A DNA stretch of 64,000 bases from Halopseudomonas laoshanensis (GTDB lineage Bacteria; Pseudomonadota; Gammaproteobacteria; Pseudomonadales; Pseudomonadaceae). The translations under genes and the position numbers were made by a program. The stretch lies in assembly GCF_008365385.1 (NCBI RefSeq), contig NZ_QOVF01000005.1, positions 62,001 through 126,000 of the forward strand, written 5' to 3'. The notes below the pieces were generated by a model that searched no databases, was not told the origin of the DNA, and saw nothing but the letters and a program-made list of their open reading frames with translations. This document shows positions 1 to 64,000 of this stretch, piece after piece; the first letter of the stretch is position 1; every line of letters begins with the position of its first letter.

Positions 1-222
1 CCGCAAACCGGTGACCGAACTGGCATGACGCAGGCTGACCTGTCGCGGCCAGACCCAAAGGCCGTAAGCCACCACCACCAACATCATTCCAACCGCCAGC
101 AAGCCGGGTATGGCACTGCGATACAGCGCCACTGCCGCCAACAAAGAAAAGATTACCAGCGCTCCGCCGAGGAAGCGCGAGGGCTGGCGTTGCAGTAACA
201 GATAATCAGTTTGGCTGAACAC
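1..222 (-). CDS. ygfX: YgfX-family membrane protein (3' part cut by the window edge)
   Basis: Seventy-four codons are open from a GTG at 222 to the window edge, so the C-terminus is missing. The peptide begins [15 protein letters not shown] and then has two closely spaced hydrophobic stretches ending in [10 protein letters not shown], which is the layout of YgfX/CptA inner-membrane proteins. The start lies inside the last codons of sdhE, a 17-base overlap, and the sdhE-ygfX overlap is the usual arrangement of this pair. Family knowledge: YgfX is a small two-helix membrane protein encoded with SdhE. The call rests on context and topology more than on a unique motif. Confidence 0.7.
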
Positions 223-460
223 GGTCTAATATCATCCTTACCATGCGCTTCAAGTCGGGGTCATCCGGTTCACTGCGCTGCATGAACCAGCCGAACATAT
301 CCTGATCTTCACAGGTCAACAACTTGCTGAAACGTTCCTTATCCGCCGGCTCAAGATCGCTGTAGGCTTCCTGAAGAAAAGGTAGCAACAGCACATCCAG
401 TTCCAGCATGCCGCGGCGGCTATGCCAGAACAAACGTTTCATTTCTATATCGGCCGACAT
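206..460 (-). CDS. sdhE: FAD assembly factor SdhE
   Basis: An 84-residue protein of the SdhE (YgfY) family, which promotes covalent flavinylation of the succinate dehydrogenase flavoprotein and related flavoenzymes in the cytosol. The hallmark RGMLELD segment is present near residue 15 ([13 protein letters not shown]), followed by the acidic helical stretch [14 protein letters not shown] typical of the family. The reading frame is open further upstream, but the ATG at 460 has a GGAG ribosome site a few bases upstream and gives the normal family length, so I chose it. It overlaps ygfX downstream and is divergent from ygfZ at 592. Confidence 0.93.
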
Positions 461-591
461 CAAACATCTCCGCAATGGGTTGAAAACGCGCCGTAGCGCA
501 CACACATCATTATAGGCGCAAGGCAACACTGACAAGCATGCACCATAGTCCTATGATGTAACAGCTGACTACACCAGACAATTCGAGTCCT

Positions 592-1617
592 ATGACCGCA
601 ATCAACTCGCTAGAACAAACCCTGTCCGAACGCTTTGCCGTATCGGATGCCGATGAACTACCCGCCACCGGAATCACCTGGCTTTCTCACGAGGGCATTC
701 TGGCCGTAAGCGGCGCTGATGCAAACCGCTTTTTACAGGGGCAATTGACCTGTGATGTAAGTGTGCTGCCTGACCCCGGCAGCACGCTGGGCGCACGCTG
801 CAATCCCAAAGGCCGAATACAATCGAGTTTCAGACTGGTGCGCCTGGCCGCAGATGCTTACCTGCTGGCCATGCACAAAGAAGTGCTGGAAGCCCAGAGC
901 GCTGATCTGGGGAAATATGCGGTGTTCTTCAAAACCAGTATCAAAGACGCCAGTAACGACTGGGTGCGTGTTGGCTTGTGGGGCGACGCAGCCGAGACAG
1001 CGTTGCAAAAAGCCGGCCTGACTCCACCAGAGAATATTGATGAGGTCACCTCCTGCGCCACCGGCAGCGTGGTTCGCGTGCCCGGGCTGCACCGTTTCGA
1101 GATCTGGCTACCCAGTGAATCGGCAGTAAATACACTGGACCAGCTGCAGACGCTTGCGACCCCCACAGCACTGAATGCCTGGCAACTGCTACAAATACGT
1201 AACGGGCTGGGCGAAGTCAGTGCGGCTACTCGTGAAAGCTTTATCCCGCAGATGCTGAATATGCAGCTGTTCGATGCTGTCAGCTTCAGAAAGGGTTGCT
1301 ACACCGGCCAGGAAATCGTCGCCAGGATGCAGTACCTGGGTAAACTCAAGCGACGCATGTTCCGGCTGCTGATGGAGGGACAACAGCCATTGCCAGCCGG
1401 TACGCTGATCGTTAACCGTGACAATGGCCAGACGCTAGGGGAAGTGGTCTCCAGTGCGCGAGGCAACGCTCGGGTAGAAATATTAGCCGTACTACAAAAA
1501 GATGCGGCACAATTGCTACAATTAGCCGCAGGGGATAGCAATGGGCCATCATTGGCCGTCGCCGACCTGCCCTATGATACTGAACTGGTCGCCAGTGAAG
1601 ACGACCCGGTTAACTGA
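592..1617 (+). CDS. ygfZ: tRNA-modifying/folate-binding protein YgfZ
   Basis: A 341-residue member of the YgfZ/GcvT-like family. YgfZ proteins bind folate and help in maturation or repair of certain iron-sulfur enzymes, such as the MiaB radical-SAM tRNA thiotransferase. The diagnostic signature KGCYTGQE, with its conserved cysteine, lies near residue 234, followed by IVARMQYLGKLKR. The N-terminal half carries the FLQGQLTCDV segment seen in this family. The gene faces away from sdhE and ends 15 bases before the HDOD gene, so those two are probably cotranscribed. Confidence 0.93.
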   Translation: MTAINSLEQTLSERFAVSDADELPATGITWLSHEGILAVSGADANRFLQGQLTCDVSVLPDPGSTLGARCNPKGRIQSSFRLVRLAADAYLLAMHKEVLEAQSADLGKYAVFFKTSIKDASNDWVRVGLWGDAAETALQKAGLTPPENIDEVTSCATGSVVRVPGLHRFEIWLPSESAVNTLDQLQTLATPTALNAWQLLQIRNGLGEVSAATRESFIPQMLNMQLFDAVSFRKGCYTGQEIVARMQYLGKLKRRMFRLLMEGQQPLPAGTLIVNRDNGQTLGEVVSSARGNARVEILAVLQKDAAQLLQLAAGDSNGPSLAVADLPYDTELVASEDDPVN

Positions 1618-1632
1618 ACAAGGAAACAACCC

Positions 1633-2463
1633 ATGACCGATCTGGCCCAGCGCGTACAGGATGAGTTGATCCAAGCCATTGAAAAGGACCAGCTGGTTCT
1701 ACCCACACTGCCGGAAGTGGCGTTGCGGGTGCGTGAGGCGGCCGAAGATCCGGACGTCAATATTGCCCATCTGGTGCGCGAGATCAGCAACGATGCCGCG
1801 CTCAGTGCGCGCCTGATCAAAGTGGTCAACAGCCCGCTGCTGCGCACCCGGCAGGAAATTACCGATCTGAGCATGGCCGTCAACCGCATGGGTATTACCT
1901 ACACCGCCAATCTGGCGACCGGGCTGGCCATGGCGCAGATGTTCCAGGCCACTTCAGATGTGATTGATCGCAAGATGCGCGAGGTCTGGGGCCGCAGTAC
2001 CGAGGTAGCGGGCATCAGCCACGTGCTCTGCCGGCACTACACCAAGCTCAAGCCCGACCAGGCCACGCTGGCCGGTCTGGTGCATCAGATCGGGGTACTG
2101 CCGATCCTCAGTTATGCCGAAGAGAACGATCAGCTCCTGGCTGATCCAGCGAGCCTGGACCTGGTTATCGAACGCATCCACCCAATTATTGGCGATCGCA
2201 TTCTGGAAGCCTGGGATTTTCCGGTTCCGCTGCGTCATGTACCCACGCAACATCTGGATTTCAACCGTAATTCACCCACCGTGGATTACGCCGACGTTGT
2301 CCAGGTGGCAATGCTGCAAAGCCTGAGTAGCGAACATCCGCTGGCACAGCTGGACTGGAACACCATCCCCGCCTTCGCCAAACTGGGCATCAGCCAGGAT
2401 GGCGATGGCGAGGAAGAAGACCTGTCAGCGGAAATGGAAGCGGCTATGGCGCTGCTAGGCTAA
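1633..2463 (+). CDS. HDOD-domain signalling protein
   Basis: A 276-residue cytosolic protein. Residues about 15 to 215 form an HDOD domain, a relative of the HD superfamily usually lacking the full metal-binding set and found in bacterial signalling proteins. Visible hallmarks are LPTLPEVALRVREAAEDPD, ISNDAALSARLIKVVNSPL and LAGLVHQIGVLPIL. There is no attached GGDEF, EAL or receiver domain; the C-terminus is a short acidic tail. An AAGGAA ribosome site precedes the ATG. It follows ygfZ by 15 bases and converges on the enoyl-CoA hydratase gene with a 14-base gap. The exact role cannot be read from sequence. Confidence 0.88.
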   Translation: MTDLAQRVQDELIQAIEKDQLVLPTLPEVALRVREAAEDPDVNIAHLVREISNDAALSARLIKVVNSPLLRTRQEITDLSMAVNRMGITYTANLATGLAMAQMFQATSDVIDRKMREVWGRSTEVAGISHVLCRHYTKLKPDQATLAGLVHQIGVLPILSYAEENDQLLADPASLDLVIERIHPIIGDRILEAWDFPVPLRHVPTQHLDFNRNSPTVDYADVVQVAMLQSLSSEHPLAQLDWNTIPAFAKLGISQDGDGEEEDLSAEMEAAMALLG

Positions 2464-2477
2464 TCAGTGGAGGCTGA

Positions 2478-3293
2478 TTAGCGATTCCGCCACTGGGGTG
2501 GGCGCTTTTCAAAAAAGGCGTTGACCCCTTCCAGCGTATCTTCGTGATCGAACAGATCAACAAAAAGCTCTCGCTCCTGCGCCAGCAGACTATTCAACGG
2601 CTGCTGACGCGCGCCCTGGATCAAGGTCTTGCAGGCTTTGACCGCCAACGGGCTCTGCCGCCCGACCTGAGCCGCCAACCTTAGAGCAGTAGTGAGCGCC
2701 TGGCCCTGCTCCACAACTTCCTCTACCAAACCAATGCGTTCGGCCTTGACGCCATCAATGCGCTCACCGCAAAGAATCATCCGTTTCGCCCAGCCTTCAC
2801 CGACTAACCAGGACAGTGCCTGAGTACCGCCGGCACAGGGCAACAGGCCCACGCTGGCTTCCGGCAATGCAAGCTGCACCTGACGCTCGGCAATACGGAT
2901 ATCGCAGGCCAGAGCGCACTCCAGGCCGCCGCCCATCGCGTAGCCATTCAATGCAGCAATCGAAACCCCGGAAAAATCCCGCAAGGCTTCAAAGGCCTGC
3001 CCAAAGAGGCGAGCCATCAGCCGCGCACGGGCCTTGTCGCCATCGGCGAATAACTTTAGATCGGCGCCCGCAGAAAAGAAGCGTTCGCCGCGCCCGGTGA
3101 TCACCAGAGCATAGATCTCCGGGTCTGCACTCAGGTGCGCAACCAATTCGACCAGGCCGTGCAGGGTATCGGTATCCCATGTATTGGCCGGCGCGTTATC
3201 AATGGTCACCAGCGCGGTATGCCCGACCTTCTGCACCACCAGCTTGTCAGTGCGCGGTACCAGAGCGGTATAGGGTTGCAATGCATGATCCAT
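2478..3293 (-). CDS. Enoyl-CoA hydratase/isomerase family protein
   Basis: A 271-residue crotonase-fold enzyme that probably hydrates or isomerises an enoyl-CoA thioester. The oxyanion-hole segment FFSAGADLKLF and the second segment AMGGGLECALACD are present. Both acidic residues used by hydratases can be seen: the Glu in GGGLEC and the Glu in LPEASVGLLPCAGGTQ, so it is probably a true hydratase rather than a non-hydratase homologue. The ATG at 3293 has GGAG six bases upstream. It lies 35 bases downstream of ung on the same strand, so an operon is possible. The acyl substrate cannot be named. Confidence 0.9.
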   Translation of the reverse strand: MDHALQPYTALVPRTDKLVVQKVGHTALVTIDNAPANTWDTDTLHGLVELVAHLSADPEIYALVITGRGERFFSAGADLKLFADGDKARARLMARLFGQAFEALRDFSGVSIAALNGYAMGGGLECALACDIRIAERQVQLALPEASVGLLPCAGGTQALSWLVGEGWAKRMILCGERIDGVKAERIGLVEEVVEQGQALTTALRLAAQVGRQSPLAVKACKTLIQGARQQPLNSLLAQERELFVDLFDHEDTLEGVNAFFEKRPPQWRNR

Positions 3294-3328
3294 AAAGCAC
3301 TCCAGAACAGTAAAACAAAGGGTAATTT

Positions 3329-4039
3329 CTAGACTGCGCCATCCGGTAAGCGCCAGTCAATCGGTTGCCGCCCGTGCTCCTGCAGGTAAGCGTTGGCGGC
3401 AGAAAAATGCCCGTTGCCGATAAATCCACGGTGCGCCGAGAGCGGAGATGGGTGCACAGAAGTCAGCACCTTATGTCTCGACAAATCCACCTGCGCCGCT
3501 TTTTTCTGCGCGTAGCTGCCCCAGAGCATGAATACCAGATGTTCATGTTCCCTGGCCGCAATCTCGATCACTCTGGTGGTAAAGGTTTCCCAACCCTGGC
3601 CCGCGTGGGCGCCTGCGTTGGCCTGTTCGACCGTCAGCACGGCATTGAGCAGTAGCACACCCTGCTCGGCCCAGCTTTGCAGGCAGCCGTGCCTGGGAAT
3701 GGGTAGCTGCAGGTCGCGTTGCAGTTCCTTGAAGATATTCTGCAGCGAAGGTGGTGGACGTATACCCGGCGGTACTGAAAAGCTCAACCCGTGAGCCTGA
3801 CCCGGCCCGTGATAGGGATCCTGGCCGATGATCACCACCTTGAGCTGGTCCAACGGCGTGCTGTTGAGCGCATTGAATATCAGCGGCCCCGGTGGAAAGA
3901 TCACCTTGCCTGCGGCCTTTTCTGCCAGCAGAAAGGCACGCAGTTGCTGCATGTACGGCGTCTCGAACTCATTCCCCAAAGCCGCTTTCCAGCCTGGCTC
4001 CAAGGCTACGTTGCGTTCGGCCACATTACCCTCAGGCAT
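3329..4039 (-). CDS. ung: Uracil-DNA glycosylase
   Basis: A 236-residue family 1 uracil-DNA glycosylase, which removes uracil from DNA at the start of base excision repair. The catalytic water-activating motif GQDPYHGP is present with Asp74, followed by AHGLSFSV. The C-terminal DNA-intercalation motif [11 protein letters not shown] carries the conserved histidine. The frame stays open to a GTG at 4045, but the ATG at 4039 has GGAG at proper spacing (five bases), so the shorter form is preferred. It starts two bases after the stop of the upstream small membrane protein gene, so those two are translationally close. Confidence 0.97.
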
Positions 4040-4041
4040 AG

Positions 4042-4371
4042 TCACTCCGCTACCGGTACCGACTGGGCGTTACAACGCACCACACGCTCACGGTTATCCA
4101 CCAGCAAGCCAGACAGGCCGTTGTGCCGGTTATCATGCAGCACCAGAATGCCGTCGACACATTCAGCCACCTGATTGGCAGCGCGACTGCGCATTTGCCC
4201 GGCCTCGGCCGAACCCACAGTAACCAGGCTGAATTCGGCGACCAGCAGGCCCTGTTCTTCACGGGTAAAGTTCAGATATCCATAGGCATACAGGATCATG
4301 ACGGTGGCAAACACCGTGGCAAAGAAGGTCAGAATAATCGGCAGCTTGTTCAGCTCTTTAGTCTCGCTCAC
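4042..4371 (-). CDS. Small single-pass membrane protein of unknown function
   Basis: A 109-residue protein that I do not recognise. Residues about 10 to 33 form one strongly hydrophobic helix ([20 protein letters not shown]) with a short basic and polar N-terminus, so the rest is probably periplasmic or cytoplasmic as a small soluble domain. That domain contains two cysteines (VAECVDG, VVRCNAQ) that could form a disulfide if periplasmic. The start is a GTG with AGGAAAAGAG upstream. It sits between the QEGLA gene (11-base gap) and ung (2-base gap), so the three form a likely transcription unit. Confidence 0.7.
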
Positions 4372-4382
4372 AACTCTTTTCC

Positions 4383-5666
4383 TCAGAGGATATTCGCATA
4401 ATCAGCTTCGATGCGATCGAGGCTGAGATTGTTCAAAAAGCCGGAGAAACACATCCAGGCACTCAAAGCGTTCAGATCTGCAAAAGGCTCAGGCAGATAA
4501 CGTGGCGGTACTACCAGCCCCTCCTCTACCAACTGCCCCAGCGTGCGCATATCTTCCAGCGTGGTCTTGCCGCAGAACAGCAATGGAATCTGCTGCAACT
4601 TGCCTTTGCGTACCGCCAACTGGATATAGTTGTAGGTAAGAATAAAGCCCTTGAGGTACGCCAGGTCCTTGGTAAAAGGCAGACCGTTACTGCTGGATCC
4701 ACGGAACACGCGGCTGGCGTTGGTGTAGCTGTTTTCCTTGGAGTAATCCTGTTCACGATAGAACTGGAATACATCGAGAAAGTCGCCGCCCGACTCAGCC
4801 AGTTGAATTGCCCGCGTGCGGTCAGTCAGCTTGCGCAGGCGCGCCGGATAGGAGGCGAAGGTGATCACTTCCATCAGGATCGCCAGGCCTTCCTGGGTAA
4901 CAGTCGAAGACGGCGGCCCTTTGGCCAGGAAGGTGCAGATAGGCTGGTGCTGTCCATTCAAGCTGGTGGCCACATGCACCATGCCTTCATGCACGGCGAG
5001 AATTTTCAGATCGCGTTCGTTAAACATCGCATCGCTGCGGATCTTGATGTAATCCGCGCCGGCTGCGGCGTCGGCAACAATGCCGTCAGACTCGAACACA
5101 CGCACCGCCTGATCATCCGGAAACGCTTGATTCATGCGCTCCTGCAGAATCGCCACCGCTTCTGGCGCGGCGATAATCTTGGGCTCACGCCCCAGATCCG
5201 AACCAATATTGGTCAGCGACTCGCTGAGCATGATGCTCAGATCGGTCAGGGTTGGATCGCCGGCATGGAAGGCATCGGAGGCAGAGCCATACAGTTCTTG
5301 GGAGATAAAACCCATATCCGGTGTGCCGCGCGCTTCGAGCATGCGGATAACCATGCGGTATTCCTTGCACATGCGCCGCATGATCTGCCCGACTGGATTA
5401 AAGGTGCCCAGTTGGCGAGTGATATCCCTTTCTATTTCCTGAAAGACCTGGCGCATCACGCCCGGATCGAAACCCAGGGGACGCTGGGCGTAATAGTCAG
5501 GACCGACGTCGGGCAGGCTTTTGCAGCGCTTGCGAAAGAATTCTTCACGCAGGCTGTCGTCCCACTTGATCGCATCCAGAATTCGAATCGGCGACTGCGC
5601 CTCGACAATGCGGTCAGACAGACTGCGGATGACCAATTGGTACTGTTCGCTCTGTTTTACCGTCAT
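4383..5666 (-). CDS. DUF1704 / QEGLA-motif protein, probable zinc metallopeptidase
   Basis: A 427-residue protein of the DUF1704 family, often named flavohemoglobin expression-modulating QEGLA-motif protein. The name-giving QEGLA lies at residues 258 to 262. About 30 residues before it is HEGMVH (226 to 231), an HExxxH motif. Established knowledge: the eukaryotic tubulin tyrosine carboxypeptidase MATCAP belongs to this family and uses HExxxH plus the glutamate of the following conserved segment as a zinc site. By analogy His226, His231 and Glu259 could bind zinc here, making this a predicted carboxypeptidase-like enzyme. No signal peptide is seen, so it is probably cytosolic. Repeats and palindromes fill the region upstream. 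Confidence 0.85.
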   Translation of the reverse strand: MTVKQSEQYQLVIRSLSDRIVEAQSPIRILDAIKWDDSLREEFFRKRCKSLPDVGPDYYAQRPLGFDPGVMRQVFQEIERDITRQLGTFNPVGQIMRRMCKEYRMVIRMLEARGTPDMGFISQELYGSASDAFHAGDPTLTDLSIMLSESLTNIGSDLGREPKIIAAPEAVAILQERMNQAFPDDQAVRVFESDGIVADAAAGADYIKIRSDAMFNERDLKILAVHEGMVHVATSLNGQHQPICTFLAKGPPSSTVTQEGLAILMEVITFASYPARLRKLTDRTRAIQLAESGGDFLDVFQFYREQDYSKENSYTNASRVFRGSSSNGLPFTKDLAYLKGFILTYNYIQLAVRKGKLQQIPLLFCGKTTLEDMRTLGQLVEEGLVVPPRYLPEPFADLNALSAWMCFSGFLNNLSLDRIEADYANIL

Positions 5667-5710
5667 ATTGTTCCTGCTGCTGGTGGTATCGGTGAGGCTT
5701 TGCGCCTTGC

Positions 5711-5803
5711 TTCGACATTATTGTGATCTGTGCTGCAGTGCAACGCTTGGTGATCTTCGGTCTTGTGCAACGCTTGGTGATCTACGATGCAGTGCAACGC
5801 TCG
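5711..5803. repeat. 27-bp tandem repeat, about 3.4 copies
   Basis: The unit begins GTGCAACGCTTGGTGATCT and recurs at 5738, 5765 and 5792, an exact 27-base period. The first 19 bases of the first two units are identical; the third diverges after GTGCAACGCT where it runs into the palindrome. A weaker fourth copy (GTGATCT then TGCA in register) lies upstream at 5711 to 5737. The array occupies the region just upstream of the QEGLA gene start at 5666, where a promoter should be, so it could bind a regulator or be a slippage-prone repeat. Confidence 0.8.
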
Positions 5804-5901
5804 GCCGGGCAACCCCCAGGCTGGACACGCTACGAGCCGTCCATGGGGCTCATCAATGGCCATCCCTGGCCATTGACGGTCCAGCCTGGGGGTTGCCCGG
5901 C
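5804..5901. repeat. Composite palindromic element, copy 1
   Basis: The outer arms 5804-5826 and 5879-5901 are perfect 23-base inverted repeats (GCCGGGCAACCCCC at the outer end). Inside the 52-base loop is a second perfect palindrome, TCAATGGCCA at 5853-5862 and its complement at 5867-5876, around the 4-base loop TCCC. The core from about 5832 to 5881 is the reverse complement of the core of copy 2 at 6045 to 6092. Folded as RNA or single-stranded DNA it would give a long stem with an inner stem-loop. Confidence 0.85.
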
Positions 5902-6021
5902 ACCGCGGTAAAGAATGGGCATTTCCGAGATAACATCAAAACCTAACCACCTTCACCTGACAGGCTCTCAAGTTATCTTCTGACTCGCCGGAAACCTGAT
6001 CGACGCACCTTCTAAGTTAGG

Positions 6022-6127
6022 CGAGGTTGGCCAGCCCCGGTGTCGGACCGTCGATGGCCAGGGATGGCCATCGACGAGCCCCATGGACGGCTTGCAGCGT
6101 GTCCGTCACCGGGGCTGGTCAACCTCG
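6022..6127. repeat. Composite palindromic element, copy 2 (inverted relative to copy 1)
   Basis: The outer arms 6022-6042 and 6107-6127 are complementary at 20 of 21 positions (CGAGGTTG at the outer end). The inner palindrome is TCGATGGCCA at 6051-6060 and its complement at 6065-6074 around the loop GGGA. The core matches the reverse complement of copy 1 almost fully. The few differences lie mainly in the inner stem and are paired (A to G on one side, T to C on the other), so base pairing is kept. The outer arms are unrelated to those of copy 1. Confidence 0.85.
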
Positions 6128-6198
6128 TACTCACACCAAAACAACCTGATCAGGTTTCCCTGCACCCTCCTGATACCAAACAACAAAAACTCAAAAAC

Positions 6199-7701
6199 TT
6201 AAGCCTCAGGCCGCATATGCGGAAAAAGGATCACATCCCGAATCGAAGGCGCATCCGTCAGCAACATCACCAGCCGATCAATACCAATACCCTCACCCGC
6301 CGTCGGCGGCATACCGTATTCCAGGGCACGGACAAAGTCGGCGTCATAATGCATGGCCTCATCGTCACCCGCATCCTTGTCAGCGACCTGAGCGTGGAAG
6401 CGCTCGGCCTGATCTTCGGCATCGTTAAGCTCCGAATAGGCGTTGGCAATCTCGCGGCCGCCAATAAACAGCTCGAAGCGATCGGTCACGCTCGGGTCAT
6501 CATCACTACGACGCGCTAACGGAGACACCTCAAACGGATAGCGGGTGATAAAGGTCGGCTGCTCCAGAAGATGCTCTACGCGTTCCTCGAAGATCATCAC
6601 CTGCAACTTGCCCAGACCCTCGAAACCCTTCACATCAGCACCGGCTTTCTTGGCAATAGCGCGGGCCGCGTCCAAGTCCTGCAAATCAGCAGCGCTGATC
6701 TCGGGGCAGAACTTGAGGATCGAATCAAATACCGACAGGCGTGCAAAGGGTTCGCCGAAGTGGAACACCTTGCCCTGATAGGGCACATCGGTGCTGCCCA
6801 ACACATCCATGGCCAACTCGCGGAACAGCTCCTCGGTCAGATCCATGTTGTCTTCGTAATCGGCGTAGGCCTGGTAGAACTCGAGCATGGTGAACTCAGG
6901 GTTGTGCCGGGTTGAAACCCCTTCGTTACGGAAGTTGCGGTTGATCTCGAACACCCGCTCGAAACCACCGACTACCAGGCGCTTGAGATACAGCTCCGGC
7001 GCGATCCGCAGAAACATCGGCAGATCCAGCGCATTGTGGTGCGTCTCGAACGGCTTGGCCGCGGCGCCACCGGGGATGGTCTGCAGCATCGGCGTTTCCA
7101 CCTCGAGGAAGTTGCGCTCGGCGAGAAACTTGCGGATATGCGCAATCACCCGCGAGCGCACCAGGAACGTATCGCGGGTGTCCTCGTTGACGATCAGATC
7201 AACATAACGTTGGCGATAGCGCTGCTCGGTGTCGGTCAGGCCGTGGTGCTTGTCCGGCAATGGCCGCAGGGACTTGGTCAGCAATTGAACCGAAGTCATG
7301 CTGACATACAGATCGCCCTTGCCGGACCGCGCCATGACGCCTTCTGCGGCAATGATATCGCCCATGTCCCAGTGTTTGATCGCCTCCAGCGTCTCGGCCT
7401 GCAGCGTCTTGCGGTCAACGTAGACCTGAATACGGCCAGTCATGTCCTGGATCACCATAAAGGCGCCACGATTGAGCATGATGCGCCCGGCGACTTTGAC
7501 CGGAATCAACGTCTCGGCCAGCTCTTCCTTGGTCTTGTCGGCGTAGGTCTTCTGCAGATCACCAGCATAACTGTCACGACGGAAGCGGTTGGGGAAGGCG
7601 TTGCCCTTGGCACGCTCGGCCGCCAGTTTTTCCTTGCGCAGGGAAATCAGGCGGTTTTCTTCCTCGGGGAGGGCTTGCTGGTCATTCTGCTGATCGGTCA
7701 T
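6199..7701 (-). CDS. lysS: Lysine--tRNA ligase, class II
   Basis: A 500-residue lysyl-tRNA synthetase that charges tRNA-Lys with lysine in the cytosol. The N-terminal OB-fold anticodon-binding domain (about residues 60 to 150, with [20 protein letters not shown]) is followed by the class II catalytic core. Motif 2 is visible in [20 protein letters not shown] and motif 3 in [12 protein letters not shown] near the C-terminus. Length matches the family. A GGAAG ribosome site precedes the ATG. It follows prfB by 74 bases on the same strand, the usual prfB-lysS arrangement in gammaproteobacteria, with a stem-loop in between. Confidence 0.98.
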
Positions 7702-7763
7702 GTCGGTACTTCCGGAAGTTGCAGTTCAATTCAAAGGGATTTGATGCGCCAGGGACGCCGCGG

Positions 7764-7793
7764 CTGAAACAGGCCTCAAAGGCCCTGTTTCAG
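7764..7793 (-). promoter_or_regulatory. Stem-loop enclosing the prfB stop codon
   Basis: The arms 7764-7775 and 7781-7793 pair over 12 base pairs with one bulged base, leaving the 5-base loop TCAAA. On the coding strand this loop contains the TGA stop of prfB (7778 to 7776), so the last codons of prfB form one arm. There is no T-run after it, so it is not a standard terminator. It could slow ribosome release, protect the mRNA or separate prfB and lysS expression; its role is inferred only. Confidence 0.55.
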
Positions 7794-8871
7794 ACTCGCC
7801 TCAATAAACTCATCCAGATCGCCATCCAGCACCGCGTTGCAGTTGCTGTTCTCGATATTGGTGCGCAGGTCTTTGATGCGCGATTGATCGAGCACGTAAG
7901 AGCGGATCTGATGACCCCATCCAATATCGGACTTGGTATCTTCCAGCGCTTGCGCTGCCGCGTTGCGCTTCATCATTTCCTGCTCGTAGAGCTTAGCGCG
8001 CAGCATCTTCATCGCGGTATCGCGGTTGCCATGCTGTGAACGCTGGCTCTGACAGCTGACCACGGTGTTGGTCGGTACGTGGGTAATACGCACGGCCGAG
8101 TCGGTGGTGTTTACGTGCTGACCACCCGCGCCCTGGGAGCGATAGGTATCCACGCGCAGATCAGCCGGATTGATATCGATTTCAATATCGTCGTCAATCT
8201 CTGGCGAAACGAATACAGCAGAGAAGGAGGTATGCCGGCGGTTGCCGGAATCATAGGGGCTCTTGCGCACCAGGCGGTGCACGCCAATTTCCGTGCGTAG
8301 CCAGCCAAAGGCGTACTCGCCTTTGATAAAGACAGTCGCACTCTTGATGCCCGCGACTTCACCGGCGGAGAGTTCGACGATTTCGGTTTCGAAGCCGCGC
8401 TGGTCGCACCAACGCAGATACATGCGCAGCAGCATGTTGGCCCAATCCTGGGCCTCGGTGCCGCCGGAACCGGCCTGGATATCCAGGTAGCAGTTGTTCG
8501 GGTCCATCTCGCCGCTGAACATGCGACGGAACTCGAGCTTTTCCAGGCTCGCCTGCAGGCGGGCGAGTTCGGTGACGATGTCTGCAACCGCAGATTCATC
8601 TTCCTCTTCGGCAGCCATCTCCAGCAGTTCACCGGCATCTGCCAGACCCGAGCTCATCTCATCCAGGGTTTCGACGATCTGCGCCAGTTGCGCGCGCTCC
8701 TTGCCCAGCGCCTGTGCGCGCTCGGGATCGTTCCATACGGAGGGGTCTTCGAGCTCGCGCTCAACTTCAGTCAGACGATCATGTTTGTGATCGTAGTCAA
8801 AGATACCCCCGAATGGTCTCGGAGCGGCCACGCAGGTCTTTGATGGTATTCAGAATCGGATTGATTTCCAT
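7776..8871 (-). CDS. prfB: Peptide chain release factor 2 (programmed +1 frameshift)
   Basis: Release factor 2 ends translation at UGA and UAA codons. Translation starts at the ATG at 8871 and meets an in-frame TGA as codon 25 (8799-8797). Continuing in the +1 frame gives a total of about 364 residues, the normal RF2 length. The catalytic GGQ motif is seen in [12 protein letters not shown]. The stop-codon recognition tripeptide, SPF in E. coli RF2, is SPY here ([12 protein letters not shown]), a conservative change. The following conserved NKSDIGWG-type segment and the C-terminus [10 protein letters not shown] are present. It lies upstream of lysS on the same strand. Confidence 0.97.
8795..8811 (-). 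promoter_or_regulatory. prfB autoregulatory +1 frameshift site
   Basis: On the coding strand the site reads GGGGGTATCTTTGAC. It has an internal Shine-Dalgarno-like GGGGG, the slippery CTT codon at 8802-8800 and the in-frame TGA at 8799-8797 followed by C. This is the classical RF2 frameshift cassette: when RF2 is scarce the ribosome slips by +1 onto GAC and makes more RF2. It is a programmed event and not a sequencing error. Confidence 0.96.
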
Positions 8872-8913
8872 GGTGACAAATCCCGTCAGGAAAAAGCCGC
8901 CATTGTAGCGGAT

Positions 8914-8954
8914 TTACTGCCTTCGGTGCAGTACTACCGTACCGAAGGCAGTAA
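8914..8954. promoter_or_regulatory. 14-bp perfect inverted repeat upstream of prfB
   Basis: The arms 8914-8927 (TTACTGCCTTCGGT) and 8941-8954 are exact complements around a 13-base loop. It lies between the stop of the membrane protein gene at 8969 and the prfB start at 8871, both on the minus strand. No T-run follows on the minus strand. A possible prfB -10 hexamer TACAAT (minus strand, 8907-8902) follows directly. It could be a terminator without a U-tract or an operator; the sequence does not decide. Confidence 0.5.
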
Positions 8955-8968
8955 CGCCAGTGCGCGAT

Positions 8969-9379
8969 CTAGCGCGGCAAGACGCGGATAAACACGATGG
9001 TGCCGATACCCCAGAGCGCATTGAGGATAAAGCCGATAACGAAGCGGCCCGGCAACTGGGCCATATCAAAGCCCATGCCCTTGAGCGGGAACACCACCAA
9101 CAGTGCCACCAAAGTCAGCACAATACCGCCAAACAGCGCAGCTTTGAGCCAGACCATGCTATTACCGATGCGATCCAGCAACGCGATCATGACCAGCGCC
9201 CAAAGCCCGCCGAAAAACGCCCCGGAAATAACCGAAGGCACACCCAAGGGTTTGGTAGCTGCCAGATTGAACGGCGCAAAAGGCACTACCCCGGCGGCAT
9301 GGAGAAGCCCCAGAGCGACCTGATGAAAACAGAAGACCGCGAGAAATCCCGCAACAAACACCCATATCCAACGCTGCAT
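8969..9379 (-). CDS. Four-helix inner-membrane protein of unknown function
   Basis: A 136-residue, strongly hydrophobic protein with about four predicted membrane helices (FVAGFLAVFCFHQVALGLLH, VISGAFFGGLWALVMIALLD, AALFGGIVLTLVALLVVF and FVIGFILNALWGIGTIVFI). I recognise no functional motif. The frame has a GTG two codons upstream, but the ATG at 9379 has GAGG seven bases before it and is preferred. It is divergent from the phosphoketolase gene, sharing the 217-base interval that holds the Anr-type promoter, and so may also respond to it. Confidence 0.75.
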   Translation of the reverse strand: MQRWIWVFVAGFLAVFCFHQVALGLLHAAGVVPFAPFNLAATKPLGVPSVISGAFFGGLWALVMIALLDRIGNSMVWLKAALFGGIVLTLVALLVVFPLKGMGFDMAQLPGRFVIGFILNALWGIGTIVFIRVLPR

Positions 9380-9515
9380 GCTCACACCTCATTATTATTG
9401 TGATTTTGGCTATTCATTACCCCGACTGCTGGCAGGTCTCTCTGCTGATTACCTGCGCAACGTCTCAAATATAGCAGGGATCAGCGGGCGCGATGCTTGC
9501 TTACTGTTGCAAGGC

Positions 9516-9529
9516 TTGATGCAGATCAC
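9516..9529 (+). promoter_or_regulatory. Anr/FNR box in a class II promoter for the phosphoketolase gene
   Basis: TTGATGCAGATCAC matches the Anr/FNR consensus TTGAT-N4-ATCAA at nine of ten positions. A good -10 hexamer, TATACT, lies at 9551-9556, so transcription should start near 9563. That puts the centre of the box close to -41, the position used by FNR-family activators at class II promoters. No good -35 hexamer is needed in such promoters, and none is seen. The start codon at 9597 follows about 34 bases later. Expression of the phosphoketolase under low oxygen is therefore predicted. Confidence 0.8.
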
Positions 9530-9596
9530 AGCGCCCGGGCAACCGGCTTCTATACTGGATCGAACCCGTTAACCAAGATGATGCCGGAGCCTTGAC

Positions 9597-12005
9597 GTGA
9601 GCCAGCTATTACCCGACCAAAGCACCCTTGACGCTCACGCCGAGCAATGCCCGGACTTTGCCCGTTGGTGCGAAGGCCTGGGCGTCATCACTCACACAGC
9701 CATCACGCAGGCGGCGGTATACAGGCTTGCCCACCAGTTGGTTCAGAGCGGCCATCAACCGGATGTGGCAGCGGTTTATCAACTGATGATCGCGCTGGAC
9801 CAGATCACCAACGCCGGTATGTGGCTGGTGGTGCATATGACCTATGCCAAACGTTGCCATGTCGACGGCCGCGAACTGGCTGCCGAAGATTTCAAATCCC
9901 GCCCCGAGGGTCACACCGGCGGCGCTCTGAATATTGTTCCCGCCTACGCCGGCTACCTGGCACTGAACAGCCTGACCGGGCACACGCGCAGCTGGTTGAT
10001 GGGCCAAGGCCACTGCGTCGCGGCCATCGATGCGCTCAATGTGCTGGTCGGTAACCTGCATCCGGAGCAAGCCCAGCGCTATGCAGGCGGTTCTGGGCTG
10101 GATCAGTTGCTGAAAGATTTTTACAGTTACGCACAGCTTCCTGACGGCCGTCCCGCCGCGCCGCTGGGTAGTCATGTAAACCCCTACACCGCTGGCGGCA
10201 TTATCGAGGGCGGTTACCTGGGTTTTGCCGAGCTGCAATATGCGCATATGCCCCTGCCAGGTGAAACTCTCGTTGCCTTCCTGTCCGATGGCGCAGCTGA
10301 GGAGCAGCGCGGCAGTGACTGGATACCCCGCTGGTGGCGGGCAGAGGATTGCGGCACGGCTTTGCCGGTGATGATCGCCAATGGCCGACGCATCGAACAA
10401 CGCACTGAACTGGGCACCAGTAAAGGGCTGGACGGCTTTGCCGCACACTTAAAGGCTTGCGGCTTTGACCCGATCCGTTTTGACGGCCGGGATCCGGCCG
10501 CTGTTGTTTGTACCCTGCTGGAAATGGAGCGACGCCTGGAGCACAGGGTCGCCGAGTATCGCAGCGGCATCCTGCATTACCCGCTACCGATTCCCTATGC
10601 CATTGCTGAAACCACCAAGGGTTTCGGGTTCTACGGTGCCGGGCAGAATGCCGCCCACAACCTGCCCCTTCCCGGCAATCCGCGGCATGATGCCACCTCG
10701 CGCGAATTATTTAATCAACATGCAACCCAGCTGTGGATTGATCCGCAGAGCCTCAGCCATGCGCGCGCGCAATTGCACAATCATGCGCAGACTGCGCGGC
10801 CACTGGAGCGCGACCACGCCCTGGCCACGCGCAACCCGCCGCATCCGGTGATTCCGTTGGTTGAATGGAGCAATCAGGCACGCTCGCCGATGCAGGCTGT
10901 AGATCGCTTTTTTGTTGCCTTGGTCGAGGCCAATCCCGATTTACGAACTCGGGTCGGCAATCCCGACGAGCTGGCGAGTAACCGTCTCGGCGGCGTGCTG
11001 GAGGCATTGAAACATCGGGTCTGTGAGCCGGAAAGTGCGCTGGAGGCGGTCGAAGGCCGGATCATTACTGCACTGAACGAAGAAGCCGTCGTCTCTGCCT
11101 GCCTCGGCAACAAGGGCGGCTTGAACCTGGTCGCCAGCTATGAAGCCTTTTGCGTAAAGATGCTCGGGGCGATACGTCAGGAGCTGATTTTTGCCCGGCA
11201 TCAGCGCACTGTAGGGCGCCCGGCAAAATGGCTCGGGTTTCCCGTGATTGCGACGTCGCATACCTGGGAGAACGGCAAGAACGAGCAATCCCACCAGGAC
11301 ACCACCTTCTGCGAAGCCTTGCTCGGCGAGATGCATGATGGCGTGCGCGTGCTCTTCCCCGCAGACTACAACAGCACGCTGGCGTTGTTGCCCAGCGTGT
11401 ATCAGGCCCGAGGCCAGATCAGCTGCATGGTCATTGCCAAACGCGACTGCCCCGTCAGGATGGACCCGGCACAGGCGCGCCTGCTGGCCACCCAGGGCGC
11501 CATTACCTTGGCCGAGCACCGCGGGGCGACCGAACTACTGTTGCTGATTGCCAATGGCGGCTATCAACTTGGGGAAATGCTCCGCGCCAGCCAGCGCCTG
11601 ACCGCCCATAACCAAAGCTGGCGGCTGGTCTACCTGCAGGAGCCTGGCCGCTTCAGCGTGCCGCGCGACAGCCTGGAGGGCCAGTGGGTCGCGCCAGCAG
11701 AGCTACACGAACAGCTGTTTCCCGCAGCGCTGAAGCATCGCGTTCTGCTCTCGCATATGCGTCCCGAGATACTGCGCGGGCATTTGCATAACCTGCTGCC
11801 ATCAGCTCCGCACAGCCGGGTTCTGGGCTATATCAATCAGGGCGGCACTTTGGATGAAGCCGGAATGATGTTCGCAAATCGTTGCAGCTGGGCCCACGTG
11901 CTGGTCGCCGCAGCTGACGTACTAGGCGCCAACCCGCAGGTGTGGATGGATGAACACGAATGGTCGGCGGTAAATGGCCAGGGTAATCCAGCATTGCTGC
12001 GCTAG
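9597..12005 (+). CDS. Phosphoketolase-family thiamine diphosphate enzyme (divergent)
   Basis: An 802-residue protein with the length and overall layout of xylulose-5-phosphate/fructose-6-phosphate phosphoketolase, which splits sugar phosphates with phosphate to give acetyl phosphate. Family-like segments are MGQGH (135-139), SDGAAEE (230-236) with NG at 262-263 as the probable thiamine diphosphate/Mg site, GNPDELASNRL (454-464) and NEQSHQDTTF (562-571). These differ from classical forms: GPGHGG is GQGHCV, GDGEAETG is SDGAAEEQ and SHQDP is SHQDT. It may thus be a paralogous subfamily with altered chemistry. The GTG start at 9597 has GGAG seven bases upstream. It converges on the GGDEF-EAL gene. 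Confidence 0.82.
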   Translation: MSQLLPDQSTLDAHAEQCPDFARWCEGLGVITHTAITQAAVYRLAHQLVQSGHQPDVAAVYQLMIALDQITNAGMWLVVHMTYAKRCHVDGRELAAEDFKSRPEGHTGGALNIVPAYAGYLALNSLTGHTRSWLMGQGHCVAAIDALNVLVGNLHPEQAQRYAGGSGLDQLLKDFYSYAQLPDGRPAAPLGSHVNPYTAGGIIEGGYLGFAELQYAHMPLPGETLVAFLSDGAAEEQRGSDWIPRWWRAEDCGTALPVMIANGRRIEQRTELGTSKGLDGFAAHLKACGFDPIRFDGRDPAAVVCTLLEMERRLEHRVAEYRSGILHYPLPIPYAIAETTKGFGFYGAGQNAAHNLPLPGNPRHDATSRELFNQHATQLWIDPQSLSHARAQLHNHAQTARPLERDHALATRNPPHPVIPLVEWSNQARSPMQAVDRFFVALVEANPDLRTRVGNPDELASNRLGGVLEALKHRVCEPESALEAVEGRIITALNEEAVVSACLGNKGGLNLVASYEAFCVKMLGAIRQELIFARHQRTVGRPAKWLGFPVIATSHTWENGKNEQSHQDTTFCEALLGEMHDGVRVLFPADYNSTLALLPSVYQARGQISCMVIAKRDCPVRMDPAQARLLATQGAITLAEHRGATELLLLIANGGYQLGEMLRASQRLTAHNQSWRLVYLQEPGRFSVPRDSLEGQWVAPAELHEQLFPAALKHRVLLSHMRPEILRGHLHNLLPSAPHSRVLGYINQGGTLDEAGMMFANRCSWAHVLVAAADVLGANPQVWMDEHEWSAVNGQGNPALLR

Positions 12006-12008
12006 AGG

Positions 12009-14264
12009 CTAATGCAGCAGCGCCGGTGCAGCGCTGTGATGATCGAAATCCGGGTCCAGCATGCTGTCGAGTAATGGCTTGATCAAACCGGCTGGTTGCG
12101 GACGGCCGAACCAGTAGCCCTGAACAAACTGACAGCCCTCGGTATGCAGAAACTCCATCTGTTCGGGGGTTTCGATCCCTTCGGCAATGATATCCATCCG
12201 CAGGCCGCGCCCCAGGCCGATGATCGCCCGGCTGATCGCCTTCAGGCGTTCATCCCCGGCGGCTTTGGTGATAAAGCTTTTATCCACCTTGATGATATGC
12301 AGCGGGTAACGGTGCAGATAACCCAGCGACGAGAAACCCGTGCCGAAATCGTCCAGGGCAATGCGTACCCCGCTATTTTCCAGCTCGCGCAGCGTCGCCA
12401 GGGTTTCCGGACCGTCTTGCATCAACAGGCTCTCGGTTATTTCCAGCACCAGGCTGGTCGCCGGAAAGCCTGTTTCCGCCAACACCCGTGCGACCACATC
12501 GGCAAAACCGCTTTCCTGCAACTGGCGGCTGGAGAGATTGACCGAGCAGCGCAGCTTCTTGTGACCGTTGGCGTGCCAAAGCAACACCTGGCGGCAGGCT
12601 TCACGCAACACCCATTCACCCACTTCGACGATAGCGCCGGTTTCTTCCAGCACCGAAATAAATTCATCCGGTGGTACTAGCCGATCACCCCGCCGCCAGC
12701 GCAGCAGCGCCTCGACGCCCACCACCCTGGAACGCGAAGCTGCCACTTCTACAATGGGCTGGTAATGAATTTCAAACTGGTCACGGCTTAACGCATCGGT
12801 TAACGCATTTTCCATTTCCAGGCGATGGTGCGCATCGCGTTGCAGCGCATCGCTGTACAGCGCCATCTGCGCCTTGCCGGATGCCTTCGCCAGGTCCAGC
12901 GCCAGGTCCGCCTCACGCAAGGCATCCTGCTCCCGATCATGCCCCTTGAGCCCTGCGACGCCGATACTGGCGCTGAGTGTCAGACGCCGATTGCTGACCA
13001 TGATCGGCTGATGCAGCGCGTTCATGATGTGTTTCGCGACCATCTCGGCGTCGCTCGCCGCAGCCATATCGTCCAATAGCACGACAAACTCATCACCGCC
13101 GAATCGGCACAGGTGATCACCTGGTCGCAGGCAACGCTCAATGCGATTGGCCACCTGGATCAGCACCAGATCGCCGGTGTGATGCCCCAGGCTGTCGTTG
13201 ATCAGTTTGAATCTGTCCAGATCGATAAACAGTACCGCCGCATGCCGGGCTCCGGGCCTTGACTGACGCTGCGAGGCCTGTAGCAAGAGTTCGTTCATGC
13301 TCTGCCGATTAGGCAGACCGGTGAGTGGATCGTGTAGAGAAGAATGAACCAGCTCGCGCTCTGCCGCTTTGCGTTGACTGATATCGGTCTGTGAGCCGGC
13401 CAATAGCCGCTGGCCATGCGCATCAACGCACAACAGCCCGCGAATCAACACCCACACCAGCTCACCGTTACGCTTGCGCAACTGACATTCCAGATGTACA
13501 TGAGGCTCGGCGCCGGATAAATGCCGTTGCACTGCAGTATTAAACGCATCGCGATGGCTGAGCGGCATCAGCGCCAGCCAATCGCCGAAACTGCACGGCG
13601 CGGCAGCAATACCCAACTCCAGCATGCATAGCCAGCGCTCGGAGACCTGCATGCGATCGTCGTCTACTTGCCATTCCCAGAGCCCGTCATTGGCACCCAA
13701 TACCGCCCGGACATATCGGGCTTCACTGTCTTCCAGAGCCATCTGGCCGGCCGCCGCGTGGATATCTACCGCCAGACTCATATCAAAAAACACGGCTTTA
13801 AGCAGGCAGCCGTATAACCTTTGAGCAATATCCGGTCGAGCGGCCCAATGATCGCTGAGCGCGGCGTGCATGTATTGAAGGTAGAAGTGATAGGCCGCCA
13901 GACAGGTTTTGGATTCCAGCTGGTCACGTTCGTGGCCGAGATTGGATAACACGCGCAGACGGATGTGCTGCATATCATAGGGTCCGCGCAACAATTGCCG
14001 ACAATAGCGCAACCGTTGATACGGCAATGGGGTGAACAGACCCGGATACTCGGACTGGGAAGTCAACTCGGAAAACTGACGAAGGTGCTGATGCAGCGCT
14101 TCCACACAAGCCAGATGCAGCTCTTCGATGACGGCAGCATGGCCGGTCAGGTGCGCCAGGTGTTCATCTTCAAGGGCAAGAATCTGCATCCGCTGCCGTA
14201 TACCGGCTGGATTGAGTCCCAGGTGCGTCTGCATTTCCTGCAACTGCTTTTTAAGATCCAGCAA
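12009..14264 (-). CDS. GGDEF-EAL c-di-GMP enzyme with probable globin and PAS sensor domains
   Basis: A 751-residue cytosolic protein. Residues about 15 to 170 resemble a globin-coupled sensor domain: GPYDMQHIRLRVLSNLGHERDQLE fits the F-helix region, with His111 as possible proximal haem ligand. A PAS-type domain follows (about 180 to 300), then a GGDEF domain with intact GGDEF at 389-393 and an RxxD inhibition site RPGD at 380-383. The C-terminal EAL domain has EAL at 518-520. Both c-di-GMP synthesis and breakdown are possible. The start is TTG with a strong GAGGGGAG ribosome site; no nearby ATG has one. Its place beside low-oxygen genes suits an oxygen sensor. Confidence 0.85.
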   Translation of the reverse strand: MLDLKKQLQEMQTHLGLNPAGIRQRMQILALEDEHLAHLTGHAAVIEELHLACVEALHQHLRQFSELTSQSEYPGLFTPLPYQRLRYCRQLLRGPYDMQHIRLRVLSNLGHERDQLESKTCLAAYHFYLQYMHAALSDHWAARPDIAQRLYGCLLKAVFFDMSLAVDIHAAAGQMALEDSEARYVRAVLGANDGLWEWQVDDDRMQVSERWLCMLELGIAAAPCSFGDWLALMPLSHRDAFNTAVQRHLSGAEPHVHLECQLRKRNGELVWVLIRGLLCVDAHGQRLLAGSQTDISQRKAAERELVHSSLHDPLTGLPNRQSMNELLLQASQRQSRPGARHAAVLFIDLDRFKLINDSLGHHTGDLVLIQVANRIERCLRPGDHLCRFGGDEFVVLLDDMAAASDAEMVAKHIMNALHQPIMVSNRRLTLSASIGVAGLKGHDREQDALREADLALDLAKASGKAQMALYSDALQRDAHHRLEMENALTDALSRDQFEIHYQPIVEVAASRSRVVGVEALLRWRRGDRLVPPDEFISVLEETGAIVEVGEWVLREACRQVLLWHANGHKKLRCSVNLSSRQLQESGFADVVARVLAETGFPATSLVLEITESLLMQDGPETLATLRELENSGVRIALDDFGTGFSSLGYLHRYPLHIIKVDKSFITKAAGDERLKAISRAIIGLGRGLRMDIIAEGIETPEQMEFLHTEGCQFVQGYWFGRPQPAGLIKPLLDSMLDPDFDHHSAAPALLH

Positions 14265-14464
14265 TACCCTGACTCCCCTCAGTCAAGCGCCGAATCGGCT
14301 CTGTCCCTGACCATCTTTCATCCAAAATGCGCCATGCCCAACCATCAATAGCGCTGCCCACTGCCGGTTTGCACGAAGCTCACCCCGAAACGCAATGTGA
14401 CGCAGTTAACGCTTTTGATCTGCTCGACATAAAACGCTATTTTATCCGGCTGCGTCAATCCCCC

Positions 14465-17149
14465 CTATGCGCGACGGATGCGTTTTTCCAGTTCCAGAAT
14501 CAGCAACACCATCACCCCCGCCAGCGGCGCGATCATCAGTACAGATGCGCTCAATGATGCGGTCATAAACAGTGCCTGCATAAAGCTCGTATAGGTGAAC
14601 AACCACTGCAGCAGCACTATAAGTGCAATCACAATCCATACCGCGGGCGTACCCAAGATGCCGCGCAGCGTCAGAGAGGCGCTGTCCAGATAGCGTACGG
14701 AGAACAGGTAGAAAACTTCCATGGCCACCAGCGTGTTGACCGCCAGCGTGCGCGCTGCCGCTTCGCCCAGCCCCGCCTGCAGCGCCCACTGGAAGCTGGC
14801 AAATATACCGCCGAGAAACAGCATTGAAACCAGTACTATGCGCCATACCAGAAAGGCATCCAGAAGGCTCTCGGCGCTGCGTCTGGGTGGTTTGTGCATC
14901 ACGTCCGGCTCGGCCGGTTCGAACGCCAGCCCCATGGCCAGAACGACCGACCCGACCAGGTTGACCCAGAGAATTTGCAATGCGGTAATCGGCAGTGCCA
15001 GGCCCAACAGCAGCGCGACAATCAGACTGGAGGCCTCGCCGCCATTGATCGGCAACAGAAAACTGATCGCTTTTTTCAAATTGGTATAAACCGTACGACC
15101 TTCGCGCACTGCGGCGGCCAGCGTGGCGAAGTTGTCATCCAGCAGCACAATGTCGGACGCCTCACGGGCCGCGGCAGAGCCCTTCTGCCCCATCGCGATA
15201 CCCACGTCCGCCCTTTTCAATGCCGGCGCATCATTGACCCCGTCACCGGTCATGGCGACCACGCCGTGCGCTGACTGCAGAGCTTGTACCAGGCGCAATT
15301 TATGTTCCGGGCTGGTTCGCGCAAACACATCCACACGCTGAGCCAACTCCAGCAATTGCTCGTCGTTCAGGGCGTCGATATCCTGCCCGGTCGCCACTTC
15401 GCCGGTATTGCGCAAACCCAAGCGTTCGGCAATGGCCCTGGCAGTCAATGCGTGATCACCGGTAATCATTTTCACCTGAATCCCGGCCTGATGGCATTCG
15501 GCGATGGCCTCCATCGCCTCCTGCCTAGGCGGATCCAGCAAGCCTACGACACCCAGCAGTTGTAGCTGATCGCCCAACTGTTCCACATTTAGCACACCAC
15601 TCATGTCTGCCGGGCTAGCGCCAGCCAGTGCCAGCACGCGCAGTCCCTGCGCTGCCAACTGATCAATGTTCTGTTGCCAGCGCTGAAGGTCCAGCGGCAC
15701 CGCTGCGCCCTGGTGATCGAGCGCCGAGCCGCACAAGGCCATGACCTGTTCGGGTGCGCCTTTGACCAGGATGCGTGCATGCCCGTGATGATCATGATTG
15801 AGCGTCGCCATATAGCGCAGCGCCGCATCAAAGGGCACTTCGTCTTGCCTGGCCCATTGCGCAAGATAGCTGCTGGCCTCCAGCCCTGCCTTGGCCGCCA
15901 GCACCAGCAACGCCCCTTCCATCGGGTCGCCCAGCACCTTTGCATGCTCACCGCGATGCTCCAGCCGCGCGTCGTTGCACAAGAGCGCTGCCTGGGCGAC
16001 AGCCTGCAGCAGTGAGGCGGGCGGCGGGCCTGAGGTGGCGTCACCGATACGTCCTTCAGCCGCATAGCCGTCGCCACTGACCGGGTAGACCTGAGCATCC
16101 AGCACCACGGCCGCCACCATCATTTCATTGCGGGTCAGGGTGCCGGTCTTGTCCGAACAGATCACCGAGACCGCGCCCAGTGTTTCAATCACCGGCATGC
16201 GCCTGACCACCGCTTTGCGGTTGGCCATCCGCTGTACCCCGATGGCCAAAGTAATCGTCAGAATCGCCGGTAAACCCTCAGGTATCGCCGATACCGTCAG
16301 CGCCACCACAGCCATAAACAGCTCAGGGATCGGGCGGTCACCAAACTGCCAGCCGACCAGGAATACTAGCGCCCCGGCCAGCACGATGATCAATGATAGG
16401 AAGCGGGCAAACTTGTTCATTTGCAACGTCAAGGGTGTTTGCAACACATTGACGGTTTCAAGTAGCCCGGATATACGCCCTATTTCACTGCGCTCACCGG
16501 TAGCTACGACCACACCCCGACCAGTTCCAGCGCTCACCAGGGTGCCCGAATAGGCGAGGCAGAATCGGTCCCCCAGCGCCGCATTCGCCGCCTGCGGATC
16601 CAGACTTTTTTCTACCGGCACCGATTCGCCGGTCAGCATCGATTCGTCGACCATCAGGCCATGCAACTGATCCAGCCGCACATCGGCTGCAATTCGGTCA
16701 CCCGGCTCGAGCAGAAGAACATCGCCCGGCACCAGTTCGCTGGCATCGATATGTTTGCGCTCACCCTCACGCAGTACCATCGCCCGTGGCGCGAGCAAAT
16801 GCCGAATCGCGACCAGTGCCTGCTCTGCTCGACCTTCCTGAACAAAGCCGATGACTCCCTGAAACAGGACGACGGCGAAAATGACACCTGAATCCAGCCA
16901 GTGCCCCAGTATCGCCGTGACCAGCACGGCCACCATCAACACATAGATCAGCACATTGTTGAACTGAGCCAACAACCTCAACCAGATCGGCCGCGGTTTG
17001 CTACCTGTCAGTACATTGGGGCCATATTCCTTCAACCGCAGGCTGACCTGTTCAGCATTCAGCCCCTTCGTCGGCACCTCCAGCGTCAGGCGTACCTGTT
17101 CAGTGGTTTGTGCATGCCAATGTGAAGACTGCGTCCGTTGCTCAGTCAT
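14465..17149 (-). CDS. Cation-transporting P-type ATPase, P2 type
   Basis: An 894-residue inner-membrane ion pump. It has the N-terminal cation ATPase domain, the actuator motif LTGESVPVEK (about 172-181), the phosphorylation motif SDKTGTLT with Asp333, the hinge motif GDGVNDAP, and about ten membrane helices. The helix-4 motif IPEGLP (289-294) is typical of Ca2+-type P2A pumps. In helix 6, however, the sequence WVNLVGSVVLAMGLAFEP lacks the acidic residue of SERCA-type pumps (NLVTDG), so Ca2+ transport is uncertain. It starts 42 bases after arcC on the same strand and may belong to the arc transcript. Confidence 0.88.
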   Translation of the reverse strand: MTEQRTQSSHWHAQTTEQVRLTLEVPTKGLNAEQVSLRLKEYGPNVLTGSKPRPIWLRLLAQFNNVLIYVLMVAVLVTAILGHWLDSGVIFAVVLFQGVIGFVQEGRAEQALVAIRHLLAPRAMVLREGERKHIDASELVPGDVLLLEPGDRIAADVRLDQLHGLMVDESMLTGESVPVEKSLDPQAANAALGDRFCLAYSGTLVSAGTGRGVVVATGERSEIGRISGLLETVNVLQTPLTLQMNKFARFLSLIIVLAGALVFLVGWQFGDRPIPELFMAVVALTVSAIPEGLPAILTITLAIGVQRMANRKAVVRRMPVIETLGAVSVICSDKTGTLTRNEMMVAAVVLDAQVYPVSGDGYAAEGRIGDATSGPPPASLLQAVAQAALLCNDARLEHRGEHAKVLGDPMEGALLVLAAKAGLEASSYLAQWARQDEVPFDAALRYMATLNHDHHGHARILVKGAPEQVMALCGSALDHQGAAVPLDLQRWQQNIDQLAAQGLRVLALAGASPADMSGVLNVEQLGDQLQLLGVVGLLDPPRQEAMEAIAECHQAGIQVKMITGDHALTARAIAERLGLRNTGEVATGQDIDALNDEQLLELAQRVDVFARTSPEHKLRLVQALQSAHGVVAMTGDGVNDAPALKRADVGIAMGQKGSAAAREASDIVLLDDNFATLAAAVREGRTVYTNLKKAISFLLPINGGEASSLIVALLLGLALPITALQILWVNLVGSVVLAMGLAFEPAEPDVMHKPPRRSAESLLDAFLVWRIVLVSMLFLGGIFASFQWALQAGLGEAAARTLAVNTLVAMEVFYLFSVRYLDSASLTLRGILGTPAVWIVIALIVLLQWLFTYTSFMQALFMTASLSASVLMIAPLAGVMVLLILELEKRIRRA

Positions 17150-17190
17150 GCGCCTATCCTGTAGTCGAGGGATGTATTAGAAGTAAAGCG

Positions 17191-18099
17191 TCAGGCTAGA
17201 GTAATGCGAGTGCCCGCCTGCCTTTCGAGCATGGCCAGCGCGTCCTGCAACCGGCCAATGGCACTAAAGCCGCCGGACTCGGCGAAATCGCATGCCACTT
17301 TTACCTTTGGCCCCATGGAGCCGGCGGGCATGACCAACTGCCGCGCTTGAGCCACACTGATATCCGCCAGCGGCCGGGCGGAAGGCTTATCAAAATCTTC
17401 GTAAACAGCCTCGACATCGGTCAACATCAGCAGAGCATCCGCACCGAGCTGGGCGGCCAGTAAAGCGCTAGAGGCGTCCTTGTCGATAACTGCTTCCACC
17501 CCCATCAAGCTGCCGTCTTCCAGGCGCACCACGGGTATGCCCCCGCCACCGGCGCATATGACCACCACGCCACGATCCAGCAACAGCTTGAGTACCCGCA
17601 GATCAGGGATTTCGACAGGTCGTGGGGACGGCACTACGCGGCGCCAATGCGGACCATCAGCGGCGATATGCCAACCAGCGGCGGCGGCGCGGGATTCAGC
17701 TTCAGCCTGGGTATAAACCGGCCCAACAAATTTATCCGGTTTGAGAAAAGCCGGATCGTTCAGCTCTACCAATACCTGGGTCAGTAAGGTCGCTACCGGA
17801 CGATCGTGCTCCAGTGCGTTTTCCAACTCCTGCTCGATGATGTAGCCGATCATCCCCTCGGTCTGCGCCCCCAGTACATCCAGCGGAAAGGCTTCATCAG
17901 CGTTGTAGGCGGCGCCTTGTAACGCCAGCAAACCCACCTGAGGTCCATTGCCATGGGTGATCACCAGGCTGTGCCCAGCACGTACGAGAGCCGCCAGTGA
18001 CTGCGCAGCAATCTGCACATTGTTGCGCTGCGCTTCGGCCGTCAACGGCTGACCACGCATCAACAGCGCATTACCCCCTAAAGCCGCGACTACCAGCAT
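17191..18099 (-). CDS. arcC: Carbamate kinase
   Basis: A 302-residue carbamate kinase, the last step of the arginine deiminase pathway. It converts carbamoyl phosphate and ADP into ATP, ammonia and CO2 in the cytosol. The N-terminal ALGGNALLMRG and the segment ITHGNGPQVGLLALQ are signature phosphate and substrate regions of the amino acid kinase fold, and ICAGGGGIPV and DKDASSALLA are further hallmarks. Length fits the family. Its ATG follows the arcB stop by one base, so it is translationally coupled. In Pseudomonas the arc operon is driven by Anr when oxygen is low. Confidence 0.96.
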   Translation of the reverse strand: MLVVAALGGNALLMRGQPLTAEAQRNNVQIAAQSLAALVRAGHSLVITHGNGPQVGLLALQGAAYNADEAFPLDVLGAQTEGMIGYIIEQELENALEHDRPVATLLTQVLVELNDPAFLKPDKFVGPVYTQAEAESRAAAAGWHIAADGPHWRRVVPSPRPVEIPDLRVLKLLLDRGVVVICAGGGGIPVVRLEDGSLMGVEAVIDKDASSALLAAQLGADALLMLTDVEAVYEDFDKPSARPLADISVAQARQLVMPAGSMGPKVKVACDFAESGGFSAIGRLQDALAMLERQAGTRITLA

Positions 18100-18100
18100 C

Positions 18101-19102
18101 TCAGGACCCCAACGTGGCGACCAGCACCGCCTTTATGGTGTGCAAACGGTTTTCCGCCTGGTCGAAGACAATGGACGCGGAACTCTCGAACACCTCGTCG
18201 GTTACTTCCATCGCATCAATCCCGAACTGCGCCTGAATATCTTTGCCCACGACCGTCTCGGTATTATGAAATGCAGGCAGGCAGTGCATAAACTTCACCC
18301 GCGGATTCCCGGACTTCTCCATCAGCGCCGTGTTAACCTGATAGGGCATCAATAACTCAATGCGTTCGGCCCACTTTTCCTTGGCTTCGCCCATCGACAC
18401 CCAGACATCGGTATAGATGAAATCGACGCCCTTGACCGCTTCATCAACCTGCTCGGTAATCACGATACGCGCGCCGGTTTCCTGGGCGATCGCGCGCGCC
18501 TCATCCTTGATTGCCTGCGCCGGCCAACAGGCGCGTGGCGCGCAGAGACGCACGTCCATGCCCATCTTGGCGCCACCGATCAGCAAGCTGTCGCCCATAT
18601 TGTTCGCCGCATCGCCAATAAACACGAAGGCCACCTCATGCAGCGGTTTTTCCACATGCTCCTGCATGGTTAGAAAGTCCGCGAGTATCTGCGTCGGGTG
18701 AAACTCGTTGGTCAGGCCGTTATATACCGGCACCCCAGCGTACTCTGCCAGCTCTTCGACAATGCTCTGGCCAAAGCCGCGATACTCGATGGCGTCATAG
18801 ATCCGGCCCAGCACCCGCGCCGTATCCTTGACCGACTCCTTGTGGCCGATATGCGTGCCGGTCGGCCCTAGATAGGTGACTCTGGCGCCCTGATCGTAGG
18901 CCGCAACCTCAAAGCCGACACGGGTGCGGGTCGAGTCCTTTTCGAAGATCAGCGCAATATCCTTACCGCGCAGCTGGGGCACTTCGGTGCCGGCATATTT
19001 GGCGGTTTTCAGATCAGCGGAGAGCTTGAGCAAAAAGCTGATTTCCTGTGGGGTAAAGTCGCGCAGGGTAAGGAAGTGCCGGTTTTTCAGATTGAAAGCC
19101 AT
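18101..19102 (-). CDS. arcB: Ornithine carbamoyltransferase, catabolic
   Basis: A 333-residue ornithine carbamoyltransferase that turns citrulline and phosphate into ornithine and carbamoyl phosphate. The carbamoyl-phosphate-binding motif STRTR is in [13 protein letters not shown], and the ornithine-binding motif HCLPAFH lies near residue 273. Its location between arcA and arcC marks it as the catabolic enzyme rather than biosynthetic argF. It lies 18 bases after arcA and directly before arcC. Confidence 0.96.
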
Positions 19103-19120
19103 GGTCGTTGTCCTGTCAGA

Positions 19121-20350
19121 TTAAACCGCGTCGCGGATGGTTGGGCAGCTCATGCAATGGCCGCCACCGCGACCCCGCCCCAGCTCGGCACCGGGTATTG
19201 CCAGCACCTCGATGCCGGCGGCTTCCAGCTTGGCATTGGTGTCATCGTTGCGGTCATAGCCAATCACCACGCCGGGGCTCAGCGCTAATACGTTGTTGCC
19301 GTCGTTCCACTGCTCGCGTTCACGTTCGGCCGGGTTTTCACCGCCGGTGGTTACCAGCTCCAGCGATGGATAGCCCAGCACCTCGGCGACCACATCGAAC
19401 AAGGGCCGTGGGTCGCGACGAAAGCTCAAGTGCTTGCCGCCCTCACCTGGGCGCAGGTCGTAGCAGACCACTTCGTCCGCGACTTCCTTGAAGGTAGTAA
19501 CGATATTGCCGCCGCACAAAGTGAACACCGTATCCAGGTGCATGGCAGCGCGGGACTTGGGAAGCTGGCAGGCAATTACCCGCTGTGCCACGCCCTGTTT
19601 GAACAATGCGTCAGCCAGTTGGCCAATAGCCTGGGGCGAAGAGCGCTCCCCCATGCCGACCAACACCGTGCCGTTGCCCACCGGCATGATGTCGCCACCC
19701 TCCAGGGTCGCCAGACCGTGATCCTTGCTCGGATCTCCCCAGAGCACCGACACCTTGCCGGTGAAAACCGGATGAAATTGATACACCGCTGCCATCAGCA
19801 GTGTTTCCGGCCGCCTTGCTGGCCAATACATGGGATTCAACGTGACCCCGCCATAAATCCACGCGCTGTTGTCGCGGGTAAACAACATGTTCGGCAGCGG
19901 CGGCAGAATAAAGCCGAAGCGGCCCAGGTGGCTGCCGAACAAGCCCACCGGATCAAAGGGCAAGTCACCCACCTCAAGGCCGCCAATCAGATATTGCGCC
20001 AGGGTCGCGCCGGGCAATTCATCCATCCACTGGCGCAGATCGGAGAGCATGCCCAAGCCAATATCGTTGCGGGTGATGCGCAGGTCCAGCAGCCACTTGC
20101 GGGCTGCGGGAATATCCATGGTCTCGGCCAGCAGATCGTTGACATCCAATACCTCGATGCCACGGCCGCGCATCAGACTGGTAAAAACATCATGATCCTT
20201 CTGCGCCTGTTTGACCCAGAATACGTCGTCAAACAGCAGAGCGTCGCAGTTGGATGGAGTCAGACGCCGGTGGGCCAGGCCGGGTCGGCAAACGATAACC
20301 TGACGCAGAACACCGGTTTCGGAATGAACACCTAAGGTGCCGTTAGACAT
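19121..20350 (-). CDS. arcA: Arginine deiminase
   Basis: A 409-residue arginine deiminase, which hydrolyses arginine to citrulline and ammonia. The catalytic cysteine sits in the C-terminal GGGHCMSCP segment, and other guanidino-group enzyme motifs are present: [10 protein letters not shown], with its Asp, and [10 protein letters not shown] with the His. Length is normal. It follows arcD by 33 bases and precedes arcB by 18, so the order is arcDABC as in Pseudomonas. The pathway allows ATP formation without respiration and raises pH. Confidence 0.97.
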
Positions 20351-20383
20351 ACATGATTCCTTTTATGCTGGGTGTGCGCGCCT

Positions 20384-21832
20384 TCAAAGGAACACGCCAA
20401 TGCTGAGAATCAGGGAAACGAACAGGGTGAGGATCAACAGCAAGGGCCAGATGAACACCAGCCAGCGGTCGTAGGACACCCGCCCTATCGCCAGCCCGCC
20501 AATCACTACGGCAAAGGTAGGGTTGATCAGATTGACCAGTCCGTTAGCTGCCTGGTAAGCGGTCACCACCAGATCACGCCCGACGCTGGCAAAATCGCCC
20601 AGCGGTGCGAGGATCGGCATGGACAGCACCGCCAGCCCTGAAGACGATGGCACGAACAGGCTCATGCCCGCCTCGATCCAGAACATCACATGAATAAACG
20701 CCAGCTGCGGCAAGCCACCGAGGGAACTCTCCGCACTGTGCAAAATAGTGTCGGCAATCATCCCCTGCTCCATGATCACCACAATCCCACGCGCCAGCCC
20801 GACTACCAACGCCACGCCTAGCAGATCGCGAGCGCCGTCGACAAAGCTGCCGGTCAACTGCTTTTCACCCAGCCGGGCAAGAATGCCGATGACAATCGCC
20901 GAACCTAGAAACAGCGCGCCCATGCTGGCCATCCACCAACCCTGGGACGAGACGCCCCAGATCATCACGATAAAAGTCAGAGCGAAGATCACCAGCACCA
21001 GCATCTGGGTGCGGGTCAGGCGCGTATCCTTGAAGTCGTCTTCGTGGCCTTGCAAAAAAACCTGGCGATGGGCTTCGCGCTGTTTGGCCACGACCGAACG
21101 GCTGGGGTCAGCCTGTACGCGCTTGGCATAGCGCATGACATAGGCCGCGCAGATGATCAGCCCACCAACCAGCATCACCAAGCGCAGCATCAGGCCGTCG
21201 GTAAAGGGAATATCCGCCGCATTGGCGGCGATGACGGTAGCGAACGGGTTGATGGTCGAACCGATAACACCAATGCCCGCGCCAATCAGGATGATCGCCA
21301 CACCGGTGATCGCGTCATATCCGGCGGCGATCATCACTGGAATCAGAATCGCGTAAAAGGCCAGGGTCTCCTCGGCCATGCCATAGGTGGTGCCCCCCAG
21401 CGCAAACAGCGTCATCAGAATGGGGATCATCCAGATTTCATGGCCCTTGAGGTGACGCATGGCGCTGCGGATGCCGGTGTCGATGGCCCCGGTCGCATTC
21501 ATTACGCCGAGAAAACCACCAAGGAAAAGCACGAACAGGGCAACGTCAATGGCGTTGGCGGCGTAGCTGTCAGGATCGTAAAAGCCGGCGGTGGGCGCCA
21601 GCATGACGTCAACAAAACCCTGTGGGTTGGCTTCCACTTGCTGATAGGTGCCGGGCACCGCCACTTCGCGGCCGACGCTTTCGTTCATGACCCGCTCGTA
21701 CTTGCCCGCTGGAATAACCCAGGTCAGCGCGGCGACGAAAATGATCAATAAAAACAAAATGGTATAAGCCGTAGGAAAGCGGCTGGCCAGATCCTTGTGC
21801 TCAGTCTTCAAAGACGGTTCCGGTGCATTCAT
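20384..21832 (-). CDS. arcD: YfcC-type transporter, probable arginine/ornithine exchanger
   Basis: A polytopic membrane protein of 482 residues with about 12 helices. Its sequence (FPTAYTILFLLIIFVAALTWVIP, then GMAEETLAFYAILIPVMIAAGYD and GAGIGVIGSTINPFATVIAAN) is of the YfcC/DcuC-like family and not the APC-type ArcD of Pseudomonas aeruginosa. YfcC-type proteins occur in arginine deiminase operons of streptococci, so exchange of arginine for ornithine is a fair inference from its place as first arc gene. The frame opens at 21865, but that ATG has no ribosome site; the ATG at 21832 has AGAGAAG upstream and is preferred. Confidence 0.82.
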   Translation of the reverse strand: MNAPEPSLKTEHKDLASRFPTAYTILFLLIIFVAALTWVIPAGKYERVMNESVGREVAVPGTYQQVEANPQGFVDVMLAPTAGFYDPDSYAANAIDVALFVLFLGGFLGVMNATGAIDTGIRSAMRHLKGHEIWMIPILMTLFALGGTTYGMAEETLAFYAILIPVMIAAGYDAITGVAIILIGAGIGVIGSTINPFATVIAANAADIPFTDGLMLRLVMLVGGLIICAAYVMRYAKRVQADPSRSVVAKQREAHRQVFLQGHEDDFKDTRLTRTQMLVLVIFALTFIVMIWGVSSQGWWMASMGALFLGSAIVIGILARLGEKQLTGSFVDGARDLLGVALVVGLARGIVVIMEQGMIADTILHSAESSLGGLPQLAFIHVMFWIEAGMSLFVPSSSGLAVLSMPILAPLGDFASVGRDLVVTAYQAANGLVNLINPTFAVVIGGLAIGRVSYDRWLVFIWPLLLILTLFVSLILSIGVFL

Positions 21833-21934
21833 TTTGCGCTTCTCTTTGTAGTCGCAGCTAGGCATTGGCCGCGGTAGTGAACGATCTGACCCCAGTCTCA
21901 GCCAGCAGCTTGCACCACGTGCAGCAGGAGGCAG

Positions 21935-21948
21935 ATGACATAGATCAA
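21935..21948 (-). promoter_or_regulatory. Anr/FNR-like box upstream of arcDABC
   Basis: On the minus strand the sequence is TTGATCTATGTCAT. It has a perfect left half-site TTGAT, a four-base gap and an imperfect right half-site. Its centre lies about 109 bases before the chosen arcD start. Known biology: Anr activates arcDABC in Pseudomonas from a box at about -41. I do not see a convincing -10 hexamer at the matching distance here, so this is a candidate only. Confidence 0.55.
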
Positions 21949-22056
21949 ATTTTGTTCAGTTGGCGGTTTGATAGCTGAAGAGGCGAGTCGCGGGTTAGGT
22001 AAGGTGTAGACAAGGCTCAGGACTGGGCTGTGGGGGGCCAGAACCAGATTGGCAGG

Positions 22057-22085
22057 CAGTGCCTGGAACGGCTGTCCAGGCACTG
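22057..22085. repeat. 11-bp perfect inverted repeat after the GMC oxidoreductase gene
   Basis: CAGTGCCTGGA at 22057-22067 pairs exactly with 22075-22085 around a 7-base loop. It lies 24 bases past the stop of the oxidoreductase gene (minus strand). No T-run follows on the minus strand, so it is at best a poor intrinsic terminator. Confidence 0.45.
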
Positions 22086-22108
22086 AAAATGAGGCGCCGA
22101 GTTAACCG

Positions 22109-23707
22109 CTACTGAGTCAGCAAACTGGCGAGCTTTTCGGCAATCATCAGTGTCGGCGAGCAGGTGTTGCCCGAGGTAATGCTCGGCATGATCGACGCAT
22201 CCGCCACGCGGATACCGCTCAAACCGTGCACGCGCAACTGCTCATCCACCACCGCGTCCGGCCCCTGCCCCATCGCGCAGGTACCGACCGGATGAAAGAT
22301 GGTAGTGCCAATCTGCGCAGCAGCCTGGGCCAGATCCGCTTCGCTGGTGAGTGCTGCGCCGGGTAGATACTCCTCGGGTTGGTATTGTGCCAACGCCGGC
22401 GAAGCCGCTATGCGCCGGGTCAGCCGGATCGCATCCGCTGCCACGGCCAGATCCTCTGGATGACTAAGATAGCTCGGCTGAATCAGCGGTGGCTGGCGCG
22501 GATCATCGCTGGCGATCTGCACACGGCCACGGCTCTTGGGTCGCAGGTTGCACACAGATGCGGTAAACGCCGGAAAGGCGTGCAAGGGCTCACCAAAGCG
22601 CTCCAACGACAGGGGCTGGACGTGGTATTGCAGGTTGGCTGAAGTCTGACTTGGATCGGACTTGGCAAAGGCCCCGAGCTGACTCGGCGCCATCGCCAGC
22701 GGGCCGGATCGGTCCAATGCATAACGCCAGGCCATGCGCGCCTTGCCCATCAGCGTCGAGGCCATCTGGTTCAGCGTTTCGACACCGCTGACCCGATAAA
22801 CCAAGCGCAACTGCAGATGATCCTGAAGGTTCTCACCCACTCCCGGGAGTTCATGCCGCACTGGCACGCCGTGGGATTCCAGCAGTTCACGCGGTCCGAT
22901 GCCGGAGCGTTGCAGTAACGCCGGCGAGCCGATCGCACCGGCGCACAGAATCACCTCACGGCGCGCGGCAATATCCAGCACCTCGCCTTTGTAGCGCAGG
23001 CATACACCGGTGACCCTGTGCTCCTGCAGATTCAGCGTCTGCACCTCGGCGCCGGTCAGCACGGTGAGATTGGGACGTTTGCGAATCGGTGCGAGGAACG
23101 CTTTGGACGCATTCCAGCGCACGCCGCGTTTCTGATTGACCTGAAAGTAGCTGCAGCCTTCGTTATCACCGGTATTGAAATCATCGACCGTGGGGATGCC
23201 GGCCTGCGCCGCCGCCTGCCGAAAATCGTCCAGCAGCGGCCAGTGCAGTCGCTGGGTTTCCACCCGCCATTCACCCTGATGGCCGTGGTATTCACTGGCA
23301 CCACCATGGTGATTTTCCGATTTGATAAACAACGGCAGCACGTCCTTCCAGGCCCAGCCTTGGTTGCCCGCTGCGGCCCAGGCATCGTAATCGCTGGCCT
23401 GGCCGCGCATATAGATCATGCCGTTGATCGAAGAGCTGCCGCCCAGCACCTTACCCCGCGGATAGCCAAGCGAGCGTCCATTCAGGCCGGGTTCGGGTTC
23501 GGTTTTATAGCACCAGTCAGTGCGCGGGTTGCCAATACAGAACAGGTAGCCAACTGGAATATGAATCCACAGATGATTGTCGCGCCCGCCGGCTTCCAGC
23601 AGCAGCACGCTGACTTCTGGATCCGCAGATAATCGATTGGCCAACAGACAGCCAGCCGGACCAGCACCGACGATGATGTAATCGTATTCGGACAGCAGCT
23701 TGGGCAT
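22109..23707 (-). CDS. GMC-family FAD-dependent alcohol/choline dehydrogenase
   Basis: A 532-residue glucose-methanol-choline oxidoreductase that oxidises an alcohol with FAD. The N-terminal Rossmann motif YIIVGAGPAGCLLANRLS binds FAD, followed by LLEAGG. GMC signature regions are GKVLGGSSSINGMIYMRG and the later GAIGSPALLQRSGIGP. The C-terminal catalytic His-containing segments are TTIFHPVGTCAMG and SITSGNTCSPTLMIAEK. The open frame extends to 23761, but the ATG at 23707 begins the conserved domain at the usual distance. The substrate is unknown; there is no bet gene nearby to suggest choline. Confidence 0.9.
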   Translation of the reverse strand: MPKLLSEYDYIIVGAGPAGCLLANRLSADPEVSVLLLEAGGRDNHLWIHIPVGYLFCIGNPRTDWCYKTEPEPGLNGRSLGYPRGKVLGGSSSINGMIYMRGQASDYDAWAAAGNQGWAWKDVLPLFIKSENHHGGASEYHGHQGEWRVETQRLHWPLLDDFRQAAAQAGIPTVDDFNTGDNEGCSYFQVNQKRGVRWNASKAFLAPIRKRPNLTVLTGAEVQTLNLQEHRVTGVCLRYKGEVLDIAARREVILCAGAIGSPALLQRSGIGPRELLESHGVPVRHELPGVGENLQDHLQLRLVYRVSGVETLNQMASTLMGKARMAWRYALDRSGPLAMAPSQLGAFAKSDPSQTSANLQYHVQPLSLERFGEPLHAFPAFTASVCNLRPKSRGRVQIASDDPRQPPLIQPSYLSHPEDLAVAADAIRLTRRIAASPALAQYQPEEYLPGAALTSEADLAQAAAQIGTTIFHPVGTCAMGQGPDAVVDEQLRVHGLSGIRVADASIMPSITSGNTCSPTLMIAEKLASLLTQ

Positions 23708-23797
23708 CCATCTGTACTCTTGTTGTTTGAGTCGATGGTGCCATATCAATTGCCGGGACAACAGGTCGAGATGCGCTGCCGCTAGCTTTAGAGCGGT

Positions 23798-25516
23798 CTA
23801 TTGCGCCTGCAAATGTTTGACCATCAGTTGCAGCGTCTGGCGGCCGCGAAACTCGTTGATGTCCAAGGTATAAGCAAGCAATACCCGCTCTACGGTCGGA
23901 TTGGGCCAGACTTTTGGATCGATATTAAACGCAATGGCATCCAGCACATCCGGGCTACCGGGCAATTGCAGGACCATTTTCAGATGCCGCTCACCGACCA
24001 GCCGTTGCTGGATCAGATGGAACTCGCCATGGAATCCCGGCTCGGGAAAATGCTGGCCCCAAGGCCCGGCTTCACGCAGTTGGCCGGCCAGTTCCAGATT
24101 GAATTCGGACTGTACCAACTCGCCATCCGAGAGCAGCCGCCCGGTCAGATCATCAGCATTCAACTGGCGCCGGACTTCAACATCGAAGGCCGCCTTGAAA
24201 GCCTCGAAATGCGTAGCGGGCAAAGACAGTCCCGCAGCCATGGCATGGCCACCGAACTTGCTAATCAAGCCCGGCTGCCGCGCCGCGACCGCGTCCAGCG
24301 CATCGCGTATATGCAGGCCCACCACCGAGCGCGCAGAGCCTTTGATGTCGCCATTGCCTGCGTCGGCAAAGGCGATCACCGGGCGGTGGTATTTGTCCTT
24401 GAGACGCGAGGCAAGAATACCGATTACCCCCTGATGCCATTCGGCGTCGAACAGGCACAGGCCAAAGGGTAGATCGCCCTCCTGCATGTCCATCGCCGCC
24501 AGAGTGGCCAACGCCTGCTGCTGCATGTCGCGTTCGATGGATTTGCGGTCGCGATTCAGGCTGTCCAGCTCGCGGGCAATATCACGCGCCAGATCTTCGT
24601 TGTCGGTCAGCAGGCATTCAATGCCCAGACTCATGTCATCCAGGCGCCCGGCCGCATTCAACCGCGGCCCCACGATAAAGCCCAGATCGGTCGACACCAG
24701 CCGTTGGGCCGGCCGACCAGCCACTTCCAGCAAGGCGCGAATGCCTGGACGGCAGCGCCCCGCGCGAATGCGCGCCAGGCCCTGATGAACAAAAATGCGA
24801 TTATTGGCGTCCAGCGGCACAACGTCCGCGACGGTACCCAGTGCTACCAGATCCAACAACTCTCCCAGATTGGGCTCTGGGCGCTGCGCGGTAAACCAGC
24901 CTTTTTCGCGTAACGCCGCGCGCAGCGCCAGCATCACGTAAAAAATCACCCCAACGCCCGCGACCGCCTTGCTCGGGAACTGGCAGCCGGGCTGGCTTGG
25001 ATTGACGATGGCGTCGGCGGCTGGCAACTGGTTGGCGGGCAGGTGGTGATCGGTTACTACCACCTTGAGGCCAGCGGCCTTGGCAGCGGCCACGCCTTCG
25101 ATGCTGGAAATACCGTTATCGACGGTGACCAGGACCTGGGGAGCGCGGGTCAGCGCCACTTCGACAATTTCCGGGGTCAGGCCATAGCCATATTCAAATC
25201 GGTTGGGTACCAGATAATCAACAGCAGCGGCGCCCAGCGCGCGCAGCGCCAGCACCGCAACACTACTGGCGGTAGCTCCATCGCAATCGAAATCACCCAC
25301 GACCAGAATGGATTCGCGCTTTTCCAGGGCTTCAATCAGTACCGCGACGGCTTCGGGCATGCCCTTGAACAGCTCGAACGGCAGCAGCGCCTGCAGCCGC
25401 TTGTCCAGCTCAGCCGCGGAGCTGACTCCGCGCGCGGCATACAGACGGGTCAACAGCGGCGGCACATCGCCCAGCGCGGGCAATGTGGACGGGACGGGAC
25501 GGGATTCAATACGCAT
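23798..25516 (-). CDS. recJ: Single-stranded-DNA-specific exonuclease RecJ
   Basis: A 572-residue 5'-to-3' single-strand exonuclease of the DHH phosphoesterase family, acting in recombination and repair. Metal-binding motifs are visible: VGDFDCDGATASS, TVDNGISS and VTDHHLPA, with the DHH motif. Further conserved segments are GPRLNAAGRLDDM and FGGHAMAAGLSL of the DHHA1 region. The C-terminal OB-like domain completes the normal length. It lies 7 bases after yaeQ on the same strand, so the two are probably cotranscribed. Confidence 0.97.
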   Translation of the reverse strand: MRIESRPVPSTLPALGDVPPLLTRLYAARGVSSAAELDKRLQALLPFELFKGMPEAVAVLIEALEKRESILVVGDFDCDGATASSVAVLALRALGAAAVDYLVPNRFEYGYGLTPEIVEVALTRAPQVLVTVDNGISSIEGVAAAKAAGLKVVVTDHHLPANQLPAADAIVNPSQPGCQFPSKAVAGVGVIFYVMLALRAALREKGWFTAQRPEPNLGELLDLVALGTVADVVPLDANNRIFVHQGLARIRAGRCRPGIRALLEVAGRPAQRLVSTDLGFIVGPRLNAAGRLDDMSLGIECLLTDNEDLARDIARELDSLNRDRKSIERDMQQQALATLAAMDMQEGDLPFGLCLFDAEWHQGVIGILASRLKDKYHRPVIAFADAGNGDIKGSARSVVGLHIRDALDAVAARQPGLISKFGGHAMAAGLSLPATHFEAFKAAFDVEVRRQLNADDLTGRLLSDGELVQSEFNLELAGQLREAGPWGQHFPEPGFHGEFHLIQQRLVGERHLKMVLQLPGSPDVLDAIAFNIDPKVWPNPTVERVLLAYTLDINEFRGRQTLQLMVKHLQAQ

Positions 25517-25523
25517 CAGCAGC

Positions 25524-26063
25524 TCAGCGCTCGCCCATCAGCCACTCCAGCGGCAACTCTTGCTGCACGTCGGCGTCGCTGACATAGATCACCCCATCAG
25601 TAATCATCACTCCCCAGTCGATGCTGCGCGGCAATGCCTCGGCCAGCGCGTCCAGGGGTTCCTGCGGCAGTGCCGCGATGTGCAGATTTTTCAACCCGGC
25701 GACCGCCGGCAACACCCGGCTGGCCCAGACCCGGGTATTGCCGTAGGCCAGTAACGAGACGCGTTCGGCGCGGCGCGAACACCAGATCAGCCGGTCAGAA
25801 TCCGGCTGGCCGACTTCGATCCAGTGCTCGATGCGGTCATCCAGGCTCTTGTGCCACAGTGCAGGTTCATCTACATCTGATAGCCCGCGACCAAACGCCA
25901 GACGCTCCTGATACCACAAAGCGTAGGCCAGCACGCGGCTGATCATGCGTTGCCCTGTCTCCGAGGGGTGACGGGCGACGGTCATGCGCAGACTCTCATA
26001 GATACTGCGGTCGGTATCAGTGAGATTCAGATGGACTTTGTAGGGTGTTGCTTGCTGAGCCAT
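25524..26063 (-). CDS. yaeQ: YaeQ family protein
   Basis: A 179-residue member of the YaeQ family, whose structures have a PD-(D/E)XK nuclease-like fold but whose cellular role is not firmly established. Typical segments are YKVHLNLTDTDRSIYESLRMTVARHPSE near the N-terminus and WIEVGQPDSDRLIWCSRRAERVSLLAYG in the middle; these hold the acidic and lysine-like positions of the fold. A GGACAAC ribosome region precedes the ATG. It lies directly before recJ. Confidence 0.93.
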   Translation of the reverse strand: MAQQATPYKVHLNLTDTDRSIYESLRMTVARHPSETGQRMISRVLAYALWYQERLAFGRGLSDVDEPALWHKSLDDRIEHWIEVGQPDSDRLIWCSRRAERVSLLAYGNTRVWASRVLPAVAGLKNLHIAALPQEPLDALAEALPRSIDWGVMITDGVIYVSDADVQQELPLEWLMGER

Positions 26064-26120
26064 GGGTGTTGTCCTGATACTGAATGGCCGCAGTGTAACG
26101 CAAAAAGCCCTGGTTAACGG

Positions 26121-26612
26121 TCAGCTCTTGCTGCGCTTCTTGTCTCTTTCGAGCACTAGCGGCACCACATGTAAAATGAACAGCGAGAGAATTGTTGCCA
26201 ACACGGCTGTCGCCTCGTGGCCTAATCCTACCGAAACGCCCATGGCCGCGGTGAGCCAGATACCAGCGGCTGTCGTCAGCCCCTTAACCTCGGTAAGGTT
26301 GTCGCTTTTGAGAATGGTACCAGCACAGAGGAAGCCTACGCCTGCCACTACGCCCTGAATCACCCGACTCATGGCATCGTCCATGGCACCGGCCTGATCC
26401 GGCGACATGACAAAAAGCGCCGCCCCCAACGAAACCAGCATATGGGTACGAATACCGGCTGCATGACCTTGGCTTTCGCGCTCATAGCCCAAAAGCCCGC
26501 CGAGAAATGCCGCGAGCACAAGCCGAAGCGTGACTCGGGTGGCTTGCTCTATATCGGACAAATCGGAAAATTCGCTAGTGAGGGTAGCGAGTATCACCTC
26601 CCATGTGGACAT
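26121..26612 (-). CDS. MgtC/SapB family membrane protein
   Basis: A 163-residue inner-membrane protein of the MgtC/SapB family. Hallmarks are [38 protein letters not shown] and the glycine-rich [14 protein letters not shown], followed by [21 protein letters not shown]. About four to five membrane helices are predicted. The larger C-terminal ACT-like domain of Salmonella MgtC is absent, and the protein ends in a basic tail. Members affect Mg2+ starvation survival and F-type ATPase activity in some bacteria; the role here is not shown. It is separated from katE by a terminator. Confidence 0.9.
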
Positions 26613-26690
26613 ACCGCTGCTCCAGGTCGATTATTATTCTGTTGCGATCAAACGGAGCATAAAAGGTTTTACGTACAGGTCAATGGCGAA

Positions 26691-26726
26691 TAAAAAAACA
26701 CCCGTTGATCCGAAGATCAACGGGTG
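26691..26726 (-). terminator. Intrinsic terminator of katE
   Basis: CACCCGTTGATC at 26699-26710 pairs perfectly with 26715-26726 around the 4-base loop CGAA. On the minus strand the 12-bp stem is followed by seven T residues (26698 to 26692). It lies 34 bases past the katE stop. Confidence 0.9.
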
Positions 26727-26759
26727 AAAGGGGAGAGAAATAAAGCATAAGTAACCAGA

Positions 26760-28937
26760 TCAGGCGGGAATAGCCTTGGCCTTTTCTTCTCGAGCCCATA
26801 CCCGGTGATCGGCAATGGCGGCAAAGAAGCCCTTGGTGACGGCTCCTGCGTCTGCGCCCTTGAGCAGGCCTTCATCCGGCTGTAAAGACAGCTTGTCTGC
26901 CAGATCGGCCGCTTTGCCGCACAGGGCTATGGCTTTCAGGTGCTTATAAGCCTCGAGCAGATAATGCAGCGCTACGCCATTACCCTCAAACGCCTTGAGC
27001 ATGGCCTCATCACCTGGCACAAATACGGCATCGAAAGCAATTGAAGGCAACCCTTCCATAGAGCCATCGGGCTCCAACATATTGCCTTCAGCGGTTTTGA
27101 CCGGCGCTGCAGAAGGTGCGATCAATTTCGCCATGGCACCCTCTTGCTTCAGCGCCGCGTTCATTGCATCAACGTCAGCACCCTTGACCCCAGGCGCAAT
27201 CAGAATCGCAACCTTGCGTGACTTGATATTGCCCGCAAGCAAGTTCATCTGACTCAAGGCCGGGGACTGCTTGACGCTTGCTTTCGTATCAGGCGCTTTG
27301 GCGTCCGGAGATTTTCCGTCAGCGGCTTTCACATCCGGCTTCACTGGCGCCGAAGGCGGTTTAACGCCAATATTGGCCGCCACCTCCGTAGCCAACTGCA
27401 TATCGATATTGGCCAGAATCTCGTTCACCTCACGCTCGCGAATGAACATGCGGTCAACTTTGCCCAATTCGAAACTATACGCAGCGATAATATGCGCCTT
27501 CTCTGGAGCGCTCATGCTGTTCCAGAACAGAGTCGCCTGGGAGAAATGATCACCAAAGGATTCGCTACGTTTGCGAATCTTGGTTGCAGAGATCGCTTCC
27601 GGATAGCTTTCGAAACCACCACCGCTCGGACCCGGAGGCGTCTCCTTCGGCCAGCCACCGTCTATGGAGTTGGGCTCGTAGGACGCTCGACCCTTATTGA
27701 TCGTTTGCCGATGCAGCGCATCGCGCTGGTTATTGTGGAACGGGCACACTGGGCGGTTGATCGGCAGCTCGTTAAAGTTGGGACCACCCAAACGCAACAG
27801 CTGGGTATCGGTATAGGAAAACAGTCGACCCTGCAGCAGCGGATCATTGCTGAAATCGATCCCCGGCACGATATGGCCGATATGGAAAGCTGCCTGCTCG
27901 GTTTCGGCAAAATAGTTGTCCGGGTTGCGGTTCAGCGTCATCTTGCCGACGATCTTCACCGGCACCAGCTCTTCTGGAACAAGCTTGGTCGGGTCGAGCA
28001 GATCGAAATCGAATTTGTGCTCGTCCTCTTCCGGGATCACCTGTAAGCCCAGTTCCCATTCCGGATAATCGCCGTTCTCGATGTCTTCCCACAGGTTTTT
28101 GCGATTGAAGTCCGGGTCCTTGCCCGCTAGCTTCTGCGCCTCGTCCCATACCAGTGAAAACACCCCAGAAACGGGACGCCAATGGAATTTGACGAATACC
28201 GATTTACCCTCGGCATTGATCATGCGAAAGGTATGTACGCCGAACCCTTGCATCGCGCGGTATTGCACAGGAATGGCGCGGTCCGACATGGTCCAGAGCA
28301 CCATATGCGCAGACTCGGGCGTCAGAGAGACGAAGTCCCAGAAGGTGTCGTGCGCCGATTGACCAGTGGGGATTTCGTTATGCGGCTCAGGTTTCACCGC
28401 ATGCACGAAGTCCGGAAACTTGATCGCGTCCTGAATGAAGAACACCGGCATATTGTTGCCGACCAGATCGAAGTTGCCTTCATCGGTATAGAGCTTGACC
28501 GCAAAGCCGCGTACATCGCGCACGGTGTCCGCAGAACCTCTGGGGCCCTGGACGGTGGAAAAGCGCACAAATACGGGTGTTTTCTTCGCCGGATCATTCA
28601 GAAAATCGGCCTTGGTCAGATCACTGAGTGGCTCATAAACCTGGAAATAGCCATGGGCCGCCGCGCCGCGGGCGTGCACTACCCGCTCGGGAATGCGCTC
28701 GTGGTCAAAATGCGTGATTTTCTCGCGCATGATGAAGTCTTCCAACAAAGACGGCCCGCGCTCGCCGGCTTTCAAGGTGTTTTGATTGTCGGCAATCCGG
28801 GTGCCGGTGTTGGTAGTCAGCGCTTCGCCGGTAGCATCCTCACGGGCGACCTCAAGCTGCTCGATTTTCTTGCTGTTGTTCTGGCGATCTGGCGCGTCAG
28901 TACCCGCCAATTCGCTCTGCTTCTGCTTGCTGGACAT
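26760..28937 (-). CDS. katE: Large-subunit catalase HPII with C-terminal DJ-1-like domain
   Basis: A 725-residue monofunctional catalase of clade 2, which breaks down hydrogen peroxide in the cytosol. The catalytic His region is [16 protein letters not shown], the Asn region is [10 protein letters not shown], and the haem-ligand Tyr is in [14 protein letters not shown]. After about residue 560 comes the extra flavodoxin/DJ-1-like domain ([18 protein letters not shown]) that marks HPII enzymes. The ribosome site GAGATA lies before the ATG. A possible -10, TATAGT, is on the minus strand at 29000-28995. The divergent genes at 29170 and 29572 look stress-related, so general stress control is plausible. 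Confidence 0.96.
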
Positions 28938-29169
28938 GTTGTATCTCCTCTGTGGGCCTGAATATGTGAGCGAGTCCCTGAGCAGATGGTTCTAACTATA
29001 TTTTCGCTATCGCCACGCACAGGCGCAGAGCCACCGAGACCAAGCAGCCTATGGGCAGAGCACCAAATAAAGCTGAACCAGGAAGCTCAACGCGAGTCAG
29101 AGATAGAGGTCAGTCTCAAGTAGAGGCGGTAAGCGAAACAAACTGCTGACAACGACAGGTAGGTGCCCC

Positions 29170-29544
29170 ATGCCACGTGGAAGCAAAGCTAAATATACCG
29201 AAAAGCAAAAAGACCAAGCCGAAAGCATAGAGCGAAGCTACGAACGCAAGGGCGTTCCGCAAAGTGAGGCTGAAGCACGAGCCTGGGCTACGGTGAACAA
29301 GCAGTCGGGCGGTGGCAATCGTTCAGGTGGTTCCGGTCAGGAGAAATCGAAGCAGGCCAAAGCGCAATCTCGCAGCAGTTCTGCCAAGCGCGCTGCCGCG
29401 AGCCGGCAAGGTATACCGCGCTCCGATTCGCTGGAGCGCGAAACCAAGGATGAGCTTATGAAAAAAGCCCGCTCACGCAATATTCCCGGACGGTCAACCA
29501 TGCGCAAGCAAGAGTTGATCCAGGCCTTGAAAAAGGCCTCTTAA
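29170..29544 (+). CDS. Small basic protein with Rho N-terminal (SAP-like) domain, plasmid-stabilisation-like
   Basis: A 124-residue, lysine/arginine-rich protein. The first 45 residues (KAKYTEKQKDQAESIERSYERKG) form a helix-rich part seen in proteins annotated as plasmid stabilisation proteins. A serine/glycine/lysine linker follows, and the last 35 residues (ETKDELMKKARSRNIPGRS then KQELIQALKKA) match a Rho_N/SAP-like helix-extension-helix fold that binds nucleic acid in other proteins. DNA or RNA binding is therefore inferred. It is divergent from katE and 27 bases before the next small gene. Confidence 0.75.
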   Translation: MPRGSKAKYTEKQKDQAESIERSYERKGVPQSEAEARAWATVNKQSGGGNRSGGSGQEKSKQAKAQSRSSSAKRAAASRQGIPRSDSLERETKDELMKKARSRNIPGRSTMRKQELIQALKKAS

Positions 29545-29571
29545 AATCCATTGAAAACAAGGTAAACAGTC

Positions 29572-29889
29572 ATGTTGAAAGATTTAATGAACGTCTCAAA
29601 GAACCAGAATCTGACCTCGCGCGATCAGCTGTTATCGCTCGGCGGCGGTTTGTTGATGTTGCGCAAAGGCATTACCCGGCCAGGCGTCATCGGCGCGGTC
29701 AGCCTGGTATTGGGCGCTGCAGCCATTTACCGCGGCGCGAAAGCTTACCGCGCACATAAAAATGCGCAGCGCTTTAACGAGCCGCCGGTACTGACTAACC
29801 GTGCAACGCCCCAGACTATCGGCGGCGACACTCGCGAAAACTCGGCAATATTGAGCGAGCCGCGGGCAGCCAAAGACTATGTCGAGTAA
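29572..29889 (+). CDS. Small membrane protein of unknown function
   Basis: A 105-residue protein with a hydrophobic middle (LLSLGGGLLMLRKGITRPGVIGAVSLVLGAAAIYRGAKAYRAH, about residues 20 to 65) that can form two short glycine-rich membrane helices. The soluble C-terminus is polar. It has no motif that I can name. AAGG lies before the ATG. Spacing to the Rho_N-like gene suggests cotranscription, and the katE neighbourhood suggests a stress role, which is inference only. Confidence 0.65.
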   Translation: MLKDLMNVSKNQNLTSRDQLLSLGGGLLMLRKGITRPGVIGAVSLVLGAAAIYRGAKAYRAHKNAQRFNEPPVLTNRATPQTIGGDTRENSAILSEPRAAKDYVE

Positions 29890-29999
29890 GCCTCGCTCAG
29901 GTTGAATACAGGTCCTTCCCGCCCGTTAGCCACCCCAGCGCTACCGGGCGGCGGATCCAATGCAATAGACTAGGCGCACCATTTCCTGATGGAGCGCTC

Positions 30000-31193
30000 A
30001 TGAGCAACAAACCCCTCTCTGGCCTGAAAGTCATTGAGCTCGGCACCCTTATTGCCGGGCCCTTCGCTGCCCGTATTTGCGCCGAATTCGGCGCCGAAGT
30101 AATCAAGATCGAGTCTCCCGATGGCGGTGACCCGCTGCGCAAGTGGCGCAAGCTGTATGAGGGCACATCACTTTGGTGGTTTGTGCAGGCGCGCAATAAA
30201 CGCTCACTGACGCTGAACCTGAAACATCCGGACGGCCTGCGTATTCTCAAAGAGCTATTGGCAGACGCGGACATTCTGATCGAGAACTTTCGCCCCGGGA
30301 CCCTGGAAAAACTCGGGCTGGGCTGGGACGTTCTGCATGAACTCAATCCCAAACTGATCATGGTGCGCTTGTCCGGTTTTGGTCAAACCGGCCCGCTGAA
30401 AAACCAGCCGGGGTTTGGCGCGGTGGGTGAGTCTGTCGGCGGCTTGCGCTATATCACCGGATTTGAGGACCGCCCGCCGGTGCGCACCGGCATCTCCATC
30501 GGTGATTCGATCGCCGCGCTATGGGGCGTGATTGGCGCGCTGATGGCGTTGCGGCACCGTGAAGTGGGTAATGGCCCTGGCCAGGTAGTCGACGTAGCGC
30601 TGTATGAGGCCGTCTTCGCAATGATGGAAAGCATGGTGCCGGAATTCGACGTAATGGGCTTCGTGCGTGAACGCAGTGGCAATATCATGCCGGGGATTAC
30701 ACCCTCCTCCATCCATACCTGTGCGGACGGAAAGGCGGTGCAAATTGGCGCCAATGGCGACGCCATCTTTCAACGGCTGATGCGCAGCATGGGGCATGAA
30801 CAGCTGGCGGAAGACCCCGAGCTGGCTGACAACGCGGGTCGTGATGCCCGGCGTGATGAAATCTATGCGCTGATTGATGCCTGGACGGGAACAATGACTC
30901 AGGAGCAGGTGCTCGCCGCGCTCAGCCAGGCAGATGTACCTGCGAGCCGAATTTATTCGGTCGCCGACATGTTTACTGATCCGCAGTTTCTCGCACGGGA
31001 TATGTTTGTCACCGGGCAATTACCCGATGGAAAGGAGTTCAAGATGCCCGGCATTGTGCCCAAACTGTCTGCTTCACCTGGTTCCACCGAGTGGACAGGG
31101 CCTGCGTTGGGAGAGCATACCGATGAGCTGCTGAAGCAACTGGGATATAACACCGAGGAACTGGCGCGCTTGCGGGCAGAGGGAGCAATCTGA
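30000..31193 (+). CDS. CaiB/BaiF family (class III) CoA-transferase
   Basis: A 397-residue formyl-CoA-transferase-like enzyme moving CoA between carboxylic acids. N-terminal hallmarks are LKVIELGTLIAGPFAARICAEFGAEVIKIE and NKRSLTLNLKHPDG. The probable catalytic aspartate is Asp198 in GQVVDVALYEAVF, the usual position. Downstream MPGITPSSIHTCADGK and SQADVPASRIYSVADMF are also family-like. The ATG is preceded by GGAG. It stands alone on the plus strand, facing the catabolic cluster on the minus strand, so a metabolic link is possible but unproved. Acceptor and donor acids cannot be named. Confidence 0.9.
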   Translation: MSNKPLSGLKVIELGTLIAGPFAARICAEFGAEVIKIESPDGGDPLRKWRKLYEGTSLWWFVQARNKRSLTLNLKHPDGLRILKELLADADILIENFRPGTLEKLGLGWDVLHELNPKLIMVRLSGFGQTGPLKNQPGFGAVGESVGGLRYITGFEDRPPVRTGISIGDSIAALWGVIGALMALRHREVGNGPGQVVDVALYEAVFAMMESMVPEFDVMGFVRERSGNIMPGITPSSIHTCADGKAVQIGANGDAIFQRLMRSMGHEQLAEDPELADNAGRDARRDEIYALIDAWTGTMTQEQVLAALSQADVPASRIYSVADMFTDPQFLARDMFVTGQLPDGKEFKMPGIVPKLSASPGSTEWTGPALGEHTDELLKQLGYNTEELARLRAEGAI

Positions 31194-31401
31194 CACGGAC
31201 GTCGAATAGCTGATTTCAGGTAAATGCGAGGATAGATAAGAAGTAGGAAGCGACGTGAATGTATTGGGCCAAAAAGCTTTACGCCCAACTTGTTTGGCGA
31301 GCAGGCTTGGCAAATAAAATTAAGCAGGTAACGTCGCGAAGCCACGACGTACCGCCCGTCTCATATATCGCCGGGCGGGCAATGCCCGCCAAGACAATAG
31401 C

Positions 31402-31476
31402 TTACCGGAAGCCGAGAAACGAAAGAATGGCTAGAACGATAACAACGGCACCAACTATATAAACGATATTGTTCAT
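31402..31476 (-). CDS. 24-residue single-helix membrane micropeptide
   Basis: The short frame encodes MNNIVYIVGAVVIVLAILSF followed by LGFR and a TAA stop. It is a single hydrophobic helix with almost no polar residues apart from the Asn pair at the start and Arg at the end. A perfect AGGAGG ribosome site lies seven bases before the ATG, which is strong support for translation of such a short frame. It resembles small conserved membrane peptides annotated in pseudomonads. It lies alone in the 427-base interval between the CoA-transferase and the aminotransferase; the rest of that interval shows no other gene. Function is unknown. Confidence 0.7.
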   Translation of the reverse strand: MNNIVYIVGAVVIVLAILSFLGFR

Positions 31477-31620
31477 CAGGTTTCCTCCTGTGGATGAAAT
31501 CACCGCATTCCTGTTACAAATTGCGGCCTCACTCGTAAGACAGCCTAATCTGCAAAAGATTAGATTTTATGTGTGAATTTATTAAAATAATCCGCACAAA
31601 AAAGTATATAGATCGAGCTA

Positions 31621-32826
31621 TTACCCAAAATCCTGCTTCTCCATCCACGGAATAATTCGCTCAAACGCCCGCTCGATATTCCCCAGCGAAGTGGAATAGC
31701 TGAGGCGAATGGCATTGCTACAGCTGTTGCCGAAGGTCTCTCCCGGAATGGTGCACACGCCAGTTTCCTTGAGCAGGCGCAGCGCCACGTTAGTCCCGTT
31801 CACGCCTTCCGGCAGAGCGGGAAACAGATAGAAGGCCCCCTCCGGTTTATAACCGGTCAAATGCGGTGTCTGCTCGACCAACTCGACCAGCCGGTCGCGT
31901 CGCTTGGTGTATTCCACCAACATATTCTGAATAAAATCGTTGCTGCCGTGCAGCGCTGCCACGCCGGCCCACTGGCAAGGTGTATTGGCCACGGTAGTAG
32001 TGAACATGTGGTAACGCCGCAACCGCTTGATCGCCGCCTGACTGGCGATGATCCAGCCGATACGCATGCCGGCCATGCTGTAGGTCTTGGAGAAGCTGCT
32101 GACGACCATCAGGTTATCCATATCCGTGCCGCAGGATAATGCAGAAGGATATTCTTTACCGTCATAAATGAGGTGGTCATATACCTCGTCGCTGATCACC
32201 TGAATGCCGCGATAGGCGGCCTCCTGGAGGATCGCCTCGATGGTTTCCCGAGGGTACACGGTGCCCGTCGGATTACTTGGCGAGTTGAGCACAATGGCAT
32301 GGGTATTGGGCTGGATGGCATCGATGACTTCCTGGGGATCGAGCTGGTGATTTTTCTCCGCGCGGGTAGTGATCTCGGTGATCTCGCCGCCGTTCATGCG
32401 GATCATCGGTGCATAAAGCATGAATGCCGGATCCGGCACAATAAAATGCCGCCCGGGCGCGGATACCGCAGTCAATGCCAGGTAGATCGCCTCGGTGGCG
32501 CCGGTGGTAATCATGATGTTGTCTGCGGTCAGTTTGCGCTGGGAGCGTCCGCTGTAATACACCGCCAGTGACTCCAGTAGCTCAGGCAAACCGGCATCCA
32601 TGGTGTAGCCGGTCTGGCCAGCGCGCAACGCTTCAATAGTGGCGTTGACCACATTTTCCGGGGCAGGCAGATCAGGCTGGCCGATGGACAGGTGAATCAC
32701 ATCCTGCATGCTCGCCGCCATGTTGACCATCTTGCGGATGCCCGGCACCGGTATGGCCATCATCGCCGGGTTCCAGATCGGATCTTCCGATTCATACAGA
32801 TCGATATCCAACGTGCTCAATGACAT
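31621..32826 (-). CDS. Class I/II pyridoxal-phosphate aminotransferase
   Basis: A 401-residue fold type I aminotransferase of the aspartate/aromatic aminotransferase superfamily. The PLP-binding lysine is Lys247 in SSFSKTYSMAGMRIGW, the substrate-carboxylate region is NSPSNPTG (181-188), and the cofactor-stacking region is ISDEVYDHLIYDG. A GAGGAGG ribosome site precedes the ATG. It is the last gene of the six-gene minus-strand cluster and starts 12 bases after the amidase, so it should be cotranscribed. Its amino donor is unknown; it could remove the amino group from the product of the amidase. Confidence 0.92.
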   Translation of the reverse strand: MSLSTLDIDLYESEDPIWNPAMMAIPVPGIRKMVNMAASMQDVIHLSIGQPDLPAPENVVNATIEALRAGQTGYTMDAGLPELLESLAVYYSGRSQRKLTADNIMITTGATEAIYLALTAVSAPGRHFIVPDPAFMLYAPMIRMNGGEITEITTRAEKNHQLDPQEVIDAIQPNTHAIVLNSPSNPTGTVYPRETIEAILQEAAYRGIQVISDEVYDHLIYDGKEYPSALSCGTDMDNLMVVSSFSKTYSMAGMRIGWIIASQAAIKRLRRYHMFTTTVANTPCQWAGVAALHGSNDFIQNMLVEYTKRRDRLVELVEQTPHLTGYKPEGAFYLFPALPEGVNGTNVALRLLKETGVCTIPGETFGNSCSNAIRLSYSTSLGNIERAFERIIPWMEKQDFG

Positions 32827-32838
32827 AAGTTACCCTCC

Positions 32839-34248
32839 TCAGGATGTGAACAGCGGCGGGCGGCGATCTGTGAGCGGGGCAGCCTGCTGGTAGGCATAGC
32901 CCGCCTGCAACACCAGCGCATCATTGAAACGGGCGCCGACCAATTGCAGGCTAATGGGCAAGCCGGCCTGATCAAAGCCGCAGGGCACCGAGAGGCCCGG
33001 CTGGCCGGTCATGTTGAAGGGGTAGGTAAAGGGCGTCCAGGTCGGCCAGCGCGTGCTGGGCCAATCCTCGGGCACCTCACGTCCGGTTTTGAATGCGGTA
33101 ATCGGAATGCTCGGTGTCAGGAGCAGATCGTATTTCTGGTGGAAGTTGGCCATGCGCTCGCGCAGAGCCATGGACTCATTCACTGCACCCATATATTCAA
33201 GCATGCTCAGCCGCGCGGCTTTCTCCGAGACCTTGACCAGTTCGGGGTCCATCAGCGCACGTTTCTTAGGTCCTAGATCGCGCATGGCATTCGCTGCGCC
33301 GCCGTAAAACAGGTGACCAAACGCCGCCAGCGGATCGCTGAAACCTGGATCCACGCGCACCACTTCAGCGCCCAGACTTTCGAACAATCGGGCCGCCTCG
33401 GCGACCGCCGCATCCACTTCCGGATTGACGTCGACGTAACCCAGATTCGGGCTATAGGCAATCTTCAAGCCCTTGACGCCCTTCTTCAGATTGGCAAGAT
33501 AATCGATGCCGCGCCGGGGTACGGCGTTGGTGTCGCGATGATCGGCTTCGGTCAGCACATTCATCATCAGCGCTGCATCTTCCACCGTCCAGGTCATCGG
33601 GCCAGCGTGTGCCAGCGTGCCGAAGGGGCTGGCGGGCCAATGGGGAATTTCACCAAAGGACGGTTTGAGGCCGACGATGCCGCAGAACGCAGCCGGAATG
33701 CGGATCGAGCCACCCGCATCGGTACCTAGCGCCAGCGGAGCCATGCCCAAGGCTACCGCCACACCGCTGCCGCCGCTGGAGCCGCCAGCGGTCTTGTCCG
33801 GATTCCAGGGGTTGTTGGTCACCCCGTTCACCGGGTTATCGGTCACGCCTTTCCAGCCCAGCTCGGGGGTAGTGGTTTTGCCGATGGGCACGTAGCCGTG
33901 GCGCGCCAGCGCAGCTGTCGCCGGCGCCGATTTATTCAGCGTGCTGGCTGGATCCACCGTATGCGAGCCGCGCAGCGTCGGCCACATCGGCGTGAGAAAA
34001 ACATCCTTGACCGCCACCGGCACGCCGTCGACGCGCCCGTGGGCTTCGCCGCGCTGGTAGCGTTGCTCGGACTCAGCCGCAAGACTCAGCGTGGTATCAC
34101 GATCAACCAGGCAGAAACCGTTAGTGTGGCTATCCAGCCGCTCAATCTGATCGAGCATGGCGCCGGCCACCTCGACTGGCGACAGGCGCTTGTCACGATA
34201 ATGCTCGAGCAGTTCAACAGCGGTCATCTTGAGGATGTCTTGGGACAT
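32839..34248 (-). CDS. Amidase signature family hydrolase
   Basis: A 469-residue amidase that hydrolyses a carboxamide to acid and ammonia. The Ser-cisSer-Lys triad is visible: Lys81 in GVPVAVKDVF, the cis-Ser in GGSSGGS (155-161) and the nucleophile Ser181 in GTDAGGSIRIPAA. No signal peptide is seen, so it is cytosolic. AGGAG precedes the ATG. It is 91 bases after the 2-hydroxyacid dehydrogenase and 12 bases before the class I aminotransferase. It could equally act on a side-chain amide or cyclic amide substrate; sequence alone does not say. Confidence 0.93.
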   Translation of the reverse strand: MSQDILKMTAVELLEHYRDKRLSPVEVAGAMLDQIERLDSHTNGFCLVDRDTTLSLAAESEQRYQRGEAHGRVDGVPVAVKDVFLTPMWPTLRGSHTVDPASTLNKSAPATAALARHGYVPIGKTTTPELGWKGVTDNPVNGVTNNPWNPDKTAGGSSGGSGVAVALGMAPLALGTDAGGSIRIPAAFCGIVGLKPSFGEIPHWPASPFGTLAHAGPMTWTVEDAALMMNVLTEADHRDTNAVPRRGIDYLANLKKGVKGLKIAYSPNLGYVDVNPEVDAAVAEAARLFESLGAEVVRVDPGFSDPLAAFGHLFYGGAANAMRDLGPKKRALMDPELVKVSEKAARLSMLEYMGAVNESMALRERMANFHQKYDLLLTPSIPITAFKTGREVPEDWPSTRWPTWTPFTYPFNMTGQPGLSVPCGFDQAGLPISLQLVGARFNDALVLQAGYAYQQAAPLTDRRPPLFTS

Positions 34249-34339
34249 GGCTTTCTCCTGTCTTGCTATTGATGCCGAGCACTAGCTCGACAACCCCGAC
34301 GGCCGTCGAACACGGCCGGCCAGCGACAAGGTGATGAAA

Positions 34340-35281
34340 TTACTTCTTCACCTGATTGAATAGGGCCTGGCCTTGTTGCCAGCCCTTGAAGTTAGCGACG
34401 AACTGCTCGCCGAGCGCGGTTTGCCAACCGATAAAGTCACCCGCCATATGCGCGGACATCATCACGTTGGGTTGCTCCCACAACGGATGATCTTCGGGCA
34501 CAGGTTCCTGCTCGAATACATCCAGTGCCGCACCTGCCAGGTGTCCACTCTGCAGCGCCGCCAGCAGGGCCTCGGTCTGGACGATGGGGCCCCGGCCGAC
34601 ATTGATCAAACGTGCACCTGACTTCATCGCGGCAAACGCGCGATCATCGAACAGACCCTGGGTGTCCTCGGTCAGCGGCGCGGTGATCACCACATAGTCA
34701 GCCACGCTGAGGCAGTCGAACAGGCAATCATTGCCCAACACCACATCAAAATTGACGTCTTCGCGGGCGCGCCGGGCAATACCGGTCACTTGCATGCCAA
34801 CCGCCTTGAGCAAACGCGCCACCTCACCGCCAATCGATCCAGCGCCGACAATCAGTGCACGGCGCTGGTCGATCATTTCGGTGTCACGATGCTGCCAGCG
34901 ATGCTCGCTCTGCAGCGCCAGATTACCCATGGTGTCCTTGGCAAACAGCAACACCGCACCGAGCACATACTCAGCAATACCTCGATCGAAGATGCCTTTG
35001 GCGTTGGTGATCGGAATATCGCTCTCGGCCAGCGCTGGAAACAGCAGTGCATCCACGCCAGCACTGGTAGCGTGGACCCATTTAATTTTCGGGTTGGCCG
35101 GCCAGCAGCGTTCGAGCAAACCGGTGCGAAAATCGGTTACCACCAGCACATCGGCGTGCGGCAGCGCTTCGCGCAGATCGGCCTCGGCACTGACGGTCTG
35201 CACTTCGACCTCCCCCGGCAGGCCATCCAACCCTGCGAGCTCGCTTTCGCCTGGCGCTACCAGCACCAATACTCGTGTCAT
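34340..35281 (-). CDS. D-2-hydroxyacid dehydrogenase, NAD(P)-dependent
   Basis: A 313-residue member of the D-isomer-specific 2-hydroxyacid dehydrogenase family, reducing a 2-oxo acid or oxidising a 2-hydroxy acid. The dinucleotide fold has GAGSIGGEVARLLKAVG. The catalytic Arg is in INVGRGPIVQTEALLAAL, the Glu in DVFEQEPVPEDHPLW, and the His in MSAHMAGDF, giving the full Arg-Glu-His set. Its ATG overlaps the stop of the class III aminotransferase by four bases, so the two are translationally coupled and probably act on linked substrates. Confidence 0.92.
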   Translation of the reverse strand: MTRVLVLVAPGESELAGLDGLPGEVEVQTVSAEADLREALPHADVLVVTDFRTGLLERCWPANPKIKWVHATSAGVDALLFPALAESDIPITNAKGIFDRGIAEYVLGAVLLFAKDTMGNLALQSEHRWQHRDTEMIDQRRALIVGAGSIGGEVARLLKAVGMQVTGIARRAREDVNFDVVLGNDCLFDCLSVADYVVITAPLTEDTQGLFDDRAFAAMKSGARLINVGRGPIVQTEALLAALQSGHLAGAALDVFEQEPVPEDHPLWEQPNVMMSAHMAGDFIGWQTALGEQFVANFKGWQQGQALFNQVKK

Positions 35282-36534
35282 GCTGCCACCTTCTGCAACG
35301 CCCGACTCAAGCGGGACATGGCATCGTTGATCTCCGCTTCATTGACCACCAGCGGCGGGAGAAAGCGCACTGTCTGCCCATCGATGCCGCACCGCAGTAG
35401 CAACAGGCCTTCGGCTTCACAGGCCGCGGTGATCTTCGCGGCCAGGTCCGGCAGCGGACGGGTGGGCGAGTCGGCTATCTCCATACCCAACATCAAGCCT
35501 TTGCCGCGGATGTCGGCGATCCAGGCGTAATCGCGCTGCACTGCCTGCAACTGCTCCAGCATCTGCTGACCGCGTACAGCGGCGTTCTCTACCAGTTTTT
35601 CCTGCTCGATCACGTCCAGGGTGGCCAGCGCGGCGGCGCACGCGACCGCATTCGCGCCATAAGTCCCGCCCTGGGAACCGGGCATGCCCTTGGCCATCAG
35701 CTCGGCCGAGGCGCCGATGGCCGACAGCGGAAAGCCGCTGGCCAGGCCCTTGGCGGTGATCACCACATCGGGTCGCACGCCAAAATGCTCCAGGCTCCAG
35801 AATTTTCCGGTACGCCCGTAGCCTGCCTGCACTTCATCGGCGATCAGCAAAATGCCATGCTTCTGGCAACGCTCGGCCAGCCCGCGCATAAAGGCAGCAT
35901 TGGCCGGATAGTAGCCATACTCGCCCTGCACCGGCTCAATGAGCAGCGCAGCGGTATCGCTGGGTGCGGATTGGGTCTTGAGGATATGGTCAAGTTCGTT
36001 AAGACAGAATTCGGTGGTCTGCTCTTCGCTCCAGCCGTAACGCCAGGCATGAGGGAAAGGCGCCACCACGACGCCAGCCATCAATGGGTGAAAGCCAGTG
36101 CGTACCTTGGTGCCCGAGGTCGTCAGTGACGCTGCGCCCAAAGTCCGACCATGAAAGCCACCATTGAAGACGACAATATTGGCGCGGCCCGTCGCATGCC
36201 GAGCCAGACGCATGGCGGTTTCGACCGCTTCAGAACCGGAATTGCTGAAAGCGACTGAATCGAGGCCTTCGGGCATCCGCCCGGCCAACCGATCACTGAG
36301 TTGCAGCATCGGTTCGTGGCTGACGGTGGTGTATTGGGCGTGAATCACCTTGCCCGCCTGCTCCTGCGCGGCTGCGACCACTCGCGGATGACAGTGGCCA
36401 GTGCTGGTGACGCCGATGCCAGAGGTAAAATCCAGATAGGCCTTGCCCTCGACATCAAACAGCCAACTGCCTTTGCCATGATCCACACAGACACGACTGG
36501 CTTGCTTCAAAAGCGGAGATAGATGGTGGCTCAT
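35278..36534 (-). CDS. Class III aminotransferase (4-aminobutyrate aminotransferase-like)
   Basis: A 418-residue omega-type aminotransferase of subgroup II. The PLP-binding lysine is in VVITAKGLASGFPLSA, the phosphate-binding segment is FSNSGSEAVETAMRLAR, and the aspartate that holds the pyridine ring is in LLIADEVQAGYGRTG. The frame opens at 36549, but the ATG at 36534 has GGGAG eight bases upstream and fits better. With the aldehyde dehydrogenase upstream it could turn a terminal amine into an acid, as in GABA breakdown. It overlaps the 2-hydroxyacid dehydrogenase gene. There are 194 bases without a gene before it. Confidence 0.93.
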   Translation of the reverse strand: MSHHLSPLLKQASRVCVDHGKGSWLFDVEGKAYLDFTSGIGVTSTGHCHPRVVAAAQEQAGKVIHAQYTTVSHEPMLQLSDRLAGRMPEGLDSVAFSNSGSEAVETAMRLARHATGRANIVVFNGGFHGRTLGAASLTTSGTKVRTGFHPLMAGVVVAPFPHAWRYGWSEEQTTEFCLNELDHILKTQSAPSDTAALLIEPVQGEYGYYPANAAFMRGLAERCQKHGILLIADEVQAGYGRTGKFWSLEHFGVRPDVVITAKGLASGFPLSAIGASAELMAKGMPGSQGGTYGANAVACAAALATLDVIEQEKLVENAAVRGQQMLEQLQAVQRDYAWIADIRGKGLMLGMEIADSPTRPLPDLAAKITAACEAEGLLLLRCGIDGQTVRFLPPLVVNEAEINDAMSRLSRALQKVAA

Positions 36535-36728
36535 ACAAGCAACTCCCATACTGTTGGGCGGGCTCTGCGTCCCGCAGGTGACTCGGCTGGAGGCAAGCTC
36601 CAGCGCGCTTTAGGGATATCAAGCTTCGCCAGCCTAACAACCGGCCGGCGCGCCCGAACATACAACGTTAGTCCAGAGGACCATCAAGCACTACGTACAG
36701 GTACCGACGCTAAAACTCTTCTACAACT

Positions 36729-37874
36729 TCATGCCTGATTCTGCATGTGCTCCAATATTCCCGCTGTTACCTCTCGGCAACTGCGCACCTGCCCTTCACT
36801 TGCCAGCAAATCCGCCGCAACCGCGTTACGCAGCCGCTCAGCGGAAGACGAATGACCCAGATAGGTCAGCATCATCGCCGCGGTCAACAGCATAGCTGCC
36901 GGATTGGCCTTGCCCTGGCCGGCGATATCCGGCGCACTGCCGTGGGTCGGCTCGAACAGCGCAGGCGACTCGCGGCTATCCGGATTGATGTTGCATGAGG
37001 GCGCCAGACCCAGGCCACCGGACAAGACCGCCGCCAGATCCGTCAGAATATCGCCATGCAAGTTGCTCGCCACCACTACGTCGAACTCCCACGGGCACTG
37101 GACGAACTTCATGCAGGCAGCATCTACCAACTCATGCCGCAGTCCTATTTCGGGAAATTCCTTGGCCACCTCGGCGAACACCTCGGTGTAAAGCTCACCC
37201 CAGGCCGGCTGGGCATTGCGCTTGGTGATCAGACACACCTGAGCCGGGGCCTGGCCTTTTTCGGAACAGTAAAAGGAGCGTTTCTCATCATGGTGTTCCA
37301 GGCGTAATCGCGCAGCCCGAAAGGCGTGGCGAATCAGCCGTTCGGTGCCCCGCCGGGTGAAGACTTCCAGCTGCGTTGCCACTTCATGGGGCGTACCCTG
37401 GCCCAGGCGCCCGCCCTGATTGACGTATTCGCCTTCGCTATTCTCGCGGATCACCAGCATGTCGATGTCGGCCGCGCGCGGGTCGGCCAGGTACCGTGGT
37501 GCACCCGGCAGCAATCGCGCCGGCCGTTCGCAGGCCCACAAATCCAGGCCTTTGCGAAAACGCAGCAGGGGTGCCAGCGAGATGCCGTCGGGTAGACAGT
37601 AGCGATCAGGCTCACTCAGCGGCCCCGGATCACCCAGGGCACCAAGCAACAGGGCGTCATATCGGCGCACCTGATCCATCGCATCATCCGGCATCATTTG
37701 TCCGTGCTGCTGATGCCAGGCTGTGCTCGGCCAATCCAGCACCTCCCAGCTCAGCGGCAGGTCATCCTGGTCGCGCAGGAAAGTCAGCACCCGCTCAGCC
37801 TCGGCCATGACTTCAACGCCGATCCCATCACCCGGCATCAACGCAATGTTCGCCTGCTTGTTAGGCTCGGCCAT
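36729..37874 (-). CDS. Beta-decarboxylating dehydrogenase (tartrate/D-malate/isopropylmalate type)
   Basis: A 381-residue NAD-dependent enzyme of the isocitrate/isopropylmalate dehydrogenase family. It has the N-terminal IALMPGDGIGVEVMAEAERVL, the substrate-binding arginine region CERPARLLPG, the segment DMLVIRENSEGEYVNQGG and the metal-binding VVVASNLHGDILTDLAA. The cofactor region FEPTHGSAPDIAGQGKANPAAMLLTAAMML is complete. The first loop resembles the tartrate dehydrogenase/D-malate dehydrogenase group more than leuB, and no leucine genes are nearby. It starts three bases after the aldehyde dehydrogenase stop. The substrate is uncertain. Confidence 0.88.
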   Translation of the reverse strand: MAEPNKQANIALMPGDGIGVEVMAEAERVLTFLRDQDDLPLSWEVLDWPSTAWHQQHGQMMPDDAMDQVRRYDALLLGALGDPGPLSEPDRYCLPDGISLAPLLRFRKGLDLWACERPARLLPGAPRYLADPRAADIDMLVIRENSEGEYVNQGGRLGQGTPHEVATQLEVFTRRGTERLIRHAFRAARLRLEHHDEKRSFYCSEKGQAPAQVCLITKRNAQPAWGELYTEVFAEVAKEFPEIGLRHELVDAACMKFVQCPWEFDVVVASNLHGDILTDLAAVLSGGLGLAPSCNINPDSRESPALFEPTHGSAPDIAGQGKANPAAMLLTAAMMLTYLGHSSSAERLRNAVAADLLASEGQVRSCREVTAGILEHMQNQA

Positions 37875-37877
37875 GGG

Positions 37878-39338
37878 TTATTCCGCTCCCATGCACAGGT
37901 ATTTCAGCTCGGTGTATTCATCCAGCCCATGGCGCGAACCTTCCCGCCCCAGGCCCGAGGCCTTGACGCCACCAAACGGTGCCGTGGGGTTGGATACCGC
38001 ACCCTCGTTGACGCCAATAATGCCGGCCTCCAACGCATCGGCTACGCGCCATACCCGGTGGATATCGCGGCTGTAAAAATACGCGGCCAGTCCGTAGGGG
38101 GTGTCGTTGGCGATCTTCAGCGCCTGCTCTTCCGTGTCGAACTTGATCACGGCAGCCAGCGGACCAAAAGTCTCATCCGCACAGACTTCCATATCGGCAG
38201 TGACGTCGGTGACCAGTACCGGCGTGACGTAATTGCCCTGTTTGCCGTCAGGTGCTGGCCCGGCTACATGACGAGCGCCCTTGTCGATCGCATCGTCGTA
38301 ATGGCGCTTCACCTTTTCCACAGCGGCATGGTTGATCAACGCCGATTGGGTAACGCCCTCTTCAAAGCCATCGCCGACCTTGAGTTTGCCCATGGCTTCG
38401 GCCAAGCGTGAAATGAACTTGTCATGAATGCCGGATTGCACCAGGAAGCGGTTGGCGCAAACACAGGTCTGGCCGGTGTTGCGAAACTTGCAGATCATCG
38501 CGCCTTCAACTGCACGCTCCACGTCGGCGTCGTCAAATACAATGAAAGGCGCGTTGCCACCCAATTCCAGTGATACCTTCTGGATATGCTCGGCGCATTG
38601 GGCCATCAACTTGCTGCCGACCTCGGTCGAGCCAGTAAAGCTCATCTTGCGCACGATCGCACTGCCGGTAAGCGTCTCACCGATCATGCTCGACTTACCG
38701 GTGACTACGTTGAACACGCCGGCGGGAATACCCGCTTCGTCAGCCAGCTCGGCCAGCGCCAGCGCCGTATAAGGCGTCGCGTTAGCGGGTTTGACGATCA
38801 TCGAGCAGCCCGCCGCCAGCGCAGCGCCAGCCTTGCGGGTAATCATCGCGGCCGGGAAATTCCAGGGCGTAATCGCGGCAGTTACACCAATCGGCTGACG
38901 GGTTACCACAATATGCTGCCCGGGTTTGGCGCCCGGAATGGTTTCGCCATAGACCCGGCGCGCCTCTTCGGCAAACCAGCGAATGAAGGAGGCGGCGTAA
39001 TCCACCTCGCCCCGGGATTCCACCAACGGCTTACCCTGCTCCAGGGTCATCAGCGTAGCGATATCTTCCTTGTGTTCCAGCATCAGGTCATACCAGCGCA
39101 TCAACAAGTCGGCGCGTTCCTGCGCCGTCTTCTTGCGCCAGACCTGAAAGCCTTGCTCCGCCGCGTCTATCGCGCCAAGAATTTCCTCTTCACTCAGCGA
39201 GGGGACAGTGCCGAATACCTTGCCGTCCGCGGGATTATCAACGTCTACGGTATTGCCGTTGCCAGCGTCGATCCACTGGCCATTGACATAACATTGCTGA
39301 CGAAACAGACGCTGGGTTTTCAATCGAGACAGGGACAT
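37878..39338 (-). CDS. gabD: Succinate-semialdehyde dehydrogenase-like aldehyde dehydrogenase
   Basis: A 486-residue NAD(P)-dependent aldehyde dehydrogenase. The general-base Glu is in LELGGNAPFIVFDDAD, and the catalytic Cys is in FRNTGQTCVCANRF. The segment TPWNFPAAMITRKAGAALAAGC and the C-terminal GLGREGSRHGLDEYTELKYLC are typical of the GabD group. The frame is open to 39458, but the ATG at 39338 has a perfect AGGAGG and gives the family length. It is the first gene of the minus-strand catabolic cluster. The real aldehyde may differ from succinic semialdehyde. Confidence 0.93.
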   Translation of the reverse strand: MSLSRLKTQRLFRQQCYVNGQWIDAGNGNTVDVDNPADGKVFGTVPSLSEEEILGAIDAAEQGFQVWRKKTAQERADLLMRWYDLMLEHKEDIATLMTLEQGKPLVESRGEVDYAASFIRWFAEEARRVYGETIPGAKPGQHIVVTRQPIGVTAAITPWNFPAAMITRKAGAALAAGCSMIVKPANATPYTALALAELADEAGIPAGVFNVVTGKSSMIGETLTGSAIVRKMSFTGSTEVGSKLMAQCAEHIQKVSLELGGNAPFIVFDDADVERAVEGAMICKFRNTGQTCVCANRFLVQSGIHDKFISRLAEAMGKLKVGDGFEEGVTQSALINHAAVEKVKRHYDDAIDKGARHVAGPAPDGKQGNYVTPVLVTDVTADMEVCADETFGPLAAVIKFDTEEQALKIANDTPYGLAAYFYSRDIHRVWRVADALEAGIIGVNEGAVSNPTAPFGGVKASGLGREGSRHGLDEYTELKYLCMGAE

Positions 39339-39566
39339 TCGTCCTCCTATTCGTTTGCATGAGCGGAAATTCCCATCATTTTCAAGGTAGGCGCCTTTGC
39401 CGTCCGATGCAAACAAGACTGAACAAGGCCCGATAGGTCGTGGATATCTTGCGACCATTGCATAGAAACTGACCCGGTTTTCACTGCTGAGTTCGTAATT
39501 CCACTACACTGCTTAAAGGCTGGCGTTAACTCCGACCACCTCCTCCCTTTTTCCAATGGAGCCTTC

Positions 39567-39710
39567 ATGGCCAAACCCAATTACACCTTCGAGAAGCGTC
39601 AGCGCGAGCTGAAAAAAAGCAAGCAACAGGAAGAAAAACGCCAGGAAAAGCTTGCGCGCAAGGACTCCGGTGAACCCAGCGCACCAACAGATGAGGAAAC
39701 CCCGTCATGA
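39567..39710 (+). CDS. 47-residue highly charged protein
   Basis: A short frame beginning MAKPNYTFEKRQRELKKSKQ, then a run of Lys, Arg, Glu and Gln and an acidic tail. It is almost wholly charged and predicted to form one long helix. The GGAG just upstream of the ATG supports translation. The stop overlaps the start of the next small gene by four bases (ATGA), so the two are coupled. I recall similar small highly charged proteins in pseudomonads, but no function. Confidence 0.72.
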   Translation: MAKPNYTFEKRQRELKKSKQQEEKRQEKLARKDSGEPSAPTDEETPS

Positions 39711-39811
39711 GTAAGGGAATGGATAGCAAGAAAGCCGCGAAGAAAAAGCCAGCGCTTAGTCTGCTGGAAAAGCGTGCGGTCAAGGCAGAGAAGGCCAAAG
39801 CGAAGAAATAG
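39707..39811 (+). CDS. 34-residue lysine-rich protein
   Basis: Encodes MSKGMDSKKAAKKKPALSLL followed by a helix of Glu, Lys, Arg and Ala ending in KAKAKK. It is very basic and may bind nucleic acid or ribosomes, which is inference only. The ATG overlaps the stop of the previous 47-residue gene (ATGA), strong evidence that both are real and coupled. No terminator is seen before the YebC-family gene at 39891. Confidence 0.68.
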   Translation: MSKGMDSKKAAKKKPALSLLEKRAVKAEKAKAKK

Positions 39812-39890
39812 AACGTGGCTCTGTCCCGTTTCTGTGGGTAAAATCGGCGGCTTACGACAATTACCTTCCGACAATTAATGGGACGGCAAC

Positions 39891-40607
39891 ATGGGTCGCG
39901 CGTATCAAAACCGCAAAGAATCAATGGCCAAAACGGCTGACGCAAAAACCAAGGTGTACAGCAAGTACGCCCGTGAGATATACGTTACCGCCAAGTCCGG
40001 CGGCGTTGACCCGACTGGTAACCTGGCGCTGCGTGGCCTGATCGAACGGGCCAAGAAGGACCAGGTTCCCGGGCACGTGATCGACAAGGCCATCGATAAA
40101 GCCAAGGGTGGTGGTGGCGAAGATTTTTCCGTTGCCCGCTACGAAGGCTTCGGCCCTGGCAACTGCATCGTTATTGTCGATTGCCTGACCGACAACCCCA
40201 ATCGCACCATTTCCGACGTGCGCAATTGTTTTACCAAAACCAAATGCAAGATGGGCACGCCCGGCAGCGTCAGCCACATGTTCGACCATTGTGCGATTTT
40301 GGCGTTCAAGGCTGACGACGAAGAGGCGGTGCTTGAAGCCTTGATGATGGCCGATGTCGATGTTACCGACATCGAGAACGAAGACGGCCAGATCACGGTA
40401 TTTACGCCCAACAATGAATACTTCAAGGCCAAGCAAGCGCTGACTGACAGTTTTGGCGAGATCGATTTTATCGTTGACGAGATCCAGTTCCTGCCGCAAA
40501 CCAGCACACCCATCGAAGGTGACGACGTAGCCCTGTTTGACAAATTTATCGACATGCTTAACGAGCTGGACGACGTGCAGAATATTTATCACAACGCCGA
40601 GCTCTGA
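39891..40607 (+). CDS. YebC/PmpR family protein, YeeN-like
   Basis: A 238-residue member of the YebC/PmpR family. The N-terminus [38 protein letters not shown] and the following [22 protein letters not shown] correspond to the YeeN subgroup, which differs from classic YebC (typically MAGHSKWANIKHRK). The [21 protein letters not shown] and [19 protein letters not shown] segments are conserved. Family members have been described as transcriptional regulators and, more recently for YebC-type proteins, as factors that relieve ribosome stalling on prolines. Which applies here is open. Confidence 0.92.
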
Positions 40608-40640
40608 ACAGACGCGAATCGGGTTTCAGAAGGGGAATAC

Positions 40641-41714
40641 ATGATCTTTAGTGTGGTGCTCTTTGGCTTAAGCCTGCTCCTGCTGGCGGCCACCATACTG
40701 GGCAAGGTGCCGTTGCACGACTGGTGGGTACGGGCCTGCGAGTTTCCACGCGTTCAGATTCTCAGTCTCGCGCTGTTGTGCGCGGTACTGACAGCGTTCA
40801 GCAACGAAACCTGGCAACTCATTACCCTGGGAATCTGTCTGATAGTCATCCTGGTGCAGGGGTGCCACATCGTGCCCTGGACTCCGCTCTATCCTGTGCA
40901 GATGCAAAAGGCGGAACAGGATGACGGAGATCACTGCATTACCCTGCTGATCTCCAATGTGCTCACTCCCAACCACCAGTCAGAGTCGCTGATCAGCCAG
41001 ATTCTGGAACATCAGCCCGATGTGATACTGACGCTGGAGTCCGATGACTGGTGGCAGGAAAAACTGGACGCGGCGCTGGAAGCGGACTGGCCAAACACCG
41101 TCAAGATCCCGCAGGACAATCTCTACGGCATGCATCTTTATTCGCGCCTGCCGCTGCATGATGTCAAGGTCAAACGGCTGATCCAGGATGATATTCCGTC
41201 AATTCACGGACGCTTTGAATTGAAGAACGGCAAGAAGATCCGCTTCCACGCTGTTCATCCACGGCCGCCCGCGCCGAACGAAAGCGAGTCAACGCTATGG
41301 CGCGACGCTGAGCTGCTCCTGGTCTCCAGGCAGATAGCGGAACACGATGGCCCTACCCTGCTTTTTGGCGACCTGAATGACGTCGCCTGGTCGCGCACAA
41401 CGCGCATGTTCTGCAGGGTCAGCGGCATGCTCGACCTGCGGCGCGGCCGTGGCATGTTCAGTACCTTCAATGCCGACCACTGGTTTCTGCGCTGGCCGCT
41501 GGATCACATATTTACCAGTGAACATTTCACCCTGGGCGGGATGCAGCGTCTCAAGCACATTGGATCGGATCATTTCCCGATAATCGCTACCCTCTGTTAC
41601 CGACCCTCCCGCGCGGACGAAAATGACCAACCCGAGCGTGAAGAGGGCGACAAGGAATATGCCCGGGAAACCATTCTCGAGGCAAAGGCCAACCCAGAAG
41701 AGCGCGACGACTAG
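40641..41714 (+). CDS. Endonuclease/exonuclease/phosphatase family membrane protein
   Basis: A 357-residue protein. The first 85 residues form about three membrane helices (IFSVVLFGLSLLLLAATILG, ILSLALLCAVLTAF and LITLGICLIVILVQGC). The rest is an endonuclease/exonuclease/phosphatase domain with the metal and catalytic segments TLESDDWW, FHAVHPRPP, LLFGDLNDVAW and the C-terminal IGSDHFPI. The final motif carries the Asp-His pair used in phosphodiester hydrolysis. An AAGGGG ribosome site precedes the ATG. Membrane anchoring suggests a lipid or extracellular substrate rather than DNA. It overlaps the convergent GST gene by four bases. Confidence 0.88.
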   Translation: MIFSVVLFGLSLLLLAATILGKVPLHDWWVRACEFPRVQILSLALLCAVLTAFSNETWQLITLGICLIVILVQGCHIVPWTPLYPVQMQKAEQDDGDHCITLLISNVLTPNHQSESLISQILEHQPDVILTLESDDWWQEKLDAALEADWPNTVKIPQDNLYGMHLYSRLPLHDVKVKRLIQDDIPSIHGRFELKNGKKIRFHAVHPRPPAPNESESTLWRDAELLLVSRQIAEHDGPTLLFGDLNDVAWSRTTRMFCRVSGMLDLRRGRGMFSTFNADHWFLRWPLDHIFTSEHFTLGGMQRLKHIGSDHFPIIATLCYRPSRADENDQPEREEGDKEYARETILEAKANPEERDD

Positions 41715-42394
41715 CCGCGCAGATCGTCCAGCCAGGTGCCCACGCGGCCGGCGTCCTGTTCGTGCAGATCATCACGCCAGGATTCCTTCAGTGCCGCGTC
41801 ATACCATTCGCGCATCGGCTCCAGCATCAGCAGGCGCGCCACATATTCCATCGCTGTAACGGATAGCTGCAGATTGTAGGTCTGCAGGCGAAAAGCCACC
41901 GGCGCGAAAAAAGCATCCACGGCTGTAAAGGTTGTACCCGCCAGATAATGCCCACCAAAACGGCTTATGCCTTCGCACCAGAGTTCATCCAGGCGAGTGA
42001 GTTCGGCTTGCAGAGCCGGGGTGACTTCATGCAGCTGAATACGCAAGCCGCAGTTCATCGTGCAGATATTGCGTAACTGAGTGAATCCCGAATGCATTTC
42101 CGCCGCGGCGCAGCGCGCCCATGTGCGCGCGGCCAGATCTTCCGGCCAGATGCCGGAATGGGTTTCAGCCAGATACTCGGCAATTGCCAGCGAATCCCAT
42201 ACACGGGTTTCGCCGTCTACCAGACAGGGCACTTTGCCGCTGGGAGAAAAAGCGCGAAAAGACGCCGCGGTATCTGCTCCGGCAAAGGGCATCAGGTGCT
42301 CGGTGAAGGGTATCCCCAGCTGGCGCATCAATACCCAGGGGCGCAGCGACCAGGAGGAGTAATTCTTGTTGGCGATATAGAGTTCAACTGTCAA
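41711..42394 (-). CDS. Glutathione S-transferase family protein
   Basis: A 227-residue cytosolic glutathione transferase. The thioredoxin-like N-terminus ELYIANKNYSSWSLRPWVLMRQLG carries a candidate catalytic Ser/Tyr cluster, and GKVPCLVDGETRVWDSLAIAEYLAE has the cis-Pro and glutathione-binding Asp-Ser pair. The helical C-terminal domain follows to the end. The exact class and substrate are not clear. It converges on and slightly overlaps the membrane phosphodiesterase gene at its 3' end. Confidence 0.92.
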   Translation of the reverse strand: MTVELYIANKNYSSWSLRPWVLMRQLGIPFTEHLMPFAGADTAASFRAFSPSGKVPCLVDGETRVWDSLAIAEYLAETHSGIWPEDLAARTWARCAAAEMHSGFTQLRNICTMNCGLRIQLHEVTPALQAELTRLDELWCEGISRFGGHYLAGTTFTAVDAFFAPVAFRLQTYNLQLSVTAMEYVARLLMLEPMREWYDAALKESWRDDLHEQDAGRVGTWLDDLRG

Positions 42395-42484
42395 TCAGGG
42401 CTGCTCCAGAATGATCCTGCGCAGCACTATGCCGCTGGTATCGAGATTGTATATAGCCCCAGCGATAGAGAAGCGCAAGCGCGC

Positions 42485-43204
42485 CTAGCGGCAAAAACCG
42501 AAGCCATTGGCGTCGAGGTGGAAGTGGTTTTCATGCGGCTGATTGTAATCAGGCCCCAACACCGTACCGAAATAAGCGCAGGCAGAGTCATGTACGGCCT
42601 TCAGGAAGGTACTTTTTTCCGGAGCCTGGGTATTGTCCCAATCGCGCAGCACACTGACCTGGCCCCCGTCCTTCAAGCGGAACCCAGCCACATCAAAGGC
42701 ATTGGCCGAAGCATGCTGACTGCGGCGGGCATTTTCACGGTTGTAGATATTGCGGCAGGCGAAACTGCCGAAATGATCAACTCTGCTGACCTCAGAATCC
42801 AGATGCTCCAAAGCCAGCGGCTGTAACTGCTGACGCTCGAACATGACCCAGGCCACCAACATCGGGCAGGTCACGGTAAAGGGCGAGTTGAAGTCGAGCC
42901 CGCTGCTTCGCACCCGCACAACATTGGTCAACGGGCAGCCTTGTACCGGGGTGTAGTCTTCCAGATCGAGATAATCTACCCAGCCTTCTGGTGCCTCCTC
43001 CAACACCGCGACACAGCTTTGCGGCGCCTGCTGCAATTGAGAGAGCTTCCAGCGGGTGACCTGGGTCATTTCGTCGGTGATCGACAAGGGGGCCCAGGGA
43101 TTCCACTCTGGCGGCAGATACGTCCAAGGCTTATAAACCACCGCCGCCACGCCAAGCAGGATCACCAATACCCACTTCAGAAACCCTACTCTGGAAAAAT
43201 TCAA
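42485..43204 (-). CDS. Extensin-like C-terminal domain protein
   Basis: A 239-residue protein with one N-terminal membrane helix (FLKWVLVILLGVAAVVY) and a periplasmic domain of the extensin-like C-terminal family. The segments RRSQHASANAFDVAGFRL and PHENHFHLDANGFGFC show the His/Asp and HxH pattern shared with M15-type D-Ala-D-Ala peptidases, so cell-wall peptide cleavage is a fair guess. Four cysteines may pair in the periplasm. The start is TTG at 43204 with GAGG five bases upstream; no ATG lies nearby. Confidence 0.87.
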   Translation of the reverse strand: MNFSRVGFLKWVLVILLGVAAVVYKPWTYLPPEWNPWAPLSITDEMTQVTRWKLSQLQQAPQSCVAVLEEAPEGWVDYLDLEDYTPVQGCPLTNVVRVRSSGLDFNSPFTVTCPMLVAWVMFERQQLQPLALEHLDSEVSRVDHFGSFACRNIYNRENARRSQHASANAFDVAGFRLKDGGQVSVLRDWDNTQAPEKSTFLKAVHDSACAYFGTVLGPDYNQPHENHFHLDANGFGFCR

Positions 43205-43406
43205 TCAAACCTCTACTTGACTAAGATAACCATGCAAATTGGAGCGACCTGGCTCGGGTCGGTTCAGCCGCTGGCTCCATGGATATATTGCGAAATAATA
43301 ACTTATCGTATTTACTGATATTAATTTCCGTATTTTTGCGCTATTCAATTTAATTATCAGGACTATTATAGCTCCATCAGCACAACCCACCCTTTGGAGA
43401 ATCAAT

Positions 43407-43847
43407 ATGAACCGCAGCTACATCACCCGCATTACCCAGACAAACGCCAGTTACGCCACGCTCGCGCTGCGCATCCCCGCCGGTATCATTTTTATCGCCC
43501 ATGGCGCTCAGAAGCTGTTTGGCTGGTTCGGCGGTTATGGTCTGGAAGGCACCGGCCAGTGGATGGAGTCGATTGGTTTGGCACCTGGGTATCTTATGGC
43601 CCTTGGCGCGGGCGGGGCCGAGTTTCTCGGCGGACTGGCGTTGCTGCTGGGCTTATTAGTGCGCCCCGCCGCTGCGGTGCTGGCGCTAACCATGCTGGTG
43701 GCCATCGTCACTGTGCATCTGGCTAACGGCCTGTTCATGAGCAATAACGGCTACGAGTTCGCGTTGGCGCTGCTGGCCATTTCAGTATCGCTGCTGATCA
43801 GTGGTGCAGGTCGATTGTCCCTGGATCGCGTTATCAGCCTGCGCTGA
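43407..43847 (+). CDS. DoxX family membrane protein
   Basis: A 146-residue inner-membrane protein with four helices of the DoxX family. Hallmarks are LALRIPAGIIFIAHGAQKLFGWFGGYGLEGT and GAGGAEFLGGLALLLGLLVRPAA. Members are often linked to redox or thiol stress systems, but the biochemical role is undefined. A GGAGA ribosome site precedes the ATG. It converges with a LysR gene whose end lies 35 bases away. Confidence 0.92.
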   Translation: MNRSYITRITQTNASYATLALRIPAGIIFIAHGAQKLFGWFGGYGLEGTGQWMESIGLAPGYLMALGAGGAEFLGGLALLLGLLVRPAAAVLALTMLVAIVTVHLANGLFMSNNGYEFALALLAISVSLLISGAGRLSLDRVISLR

Positions 43848-43882
43848 GCTACCAGGCCCGGCGCATCCGCGTCGGGCATAGC

Positions 43883-44764
43883 TCACAGTGCTGCAAACGT
43901 CTGCACCACATAGCTGCGCAGGGCATCAATCAGCGGTCCACGGTTGCTGCCCTGCAACAGCATTATCTGGTAGCTTCCCAATGACGGCAGGCCGGCTTCA
44001 GCATCAACCATTTTCAACGGCTTTTGCACCAGACCTCGGGGGAAAGGCGCTATCGCAAGATCGGCCAGCATCGCCGCTCGCTGACCAGTGCAGTGTTCAC
44101 TGACGTAAGCGACGCGATAGGTAATGCCGGCGCGATCAAGTGCCGCTAATGCCGCCTCCCGCCATACGCACCCCGATCCCGCCAGCGATAAAGGCAAGGG
44201 CCGGCGAGCCGAGGCATGACCACCTGCACATTCCGCCCATACCAGTTGCTCTGTATACACCACCTCGCCTCTGGGCACCTGGCTTCCGGAGGTGACCAGC
44301 GCCAGATCCAGCTCAGCACTATCCACCTGCGCGAACATATCGGCGCTGCGGCCTACCACCACATCTACCTGCACCCCCGGATAAGCGCGGGCGAAGCTGC
44401 TCAATACCGCTGGCAATATGCGCGTGCCTACATCATCAGAGGTTCCCAGCCGCACATAACCGGACAGCGCCGGACTGTAGAAGCGGCTCAGGGCTTCTTC
44501 GTTGAGGGCCAGCATGCGCCGGGCAAAGCCCAATAACATTTCGCCTTCCGCCGTGACGCTCGCGCGCTTTGGCTCTCGGAGCAACAGACTGTAGCCCAGC
44601 ATCTCTTCCAACCGCTTGATCTGCATGCTGATGGCGGAGGGAGTGCGATGCACCTGGGCCGCTGCTCGCGTAAAGCTGCCGGTCTCGGCGATGGCGATAA
44701 AACTGCGCAATACATCCAGCTCAAGCAGAGGCAGTGCCGCGGGAGAGTTGGTAATGTTCGTCAC
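43883..44764 (-). CDS. LysR-type transcriptional regulator
   Basis: A 293-residue LysR-family regulator. The N-terminal winged helix-turn-helix is LDVLRSFIAIAETGSFTRAAAQVHRTPSAISMQIKRLEEMLG, and the C-terminal effector domain follows (about residues 95 to 290). The GTG at 44764 is the assumed start, as the HTH begins at the usual distance, though no strong ribosome site is visible. The divergent neighbour is a 56-residue gene starting at 44871, so the 106-base gap may hold its operator. The closely related ligand is unknown. Confidence 0.9.
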   Translation of the reverse strand: MTNITNSPAALPLLELDVLRSFIAIAETGSFTRAAAQVHRTPSAISMQIKRLEEMLGYSLLLREPKRASVTAEGEMLLGFARRMLALNEEALSRFYSPALSGYVRLGTSDDVGTRILPAVLSSFARAYPGVQVDVVVGRSADMFAQVDSAELDLALVTSGSQVPRGEVVYTEQLVWAECAGGHASARRPLPLSLAGSGCVWREAALAALDRAGITYRVAYVSEHCTGQRAAMLADLAIAPFPRGLVQKPLKMVDAEAGLPSLGSYQIMLLQGSNRGPLIDALRSYVVQTFAAL

Positions 44765-44870
44765 GACAACCAGTTCAATAAAATTGAACTGGCATGTTAT
44801 TTAAATTCGCTGGATTGAACAACAGCAACGCGCGAGTCTAGTCGCCTGTTCACTCAAGGAGGCCGATGAG

Positions 44871-45041
44871 ATGAAAACCACAACCGAAAAACGGATCAGA
44901 AAATCTGAAGTTCCGACTCAACCACCCCTGCATGATTTCTACATGCCGGCGATGCCGCCCACAGAGCTGATACACGCACTGGCCAAATGGCTGCGCAAAC
45001 AATATCGGCGCATCCGGCAGCAGGACCGTGGCCAGCTTTAG
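44871..45041 (+). CDS. 56-residue basic protein, DUF1127-like tail
   Basis: A small frame beginning MKTTTEKRIRKSEVPTQPPL, with a C-terminal arginine-rich amphipathic helix (LIHALAKWLRKQYRRIRQQ). The tail resembles short DUF1127-type peptides, but the core motif is weak, so family membership is uncertain. AGGAGG lies eight bases before the ATG, which supports translation. It is divergent from the LysR gene and its 3' end overlaps the convergent mechanosensitive channel gene by four bases. LysR control is a reasonable guess. Confidence 0.68.
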   Translation: MKTTTEKRIRKSEVPTQPPLHDFYMPAMPPTELIHALAKWLRKQYRRIRQQDRGQL

Positions 45042-45937
45042 CTGAGCGATGTTTCGGTAGGCGCGGGGACTTCTGCGGCGGGCTCGGGATGCGCGGCAAG
45101 AAAATCGTTATTCGCGAATACCTCGGTCAGAATCGTTTGCTCCATATAACCGCGCTGCCCGGCTTTGGTCGGAAAGCGAATGACCAGATGGATCTCGTCC
45201 GACACCGGTGTTTGAATGGTTACCCGAGGATTGACCGACGGTGTCTCCAATCCACGATTACGACCGATGCGCGTCATGTACTGGCGCACCGCTTCGAGAT
45301 AGGGAGCACAGTGGCGATTGGCCGATTCCAGAAACGCCGCCTGGGCTGCGCGCCAATCGTCCCTGCGTTTGAAAGGCACGGTGAACACGTGGAAGTCATA
45401 TTCGTGGGTAAAGCTTTCGTTGATGACCGGTTCGGAAACAAACAGGGCGTTGGGGATCACCACCACTCGGCCTGAACGCTGATGTACGTGCTTGCCGGGG
45501 CCGACTTCAAGGATGGTGGTAGTCAGCAGACTCTGGTCAATCACATCACCGCGAAAGTCCTTCACCTGGATGCGATCACCCAGATTGAACGAGCGCGAGC
45601 CGGTCTTGATGATCGAGCCGATAACGCAGAGGATCAGCTCCTTTGTCGCCACTACAAAGGCTACGGCAATCGCGACGATCGACAGTGCCAGCGTGCGTAA
45701 TTCCTCGCCCCAGATCATCACCAGGCCAAGCAGCATCAACAGCAGGAAGCCGTTCCGAGAATTGATCAACCACTTGCGGCGCAGCTCGACCGAATTGACC
45801 TTCTGACGAATAAGCCGCGACACCAGCGCACGCAGTACCAGGGTCACGACCATCAGAATCGCCGTGCTCAGCAGCAGGCGGACAACAGAGTCGGAAATCA
45901 CAACGCTGGCAGGCAGGGTGTCCAGCCATTCGTACAT
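45038..45937 (-). CDS. MscS-family mechanosensitive channel
   Basis: A 299-residue inner-membrane protein. Three N-terminal helices (VVRLLLSTAILMVVTLVLRALV, FLLLMLLGLVMIWGEE and LALSIVAIAVAFVVATKELILCVIGSIIK) lead into the MscS beta domain, with FNLGDRIQVKDFRGDVIDQSLLTTTILEV and VVVIPNALFVSEPVIN. The third helix lacks the very glycine/alanine-rich pattern of E. coli MscS, so gating may differ. Established role of the family: release of solutes under osmotic downshock. GGAAAAGA precedes the ATG. Confidence 0.9.
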   Translation of the reverse strand: MYEWLDTLPASVVISDSVVRLLLSTAILMVVTLVLRALVSRLIRQKVNSVELRRKWLINSRNGFLLLMLLGLVMIWGEELRTLALSIVAIAVAFVVATKELILCVIGSIIKTGSRSFNLGDRIQVKDFRGDVIDQSLLTTTILEVGPGKHVHQRSGRVVVIPNALFVSEPVINESFTHEYDFHVFTVPFKRRDDWRAAQAAFLESANRHCAPYLEAVRQYMTRIGRNRGLETPSVNPRVTIQTPVSDEIHLVIRFPTKAGQRGYMEQTILTEVFANNDFLAAHPEPAAEVPAPTETSLS

Positions 45938-46002
45938 AAGTCTTTTCCGTTATTCAGATGTCAGAGTGGCAAACGGTAACTGCAAAGGCGTCAGGTGACC
46001 AG

Positions 46003-46599
46003 CTACACCAGGTTATAAACCACCACGCCCATCATCAGCCCGGTGAACACCAGTGCGATCAAAGCCAGTAACCCATCCCGCGCAATCAATGCCAACCCGA
46101 AGGCAGTAAGCGCGATCCCTGCAAGATTGGCACTGAAGGGTACAATTTCCATGACCGGCATCGCCAGTGCGATGCCCAGACAAACGACGGCGATAACCCT
46201 GACCATCGGGCCTCGAGTCAGCACCGCGAGTCTAGGACTCAGCAGTTTGTCGATAAACCGGGCCGGCTTCTTCAGCCAGGTCAGTGCCTTGTGCAGCTTG
46301 TCTTTGGGTACTGAGCGGTTGAGCATAAAGCCCGGCAACCAGAAATTATGCCGCCCGAGCAACAACTGAACCGCTATCAGCAGCACGACCATACCGATCA
46401 GCGTGGGTACACCCGGCAGATCACCAATGATCGGCGCCAGCACTGTGAGCCCGGCAAGTAACAATAGCGGACCAAAGGAGCGCCGCCCTACTTCATCCAT
46501 AATCGCCGACCAGGATACCCGGCCATTTTCCTCCGCCGCCTGATCTATACAATCGAACAGTTGCTGGAGATTCTGTGGGTGATCTTCATCTTCGCTCAT
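46003..46599 (-). CDS. ExoD family membrane protein
   Basis: A 198-residue protein of the ExoD family, named after a Rhizobium exopolysaccharide gene. The N-terminal cytosolic part (LQQLFDCIDQAAEENGRVSWSAIMDEVGRRSFG) is followed by about five helices with LLLAGLTVLAPIIGDLPGVPT. The exact activity of the family is unknown. It lies 65 bases downstream of the mechanosensitive channel reading direction's upstream end, with no clear terminator between, so the two could share a transcript. Confidence 0.87.
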   Translation of the reverse strand: MSEDEDHPQNLQQLFDCIDQAAEENGRVSWSAIMDEVGRRSFGPLLLLAGLTVLAPIIGDLPGVPTLIGMVVLLIAVQLLLGRHNFWLPGFMLNRSVPKDKLHKALTWLKKPARFIDKLLSPRLAVLTRGPMVRVIAVVCLGIALAMPVMEIVPFSANLAGIALTAFGLALIARDGLLALIALVFTGLMMGVVVYNLV

Positions 46600-46728
46600 G
46601 GCAGTCCGCTGTCGGAGGAATTTTGCACAGGTAAAAATACTTGCGCACTCAAGTCATCGCTATGACAACGAAATAACTGGAACGTCCCGACTCAGCTTTT
46701 CCAATCTGGCGAAGCCGTCCGGCCGAGC

Positions 46729-47214
46729 CTATCCGGCGGAACCTATCAACTCGCGGACCCGCTCATCGGCACCCGGCCCCGCTACCGGCACCACATCCCA
46801 GGGTTTAAGCGGCAAACCGGCAGCCGACAACACCTCTACCCCTTGCACGGGCAAGCCTGTCGCCTTTTCGATCAACAGCAAGCGCTGGCCCTTCTCGTTC
46901 GGCCGCCATTTCTCGCCCCACTGCATAAGGGCTACAAGCACCGGGTAAAGATCATGCCCCGATGGGGTCAGACGGTACTCAAAAGAGCGCCCATCACCGG
47001 TTGCCGGCACCTTTTTCAGCACACCGGCTTCGGTCATGGTTTTCAGCCGACTGCTCAGCACGCTGGTGGAGATACCCAGCTGCTTCTGCAAAGCGTCAAA
47101 CGTACGCATACCGTGAAACGCATTGCGCAGGATCAGCAACGCCCACCAATCGCCGATGATATCCAGGGCTTTGGTGACACTGCAGTCGTCGTGGTGTGGC
47201 GTAGCGCGCAACAT
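46729..47214 (-). CDS. HxlR-type transcriptional regulator
   Basis: A 161-residue winged-helix regulator of the HxlR family. The segment DDCSVTKALDIIGDWWALLILRNAFHGMRTFDALQKQLGIST includes the conserved N-terminal Cys and the first helices, followed by VLSSRLKTMTEAGVLKKV and the wing RSFEYRLTPSGHDLYPVL. GAGG precedes the ATG. It lies 51 bases downstream of the nitronate monooxygenase gene on the same strand, so both may be in one unit, and the palindrome upstream of that gene is a candidate operator. Confidence 0.92.
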   Translation of the reverse strand: MLRATPHHDDCSVTKALDIIGDWWALLILRNAFHGMRTFDALQKQLGISTSVLSSRLKTMTEAGVLKKVPATGDGRSFEYRLTPSGHDLYPVLVALMQWGEKWRPNEKGQRLLLIEKATGLPVQGVEVLSAAGLPLKPWDVVPVAGPGADERVRELIGSAG

Positions 47215-47265
47215 GGCAACCTCACAGCAAAACGGCCCTGCCCTTGGCGGACAGAGCCGCAGTCA

Positions 47266-48237
47266 TCAGAGCATGGCGTTGAGACGTTGACGAATCAACT
47301 GGTCAGCTTCGCGCATGATCCGCTCGATCAAATCCTGGCAGGTGGGGATGTCGTTGATCAGGCCAGCGACCATACCGCAGGACCAGGCGCCAATTTCCAT
47401 ATCGCCTTCCTTCATGATGCGCGGGTAAACCCCTGCCACTTCATCAACGATATCGGAGAACTGCAGATCCTTGCCCAGGCGCTGCTCTTTCTCCATGATC
47501 CGCTCAACGGCGGCATTGTTCAGCACGCGCTCGGTATTGCGCAGCGGACGCATGACCAGTCGGGTGTCCAGTTCTGACGCAGCAACGATCGCCTTCTTGA
47601 CGTTCTCGTGCACCGGCGCTTCCTGGGTGGCGATAAAACGCGTGCCCATATTCATGCCTTCAGCGCCCAAGGCCATCGCGGCCACCAGTGAACGAGCGTC
47701 AGCCATACCACCGGAAGCGACGAAAGGAATTTCCAGTTCATCGGCAGCACGCGGCAGCAGAATCATGTTGGGAATATCATCTTCGCCCGGGTGGCCACCA
47801 CACTCGAAGCCGTCGACGGATACCGCGTCACAACCGATGGATTGGGCCTTCAGCGAATGACGTACCGAGGTGCACTTGTGAATCACCTTGATACCGGCAT
47901 CTTTCAGGTACGGCATGTATTGCTCTGGACTACGACCGGCGGTTTCGACGATCTTCACCCCACCTTCGATGATGGCTTTGATGTAGCCTGGGTAATCAGG
48001 CGAACTGACGGTGGGCAGAAAAGTCAGATTGACTGCGAAAGGCTTGTCGGTCATATCCCGGCATCGGGCGATTTCGTTAGCCAGGTCCGCTGCGGTCTTT
48101 TGCGTCAGACCGGTAATGGTCCCCAGCCCGCCCGCGTTGGATACTGCGGCTGCCAGCTCGGCAAAACCAACATAGTGCATGCCGCCCTGGATAATCGGGT
48201 GCTGAATGCCGAACAGTTCTGTTATGCGCGTTTTCAC
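47266..48237 (-). CDS. Nitronate monooxygenase family flavoprotein
   Basis: A 323-residue FMN-dependent TIM-barrel enzyme of the nitronate monooxygenase/2-nitropropane dioxygenase family. Hallmarks are KTRITELFGIQHPIIQGGM at the N-terminus, the FMN-binding segments VASGGMADARSLVAAMALGAEGMNMGTRF and SVDGFECGGHPGEDD, with the conserved His. Members detoxify nitronates with oxygen. The frame begins with a TTG at 48243, but the GTG at 48237 is better spaced from AGAGG and begins the typical KTRIT start. A palindrome lies 46 to 74 bases upstream. Confidence 0.92.
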   Translation of the reverse strand: MKTRITELFGIQHPIIQGGMHYVGFAELAAAVSNAGGLGTITGLTQKTAADLANEIARCRDMTDKPFAVNLTFLPTVSSPDYPGYIKAIIEGGVKIVETAGRSPEQYMPYLKDAGIKVIHKCTSVRHSLKAQSIGCDAVSVDGFECGGHPGEDDIPNMILLPRAADELEIPFVASGGMADARSLVAAMALGAEGMNMGTRFIATQEAPVHENVKKAIVAASELDTRLVMRPLRNTERVLNNAAVERIMEKEQRLGKDLQFSDIVDEVAGVYPRIMKEGDMEIGAWSCGMVAGLINDIPTCQDLIERIMREADQLIRQRLNAML

Positions 48238-48282
48238 AATCAATAGCCTCTTGTGGGTGTTGATGCCCGGTACCAGACCGGG

Positions 48283-48311
48283 AATTTAGCTTCTGAATAA
48301 GAAGCTAAATT
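48283..48311. promoter_or_regulatory. 11-bp perfect palindrome upstream of the nitronate monooxygenase gene
   Basis: AATTTAGCTTC at 48283-48293 pairs exactly with 48301-48311 around the loop TGAATAA. A shorter palindrome (CCCGGT with ACCGGG) lies at about 48266-48282. The position, 46 bases before the start, suits an operator for the downstream HxlR-type regulator, though a leader hairpin is equally possible. Confidence 0.55.
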
Positions 48312-48385
48312 CGTTCAGTGCAGATTGCAAGTATTTCTTGGGTCGCCACGATAGGCGATGAGTGGCTCAGGGACATACCACACAT

Positions 48386-48420
48386 AAAAAACCCCCGATT
48401 CCTTTGCGGAAGACGGGGGC
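48386..48420 (-). terminator. Intrinsic terminator of the lipoprotein gene
   Basis: CCCCCG at 48392-48397 pairs with CGGGGG at 48414-48419, with an inner TTCC/GGAA stem inside. On the minus strand the stem is followed by six T residues (48391 to 48386). It lies 33 bases past the lipoprotein stop at 48453, on the side before the nitronate monooxygenase gene, so it separates the two. Confidence 0.85.
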
Positions 48421-48452
48421 CTGGATTGTATTAATAATGGAGCTGGTGAAAA

Positions 48453-48866
48453 TCAGTTTTGGGCAGCGGGGTCTGGGCGGCCTACTTCTCTTTCCAGCTG
48501 CTCCTTACAGGGATGCACGCTGGCATCTGGCAGGCGCTCAAAGGACTCGTAACCTAACTGCAGTGCTTCCTGGTAGTCCGCCTGGGGTATCACGAACACG
48601 CCGATACTACCGTCGGGGGCACCACATACGGCGGTGCGGGCCAGGCCATCATCACCACACGACGCCATCTCTACAGCTATTCCTTCGTCACGCATCTGCT
48701 GCGCCATATCCGGAACGCTGGCGCCGCCCCCTTCACACTGCACGGCGCCGGTGTTGGCATATACCTGCGTGTAGGTCAGCTGCGCTGGCCCAGGCTTAGT
48801 GGTTTCACAGGCTGCCAGCAACAACACTGCGGACGACAGACAAAAACACTGCAGTATGGATTTCAT
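48453..48866 (-). CDS. Small outer-membrane or inner-membrane lipoprotein of unknown function
   Basis: A 137-residue secreted lipoprotein. The signal peptide MKSILQCFCLSSAVLLLAAC ends at a lipobox (LLAAC) with Cys20 the lipidation site. The mature part has four more cysteines (VQCEGG, ASCGDD, AVCGAP, HPCKEQ) that could form two disulfides, but I recognise no family. The open frame extends upstream to 48929, but the signal peptide fixes the start near 48866 (an ATG two codons earlier is also possible). A terminator follows. It is preceded by the DUF4142 gene 59 bases upstream. Confidence 0.8.
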   Translation of the reverse strand: MKSILQCFCLSSAVLLLAACETTKPGPAQLTYTQVYANTGAVQCEGGGASVPDMAQQMRDEGIAVEMASCGDDGLARTAVCGAPDGSIGVFVIPQADYQEALQLGYESFERLPDASVHPCKEQLEREVGRPDPAAQN

Positions 48867-48925
48867 AAACATCTCTTGTTTTAACACGTTGTCGAGTTTG
48901 CACAGGTAGCGGCTCTGAGCCTCAT

Positions 48926-49552
48926 TCACTCAGCGTCTGCTGCAGCCATCTGTACCGCCGCATCACGCTGGGATTGTAGCTGAGGCAACGTCGCTTTTGC
49001 GTACTCGCTCAATTCACCATGATTCGAGGCTTGTGCGCTTTCGAAAAGGTCGGCCAACTCACGGGCAACACCTGCCAGATTGTCGGCATACGCCTGGTCG
49101 AAGGATTCGCCATCGCGCAGCTGTAATACCATTGTTCTACCCTGATCAACCAGGTTGGCGTCTTCGGCGATATCCAGCTCATCAGCCTCGGCCAGGGAAC
49201 GCAGTTGCTGGTTGATTACCCGCTGCTGATCAATCACCCGCTGAGCGAATTGCTGCACTTCCGCCGTGCCCTGCTCCAGCGCCGCTTCGCTCATTTCGAT
49301 CAGCGCATAGCTCTTGGCGGACGCTTCGTTTACAAAACGCTCTGCAGGTATACCTGTCACATGGCTGGGCTCAAGACTCTCACCGGTAGGGTCAGCGCTG
49401 CCACCCTGCCCGGTAGTACCTGGGGTCCCAGTGGGTCCGGTAGTCTGAGTTCTTTCCTCGCCCATGGAACCGGTTTCCTGCGCGAATACCGTTCCGGCAG
49501 CCAAGCTGCAGGCCAGCGCAAGACACGCAGGAATCAATTGAATTTTTTGCAT
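48926..49552 (-). CDS. DUF4142 periplasmic protein
   Basis: A 208-residue secreted protein with signal peptide MQKIQLIPACLALACSLAAG and a cleavage site after TVFAQ. A low-complexity linker of Gly, Thr and Pro (residues about 26 to 55) is followed by a DUF4142 domain: FVNEASAKSYALIEMSEAALEQGTAEVQQFAQRVIDQQ, a ferritin-like helical bundle fold in the family, though metal ligands are not conserved enough to claim an iron site. The frame opens at 49783, but only the ATG at 49552 has AAGGAGA and a signal peptide. Its role is unknown. Confidence 0.87.
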   Translation of the reverse strand: MQKIQLIPACLALACSLAAGTVFAQETGSMGEERTQTTGPTGTPGTTGQGGSADPTGESLEPSHVTGIPAERFVNEASAKSYALIEMSEAALEQGTAEVQQFAQRVIDQQRVINQQLRSLAEADELDIAEDANLVDQGRTMVLQLRDGESFDQAYADNLAGVARELADLFESAQASNHGELSEYAKATLPQLQSQRDAAVQMAAADAE

Positions 49553-49667
49553 GTAATTCTCCTTTTTACTGATGGGATGTCGGCAAGATTGCAGACGCTC
49601 CCCTCTGAAATGCACAGTAAAATGGAGTAATTGAAGGCCCGATAGTTCCGTAGCGAGGCGCTGGCGG

Positions 49668-51779
49668 TCACGCCCGACGCAGCAAGCGCCCCCAATGTGA
49701 GTCCGCCGAAGCCTGCCACACCTGCTGGTGCAACCAGGCCAGCGAAGGCGCATCTTTAGCCAACAGACTGCGCTCGCCGACACTCAGGGATTGCGCGCCC
49801 TTGGCCCAGCACTGCTCGGCCAACACCTGCAAACGCTGACGCCGCAAGTCGCCAGCCAGGTGACGAGCTTGAGCTCTATGCAGCGCATTAAGGCGAGGAT
49901 CAATAATCGCTGTTTCAAACGCCGAGAGCTTGTCATGCGGCCGATGCTGGATGGGATTGTGATTGACGTCGTGCAGCAACTGAGAGCCGTCAACCTCTTC
50001 CGGAATCGTCAGCAGGCCCCAGCGCCTGAGCCTTTGCCCAGCCTGAATCCGGCTCAAGATGACGAACACCGGCGCAGCAAATATCAGCGGGATGGCGACC
50101 GGCAAAGACCAGAGAAAGAACATCGGGTCGATCCAGTAGGCGAAGGCTATCCAGCTGAGCGCCAGCAGCGTGCCAAACGCCTGGTTGATGATCGCTTCCA
50201 GCCACCCGCTCTCACCACTGCGATTCTGTCCGGCCCATTTCAATTGCACATTGAATAACGCTTCCAGTACAAACCGGCTATGCGAAAGCATGCGGATAGG
50301 CGCAAGCAACGCAGAAATCAGCATCTCCAACAGCATGCTCACAGGCAAGCGCAGCAAGCCACCGAAGGAGCGCGAGCGGTTATGCGAAATCGTATCGAAT
50401 ACGGCAAGGAATTTGGGAATAAACAGCAGCGAAAAGGTCACCAGGATCAGCGCCAGCGCACGCAAGGGTTCCCACTCTGGCCATACCGGATGTAACTGGT
50501 AAGGATTGGGGAAATAGTCGATCGGCCAGATGACCATGCGCGCCGCGGCAATCGTCGCCAGTATTAAAAACGCGAGCCACAAGGGTGATGCTGCATACGA
50601 CATGATGCCGTTGAGAAACGCCATGCGGTGCGCCAGGCGCAGCCGCCGGCTGCGCAACATCAACCACAGGTGCTGCAGGTTACCTTTGGCCCAGCGTTTG
50701 TCTCGGGTCAGCTCTTCAACCAGCGTCGGGGGCGATTCTTCATAACTGTGCGGCAGTTCGGGCTCCAGCCAGACCTCATGACCGGCGCGGCCAATATAGG
50801 CCGCTTCAACGAAGTCGTGGCTAAGGATCGGCCCGCGGAACAGCCCCCAACCGGGGAGCTTGCGCAGGCCGCAATAGCGCATGAACGGCTGGGTACGCAG
50901 AATGGCATTGTGCCCCCAGAACGCTGCCTCACCGAGCTGGAATGCTGCCAATCCGGTGGTAAACAATGGACCATATAATTGGTTGGAAAACTGCTGCACC
51001 CGGGCAAAAACCGACTGTCCGTTCAACAGACTCGGGCTACTTTGCAGAATGCCAACCCTGGGGTGGCGCTGCATCAGCTGGACCATCATGACCAGCGCGG
51101 TGCCACTCATCAAACTGTCGGCGTCCAGTACCACCATATAGGGGTAATCCTTCCCCCAGCGGCGCAGGAAATCACCCACATTGCCGCTCTTGTAATTCTG
51201 ATTGAGCGGCCGGCGCCGGTAATACAAACGCCCCTCGGCGCCCAGTTCGCGCGCTAGTGCCGCCCAGGCGGCCTGCTCGTCAAGCCAGATGTCCGCTTCG
51301 CGGGTATCGGAGAGGATATAGAAATCAAAATGCTCGAGTTGCCCGGTGGCCTGCAGGCTAAGGTAAACCGCCTTGAGCCGACCCAGGCATTCGCCTATCT
51401 GCTCATTATAAATGGGCATGATAATCGCCGTGCGCGCCATGGGTGTGGCCGCCAGCGTTGCAGCATCCTGCTGACGCATCAGCGAGTGCGGATCGCCGCC
51501 GGTATGTCTGATCAGATAGCCAAATACGCCGATCCAGAATCCGACTGAAATCCAACAGAACAGGATGGCGAACAGCGCGGCCATCCCCACCTCAATCCAG
51601 TTGCCGCCGTTGTAAGGTAGAACCGAGAGCATGAAATAGGTGGCGGTTGCCGTCTGCAGCAACACGGCCAGCAATAACAGGGCGCGGCGTGCATAAGCAG
51701 CACGGCGCCATGCTATTTTCCCTGTATCAGCAAGGGCAGGAGGCACGCTGGCCTGGACCCGATGAGCAGGCGTGGCCAT
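49668..51779 (-). CDS. opgH: Glucans biosynthesis glucosyltransferase H, short form
   Basis: A 703-residue inner-membrane family 2 glycosyltransferase that makes the backbone of osmoregulated periplasmic glucans from UDP-glucose. Catalytic motifs are VVLDADSLMSG (DxD) and the acceptor region HDFVEAAYIGR, with RDKRWAKGN (QxxRW-like RW). Membrane helices flank the domain on both sides. It is about 150 residues shorter than the E. coli and P. aeruginosa proteins, mostly at the N-terminus, where those have a long cytosolic region. Its ATG overlaps the stop of the 83-residue upstream gene (TGATG). Confidence 0.93.
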   Translation of the reverse strand: MATPAHRVQASVPPALADTGKIAWRRAAYARRALLLLAVLLQTATATYFMLSVLPYNGGNWIEVGMAALFAILFCWISVGFWIGVFGYLIRHTGGDPHSLMRQQDAATLAATPMARTAIIMPIYNEQIGECLGRLKAVYLSLQATGQLEHFDFYILSDTREADIWLDEQAAWAALARELGAEGRLYYRRRPLNQNYKSGNVGDFLRRWGKDYPYMVVLDADSLMSGTALVMMVQLMQRHPRVGILQSSPSLLNGQSVFARVQQFSNQLYGPLFTTGLAAFQLGEAAFWGHNAILRTQPFMRYCGLRKLPGWGLFRGPILSHDFVEAAYIGRAGHEVWLEPELPHSYEESPPTLVEELTRDKRWAKGNLQHLWLMLRSRRLRLAHRMAFLNGIMSYAASPLWLAFLILATIAAARMVIWPIDYFPNPYQLHPVWPEWEPLRALALILVTFSLLFIPKFLAVFDTISHNRSRSFGGLLRLPVSMLLEMLISALLAPIRMLSHSRFVLEALFNVQLKWAGQNRSGESGWLEAIINQAFGTLLALSWIAFAYWIDPMFFLWSLPVAIPLIFAAPVFVILSRIQAGQRLRRWGLLTIPEEVDGSQLLHDVNHNPIQHRPHDKLSAFETAIIDPRLNALHRAQARHLAGDLRRQRLQVLAEQCWAKGAQSLSVGERSLLAKDAPSLAWLHQQVWQASADSHWGRLLRRA

Positions 51780-52030
51780 CAGTAGGCACCGTAGACGAGA
51801 CTACCGCGGTGAATCTCCGGCGCCTGCAGTATTGGCTTGTATCCAGGCAGCTCGAAGACCTCGGGCAGGCGCCGCATGCACTCGGCCAACAGGTCCTCAG
51901 GTGCGCGCTCCAGTGCCGCCGATACCAGGAGCAACGCGCGCTGCTCTACCTCCGGTGTCAACTCTACCCCTGCCAATCGCAGGTAATCGAGAACACGCTG
52001 CAATGCCAGTTGGCTTTGTGGCGTGCGCAT
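51779..52030 (-). CDS. 83-residue protein between opgG and opgH
   Basis: A small soluble, mostly helical protein (LALQRVLDYLRLAGVELTPEVEQRALLLVSAALERAPEDLLAECMR). Its last part, ILQAPEIHRGSLVYGAY, resembles the linker that in longer OpgH proteins joins the cytosolic N-terminal region to the first helix (APPxRRxSMVPEPW-like). So it may be the detached N-terminal module of OpgH. It begins two bases after the opgG stop and overlaps the opgH start. The frame extends to a GTG at 52036; the ATG at 52030 is chosen. Confidence 0.7.
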   Translation of the reverse strand: MRTPQSQLALQRVLDYLRLAGVELTPEVEQRALLLVSAALERAPEDLLAECMRRLPEVFELPGYKPILQAPEIHRGSLVYGAY

Positions 52031-52032
52031 GA

Positions 52033-53583
52033 TCACTTCTGCGGACTCAGGACGCCGGTGTCACTGGGCAATTGATAAGTCCAGGTTTCGGTCAGCGGCG
52101 TGTCTTCCAGTTGCAGATACCCACGCAGCGCGAGCGACTTGTCGGTGGCGGGCCGGACAAGTATGGACAATCTCCAGCGTTTGAGTGGCTCGATATATTC
52201 GACGTAATGGCCCAATACCTCGCCCTCCTCCAGTCCAGTGACCGAGGCCACTACTGGCGCATCGGCAGCCAGTTCATCCAGCGGCCCACCGGCGAAATCG
52301 ACGATCACCCTGACGGCCCCTTCCTGGTAGCCACCCCCCACGCGGTTACCATCTCCGACGTAGGTGTCCATGCTGCGTGCCAACGGCTCTTTGGCGACAT
52401 GTTGATCACCAAAAATGGCGCTGTAGGAAAAGTACTGGGGTTCACCCGGCGTCACGGCAGCCTGGGGACGCCAGAAGGCCACAATGTTGTCGTTGGTCTC
52501 ATTCGGCGTGGGCAGTTGCACCAGAACCACATCACCCTTGCCCCAGTCGCCCTCGGGCTTGATCCAGGCACTTGGGCGCGTATCGTAGCGCGCCTCCTTG
52601 TCCATATAATGCGTGAACTCGTTATCGCGCTGGATCAGGCCAAAACCGCGGATGTTCTCGGTGGCAAAATAGTCCATGGTCAGTGAAGTGGGATTGAGCA
52701 GCGGACGCCACAGCCACTCTTCGGAGCCGCCGTTGTGGATCAGCAGACCATCGGAATCATGCACTTCCGGCCGCCACTCGCCATGCGGCTTGAAGGTGTT
52801 CTGGCCGAAGTAAAACATGCTGGTCAAGGGCGCCACGCCCATCAACTGAACCTCGCTGCGGGGAAACACCACTGACTCGACCTTGAGCTCGGTCTCGTCG
52901 CCGGGCGTAACCGTGAAGCGATAGGCTCCGGTCATGCTGCGGGTATCCAGTAGCGCATGAAAACTGAAACTGGTGTCACCCGGCTTGGGCGTCTCCAGCC
53001 AGTATTCGGTAAAGGCTGGAAATTCCTCGCCTCCCGGAAGCCCGGTGTTGAGAGCCAGACCTCGGCCGGATAGACCGAAATTCGTATCTCGGCTGACGGC
53101 ACGGTAGTAACTGGCACCGGCGAACACCAGAAACTGGTTCTGAATGTCTTCTCCGGCTAACGGAAAGGTCAGTTTGAAGCCGGCATAGCCCAAATCGGCT
53201 GGCACCTGCTGCTCCACTTCCGTGGTCGGGTAGGTAAAGTTGGATTTGCTGAACGCCAGGGGTTCGATCTTGTCGTTTTCAACGATATTGATCGCCACTG
53301 GATGCGTGTAAAAAAGGCCTGTCGGAACCAGCATCGCTTTGAAATCGGCCTCGGAGTCCTGCCACAGACTGTTCTCCGGCTTGAAACGAATACCCTGGTA
53401 TTGGTCGTAGCTCAGGTCACGCATAAAGCGCGGTATCGCCGGCGGCGCCTTATAGGGTTTCTGTGCCAACGCCTCGGCCTTGGCAATAACCCGGTCGCGT
53501 ACGGACTGCTCCTCCGCAATAACCCCACAAGAAAGCATAGAGAGCAAAAGAACGCTCAGTCCAGAGGTAATAACAAGCTTCAT
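52033..53583 (-). CDS. opgG: Periplasmic glucans biosynthesis protein G
   Basis: A 516-residue periplasmic protein of the OpgG/OpgD family, needed to branch or process the glucan backbone made by OpgH. A signal peptide MKLVITSGLSVLLLSMLSCG is seen. Family segments include YDQYQGIRFKPENSLW, SSYRAVSRDTNFGLSGRGLAL-like text (YYRAVSRDTNFGLSGRGLA) and GENRPHFHP-type acid/His residues replaced by FGQNTFKPHGEWRPEVHDSDGL. AGGAAA precedes the ATG. It is the first gene of opgG, the 83-residue gene and opgH. Confidence 0.94.
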   Translation of the reverse strand: MKLVITSGLSVLLLSMLSCGVIAEEQSVRDRVIAKAEALAQKPYKAPPAIPRFMRDLSYDQYQGIRFKPENSLWQDSEADFKAMLVPTGLFYTHPVAINIVENDKIEPLAFSKSNFTYPTTEVEQQVPADLGYAGFKLTFPLAGEDIQNQFLVFAGASYYRAVSRDTNFGLSGRGLALNTGLPGGEEFPAFTEYWLETPKPGDTSFSFHALLDTRSMTGAYRFTVTPGDETELKVESVVFPRSEVQLMGVAPLTSMFYFGQNTFKPHGEWRPEVHDSDGLLIHNGGSEEWLWRPLLNPTSLTMDYFATENIRGFGLIQRDNEFTHYMDKEARYDTRPSAWIKPEGDWGKGDVVLVQLPTPNETNDNIVAFWRPQAAVTPGEPQYFSYSAIFGDQHVAKEPLARSMDTYVGDGNRVGGGYQEGAVRVIVDFAGGPLDELAADAPVVASVTGLEEGEVLGHYVEYIEPLKRWRLSILVRPATDKSLALRGYLQLEDTPLTETWTYQLPSDTGVLSPQK

Positions 53584-53915
53584 TCAGCATTTCCTTGCAA
53601 TGTTGCGGAGTGTCCAGAATCAGATTGATCCAGTCATAAAAGGTTAGCGAGACGCAGATTACCCGCGCACACGAGTATCCAGCCGGCTATTGGCGTTAGT
53701 CCGCACAACTCGCCCACAGTTCCTTGCCAACCGGCGGCGAGAGCCCCGTTATAGCGCGAATATACTCCTTATTTGCAGTTTCAGCGCGAGCTGGCCACCC
53801 GCACTCTGCAGCAAGAGAATCGGGAGCCTGGCTCGCAGGCGAGAATCAAGCAGGACTGGCAAGCCTATAGTTTGCGCGCTAAATTACACGACATATTCTC
53901 GAATCCGGAGCGCAC
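53584..53915. other. Gene-free interval between opgG and ohrR
   Basis: This 332-base divergent interval has no credible gene. It should hold the promoters of opgG (minus strand) and ohrR (plus strand). For ohrR a possible -10, TATAGT, is at 53866-53871, overlapped by the palindromic sequence TTTGCGCGCTAAA at 53871-53883. A GC-rich stem (CCTGGCTCGCAGGC-like) lies near 53827-53840. I see nothing else with structure. Confidence 0.6.
53871..53883 (+). promoter_or_regulatory. Candidate OhrR operator at the ohrR promoter
   Basis: TTTGCGCGCTAAA is nearly palindromic (TTTxGCGCxCTAAA-like) and overlaps a possible -10 hexamer of ohrR. The core TTGCGC-N-CTAA is found again twice upstream of ohr, at 54429-54439 and, without the spacer base, at 54446-54454. 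Shared sites before ohrR and ohr fit autoregulation plus control of ohr. Confidence 0.55.
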
Positions 53916-54365
53916 ATGCCAAAGCAATCCAACTGCGCCGAACTTGAGCTGGATAACCAACTCTGTTTCGCGCTCTATTCCACATCGCTGATGATGACCA
54001 AGATTTACAAGCCACTGCTGGCGGAACTGGGCCTTACCTATCCTCAGTATCTGGCCATGCTGGTACTGTGGGAGAAAGATGGCATTACCGTTGGCGCCAT
54101 CAGCACGCGGTTGTTGACCGACCCGGGCTCCCTGACCCCGCTACTCAAGCGTCTGGAAACCGAAGGCTTGCTTAAACGCGTGCGTAGCAGCCGTGATGAA
54201 CGCGTAGTCGAACTGTTTCTTACGGCAAAAGGCCGGGCCCTACGCGAACGGGCTCAGGATATTCCACGCTGCATCCTTGAAGCCAGTGAACAGCCGATTG
54301 AGGCCCTGGTCGAGCTGCGGGAAACCTTGGCTCAACTGCGTACCCGACTGCAAAAAGCTCTCTAA
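53916..54365 (+). CDS. ohrR: MarR-family organic hydroperoxide regulator
   Basis: A 149-residue MarR-type regulator. Cys17 in ELDNQLCFALYSTS is the conserved peroxide-sensing cysteine of OhrR proteins. The winged helix-turn-helix is GAISTRLLTDPGSLTPLLKRLETEGLLKRVRSSRDERVVELFLTAKG. It is a repressor that, by family knowledge, is oxidised by organic hydroperoxides and releases ohr. ohr follows 174 bases downstream on the same strand, with candidate operators before both genes. Confidence 0.95.
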   Translation: MPKQSNCAELELDNQLCFALYSTSLMMTKIYKPLLAELGLTYPQYLAMLVLWEKDGITVGAISTRLLTDPGSLTPLLKRLETEGLLKRVRSSRDERVVELFLTAKGRALRERAQDIPRCILEASEQPIEALVELRETLAQLRTRLQKAL

Positions 54366-54428
54366 TCCCGCATCCCCGCTAGAATTACGCATGAATTGAC
54401 CCGCCCCGACCAACGGCACGTTTTTATA

Positions 54429-54456
54429 TTGCGCACTAACTACCTTTGCGCTAACC
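54429..54456 (+). promoter_or_regulatory. Candidate double OhrR operator before ohr
   Basis: Two copies of the motif lie close together: TTGCGCACTAA (54429-54439) and TTGCGCTAA (54446-54454), both like the ohrR promoter site TTGCGCGCTAA. They lie about 85 to 110 bases before the ohr start, in the expected promoter region. Confidence 0.55.
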
Positions 54457-54539
54457 TTATTTCAAGCGAGCAAGATCGCCTGGAAAACCTGCCCATGCGC
54501 AGCGTTCGCTACCCACCCTGATTACGTAAGGAGAGTTCC

Positions 54540-54965
54540 ATGTCGATTGAAAAAGTACTGTATCGCGCCTCGGCTGAAGCTACCGGAGGCCGCGAAGGCC
54601 AAGCCATATCATCCGACGGCGTATTGGACGTCGCGCTGACAACGCCCAAGGAGTTGGGCGGTAATGGCGCCAAGGGCACCAATCCTGAGCAGCTGTTCGC
54701 CGCTGGCTATTCAGCCTGTTTTCTCGGCGCGCTGAAGCACGTGTCCGGCGCAGAAAAGGTCAAGCTGCCTGCCGATAGCTCGATTGAAGGCATCGTTGGT
54801 ATCGGCCCTCTGCCCACCGGTTTCGGCATCGAAGTCGAGCTCAGGATAAGCCTGCCCGGACTCGACCCAGCCGTCGCCCAAGACCTGGTAGACAAGGCCC
54901 ATATCGTTTGCCCCTACTCCAATGCCACCCGCGGCAACATCGATGTGACGCTGACGCTGGTGTAA
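54540..54965 (+). CDS. ohr: Organic hydroperoxide reductase Ohr
   Basis: A 141-residue OsmC/Ohr-family thiol peroxidase that reduces organic hydroperoxides. The two redox cysteines are Cys60 in [15 protein letters not shown] and Cys124 in [16 protein letters not shown], the usual pair. The N-terminus [28 protein letters not shown] is also typical. AAGGAGAG precedes the ATG. It is downstream of ohrR and followed by a strong terminator at 54983. Confidence 0.96.
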
Positions 54966-54982
54966 GACCAAGCGCATCACCC

Positions 54983-55021
54983 AACCCCGATAACGTTAGC
55001 GCGTTATCGGGGTTTTATTTT
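54983..55021 (+). terminator. Intrinsic terminator of ohr
   Basis: A perfect 13-bp stem (54983-54995 with 55002-55014) around the loop TTAGCG is followed by a T-rich run ending in TTTTATTTT. It begins 18 bases past the ohr stop. Confidence 0.95.
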
Positions 55022-55213
55022 GTACTCAAACTATTTTATATCCCGTCTTTTGACGTGAATTTCTTCATCACCGTTACAATCTATAGCCAGACTGATTAGC
55101 CGCGCCCTACCTATCCATGTATGATAGTTACACATATAAGCGATACAGCTGCTCCTTGCCAAGCGCAAAGAGGGGCTGAATCTCCCTTTCAACCGCTCTC
55201 CAGGAGGCTACAC

Positions 55214-56440
55214 ATGAAGAAGGATCCCACTAAAGGTTTTATCGCACTACTCGGCTGGGCACCCAATGCCGTCGAAGCAGCCGCTACCTTTGATCGCCGT
55301 TATGTGGTCGTTGCCCCCGAATGGGCGGAAGAATATTGCAAGACCCACGACATCCCCTTCGTACCCTGGAACTTCGAGCGACTGAACGACCGGTCACTGG
55401 AAATCGCTCAGACCCTGAAGGACATGGGTGTCGATGTTGCCATCCCGCTGTTTGAAGAAACGGTTGAGTGGGCCGGCGCGATCAACTCGGTGCTGCTGGA
55501 CAACCCACGCCTGTTTGGTCAGGCCATGCTCATGCGTGACAAGTCGTTGATGAAGCGTCGCGCTCAGCTGGGTGGTATTCGCGTCGGCATCTTTGAAGAA
55601 GCGCACGACCGTGAAGACGTGATTCGCTTTCTCAAGCGAGTCAACCAGACTCTGCTCAAGCTGGATGGTGATCCGAACGACCCTATTCATTTCAAGGCCT
55701 TCGACAAGGCCGGCTGCCTGGGTCACCGGGTGATACGCACGCCGGACGACGTGGACGCCATTCCGGATGACGAATTTCCGTCGCTGATGGAATCACATCT
55801 GGACGGCTGGGAATTTGCGGTTGAAGCCTGGGTCCACAACGGCAAGATCCGCTTCCTGAACATCTCCGAATATGTCCGTCTGGGCTACTCGGTGCATGTG
55901 CCTGCCTCACCCGATCTGGAGGCGTATCGCCCGCAGATCGTCAAGCAGATCGAGAAGCTGATCAAGACCTTCGATATTGAATTCGGCATGATCCATCCTG
56001 AGTACTTTGTTACCAGTGACGGAGAAATGTACTTTGGCGAAGTCGCCTACCGGCCGCCGGGCTTCAAGGTATTTGAGCTGCTGGAGCGGGTATACAAGGG
56101 CTTTAACGCCTATCACGCCTCAATGCTGGTATTTGATCCGAAGTCCACCGAAGAAGAAGTCAAAGCCTACTTCCCGCGTGAAGTCGAAGATGCTACCGGT
56201 TACGCCGGCTGCTTTGGGGTGTACCCCCGCCGCCGCGTGGTCAGCAAGCTGGAGATGCCCGCCGAGACCGAAGATCATCCGTACTTCGAGTCACACGAGC
56301 TGACCACTCCGATGGAAGAAATGGTCACCAAGCGCACCGCATTTGGCACGCACTGGGGACTGCTGTACTTTGTTGGCGAGGATTCCAAAGTCATGCACGA
56401 CTTGCTCAAGCGTCAGGAAGAGCTCGACTTCTACGTGTAG
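55214..56440 (+). CDS. ATP-grasp family ligase of unknown substrate
   Basis: A 408-residue cytosolic ATP-grasp protein, an enzyme type that joins a carboxylate to an amine or thiol via acyl phosphate. Visible are RDKSLMKRR (108-116) and FKAFDKAGCLGHR with Lys161 for nucleotide binding, and the Mg/acyl-phosphate site GMIHPEYFVTSDGEMYFGEVAYRPPG with Glu263, Glu276 and Arg280. The frame opens at 55121, but the ATG at 55214 has a strong AGGAGG at the right distance. The papain-like gene follows 58 bases later on the same strand, so the two are probably functionally linked. The joined substrates cannot be named. Confidence 0.87.
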   Translation: MKKDPTKGFIALLGWAPNAVEAAATFDRRYVVVAPEWAEEYCKTHDIPFVPWNFERLNDRSLEIAQTLKDMGVDVAIPLFEETVEWAGAINSVLLDNPRLFGQAMLMRDKSLMKRRAQLGGIRVGIFEEAHDREDVIRFLKRVNQTLLKLDGDPNDPIHFKAFDKAGCLGHRVIRTPDDVDAIPDDEFPSLMESHLDGWEFAVEAWVHNGKIRFLNISEYVRLGYSVHVPASPDLEAYRPQIVKQIEKLIKTFDIEFGMIHPEYFVTSDGEMYFGEVAYRPPGFKVFELLERVYKGFNAYHASMLVFDPKSTEEEVKAYFPREVEDATGYAGCFGVYPRRRVVSKLEMPAETEDHPYFESHELTTPMEEMVTKRTAFGTHWGLLYFVGEDSKVMHDLLKRQEELDFYV

Positions 56441-56498
56441 CACATCGGTTTCCGGACCCCTATCATGGGTCGCAACAATTTAGGGTAAGGGGAAGTGT

Positions 56499-58520
56499 GT
56501 GGCTAGCAGCGATGCCGAGCAACAGGTTGATGACAGCAAGTTGGTGTTGCTGCTGTCGCGGTTTGATGATGCTCTCCAGGCGCTGAACAATGCGCCCGAG
56601 TTTGCCAAAATCGGCAAGCTCGACCGGGTATTCGATACAGCTCGGCGGGTTCTGTTGCATGACGGCGGCTGTGTCGGATTGGCCGCCCGTGCTGAGGCTC
56701 TGGAAAGCGCCGGTGTATTCATGGGCTCGGACTGGGACAGCCCGCAAACGCTGATCCCGGCACTGACCGGCAATACCTTGCGCAGCCCGGACGCCAATAC
56801 ACTGGTCATTGAAGCGTTAAGCCAGTTGCGGTTATTGGCGATATCCCGCGGCGATTACGTGCACCCGTCTATGAGTGCAGAGCAAGCGCATCATTTCCTT
56901 ACCCAGGTACTGGCCAACAACCTCGTCCTGCTGTTCACACCGCCCAGCGAAGCCGAACGGGAAACCCAGGGCAGGTTGGCCGTTCTTCCCCGCAACCTGC
57001 TTGAACACCTGGCCAGCTGTATCGGCTACGAATTCATCATCGATCAATTGATTGATGAGATCTGGCGCATCCAGCAGCAACGACCGATTCAGGTCAGCTC
57101 CGTGCGTCGCATGATTACCCAGATAGCGATTTGCCAAGCCAACCCCGAGATCGATCTGGGTACCAGCGGTCAGGGTGCCGACCGACTGGTCAGCAGCCTG
57201 TTCGGACCAACGCACGCGTGCCGTGAAGATCCCGGTATCGAGATCTATCAAGAGCGTCTCGAATACATGGACAACACCGCCTTGCAGAGCGAGGCCACCG
57301 GCTTTGCGCGGGCGATGCATGATACTGGGCTGGTCTCGGCTTACCACACGGTTCTGGTACGGCACTTGCTGAATGAAGGCGAACACCTGCTATCGGAAGC
57401 TCTGGGCCTGTCATCGACAGGTCGCGATTGCCTGATGTGCTACCGCGAACTGGCGCTCAGCCTGATTGACGCCAGCGTCTTCCCTGCTACACCGCAGGCT
57501 ATTTACGGCCTGTCGTTGATGCTGGAGCGCGGCATTCTCTATCAACTGCCAGTAGCCCCTGCGATGTGGCGCCAGCTGGGGTTACCCCTGAGCACCTACA
57601 CCCGGGAACGCTTGGCTATGGCCTTTGGTGACCAGGCCACGCCCGAGGCATTCCTGCTTGAAGGCGTGCTCTGCATGCTGGGTCTGCCGCTGGGCGTGGG
57701 TCAGGGGAATAACCCGACCTGCCAGTCGGCGCGGGCGATGTCCATGTGGGCCTACAATGATCCGGACTACCTGTTGCAGATGGTGACCTGGGCGGCCCGC
57801 GATGACGAAATCATCATGCACTTCGAGGGCCAGGCGATTTCTTCACAGGAAAGCCTGTCCGGGGTAGCCACCAGCCTGCCAATCGATCTGGACCCGGTAT
57901 CCTTGATTGTTGTACCGCATCTGGATCGCATTTATGCGGAGATGGGCCGGCGCTGTATTGGCCGCGAAGGAGATCCGCACCGCTGGGTCAATCCGGAGTT
58001 TCATGGCTGGTGGGCCGGCCGCGGCTTCCGCCTGAATGTGGATGTGCCGACCGGCAAGCTGGTCGATCTGGACGGCTTTCTGCGTCACTTCTATGCTGCT
58101 TACCATCCGTTCCATAACGGCAATCAGCCCTTGATCCACCCCCAGCCTGCGGGCATTGCTGTCACCGACAGCGCGGCGCGTTTTATCGGCTGGCATGCCA
58201 TTACCATCCTGCGGGTGACTCTGGATCCCAAGGATGTGATGCGGGTGTACTTCTTCAACCCGAACAACGACAGCGGTCAGAACTGGGGCGACGGCGTGAC
58301 TGTCAGCACCGCTGGCCATGGCGAGCGGTTTGGGGAGGCTTCACTGCCCTTTGAGCAGTTTCTGTCGCGTCTGTATATTTTCCATTACGACCCGCTTGAG
58401 CATGGCGAAATGGCCACCGTGACACGCGGCGAACTGGATGAAGTGATTGGCTATATCCAGCGCAGCTGGGGTGCAGATCGGTTACCTGCCGGCGACCTGC
58501 AGGGCGATAGCGGCCAGTAG
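56499..58520 (+). CDS. Large protein with papain-like cysteine-hydrolase features, unknown function
   Basis: A 673-residue protein I cannot assign to a named family. The first 390 residues are mostly helical with no clear motif. From there GQGNNPTCQSARAMSMW has Gln402 and Cys408 with the Q-x5-C spacing of papain-like enzymes. Later GWHAITILRV (His566) and YFFNPNNDSGQNWGDGV (Asn587 or Asn589) fit the order Cys, His, Asn of such folds, including transglutaminases and amidases. This is inference from spacing. No signal peptide or membrane segment is visible. The GTG start has AAGGGG upstream. It lies 58 bases after the ATP-grasp gene. Confidence 0.75.
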   Translation: MASSDAEQQVDDSKLVLLLSRFDDALQALNNAPEFAKIGKLDRVFDTARRVLLHDGGCVGLAARAEALESAGVFMGSDWDSPQTLIPALTGNTLRSPDANTLVIEALSQLRLLAISRGDYVHPSMSAEQAHHFLTQVLANNLVLLFTPPSEAERETQGRLAVLPRNLLEHLASCIGYEFIIDQLIDEIWRIQQQRPIQVSSVRRMITQIAICQANPEIDLGTSGQGADRLVSSLFGPTHACREDPGIEIYQERLEYMDNTALQSEATGFARAMHDTGLVSAYHTVLVRHLLNEGEHLLSEALGLSSTGRDCLMCYRELALSLIDASVFPATPQAIYGLSLMLERGILYQLPVAPAMWRQLGLPLSTYTRERLAMAFGDQATPEAFLLEGVLCMLGLPLGVGQGNNPTCQSARAMSMWAYNDPDYLLQMVTWAARDDEIIMHFEGQAISSQESLSGVATSLPIDLDPVSLIVVPHLDRIYAEMGRRCIGREGDPHRWVNPEFHGWWAGRGFRLNVDVPTGKLVDLDGFLRHFYAAYHPFHNGNQPLIHPQPAGIAVTDSAARFIGWHAITILRVTLDPKDVMRVYFFNPNNDSGQNWGDGVTVSTAGHGERFGEASLPFEQFLSRLYIFHYDPLEHGEMATVTRGELDEVIGYIQRSWGADRLPAGDLQGDSGQ

Positions 58521-58529
58521 TCGGAGTGA

Positions 58530-59348
58530 TCAGCCTTCGGGGCTGATCCTTCGCTGCATCTGCTGGTACCAGCGGTAGCCGACCCAGCATGAAGCGACCA
58601 GATAAGGAAAGGCGCCCAGTACCCACATGATCAATCCGGCCAGTTGCTGGTCCTCCAGCGGCCGATCTGCTCCGTAAAGCGACGATTGTGCGAACGTCAG
58701 CATCGCCCCCAAAAACCCCGTATGCATCAAGGTAAACAGCAGCGCGAACAGTGCCCAGTGCACATTGCGCGAGGCGCTCTTCAGCACTGCCCACCAGAAC
58801 AACCCCGCCGTTACCAGAAAGAAGGCGTGTTCGATCACATGCCACCAGGGATTATCCAGCGCCAGTACGTAAAAATAAGGGGTATGCCAGAACCAGATGA
58901 CCATGCCATGCACATAGGCGGTGAGCATCGGATGCCGAGTAAAGCGCAGCATCGGCTCCCAGACTAGCGCGCCCGCACGTCCACCCCCGGCAGATATCTG
59001 CGGCAGCGGTCGCGACAGCACAAACAGCGGCGCGATGACCACCATGAACAACATGTGCTGGACCATGTGCCAGGCCGTGCTGGTTTCCGCCCATTCATCC
59101 AACGGACCCAGCACAGCATAAAAGCTCAGAATCATGGTGGTGTGAAACGCGGCGGATTGCCAAATTGCCGGGCGCACGCGCCAGGCACCAACCAGATAGA
59201 GCAACCAGAATCCGGCCATGACCAGCGCGCTCAACAGTCCCGCGAGCTGTTCCTGACCGCCGCCTTCAAGGGGGCTATGCGCCCATGTGGACGATACAGG
59301 CACCCATACCCCCGCGAGCACGCCTAATGCCACACGTTTTAAATGCAT
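58530..59348 (-). CDS. ctaG: Cytochrome c oxidase assembly factor CtaG (caa3 type)
   Basis: A 272-residue polytopic membrane protein of the CtaG_Bacillus-type family, which aids assembly of caa3-like cytochrome c oxidase. About seven helices are predicted, and the conserved histidine-rich segments WHMVQHMLFMVVIAPLFVL, AYVHGMVIWFWHTPYFYVLAL and WHVIEHAFFLVTAGLFWW are present. It is the last gene of the coxB-coxA/C cluster, and its ATG lies 10 bases before the stop of the preceding small membrane gene. It converges with the papain-like gene. Confidence 0.93.
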   Translation of the reverse strand: MHLKRVALGVLAGVWVPVSSTWAHSPLEGGGQEQLAGLLSALVMAGFWLLYLVGAWRVRPAIWQSAAFHTTMILSFYAVLGPLDEWAETSTAWHMVQHMLFMVVIAPLFVLSRPLPQISAGGGRAGALVWEPMLRFTRHPMLTAYVHGMVIWFWHTPYFYVLALDNPWWHVIEHAFFLVTAGLFWWAVLKSASRNVHWALFALLFTLMHTGFLGAMLTFAQSSLYGADRPLEDQQLAGLIMWVLGAFPYLVASCWVGYRWYQQMQRRISPEG

Positions 59349-59692
59349 GGGGGTAAAATCGCGCCGGGAAGCGCAAGCCCAACTGCCGCCAGCGCCGAGA
59401 TCAGATAGACAGCGGCGGCAATCCGCGCGACAAACCGCCCGGTAGCGGCGCCTTCATCGGTATCCGGCGCAGCCCCCCAGCAGCGCCTGGCAGACCAGAG
59501 CAGAAAACTGCTGACCAGCGCTGCGAGCAGCAACATGGAAGCGTTAACCCAGGTCAAGGCACCGCGCTCCTCATCAGGCGGCGCGAACTCGCAGGCCAGC
59601 GACAAGCCGCCGTACAGCGCAACGAACCACAGGCTCCAGATCACCAGTCCAAGAAATAGATGCAGTGGGTGCAGCGGTGACCACGGCGACAT
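59339..59692 (-). CDS. Small three-helix membrane protein in the oxidase operon
   Basis: A 117-residue protein with about three membrane helices (LHLFLGLVIWSLWFVALYGGLSLAC, ASMLLLAALVSSFLLW and AAVYLISALAAVGLALPGAIL). I do not recognise the family. It overlaps the fused oxidase subunit gene at its start (TGATG) and ctaG at its end by 10 bases, so it is cotranslated with them and likely acts in oxidase assembly or as a small subunit, which is inference from position. Confidence 0.75.
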   Translation of the reverse strand: MSPWSPLHPLHLFLGLVIWSLWFVALYGGLSLACEFAPPDEERGALTWVNASMLLLAALVSSFLLWSARRCWGAAPDTDEGAATGRFVARIAAAVYLISALAAVGLALPGAILPPCI

Positions 59693-62208
59693 CAGACACC
59701 TCCCCAGGCCATCGGCAACAGCACAAAGGCGGCAAAGCTCATCCAGAACACACCCAGCGTATACATCCAGAATGGCTGCACCACCACCGGCTCGTAAGGC
59801 AGGCGCAGGGCCACGTAACCTATGCGCACGCGTACCGCTTGCAGCACGGTGAAGATAGTCGCCAGGCCGCCATGAAACAGCAGGTAATAGAGCATTACGG
59901 TCAGCACTGCGTCATGCGCCAGCTCACCCGGCGTCAAGGGCGCGGTGACCAGTACCCAGACCAGGCTGAGAAAATGCAACAGACCCAATCCGGCGGCCAG
60001 CCACAGCAGGTTCTGCAACCGCGCATCGGTACCCTGACGCAACTGACTTACTGCCCGGCGAAACACCAATACAGCCAGGCTCAGCAACACACCGCTGGCA
60101 ATCAAAGGCAACAGGGCAATGGGGCCCTCTTCCGGTGCCGCCCATTGCGGCGCTGCGGTCCATAGATAAAACCAGCCGAACAGCAGCGACACGTACAAGG
60201 TGCCGTTGGCCATCAGACTGATGACCATGCCCCACAGGCCCGGTCCATCGAAGGTTCTTGAATGCAGCGGCGGATCTACCGGATCGTCATCACGCCAAGG
60301 CGAAGCGACTGGATGAGCGCCGTTGTGCCAACTCCAGCGTAGTGCAAAGAACAGCACGCCGAAGCATGCCGCCAGCGCCAGCGGATAGGCTTTGACCAAC
60401 AGACTGATACACACCACGGCGATCACCGCGGCGGTCTGCATCGGCAACCAGGAATTGGTGGGTAGATGCACAATCTCGCGTACCTTGCCGGTAATCGCAT
60501 CCGAGCCAAAAATGTCCCGACGCTGATTCAGCACCTCCGGCAACCCGTGCTTACCTGCCGCAATGGTATCGGGCAGATCAGGCTGATCCCACATGGGATG
60601 TCGCGTCGTGATGTCCGGCAGGCTGGCAAAGTTGTACGCACTGACCGGCATCGGTGTGGCCCATTCCAGCGTATCGGCGTTCCACGGATTGCGCTCGGCC
60701 TTGCGGCCGAAACGGAAATGCAGCGCGATATCGAGGATCACCACCGCCACGCCGATGGCCATGACAAAACCGCCCACCGATGACAGCAGATTCAGCCAGC
60801 CCCAACCCATTTCCGCATCATAGGTATATACCCGGCGCGGCATACCCAGCAGACCCGTCAGGTGCATCAGCAGGAAGGTCATGTTGAAGCCGCCAAAAAA
60901 CAGCCAGAAGCCCCAGCGCCCCAAGGTGTCCGAAGGCATGCGCCCGGAAATATGCGGCAGCCAGTAATAAAAGCCCGCCACCAATGGAAACAGCATCCCG
61001 CCGACCAGCACGTAATGCATATGTGCGACGACGAAGTGGGTGTCATGCACCTGCCAATTGAACGGTACCAGCGCCAGCATCACCCCGGTCAGACCGCCAC
61101 AGACAAATACGATCAGAAACCCCAGAATCCACAGCATGGGCAAACGGAACAGCACCTTGCCGCTCCATAATGTCGCCAGCCAGGAAAATATCTGAATCGC
61201 CGTGGGTATCGCCACCAGCATGCTGGCTACCGAAAAGAACGCCAGCGCCAGTTGCGGAATGCCCACAGTGAACATGTGATGCACCCACAGGCCGAAGCTG
61301 ATGAACCCCATGACGATGATCGCCAGCACAATCCAGCGATACCCCACCAGTGGACGCTGAGCGAACACCGGAATCAGCGTGGAGACGATCCCAGCCGCCG
61401 GCAGAAAAATGATGTACACCTCAGGGTGACCGAACAGCCAGAACAGATGCTGCCACAACAGCGGATCGCCGCCACCGGCTACCTCGAAGAATACCCAGCC
61501 CGCGGCGCGCTCCAGTTCCAGCAGGATGCTGCCGAGAATCAACGGCGGAAAGCCGAAAATGATCATCAGCGCCATCGCCAGGATGTACCAGCAGAAGATC
61601 GGCATCTTATTCAGCGCCATGCCGTTGGCCCGGGTACGCAGTATCGAGACCACCAGCTCGACACCGGCGGAGATAGCCGAAATCTCGACGAAGGTGATGC
61701 CCAATAGCCAGAAGTCGGACCCGGGACCCGGGGAGTAGGTTGAACTGCTGAGCGGCGTGTACATGAACCAGCCCGCATCCGGCGCAATCTGCAGCACCAG
61801 GCTGGACATGATGATCAGGCCGCCGAACAGATAACAGTAATAGCCAAGCGCACTAAGCCGCGGAAACACCAGATCACGGGTACCGATCATCTTCGGGATC
61901 AGATACATGGCCGCGCCTTCCAGCACCGGGATCGCGAACAGAAACATCATCACCGTGCCATGCATGGTGAATATCTGGTTGTACAGATCAGGCCCGATGA
62001 TGTCCTGTTCCGGCAGCGCCAGCTGGGTGCGGACCAGCATCGCCAGCACGCCGCCGACCAGGAAAAAAGCCAGGCCGGTAATCAGAAAACGCAGGCCTAC
62101 GGTTGTATGATTGACCGCCGAAGCCGACCGCCAGCCGGGTTCGTTGCCCCATACGCGCTCAAGCTCCTCGTGGCGCGCTTGATCGGGTTGGTTTCTATGT
62201 TCAGTCAT
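59692..62208 (-). CDS. coxN: Cytochrome c oxidase fused subunits I and III
   Basis: An 838-residue protein with subunit I (about residues 1 to 560) fused to subunit III. Subunit I has the CuB and cross-link region GHPEVYIIFLPAAGIVSTL with its Glu, the CuB histidine pair in WVHHMFTVG and the haem ligands in DTHFVVAHMHYVL. Subunit III helices follow from about residue 600, with SRTFDGPGLWGMVISLMANGTLYVSLLFGWFYLW. The fusion resembles CoxN of the alternative oxidase group. It follows coxB with an 8-base overlap and is followed by the 117-residue gene. Confidence 0.93.
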   Translation of the reverse strand: MTEHRNQPDQARHEELERVWGNEPGWRSASAVNHTTVGLRFLITGLAFFLVGGVLAMLVRTQLALPEQDIIGPDLYNQIFTMHGTVMMFLFAIPVLEGAAMYLIPKMIGTRDLVFPRLSALGYYCYLFGGLIIMSSLVLQIAPDAGWFMYTPLSSSTYSPGPGSDFWLLGITFVEISAISAGVELVVSILRTRANGMALNKMPIFCWYILAMALMIIFGFPPLILGSILLELERAAGWVFFEVAGGGDPLLWQHLFWLFGHPEVYIIFLPAAGIVSTLIPVFAQRPLVGYRWIVLAIIVMGFISFGLWVHHMFTVGIPQLALAFFSVASMLVAIPTAIQIFSWLATLWSGKVLFRLPMLWILGFLIVFVCGGLTGVMLALVPFNWQVHDTHFVVAHMHYVLVGGMLFPLVAGFYYWLPHISGRMPSDTLGRWGFWLFFGGFNMTFLLMHLTGLLGMPRRVYTYDAEMGWGWLNLLSSVGGFVMAIGVAVVILDIALHFRFGRKAERNPWNADTLEWATPMPVSAYNFASLPDITTRHPMWDQPDLPDTIAAGKHGLPEVLNQRRDIFGSDAITGKVREIVHLPTNSWLPMQTAAVIAVVCISLLVKAYPLALAACFGVLFFALRWSWHNGAHPVASPWRDDDPVDPPLHSRTFDGPGLWGMVISLMANGTLYVSLLFGWFYLWTAAPQWAAPEEGPIALLPLIASGVLLSLAVLVFRRAVSQLRQGTDARLQNLLWLAAGLGLLHFLSLVWVLVTAPLTPGELAHDAVLTVMLYYLLFHGGLATIFTVLQAVRVRIGYVALRLPYEPVVVQPFWMYTLGVFWMSFAAFVLLPMAWGGV

Positions 62209-62905
62209 CGGCTTGCATCTCCGTCAGCCATGCCTGGTAACCATCCGGTTCGTGGGCCTCTACGGTAAATTGCATGTGCGCGTGACCGCGGCCGCAAAAT
62301 TCACTGCAACTGCCGTGATAAACACCGGGGTGATCTGCTTCCAAGCGCAGAATATTGGTTCTGCCCGGAAACATATCCATCTTGCCACCCAGTCGCGGCA
62401 CCCAGAACGCGTGGATAACATCGTTGCTGGTCAGGCGCAGATCCACCGGCACGCCGGCAGGAATGTGCAACTGGTCCTTCAGCACAATGCCGGTATCCGG
62501 ATAGCTGACTTCCCACCACCATTGGTGGGCAGTGACATCAATGCGCACTACCTCGCCGTCGTCCGGTGGCAATGGCAGCATTCGCTGACCCAGTGGGATA
62601 CCCACCGCCAGGATCACGACAATACTCAGAATGGGTAGAATCAACCCGCCGCCGATCACCCAGCGATTTTGCTCGCGCTGCGCCTCCCGGTCGCTGACTT
62701 CGCCAGGATCACGGCGCATGGCATGCAGCCACAGCACTATCACTGCCACCAACACCAGGGTAAAGAACCCGAACATCCCCCACCACATCCACGCGCCCGC
62801 CTGAGCACTAGGGCCTCCTGGCTGCAACGAGGACATCGGACCGCTACAACCGCCGAGCAGCAAGGACGTGCCAAGCAGCGCTGCGGCTGCTAATCTTTCG
62901 CTCAC
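62201..62905 (-). CDS. coxM: Cytochrome c oxidase subunit II lipoprotein
   Basis: A 234-residue subunit II with a lipoprotein signal (LAAAALLGTSLLLGGC, Cys20) and two helices before the CuA domain. The CuA ligands are in HAFWVPRLGGKMDM and GSCSEFCGRGHAHMQF (two Cys, His and Met). No fused haem c domain is present, so electrons must come from a separate cytochrome c. The open frame continues upstream to 63562, but that part is antisense to a good gene and not subunit-like; the GTG at 62905 starts the signal peptide. The gene overlaps the fused oxidase gene by 8 bases. Confidence 0.92.
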   Translation of the reverse strand: MSERLAAAALLGTSLLLGGCSGPMSSLQPGGPSAQAGAWMWWGMFGFFTLVLVAVIVLWLHAMRRDPGEVSDREAQREQNRWVIGGGLILPILSIVVILAVGIPLGQRMLPLPPDDGEVVRIDVTAHQWWWEVSYPDTGIVLKDQLHIPAGVPVDLRLTSNDVIHAFWVPRLGGKMDMFPGRTNILRLEADHPGVYHGSCSEFCGRGHAHMQFTVEAHEPDGYQAWLTEMQADD

Positions 62906-62956
62906 ACCACGACTTGCCCGACGGGCAGGCGCACGGGCATAACGTCGAGGATCAAG

Positions 62957-63463
62957 ATGGCTTCCGCTTCCATTATCAGCAAAATGTCGATTCACGGGCA
63001 TCCGATACATCCGATGGTCATTCACTTTCCGGTGGCTGCCCTGCTGGGTCTGATCGGGACTGACATCGCCTATCTGCTGAGTGGCGATTTTTTCTGGGCC
63101 AGAGCCGGACTGTGGCTGGCGGGCGTGGGCGTCGTGGGCGGATGGATATCCGGCACCATCGGTTTGCTCGACCTGATTATTGTTGAACAGATACGTCGCC
63201 TCATCACGGCCTGGTGCCATGCCATTCTGGCGGTCATGCTGCTGTCTGTCGCCACGCTCAACTGGCTCAGCCGGTTGGGCAGCCCGGATGCACTGATCAT
63301 GCCTTGGGGCCTGTATATGTCGCTGCTGGGCGGCTTGTTGATCGCCCTTGCCAGCTTTCTCGGCGGACAACTGGTTTACGACCATGCGGTGGGCGTCGCG
63401 CCGGAGAAAACCGCAAAGCGGGTGGCGCGCAACATGAAAATCCAACAGTACGATGAGCCCTGA
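62957..63463 (+). CDS. DUF2231 membrane protein
   Basis: A 168-residue membrane protein of the DUF2231 family with about four helices. The N-terminal motif IHGHPIHPMVIHFPVAALLG carries several histidines that are a family hallmark and may bind a metal or haem. It is divergent from coxB with only 51 bases between starts, so the promoters must overlap, and it converges on the CopD-like gene. A role in respiratory electron transport is plausible only from context. Confidence 0.88.
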   Translation: MASASIISKMSIHGHPIHPMVIHFPVAALLGLIGTDIAYLLSGDFFWARAGLWLAGVGVVGGWISGTIGLLDLIIVEQIRRLITAWCHAILAVMLLSVATLNWLSRLGSPDALIMPWGLYMSLLGGLLIALASFLGGQLVYDHAVGVAPEKTAKRVARNMKIQQYDEP

Positions 63464-63468
63464 GACAT

Positions 63469-63933
63469 TCATGGCCAAACCTCCAACACAGGTTTGGCCA
63501 GTACCAGCCAGATAATTCCCGCCATCAGCGCGCAGGCCGTCAGCCCCAGCACCAGACACCACACCCGCAACGGCTTGCCGTTATTGGCTTCCAGGCGCAG
63601 CACCAGCATACCGAGCAAGGTATGAACGAACACCAGACCCACCACCAGTGTCAGCTTGGCAATCAGCCAGACCGTTACCGTATGGTTCACCAGAAAAACC
63701 AGACTGCCTGCCAGAATTGCCAACAACGCGGCAGGCGTAGCTACGCGTGTGAATACAAAGCGTGCAATGGAATCGAACGGGTCCGGTGGCTCCTTGATCG
63801 CGGAACCCTCGATGGCCGGATTGTTGATCTCGGAATTATCCCGAGAGGCACCCGCAATCAGCGCCGGCAGATAAAGCAGACACGCACCCCAGAACAACAA
63901 GGCAGCTATGTGTAAAACCAGTAACCAGAGCAT
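63469..63933 (-). CDS. CopD-like/HemJ-like membrane protein
   Basis: A 154-residue protein with about four helices. The first helix contains MLWLLVLHIAALLFWGACLLYLP, where the His near residue 8 is typical of CopD/HemJ-type proteins, and a later FVHTLLGMLVLRLEANN has a second His. It could take part in copper or haem handling for the neighbouring oxidase. The loop between helices 1 and 2 (EINNPAIEGSAIKEPPDPFDS) is rather acidic. An AAGGAGTT-like ribosome site precedes the ATG. Confidence 0.8.
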   Translation of the reverse strand: MLWLLVLHIAALLFWGACLLYLPALIAGASRDNSEINNPAIEGSAIKEPPDPFDSIARFVFTRVATPAALLAILAGSLVFLVNHTVTVWLIAKLTLVVGLVFVHTLLGMLVLRLEANNGKPLRVWCLVLGLTACALMAGIIWLVLAKPVLEVWP

Positions 63934-64000
63934 CGCGTCGGCAACTCCTTGTATGCATGGTCGAAGACGGGCGAGCCAGGACTACAGAAATTTAATGATC

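Follow-up and report, generated by a model that had tools for sequence, protein, structure and literature searches.

P1 and P2 are two genes that belong together, and they encode an ATP-grasp ligase, as recognised by its sequence, and a predicted papain-like cysteine hydrolase. Both carry invariant active-site residues, and in the samples checked P2 occurs within the set of genomes that also encode the ectoine synthase EctC. Our preferred reading, which we put at a probability of roughly 0.45, is that the two proteins form a make-and-break amide couple for salt or osmotic adaptation, with a small amide as the most likely substrate. We infer the two activities and their direction, the action of both enzymes on the same bond, the small size of the substrate and the role of salt as the cue.

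Organisation of the locus

The window, that is, the whole stretch of DNA that was analysed, comprises 64,000 nucleotides. The open reading frame of P1 spans positions 55121–56440 on the + strand (439 codons), and the ATG at 55214 coincides with the onset of conservation among 38 homologues, giving the 408-residue protein listed in Table 1. P2 lies on the same strand after a gap of 58 bases (56441–56498); its position and length of 673 residues agree with an earlier sequence-only reading of this DNA. A terminator-like hairpin separates P1 from an OsmC-family gene upstream, and P1–P2 may therefore be a transcription unit of its own. Hairpins are not enriched in the region (one observed against 3.2 expected from shuffling), and a search for a sigma-70-like promoter ahead of P1 found none.

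Table 1. Coordinates of the P1–P2 locus and its main features in the window
Feature	Position	Strand	Description
Terminator-like hairpin	54983..55014	+	14 pairs, T-rich tail; pattern match
P1	55214..56440, stop included	+	Predicted ATP-grasp carboxylate-amine ligase, 408 aa
P1 catalytic segment	56000..56053	+	Glu263 56000-56002, Glu276 56039-56041, Arg280 56051-56053
P1 extreme C-terminus, Asp-Phe-Tyr-Val	56426..56437	+	Conserved tail
P2	56499..58520	+	673 aa; GTG start, GGGGAAG ahead of start
P2 Gln402 / Cys408	57702-57704 / 57720-57722	+	Proposed oxyanion residue / proposed nucleophile; Q-x5-C
P2 His566 / Asn587 / Asn589	58194-58196 / 58257-58259 / 58263-58265	+	Invariant

P1 is a divergent ATP-grasp protein

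The sole Pfam family matched by P1 at E≤1 was ATP-grasp_4 (PF13535), with an E value of 5.6e-5 and below the gathering score. Profile comparisons matched 4dim (E 1.5e-4) and the L-amino acid ligases 3vot and 4wd3 (E 6e-4 to 7e-4); with a single-sequence phmmer search, the best match to L-amino acid ligases was at E 0.0066. Glu263, Glu276 and Arg280, which had been read from the sequence as the mark of an ATP-grasp ligase, were found in their expected places and are invariant in all 38 sequences of an alignment (A3). The segment E276-V-A-Y-R280 aligned to E-V-G-A-R of the L-amino acid ligase BL00235, and the Glu263/Glu276 pair and Arg280 presumably serve in metal and ATP binding. Judged by its sequence, with a recognisable domain and the Glu pair and Arg present, P1 is a member of the ATP-grasp superfamily. 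P1 is far better conserved than P2, at 72–93% versus 39–91% in two separate alignments.

P2 has a predicted papain-like fold

An AlphaFold model of P2 based on 85 homologues had a pLDDT of 90.4 and a pTM of 0.86; an earlier model from 13 homologues (pLDDT 65 overall, poor C-terminal domain) was set aside. The model predicts a helical N-terminal half (about residues 1–395) followed by a papain-like C-terminal domain (about 396–635), and its comparison with solved folds returned calpain and staphopain, and also cathepsin B, with matches within residues 369–639. Cys408 opens a helix (408–420) in the model and His566 is situated within a strand (562–575), while Asn587 is predicted to lie directly after the strand 581–586, resulting in the papain order. 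The structure prediction thus bore out the papain fold that had been proposed from the spacing of Gln402-x5-Cys408, His566 and Asn587/589. All five residues, the candidate catalytic pair Cys408 and His566 among them, are invariant in 85 of 85 aligned relatives. By residue order and modelled fold, P2 is a papain-like cysteine hydrolase, hydrolysis itself being a prediction.

At the sequence level, the P2 protein of the window had no match at E≤1 in Pfam, PF00112 and PF00648 included, or among PDB sequences. A Pfam search with 13 relatives gave four weak, unrelated matches (best E 0.01), and in sequence searches of solved structures every match had an E value of 0.4 or above, most of these being designed helical proteins. 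No signal peptide was apparent by eye.

Distribution and linkage of P1 and P2

Of 596 candidate stretches in genome_contigs, at least 587 were confirmed to encode a P2 relative, a count of stretches rather than of species, and the P2 pattern is therefore not a product of chance. From these matches the 80 best P2 loci were retained; their named hosts include Halomonas, Marinobacter, Aidingimonas and Guyparkeria, and we take them to be mostly halophile or marine genera. Within one order, one family had P2 in 16 of its 17 genomes and a second in 1 of 4, and the remaining 64 genomes lacked it.

P2 was absent from 50,697 phage records, none was confirmed in viral_contigs, and a single plasmid record, a 1.8-Mb Halomonas replicon (without annotation), carried it; a phage or mobile origin was rejected on these grounds. 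P1 and P2 gave nothing at E≤0.1 against PHROG. A defence role was likewise rejected, with no PADLOC match at E≤0.1.

Linkage was counted over 129 P2 loci, a set weighted toward Halomonas relatives and derived from 136 P2 places by subtracting 7 that share one 60-residue stretch with another place (not all of them identical proteins). P1 was found no more than 4 kb from P2 in 100 of these loci: 82 have P1 before P2 on one strand, 12 are convergent, 4 divergent and 2 have P2 before P1. The neighbouring P1 is nearly full-length in 97, truncated by the end of the stretch in two (L078, L192) and decayed in one (L075). Flanks were too short to judge in 15 loci; one of these, L172, coincides with L255, and at L255 18 kb of sequence contained no P1. 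The other 14 loci lack a P1 within 4 kb; because of these, and of L075, where an intact P2 stands beside the P1 remnant, we conclude that P2 can be retained when no P1 adjoins it.

In a sample of 369 genomes of the class, P2 was detected in 13, and P1 (E<1e-200) in exactly those 13. Given the linkage in 100 of 129 loci and this identical distribution, the P1 and P2 genes belong together, and the neighbourhood that the sequence-only reading had proposed to examine is conserved among relatives.

In Halomonas, the gene order downstream of the pair, presumably comprising TlyA-like, mechanosensitive-channel-like and other genes, is probably lineage synteny.

Association with ectoine synthase and an HDAC-family deacetylase

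The link to osmoadaptation, the HDAC-family neighbour and EctC were beyond what the initial reading had expected. All 13 P1/P2 genomes of the class sample encode EctC, compared with 57 of the 369 genomes in total (Fisher p 8e-12), and by genus the figures are 10 of 10 P1/P2 genera versus 45 of 272 (p 6e-9), so that P2 is nested in the EctC-bearing genomes of the samples. Among 37 genomes of the window's genus, EctC was present in all 37 and P2 in 12; EctC therefore does not require P1/P2. Both may be mere markers of salt tolerance, as halophily confounds the ectoine link.

EctC adjoins the P1/P2 pair in two genomes. One locus (L159) reads P2–HDAC–P1–EctC on one strand, in a fragmented assembly (230 contigs, 4% contamination); its EctC shares 90–91% identity with EctCs that stand in clusters in two other genomes. 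At the other locus (L118), EctC starts one base past the P2 stop. EctC as a constant partner was rejected: 15 copies of its gene were examined in 12 further genomes with P2, and none adjoins P1/P2 within the stretch fetched around each copy.

In six genomes the pair has the gene of an HDAC-family deacetylase as its neighbour. A close HDAC, defined by at least 47% identity over nearly the full length, a cut-off chosen after viewing the table, was found in 24 of 39 P2 genomes (and was absent from 15) versus 0 of 15 hand-picked P2-negative genomes (Fisher p 2.5e-5). Near the cut-off, the best P2-negative genome reached 44% (G627), and P2-positive genomes just under the line had 44–46%. Inside the window's genus the counts were 2 of 11 P2 genomes versus 0 of 10, and outside it 22 of 28 versus 0 of 5. 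Among solved structures, the deacetylase is closest to HDAC6-type, HDAC15 and bacterial HDAH enzymes, with the polyamine enzyme HDAC10 further down, and the loop compared has a two-residue gap relative to HDAC6. For these two reasons polyamine specificity was dropped and no substrate is assigned to the deacetylase.

A possible make-and-break amide couple

In the reading we favour, P1, as an enzyme of L-amino-acid-ligase type, would activate a carboxylate with ATP and couple it to an amine. For its part, P2 would be a cytosolic cysteine hydrolase of papain fold, with Gln402/Cys408/His566/Asn587 and a helical domain, and would cut the amide made by P1 or a close relative of it. Together they would make and recycle a small amide, such as a dipeptide-like or diamine-derived solute, under salt or osmotic stress, and the HDAC-family deacetylase and ectoine synthase may sometimes act alongside.

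Alternatively, the pair could tag proteins, with P1 adding an amino acid or peptide and several P2s removing it, each from different targets. Of the 13 class-sample genomes with the pair, 12 have a single copy of the highly conserved P1, and P2 is diversified, one genome (G078) having five full-length P2 copies and one fragment versus two P1; in addition, the modelled helical domain of 395 residues could bind proteins, and calpain/staphopain-type folds are those of endopeptidases. We nevertheless consider tagging rather unlikely, as the closest ATP-grasp relatives use free amino acids or small molecules, and neighbours such as EctC and the HDAC-family gene point to the chemistry of small molecules.

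An undescribed pathway around N-acetyl-diaminobutyrate and ectoine, or an acetylated diamine, in which P1 and P2 work with the HDAC-family deacetylase and EctC, is unlikely in our estimate. The product of P1 would be a new amide serving as compatible solute, to be recycled by P2 and the deacetylase on hypo-osmotic shock, and EctC from the same operon would supply or cyclise the precursor. If true, this would give a metabolic context to some EctCs outside ectABC clusters and a new class of osmolyte chemistry to Halomonas, Marinobacter and their relatives.

An ordinary dipeptide ligase and peptidase with a non-osmotic role, for example in an antimicrobial or storage dipeptide, would agree with the confounding of the EctC association by halophily and with neighbours that differ among lineages. 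However, the nesting in EctC-bearing genomes extends over 10 genera of the class sample, and the pair combines broad retention with conserved sequence, which is not typical of antimicrobial clusters; this explanation is quite unlikely.

A role of P2 as a regulatory peptidase that targets P1 or another protein, with the P1 tail as recognition site and no shared amide, is improbable. Proteases are common among papain-fold enzymes, and the last three residues of P1 are [FY]-Y-[VI] in 115 of 116 frames (distinct over the last 200 residues), the 116th being truncated by the end of its stretch. Yet the conserved C-terminus could be purely structural, and P1 occurs apart from P2 at a few sites (L115–L117), as P2 does apart from P1 elsewhere. 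That P2 is a transferase of transglutaminase or peptidyl-transfer type, using the P1 product without hydrolysing it, is highly improbable: the papain fold includes acyl transferases, but the oxyanion Gln and the Asn-Pro arrangement of P2, which we liken to the calpain motif, resemble peptidases such as calpain.

The stretches concerned, mostly from salt-adapted bacteria, encode a papain-fold hydrolase without a family name, with a conserved ligase commonly adjacent. The overlap with EctC in the samples and the operons that include an HDAC-like deacetylase and EctC make it possible to test directly for what may be a new compatible-solute or amide cycle, and relatives of the hosts are organisms used for ectoine production.

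Comparison with known systems

P1/P2 may bear on the role of solitary EctC proteins, which a review describes as unresolved in its main text, where "HDAC" is absent (PMC5924519). The EctCs at L118 and L159 match solitary ones in their setting, with P1 or P2 in the place of ectB, although the L159 protein resembles clustered, not solitary, EctCs. Within the available text of a classification of papain-like proteins, ATP-grasp appears merely in a reference title (PMC10318531). In the open-access literature, no title or abstract opening describing the P1/P2 pair was found, nor any paper combining "ATP-grasp" with "ectoine synthase".

The sequence-only reading had drawn a parallel with glutathionylspermidine synthetase/amidase (GspSA), in which an ATP-using ligase and a cysteine hydrolase both act on one amide. 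The shared design of ligase and cysteine hydrolase stands; family membership does not. P1 and P2 are separate genes, P1 has no Gsp-synthetase-type domain (the weak PF13535 match stands alone at E≤1), and P2 has no Pfam match at E≤1, CHAP-type amidase domains included. The nearest folds returned for P2 are calpain and staphopain, and the structural comparison is compatible with a fold-level relation to a CHAP-type amidase. By these sequence comparisons, P1/P2 belong to neither GspSA family.

The N-acetylglutaminylglutamine amide system also uses an ATP-grasp-type peptide-bond ligase for a compatible solute and has a peptidase in its cluster, but there an acetyltransferase is fused to the ligase and the peptidase belongs to the M42 metallopeptidases; P1 and P2 show neither architecture. 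In profile comparisons the ATP-grasp core of P1 is weakly but significantly similar to that of the L-amino acid ligases (BL00235, BacD type; 3vot, 4wd3), and the E-V-x-x-R segment is shared; P1 is very divergent, however, and has the fixed C-terminal tail as a feature of its own. P2 shares the Q-x5-C...H...N order and spacing, and the predicted fold of residues 369–639, with the papain/calpain superfamily (calpain core, staphopain, cathepsin B), and differs from these peptidases in its N-terminal half, which is helical and about 395 residues long, and in its partner ligase.

Gene organisation and conservation of P1

The ATP-grasp ligase gene (P1) and the downstream gene for the 673-residue papain-like protein (P2) form separate open reading frames on the same strand with a gap of 58 bases, which confirms the adjacency and spacing proposed in the sequence-only reading. 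The P1 start codon, ATG at 55214, coincides with the onset of conservation among 38 homologues. P2 starts with a GTG preceded by GGGGAAG, and its start is the same or nearby in close relatives.

Open reading frames of the ligase/papain-like pair in the window
Gene	Coordinates	Strand
P1	55214-56440	+
P2	56499-58520	+

An MdoG-family periplasmic glucan gene (PF04349), a MarR regulator and an OsmC-family gene lie upstream of P1 (52033-54965). P1 and P2 may constitute a unit of their own, because a terminator-like hairpin separates P1 from the OsmC-family gene.

P1 matched ATP-grasp_4 (PF13535) with an E-value of 5.6e-5, under the gathering score, and one subfamily model with a score far under its cut-off. 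A profile built from the 38 homologues retrieved the ATP-grasp protein 4dim and the solved L-amino acid ligases 3vot and 4wd3 (E 1.5e-4 to 6.7e-4). Conservation within this alignment is strong, with homologues 72-93% identical to the window copy, and Glu263, Glu276 and Arg280, the residues named alongside the original ATP-grasp call, are invariant in 38/38. The window copy ends in Asp-Phe-Tyr-Val (56426-56437). [FY]-Y-[VI] forms the last three residues of 150 of the 151 P1 frames collected, or 115 of 116 once repeats were removed, the sole exception being truncated by the end of its stretch; this pattern points to a constraint that seems to act on the free C-terminus itself.

Linkage of P1 and P2

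We examined 136 P2 loci, a set weighted towards Halomonas relatives, and dropped seven near repeats. P1 lies within 4 kb of P2 in 100 of the remaining 129, and thus the two genes are indeed neighbours in other genomes. P1 precedes P2 on the same strand in 82 loci, while 12 are convergent, four divergent and two have P2 before P1. That the pair has stayed together in four different layouts speaks for a functional link. P1 is nearly full-length in 97 of these loci, cut by the stretch end in two and a decayed remnant in one (L075, 9652-9965), where broken C-terminal pieces of P1 next to an intact P2 read as decay of P1 with P2 retained.

In 14 of the 129 loci no P1 was found within 4 kb, and the flanks of 15 further loci were too short to tell. 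The 14 lacking P1 argue against a strict link. Since P2 paralogues occur without a nearby P1, and genome G078 encodes five full-length P2s versus two P1s, P1 and P2 are not always matched one for one.

In the class sample, P2 was found in 13 of 369 genomes, and precisely these 13 also had P1 (E<1e-200); a further eight gave only weak ATP-grasp matches (E 2e-25 to 9e-4). Among 96 nearer relatives, 15 had P2 and 16 a strong P1, the extra genome being a fragmented assembly (G015); one more (G037) gave a weak P1 match.

Several variant loci were observed. Six loci of Halomonas relatives (L054, L059, L066, L069, L096, L109) carry P2 with no P1 within the fetched stretch. Lone P2 paralogues in L111 (8025-12804) and L168 (8279-12868) are followed, either directly or after one intervening gene, by a GCS2-family ligase gene; in L168 an AstE/AspA-like gene scoring just below the cut-off comes after it. 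Another ligase type may be a partner of P2. A second P1 lineage (76-77% identical; L115, L116, L117) has no P2 in the stretch; a Peptidase_Mx gene (PF15887) lies upstream of P1 on the same strand in L115, with a gene of similar sequence at the same place in the other two. In L113 (552-11604), divergent P2 and P1 paralogues come directly after genes that we take to be glgC, glgB, glgA and a glucan phosphorylase.

An HDAC-family neighbour

An HDAC-family deacetylase gene adjoins P1/P2 in six genomes (that of L090, G279, G651, G728, G812 and G964), assigned by PF00850 matches in L157 and L162 and by similarity in the remainder. In L159 and L251 the HDAC frame touches that of P2 or overlaps it. 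The deacetylases retain the putative zinc ligands and the His-His pair that are typical of the family. This subfamily occurs in 24 of 39 P2 genomes versus 0 of 15 hand-picked P2-negative genomes, with a threshold set afterwards; within the window's genus the figures are only 2 of 11 versus 0 of 10. The window's genome has a copy (66% identical) on another contig than P1/P2 (L237, 8408-9526; G000:C11). G026, which has a P2 with 99% identity to that of the window, gave remote HDAC matches only. At three loci (L238, 8235-9895; L249, 8498-10073; L256, 7729-9413) the subfamily gene stands beside a GNAT acetyltransferase gene, which suggests an acetylation/deacetylation couple.

Ectoine synthase in P2 genomes

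Ectoine synthase (EctC) was present in 13/13 P2 genomes of the class sample, the window's own included, versus 57/369 overall, 53 of which exceeded the curated cut-off. Fisher p-values were 8e-12 and 3e-12, respectively, and 6e-9 by genus, for genomes that are not mutually independent. EctC occurred in 15/15 P2 genomes of the 96 relatives, but also in 37/37 genomes of the window's genus; outside the genus it was found in 3/3 P2 genomes versus 17/56 (p 0.035). The test covered the P2 genomes of these two sets. Salt tolerance is an obvious confounder. Within one order, P2 was found in 16/17 genomes of one family, 1/4 of another and 0/64 of the rest. Named hosts among the best 80 P2 loci belong to what we take to be mostly halophilic or marine genera.

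In L118 the gene right after P2 encodes EctC, as does the gene right after P1 in L159; the two copies lie close to contig ends and score above the ectoine synthase cut-off of NCBIfam. None of 15 copies in 12 other P2 genomes adjoined P1/P2 within the fetched stretches. The window's own genome has the usual ectA-ectB-ectC-aspartokinase cluster elsewhere (by similarity; ectA by position). Given its 90-91% identity to EctCs that sit in clusters in two genomes, the EctC of L159 is probably either an ordinary ectoine synthase at a new location or an artefact of the assembly. A review calls the role of solitary EctC proteins unresolved (PMC5924519).

Proposed mechanism and relation to known systems

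We infer that P1 probably joins a carboxylate to an amine as an amide, spending ATP, that P2 probably cleaves this or a related amide by hydrolysis, and that salt probably tunes the couple. P2 matched no described family in the family libraries used. The pair fails the sequence test for membership in glutathionylspermidine synthetase, so by sequence the earlier comparison with glutathionylspermidine synthetase/amidase holds for the theme and not for the family: couples of a ligase and a cysteine hydrolase are already known.
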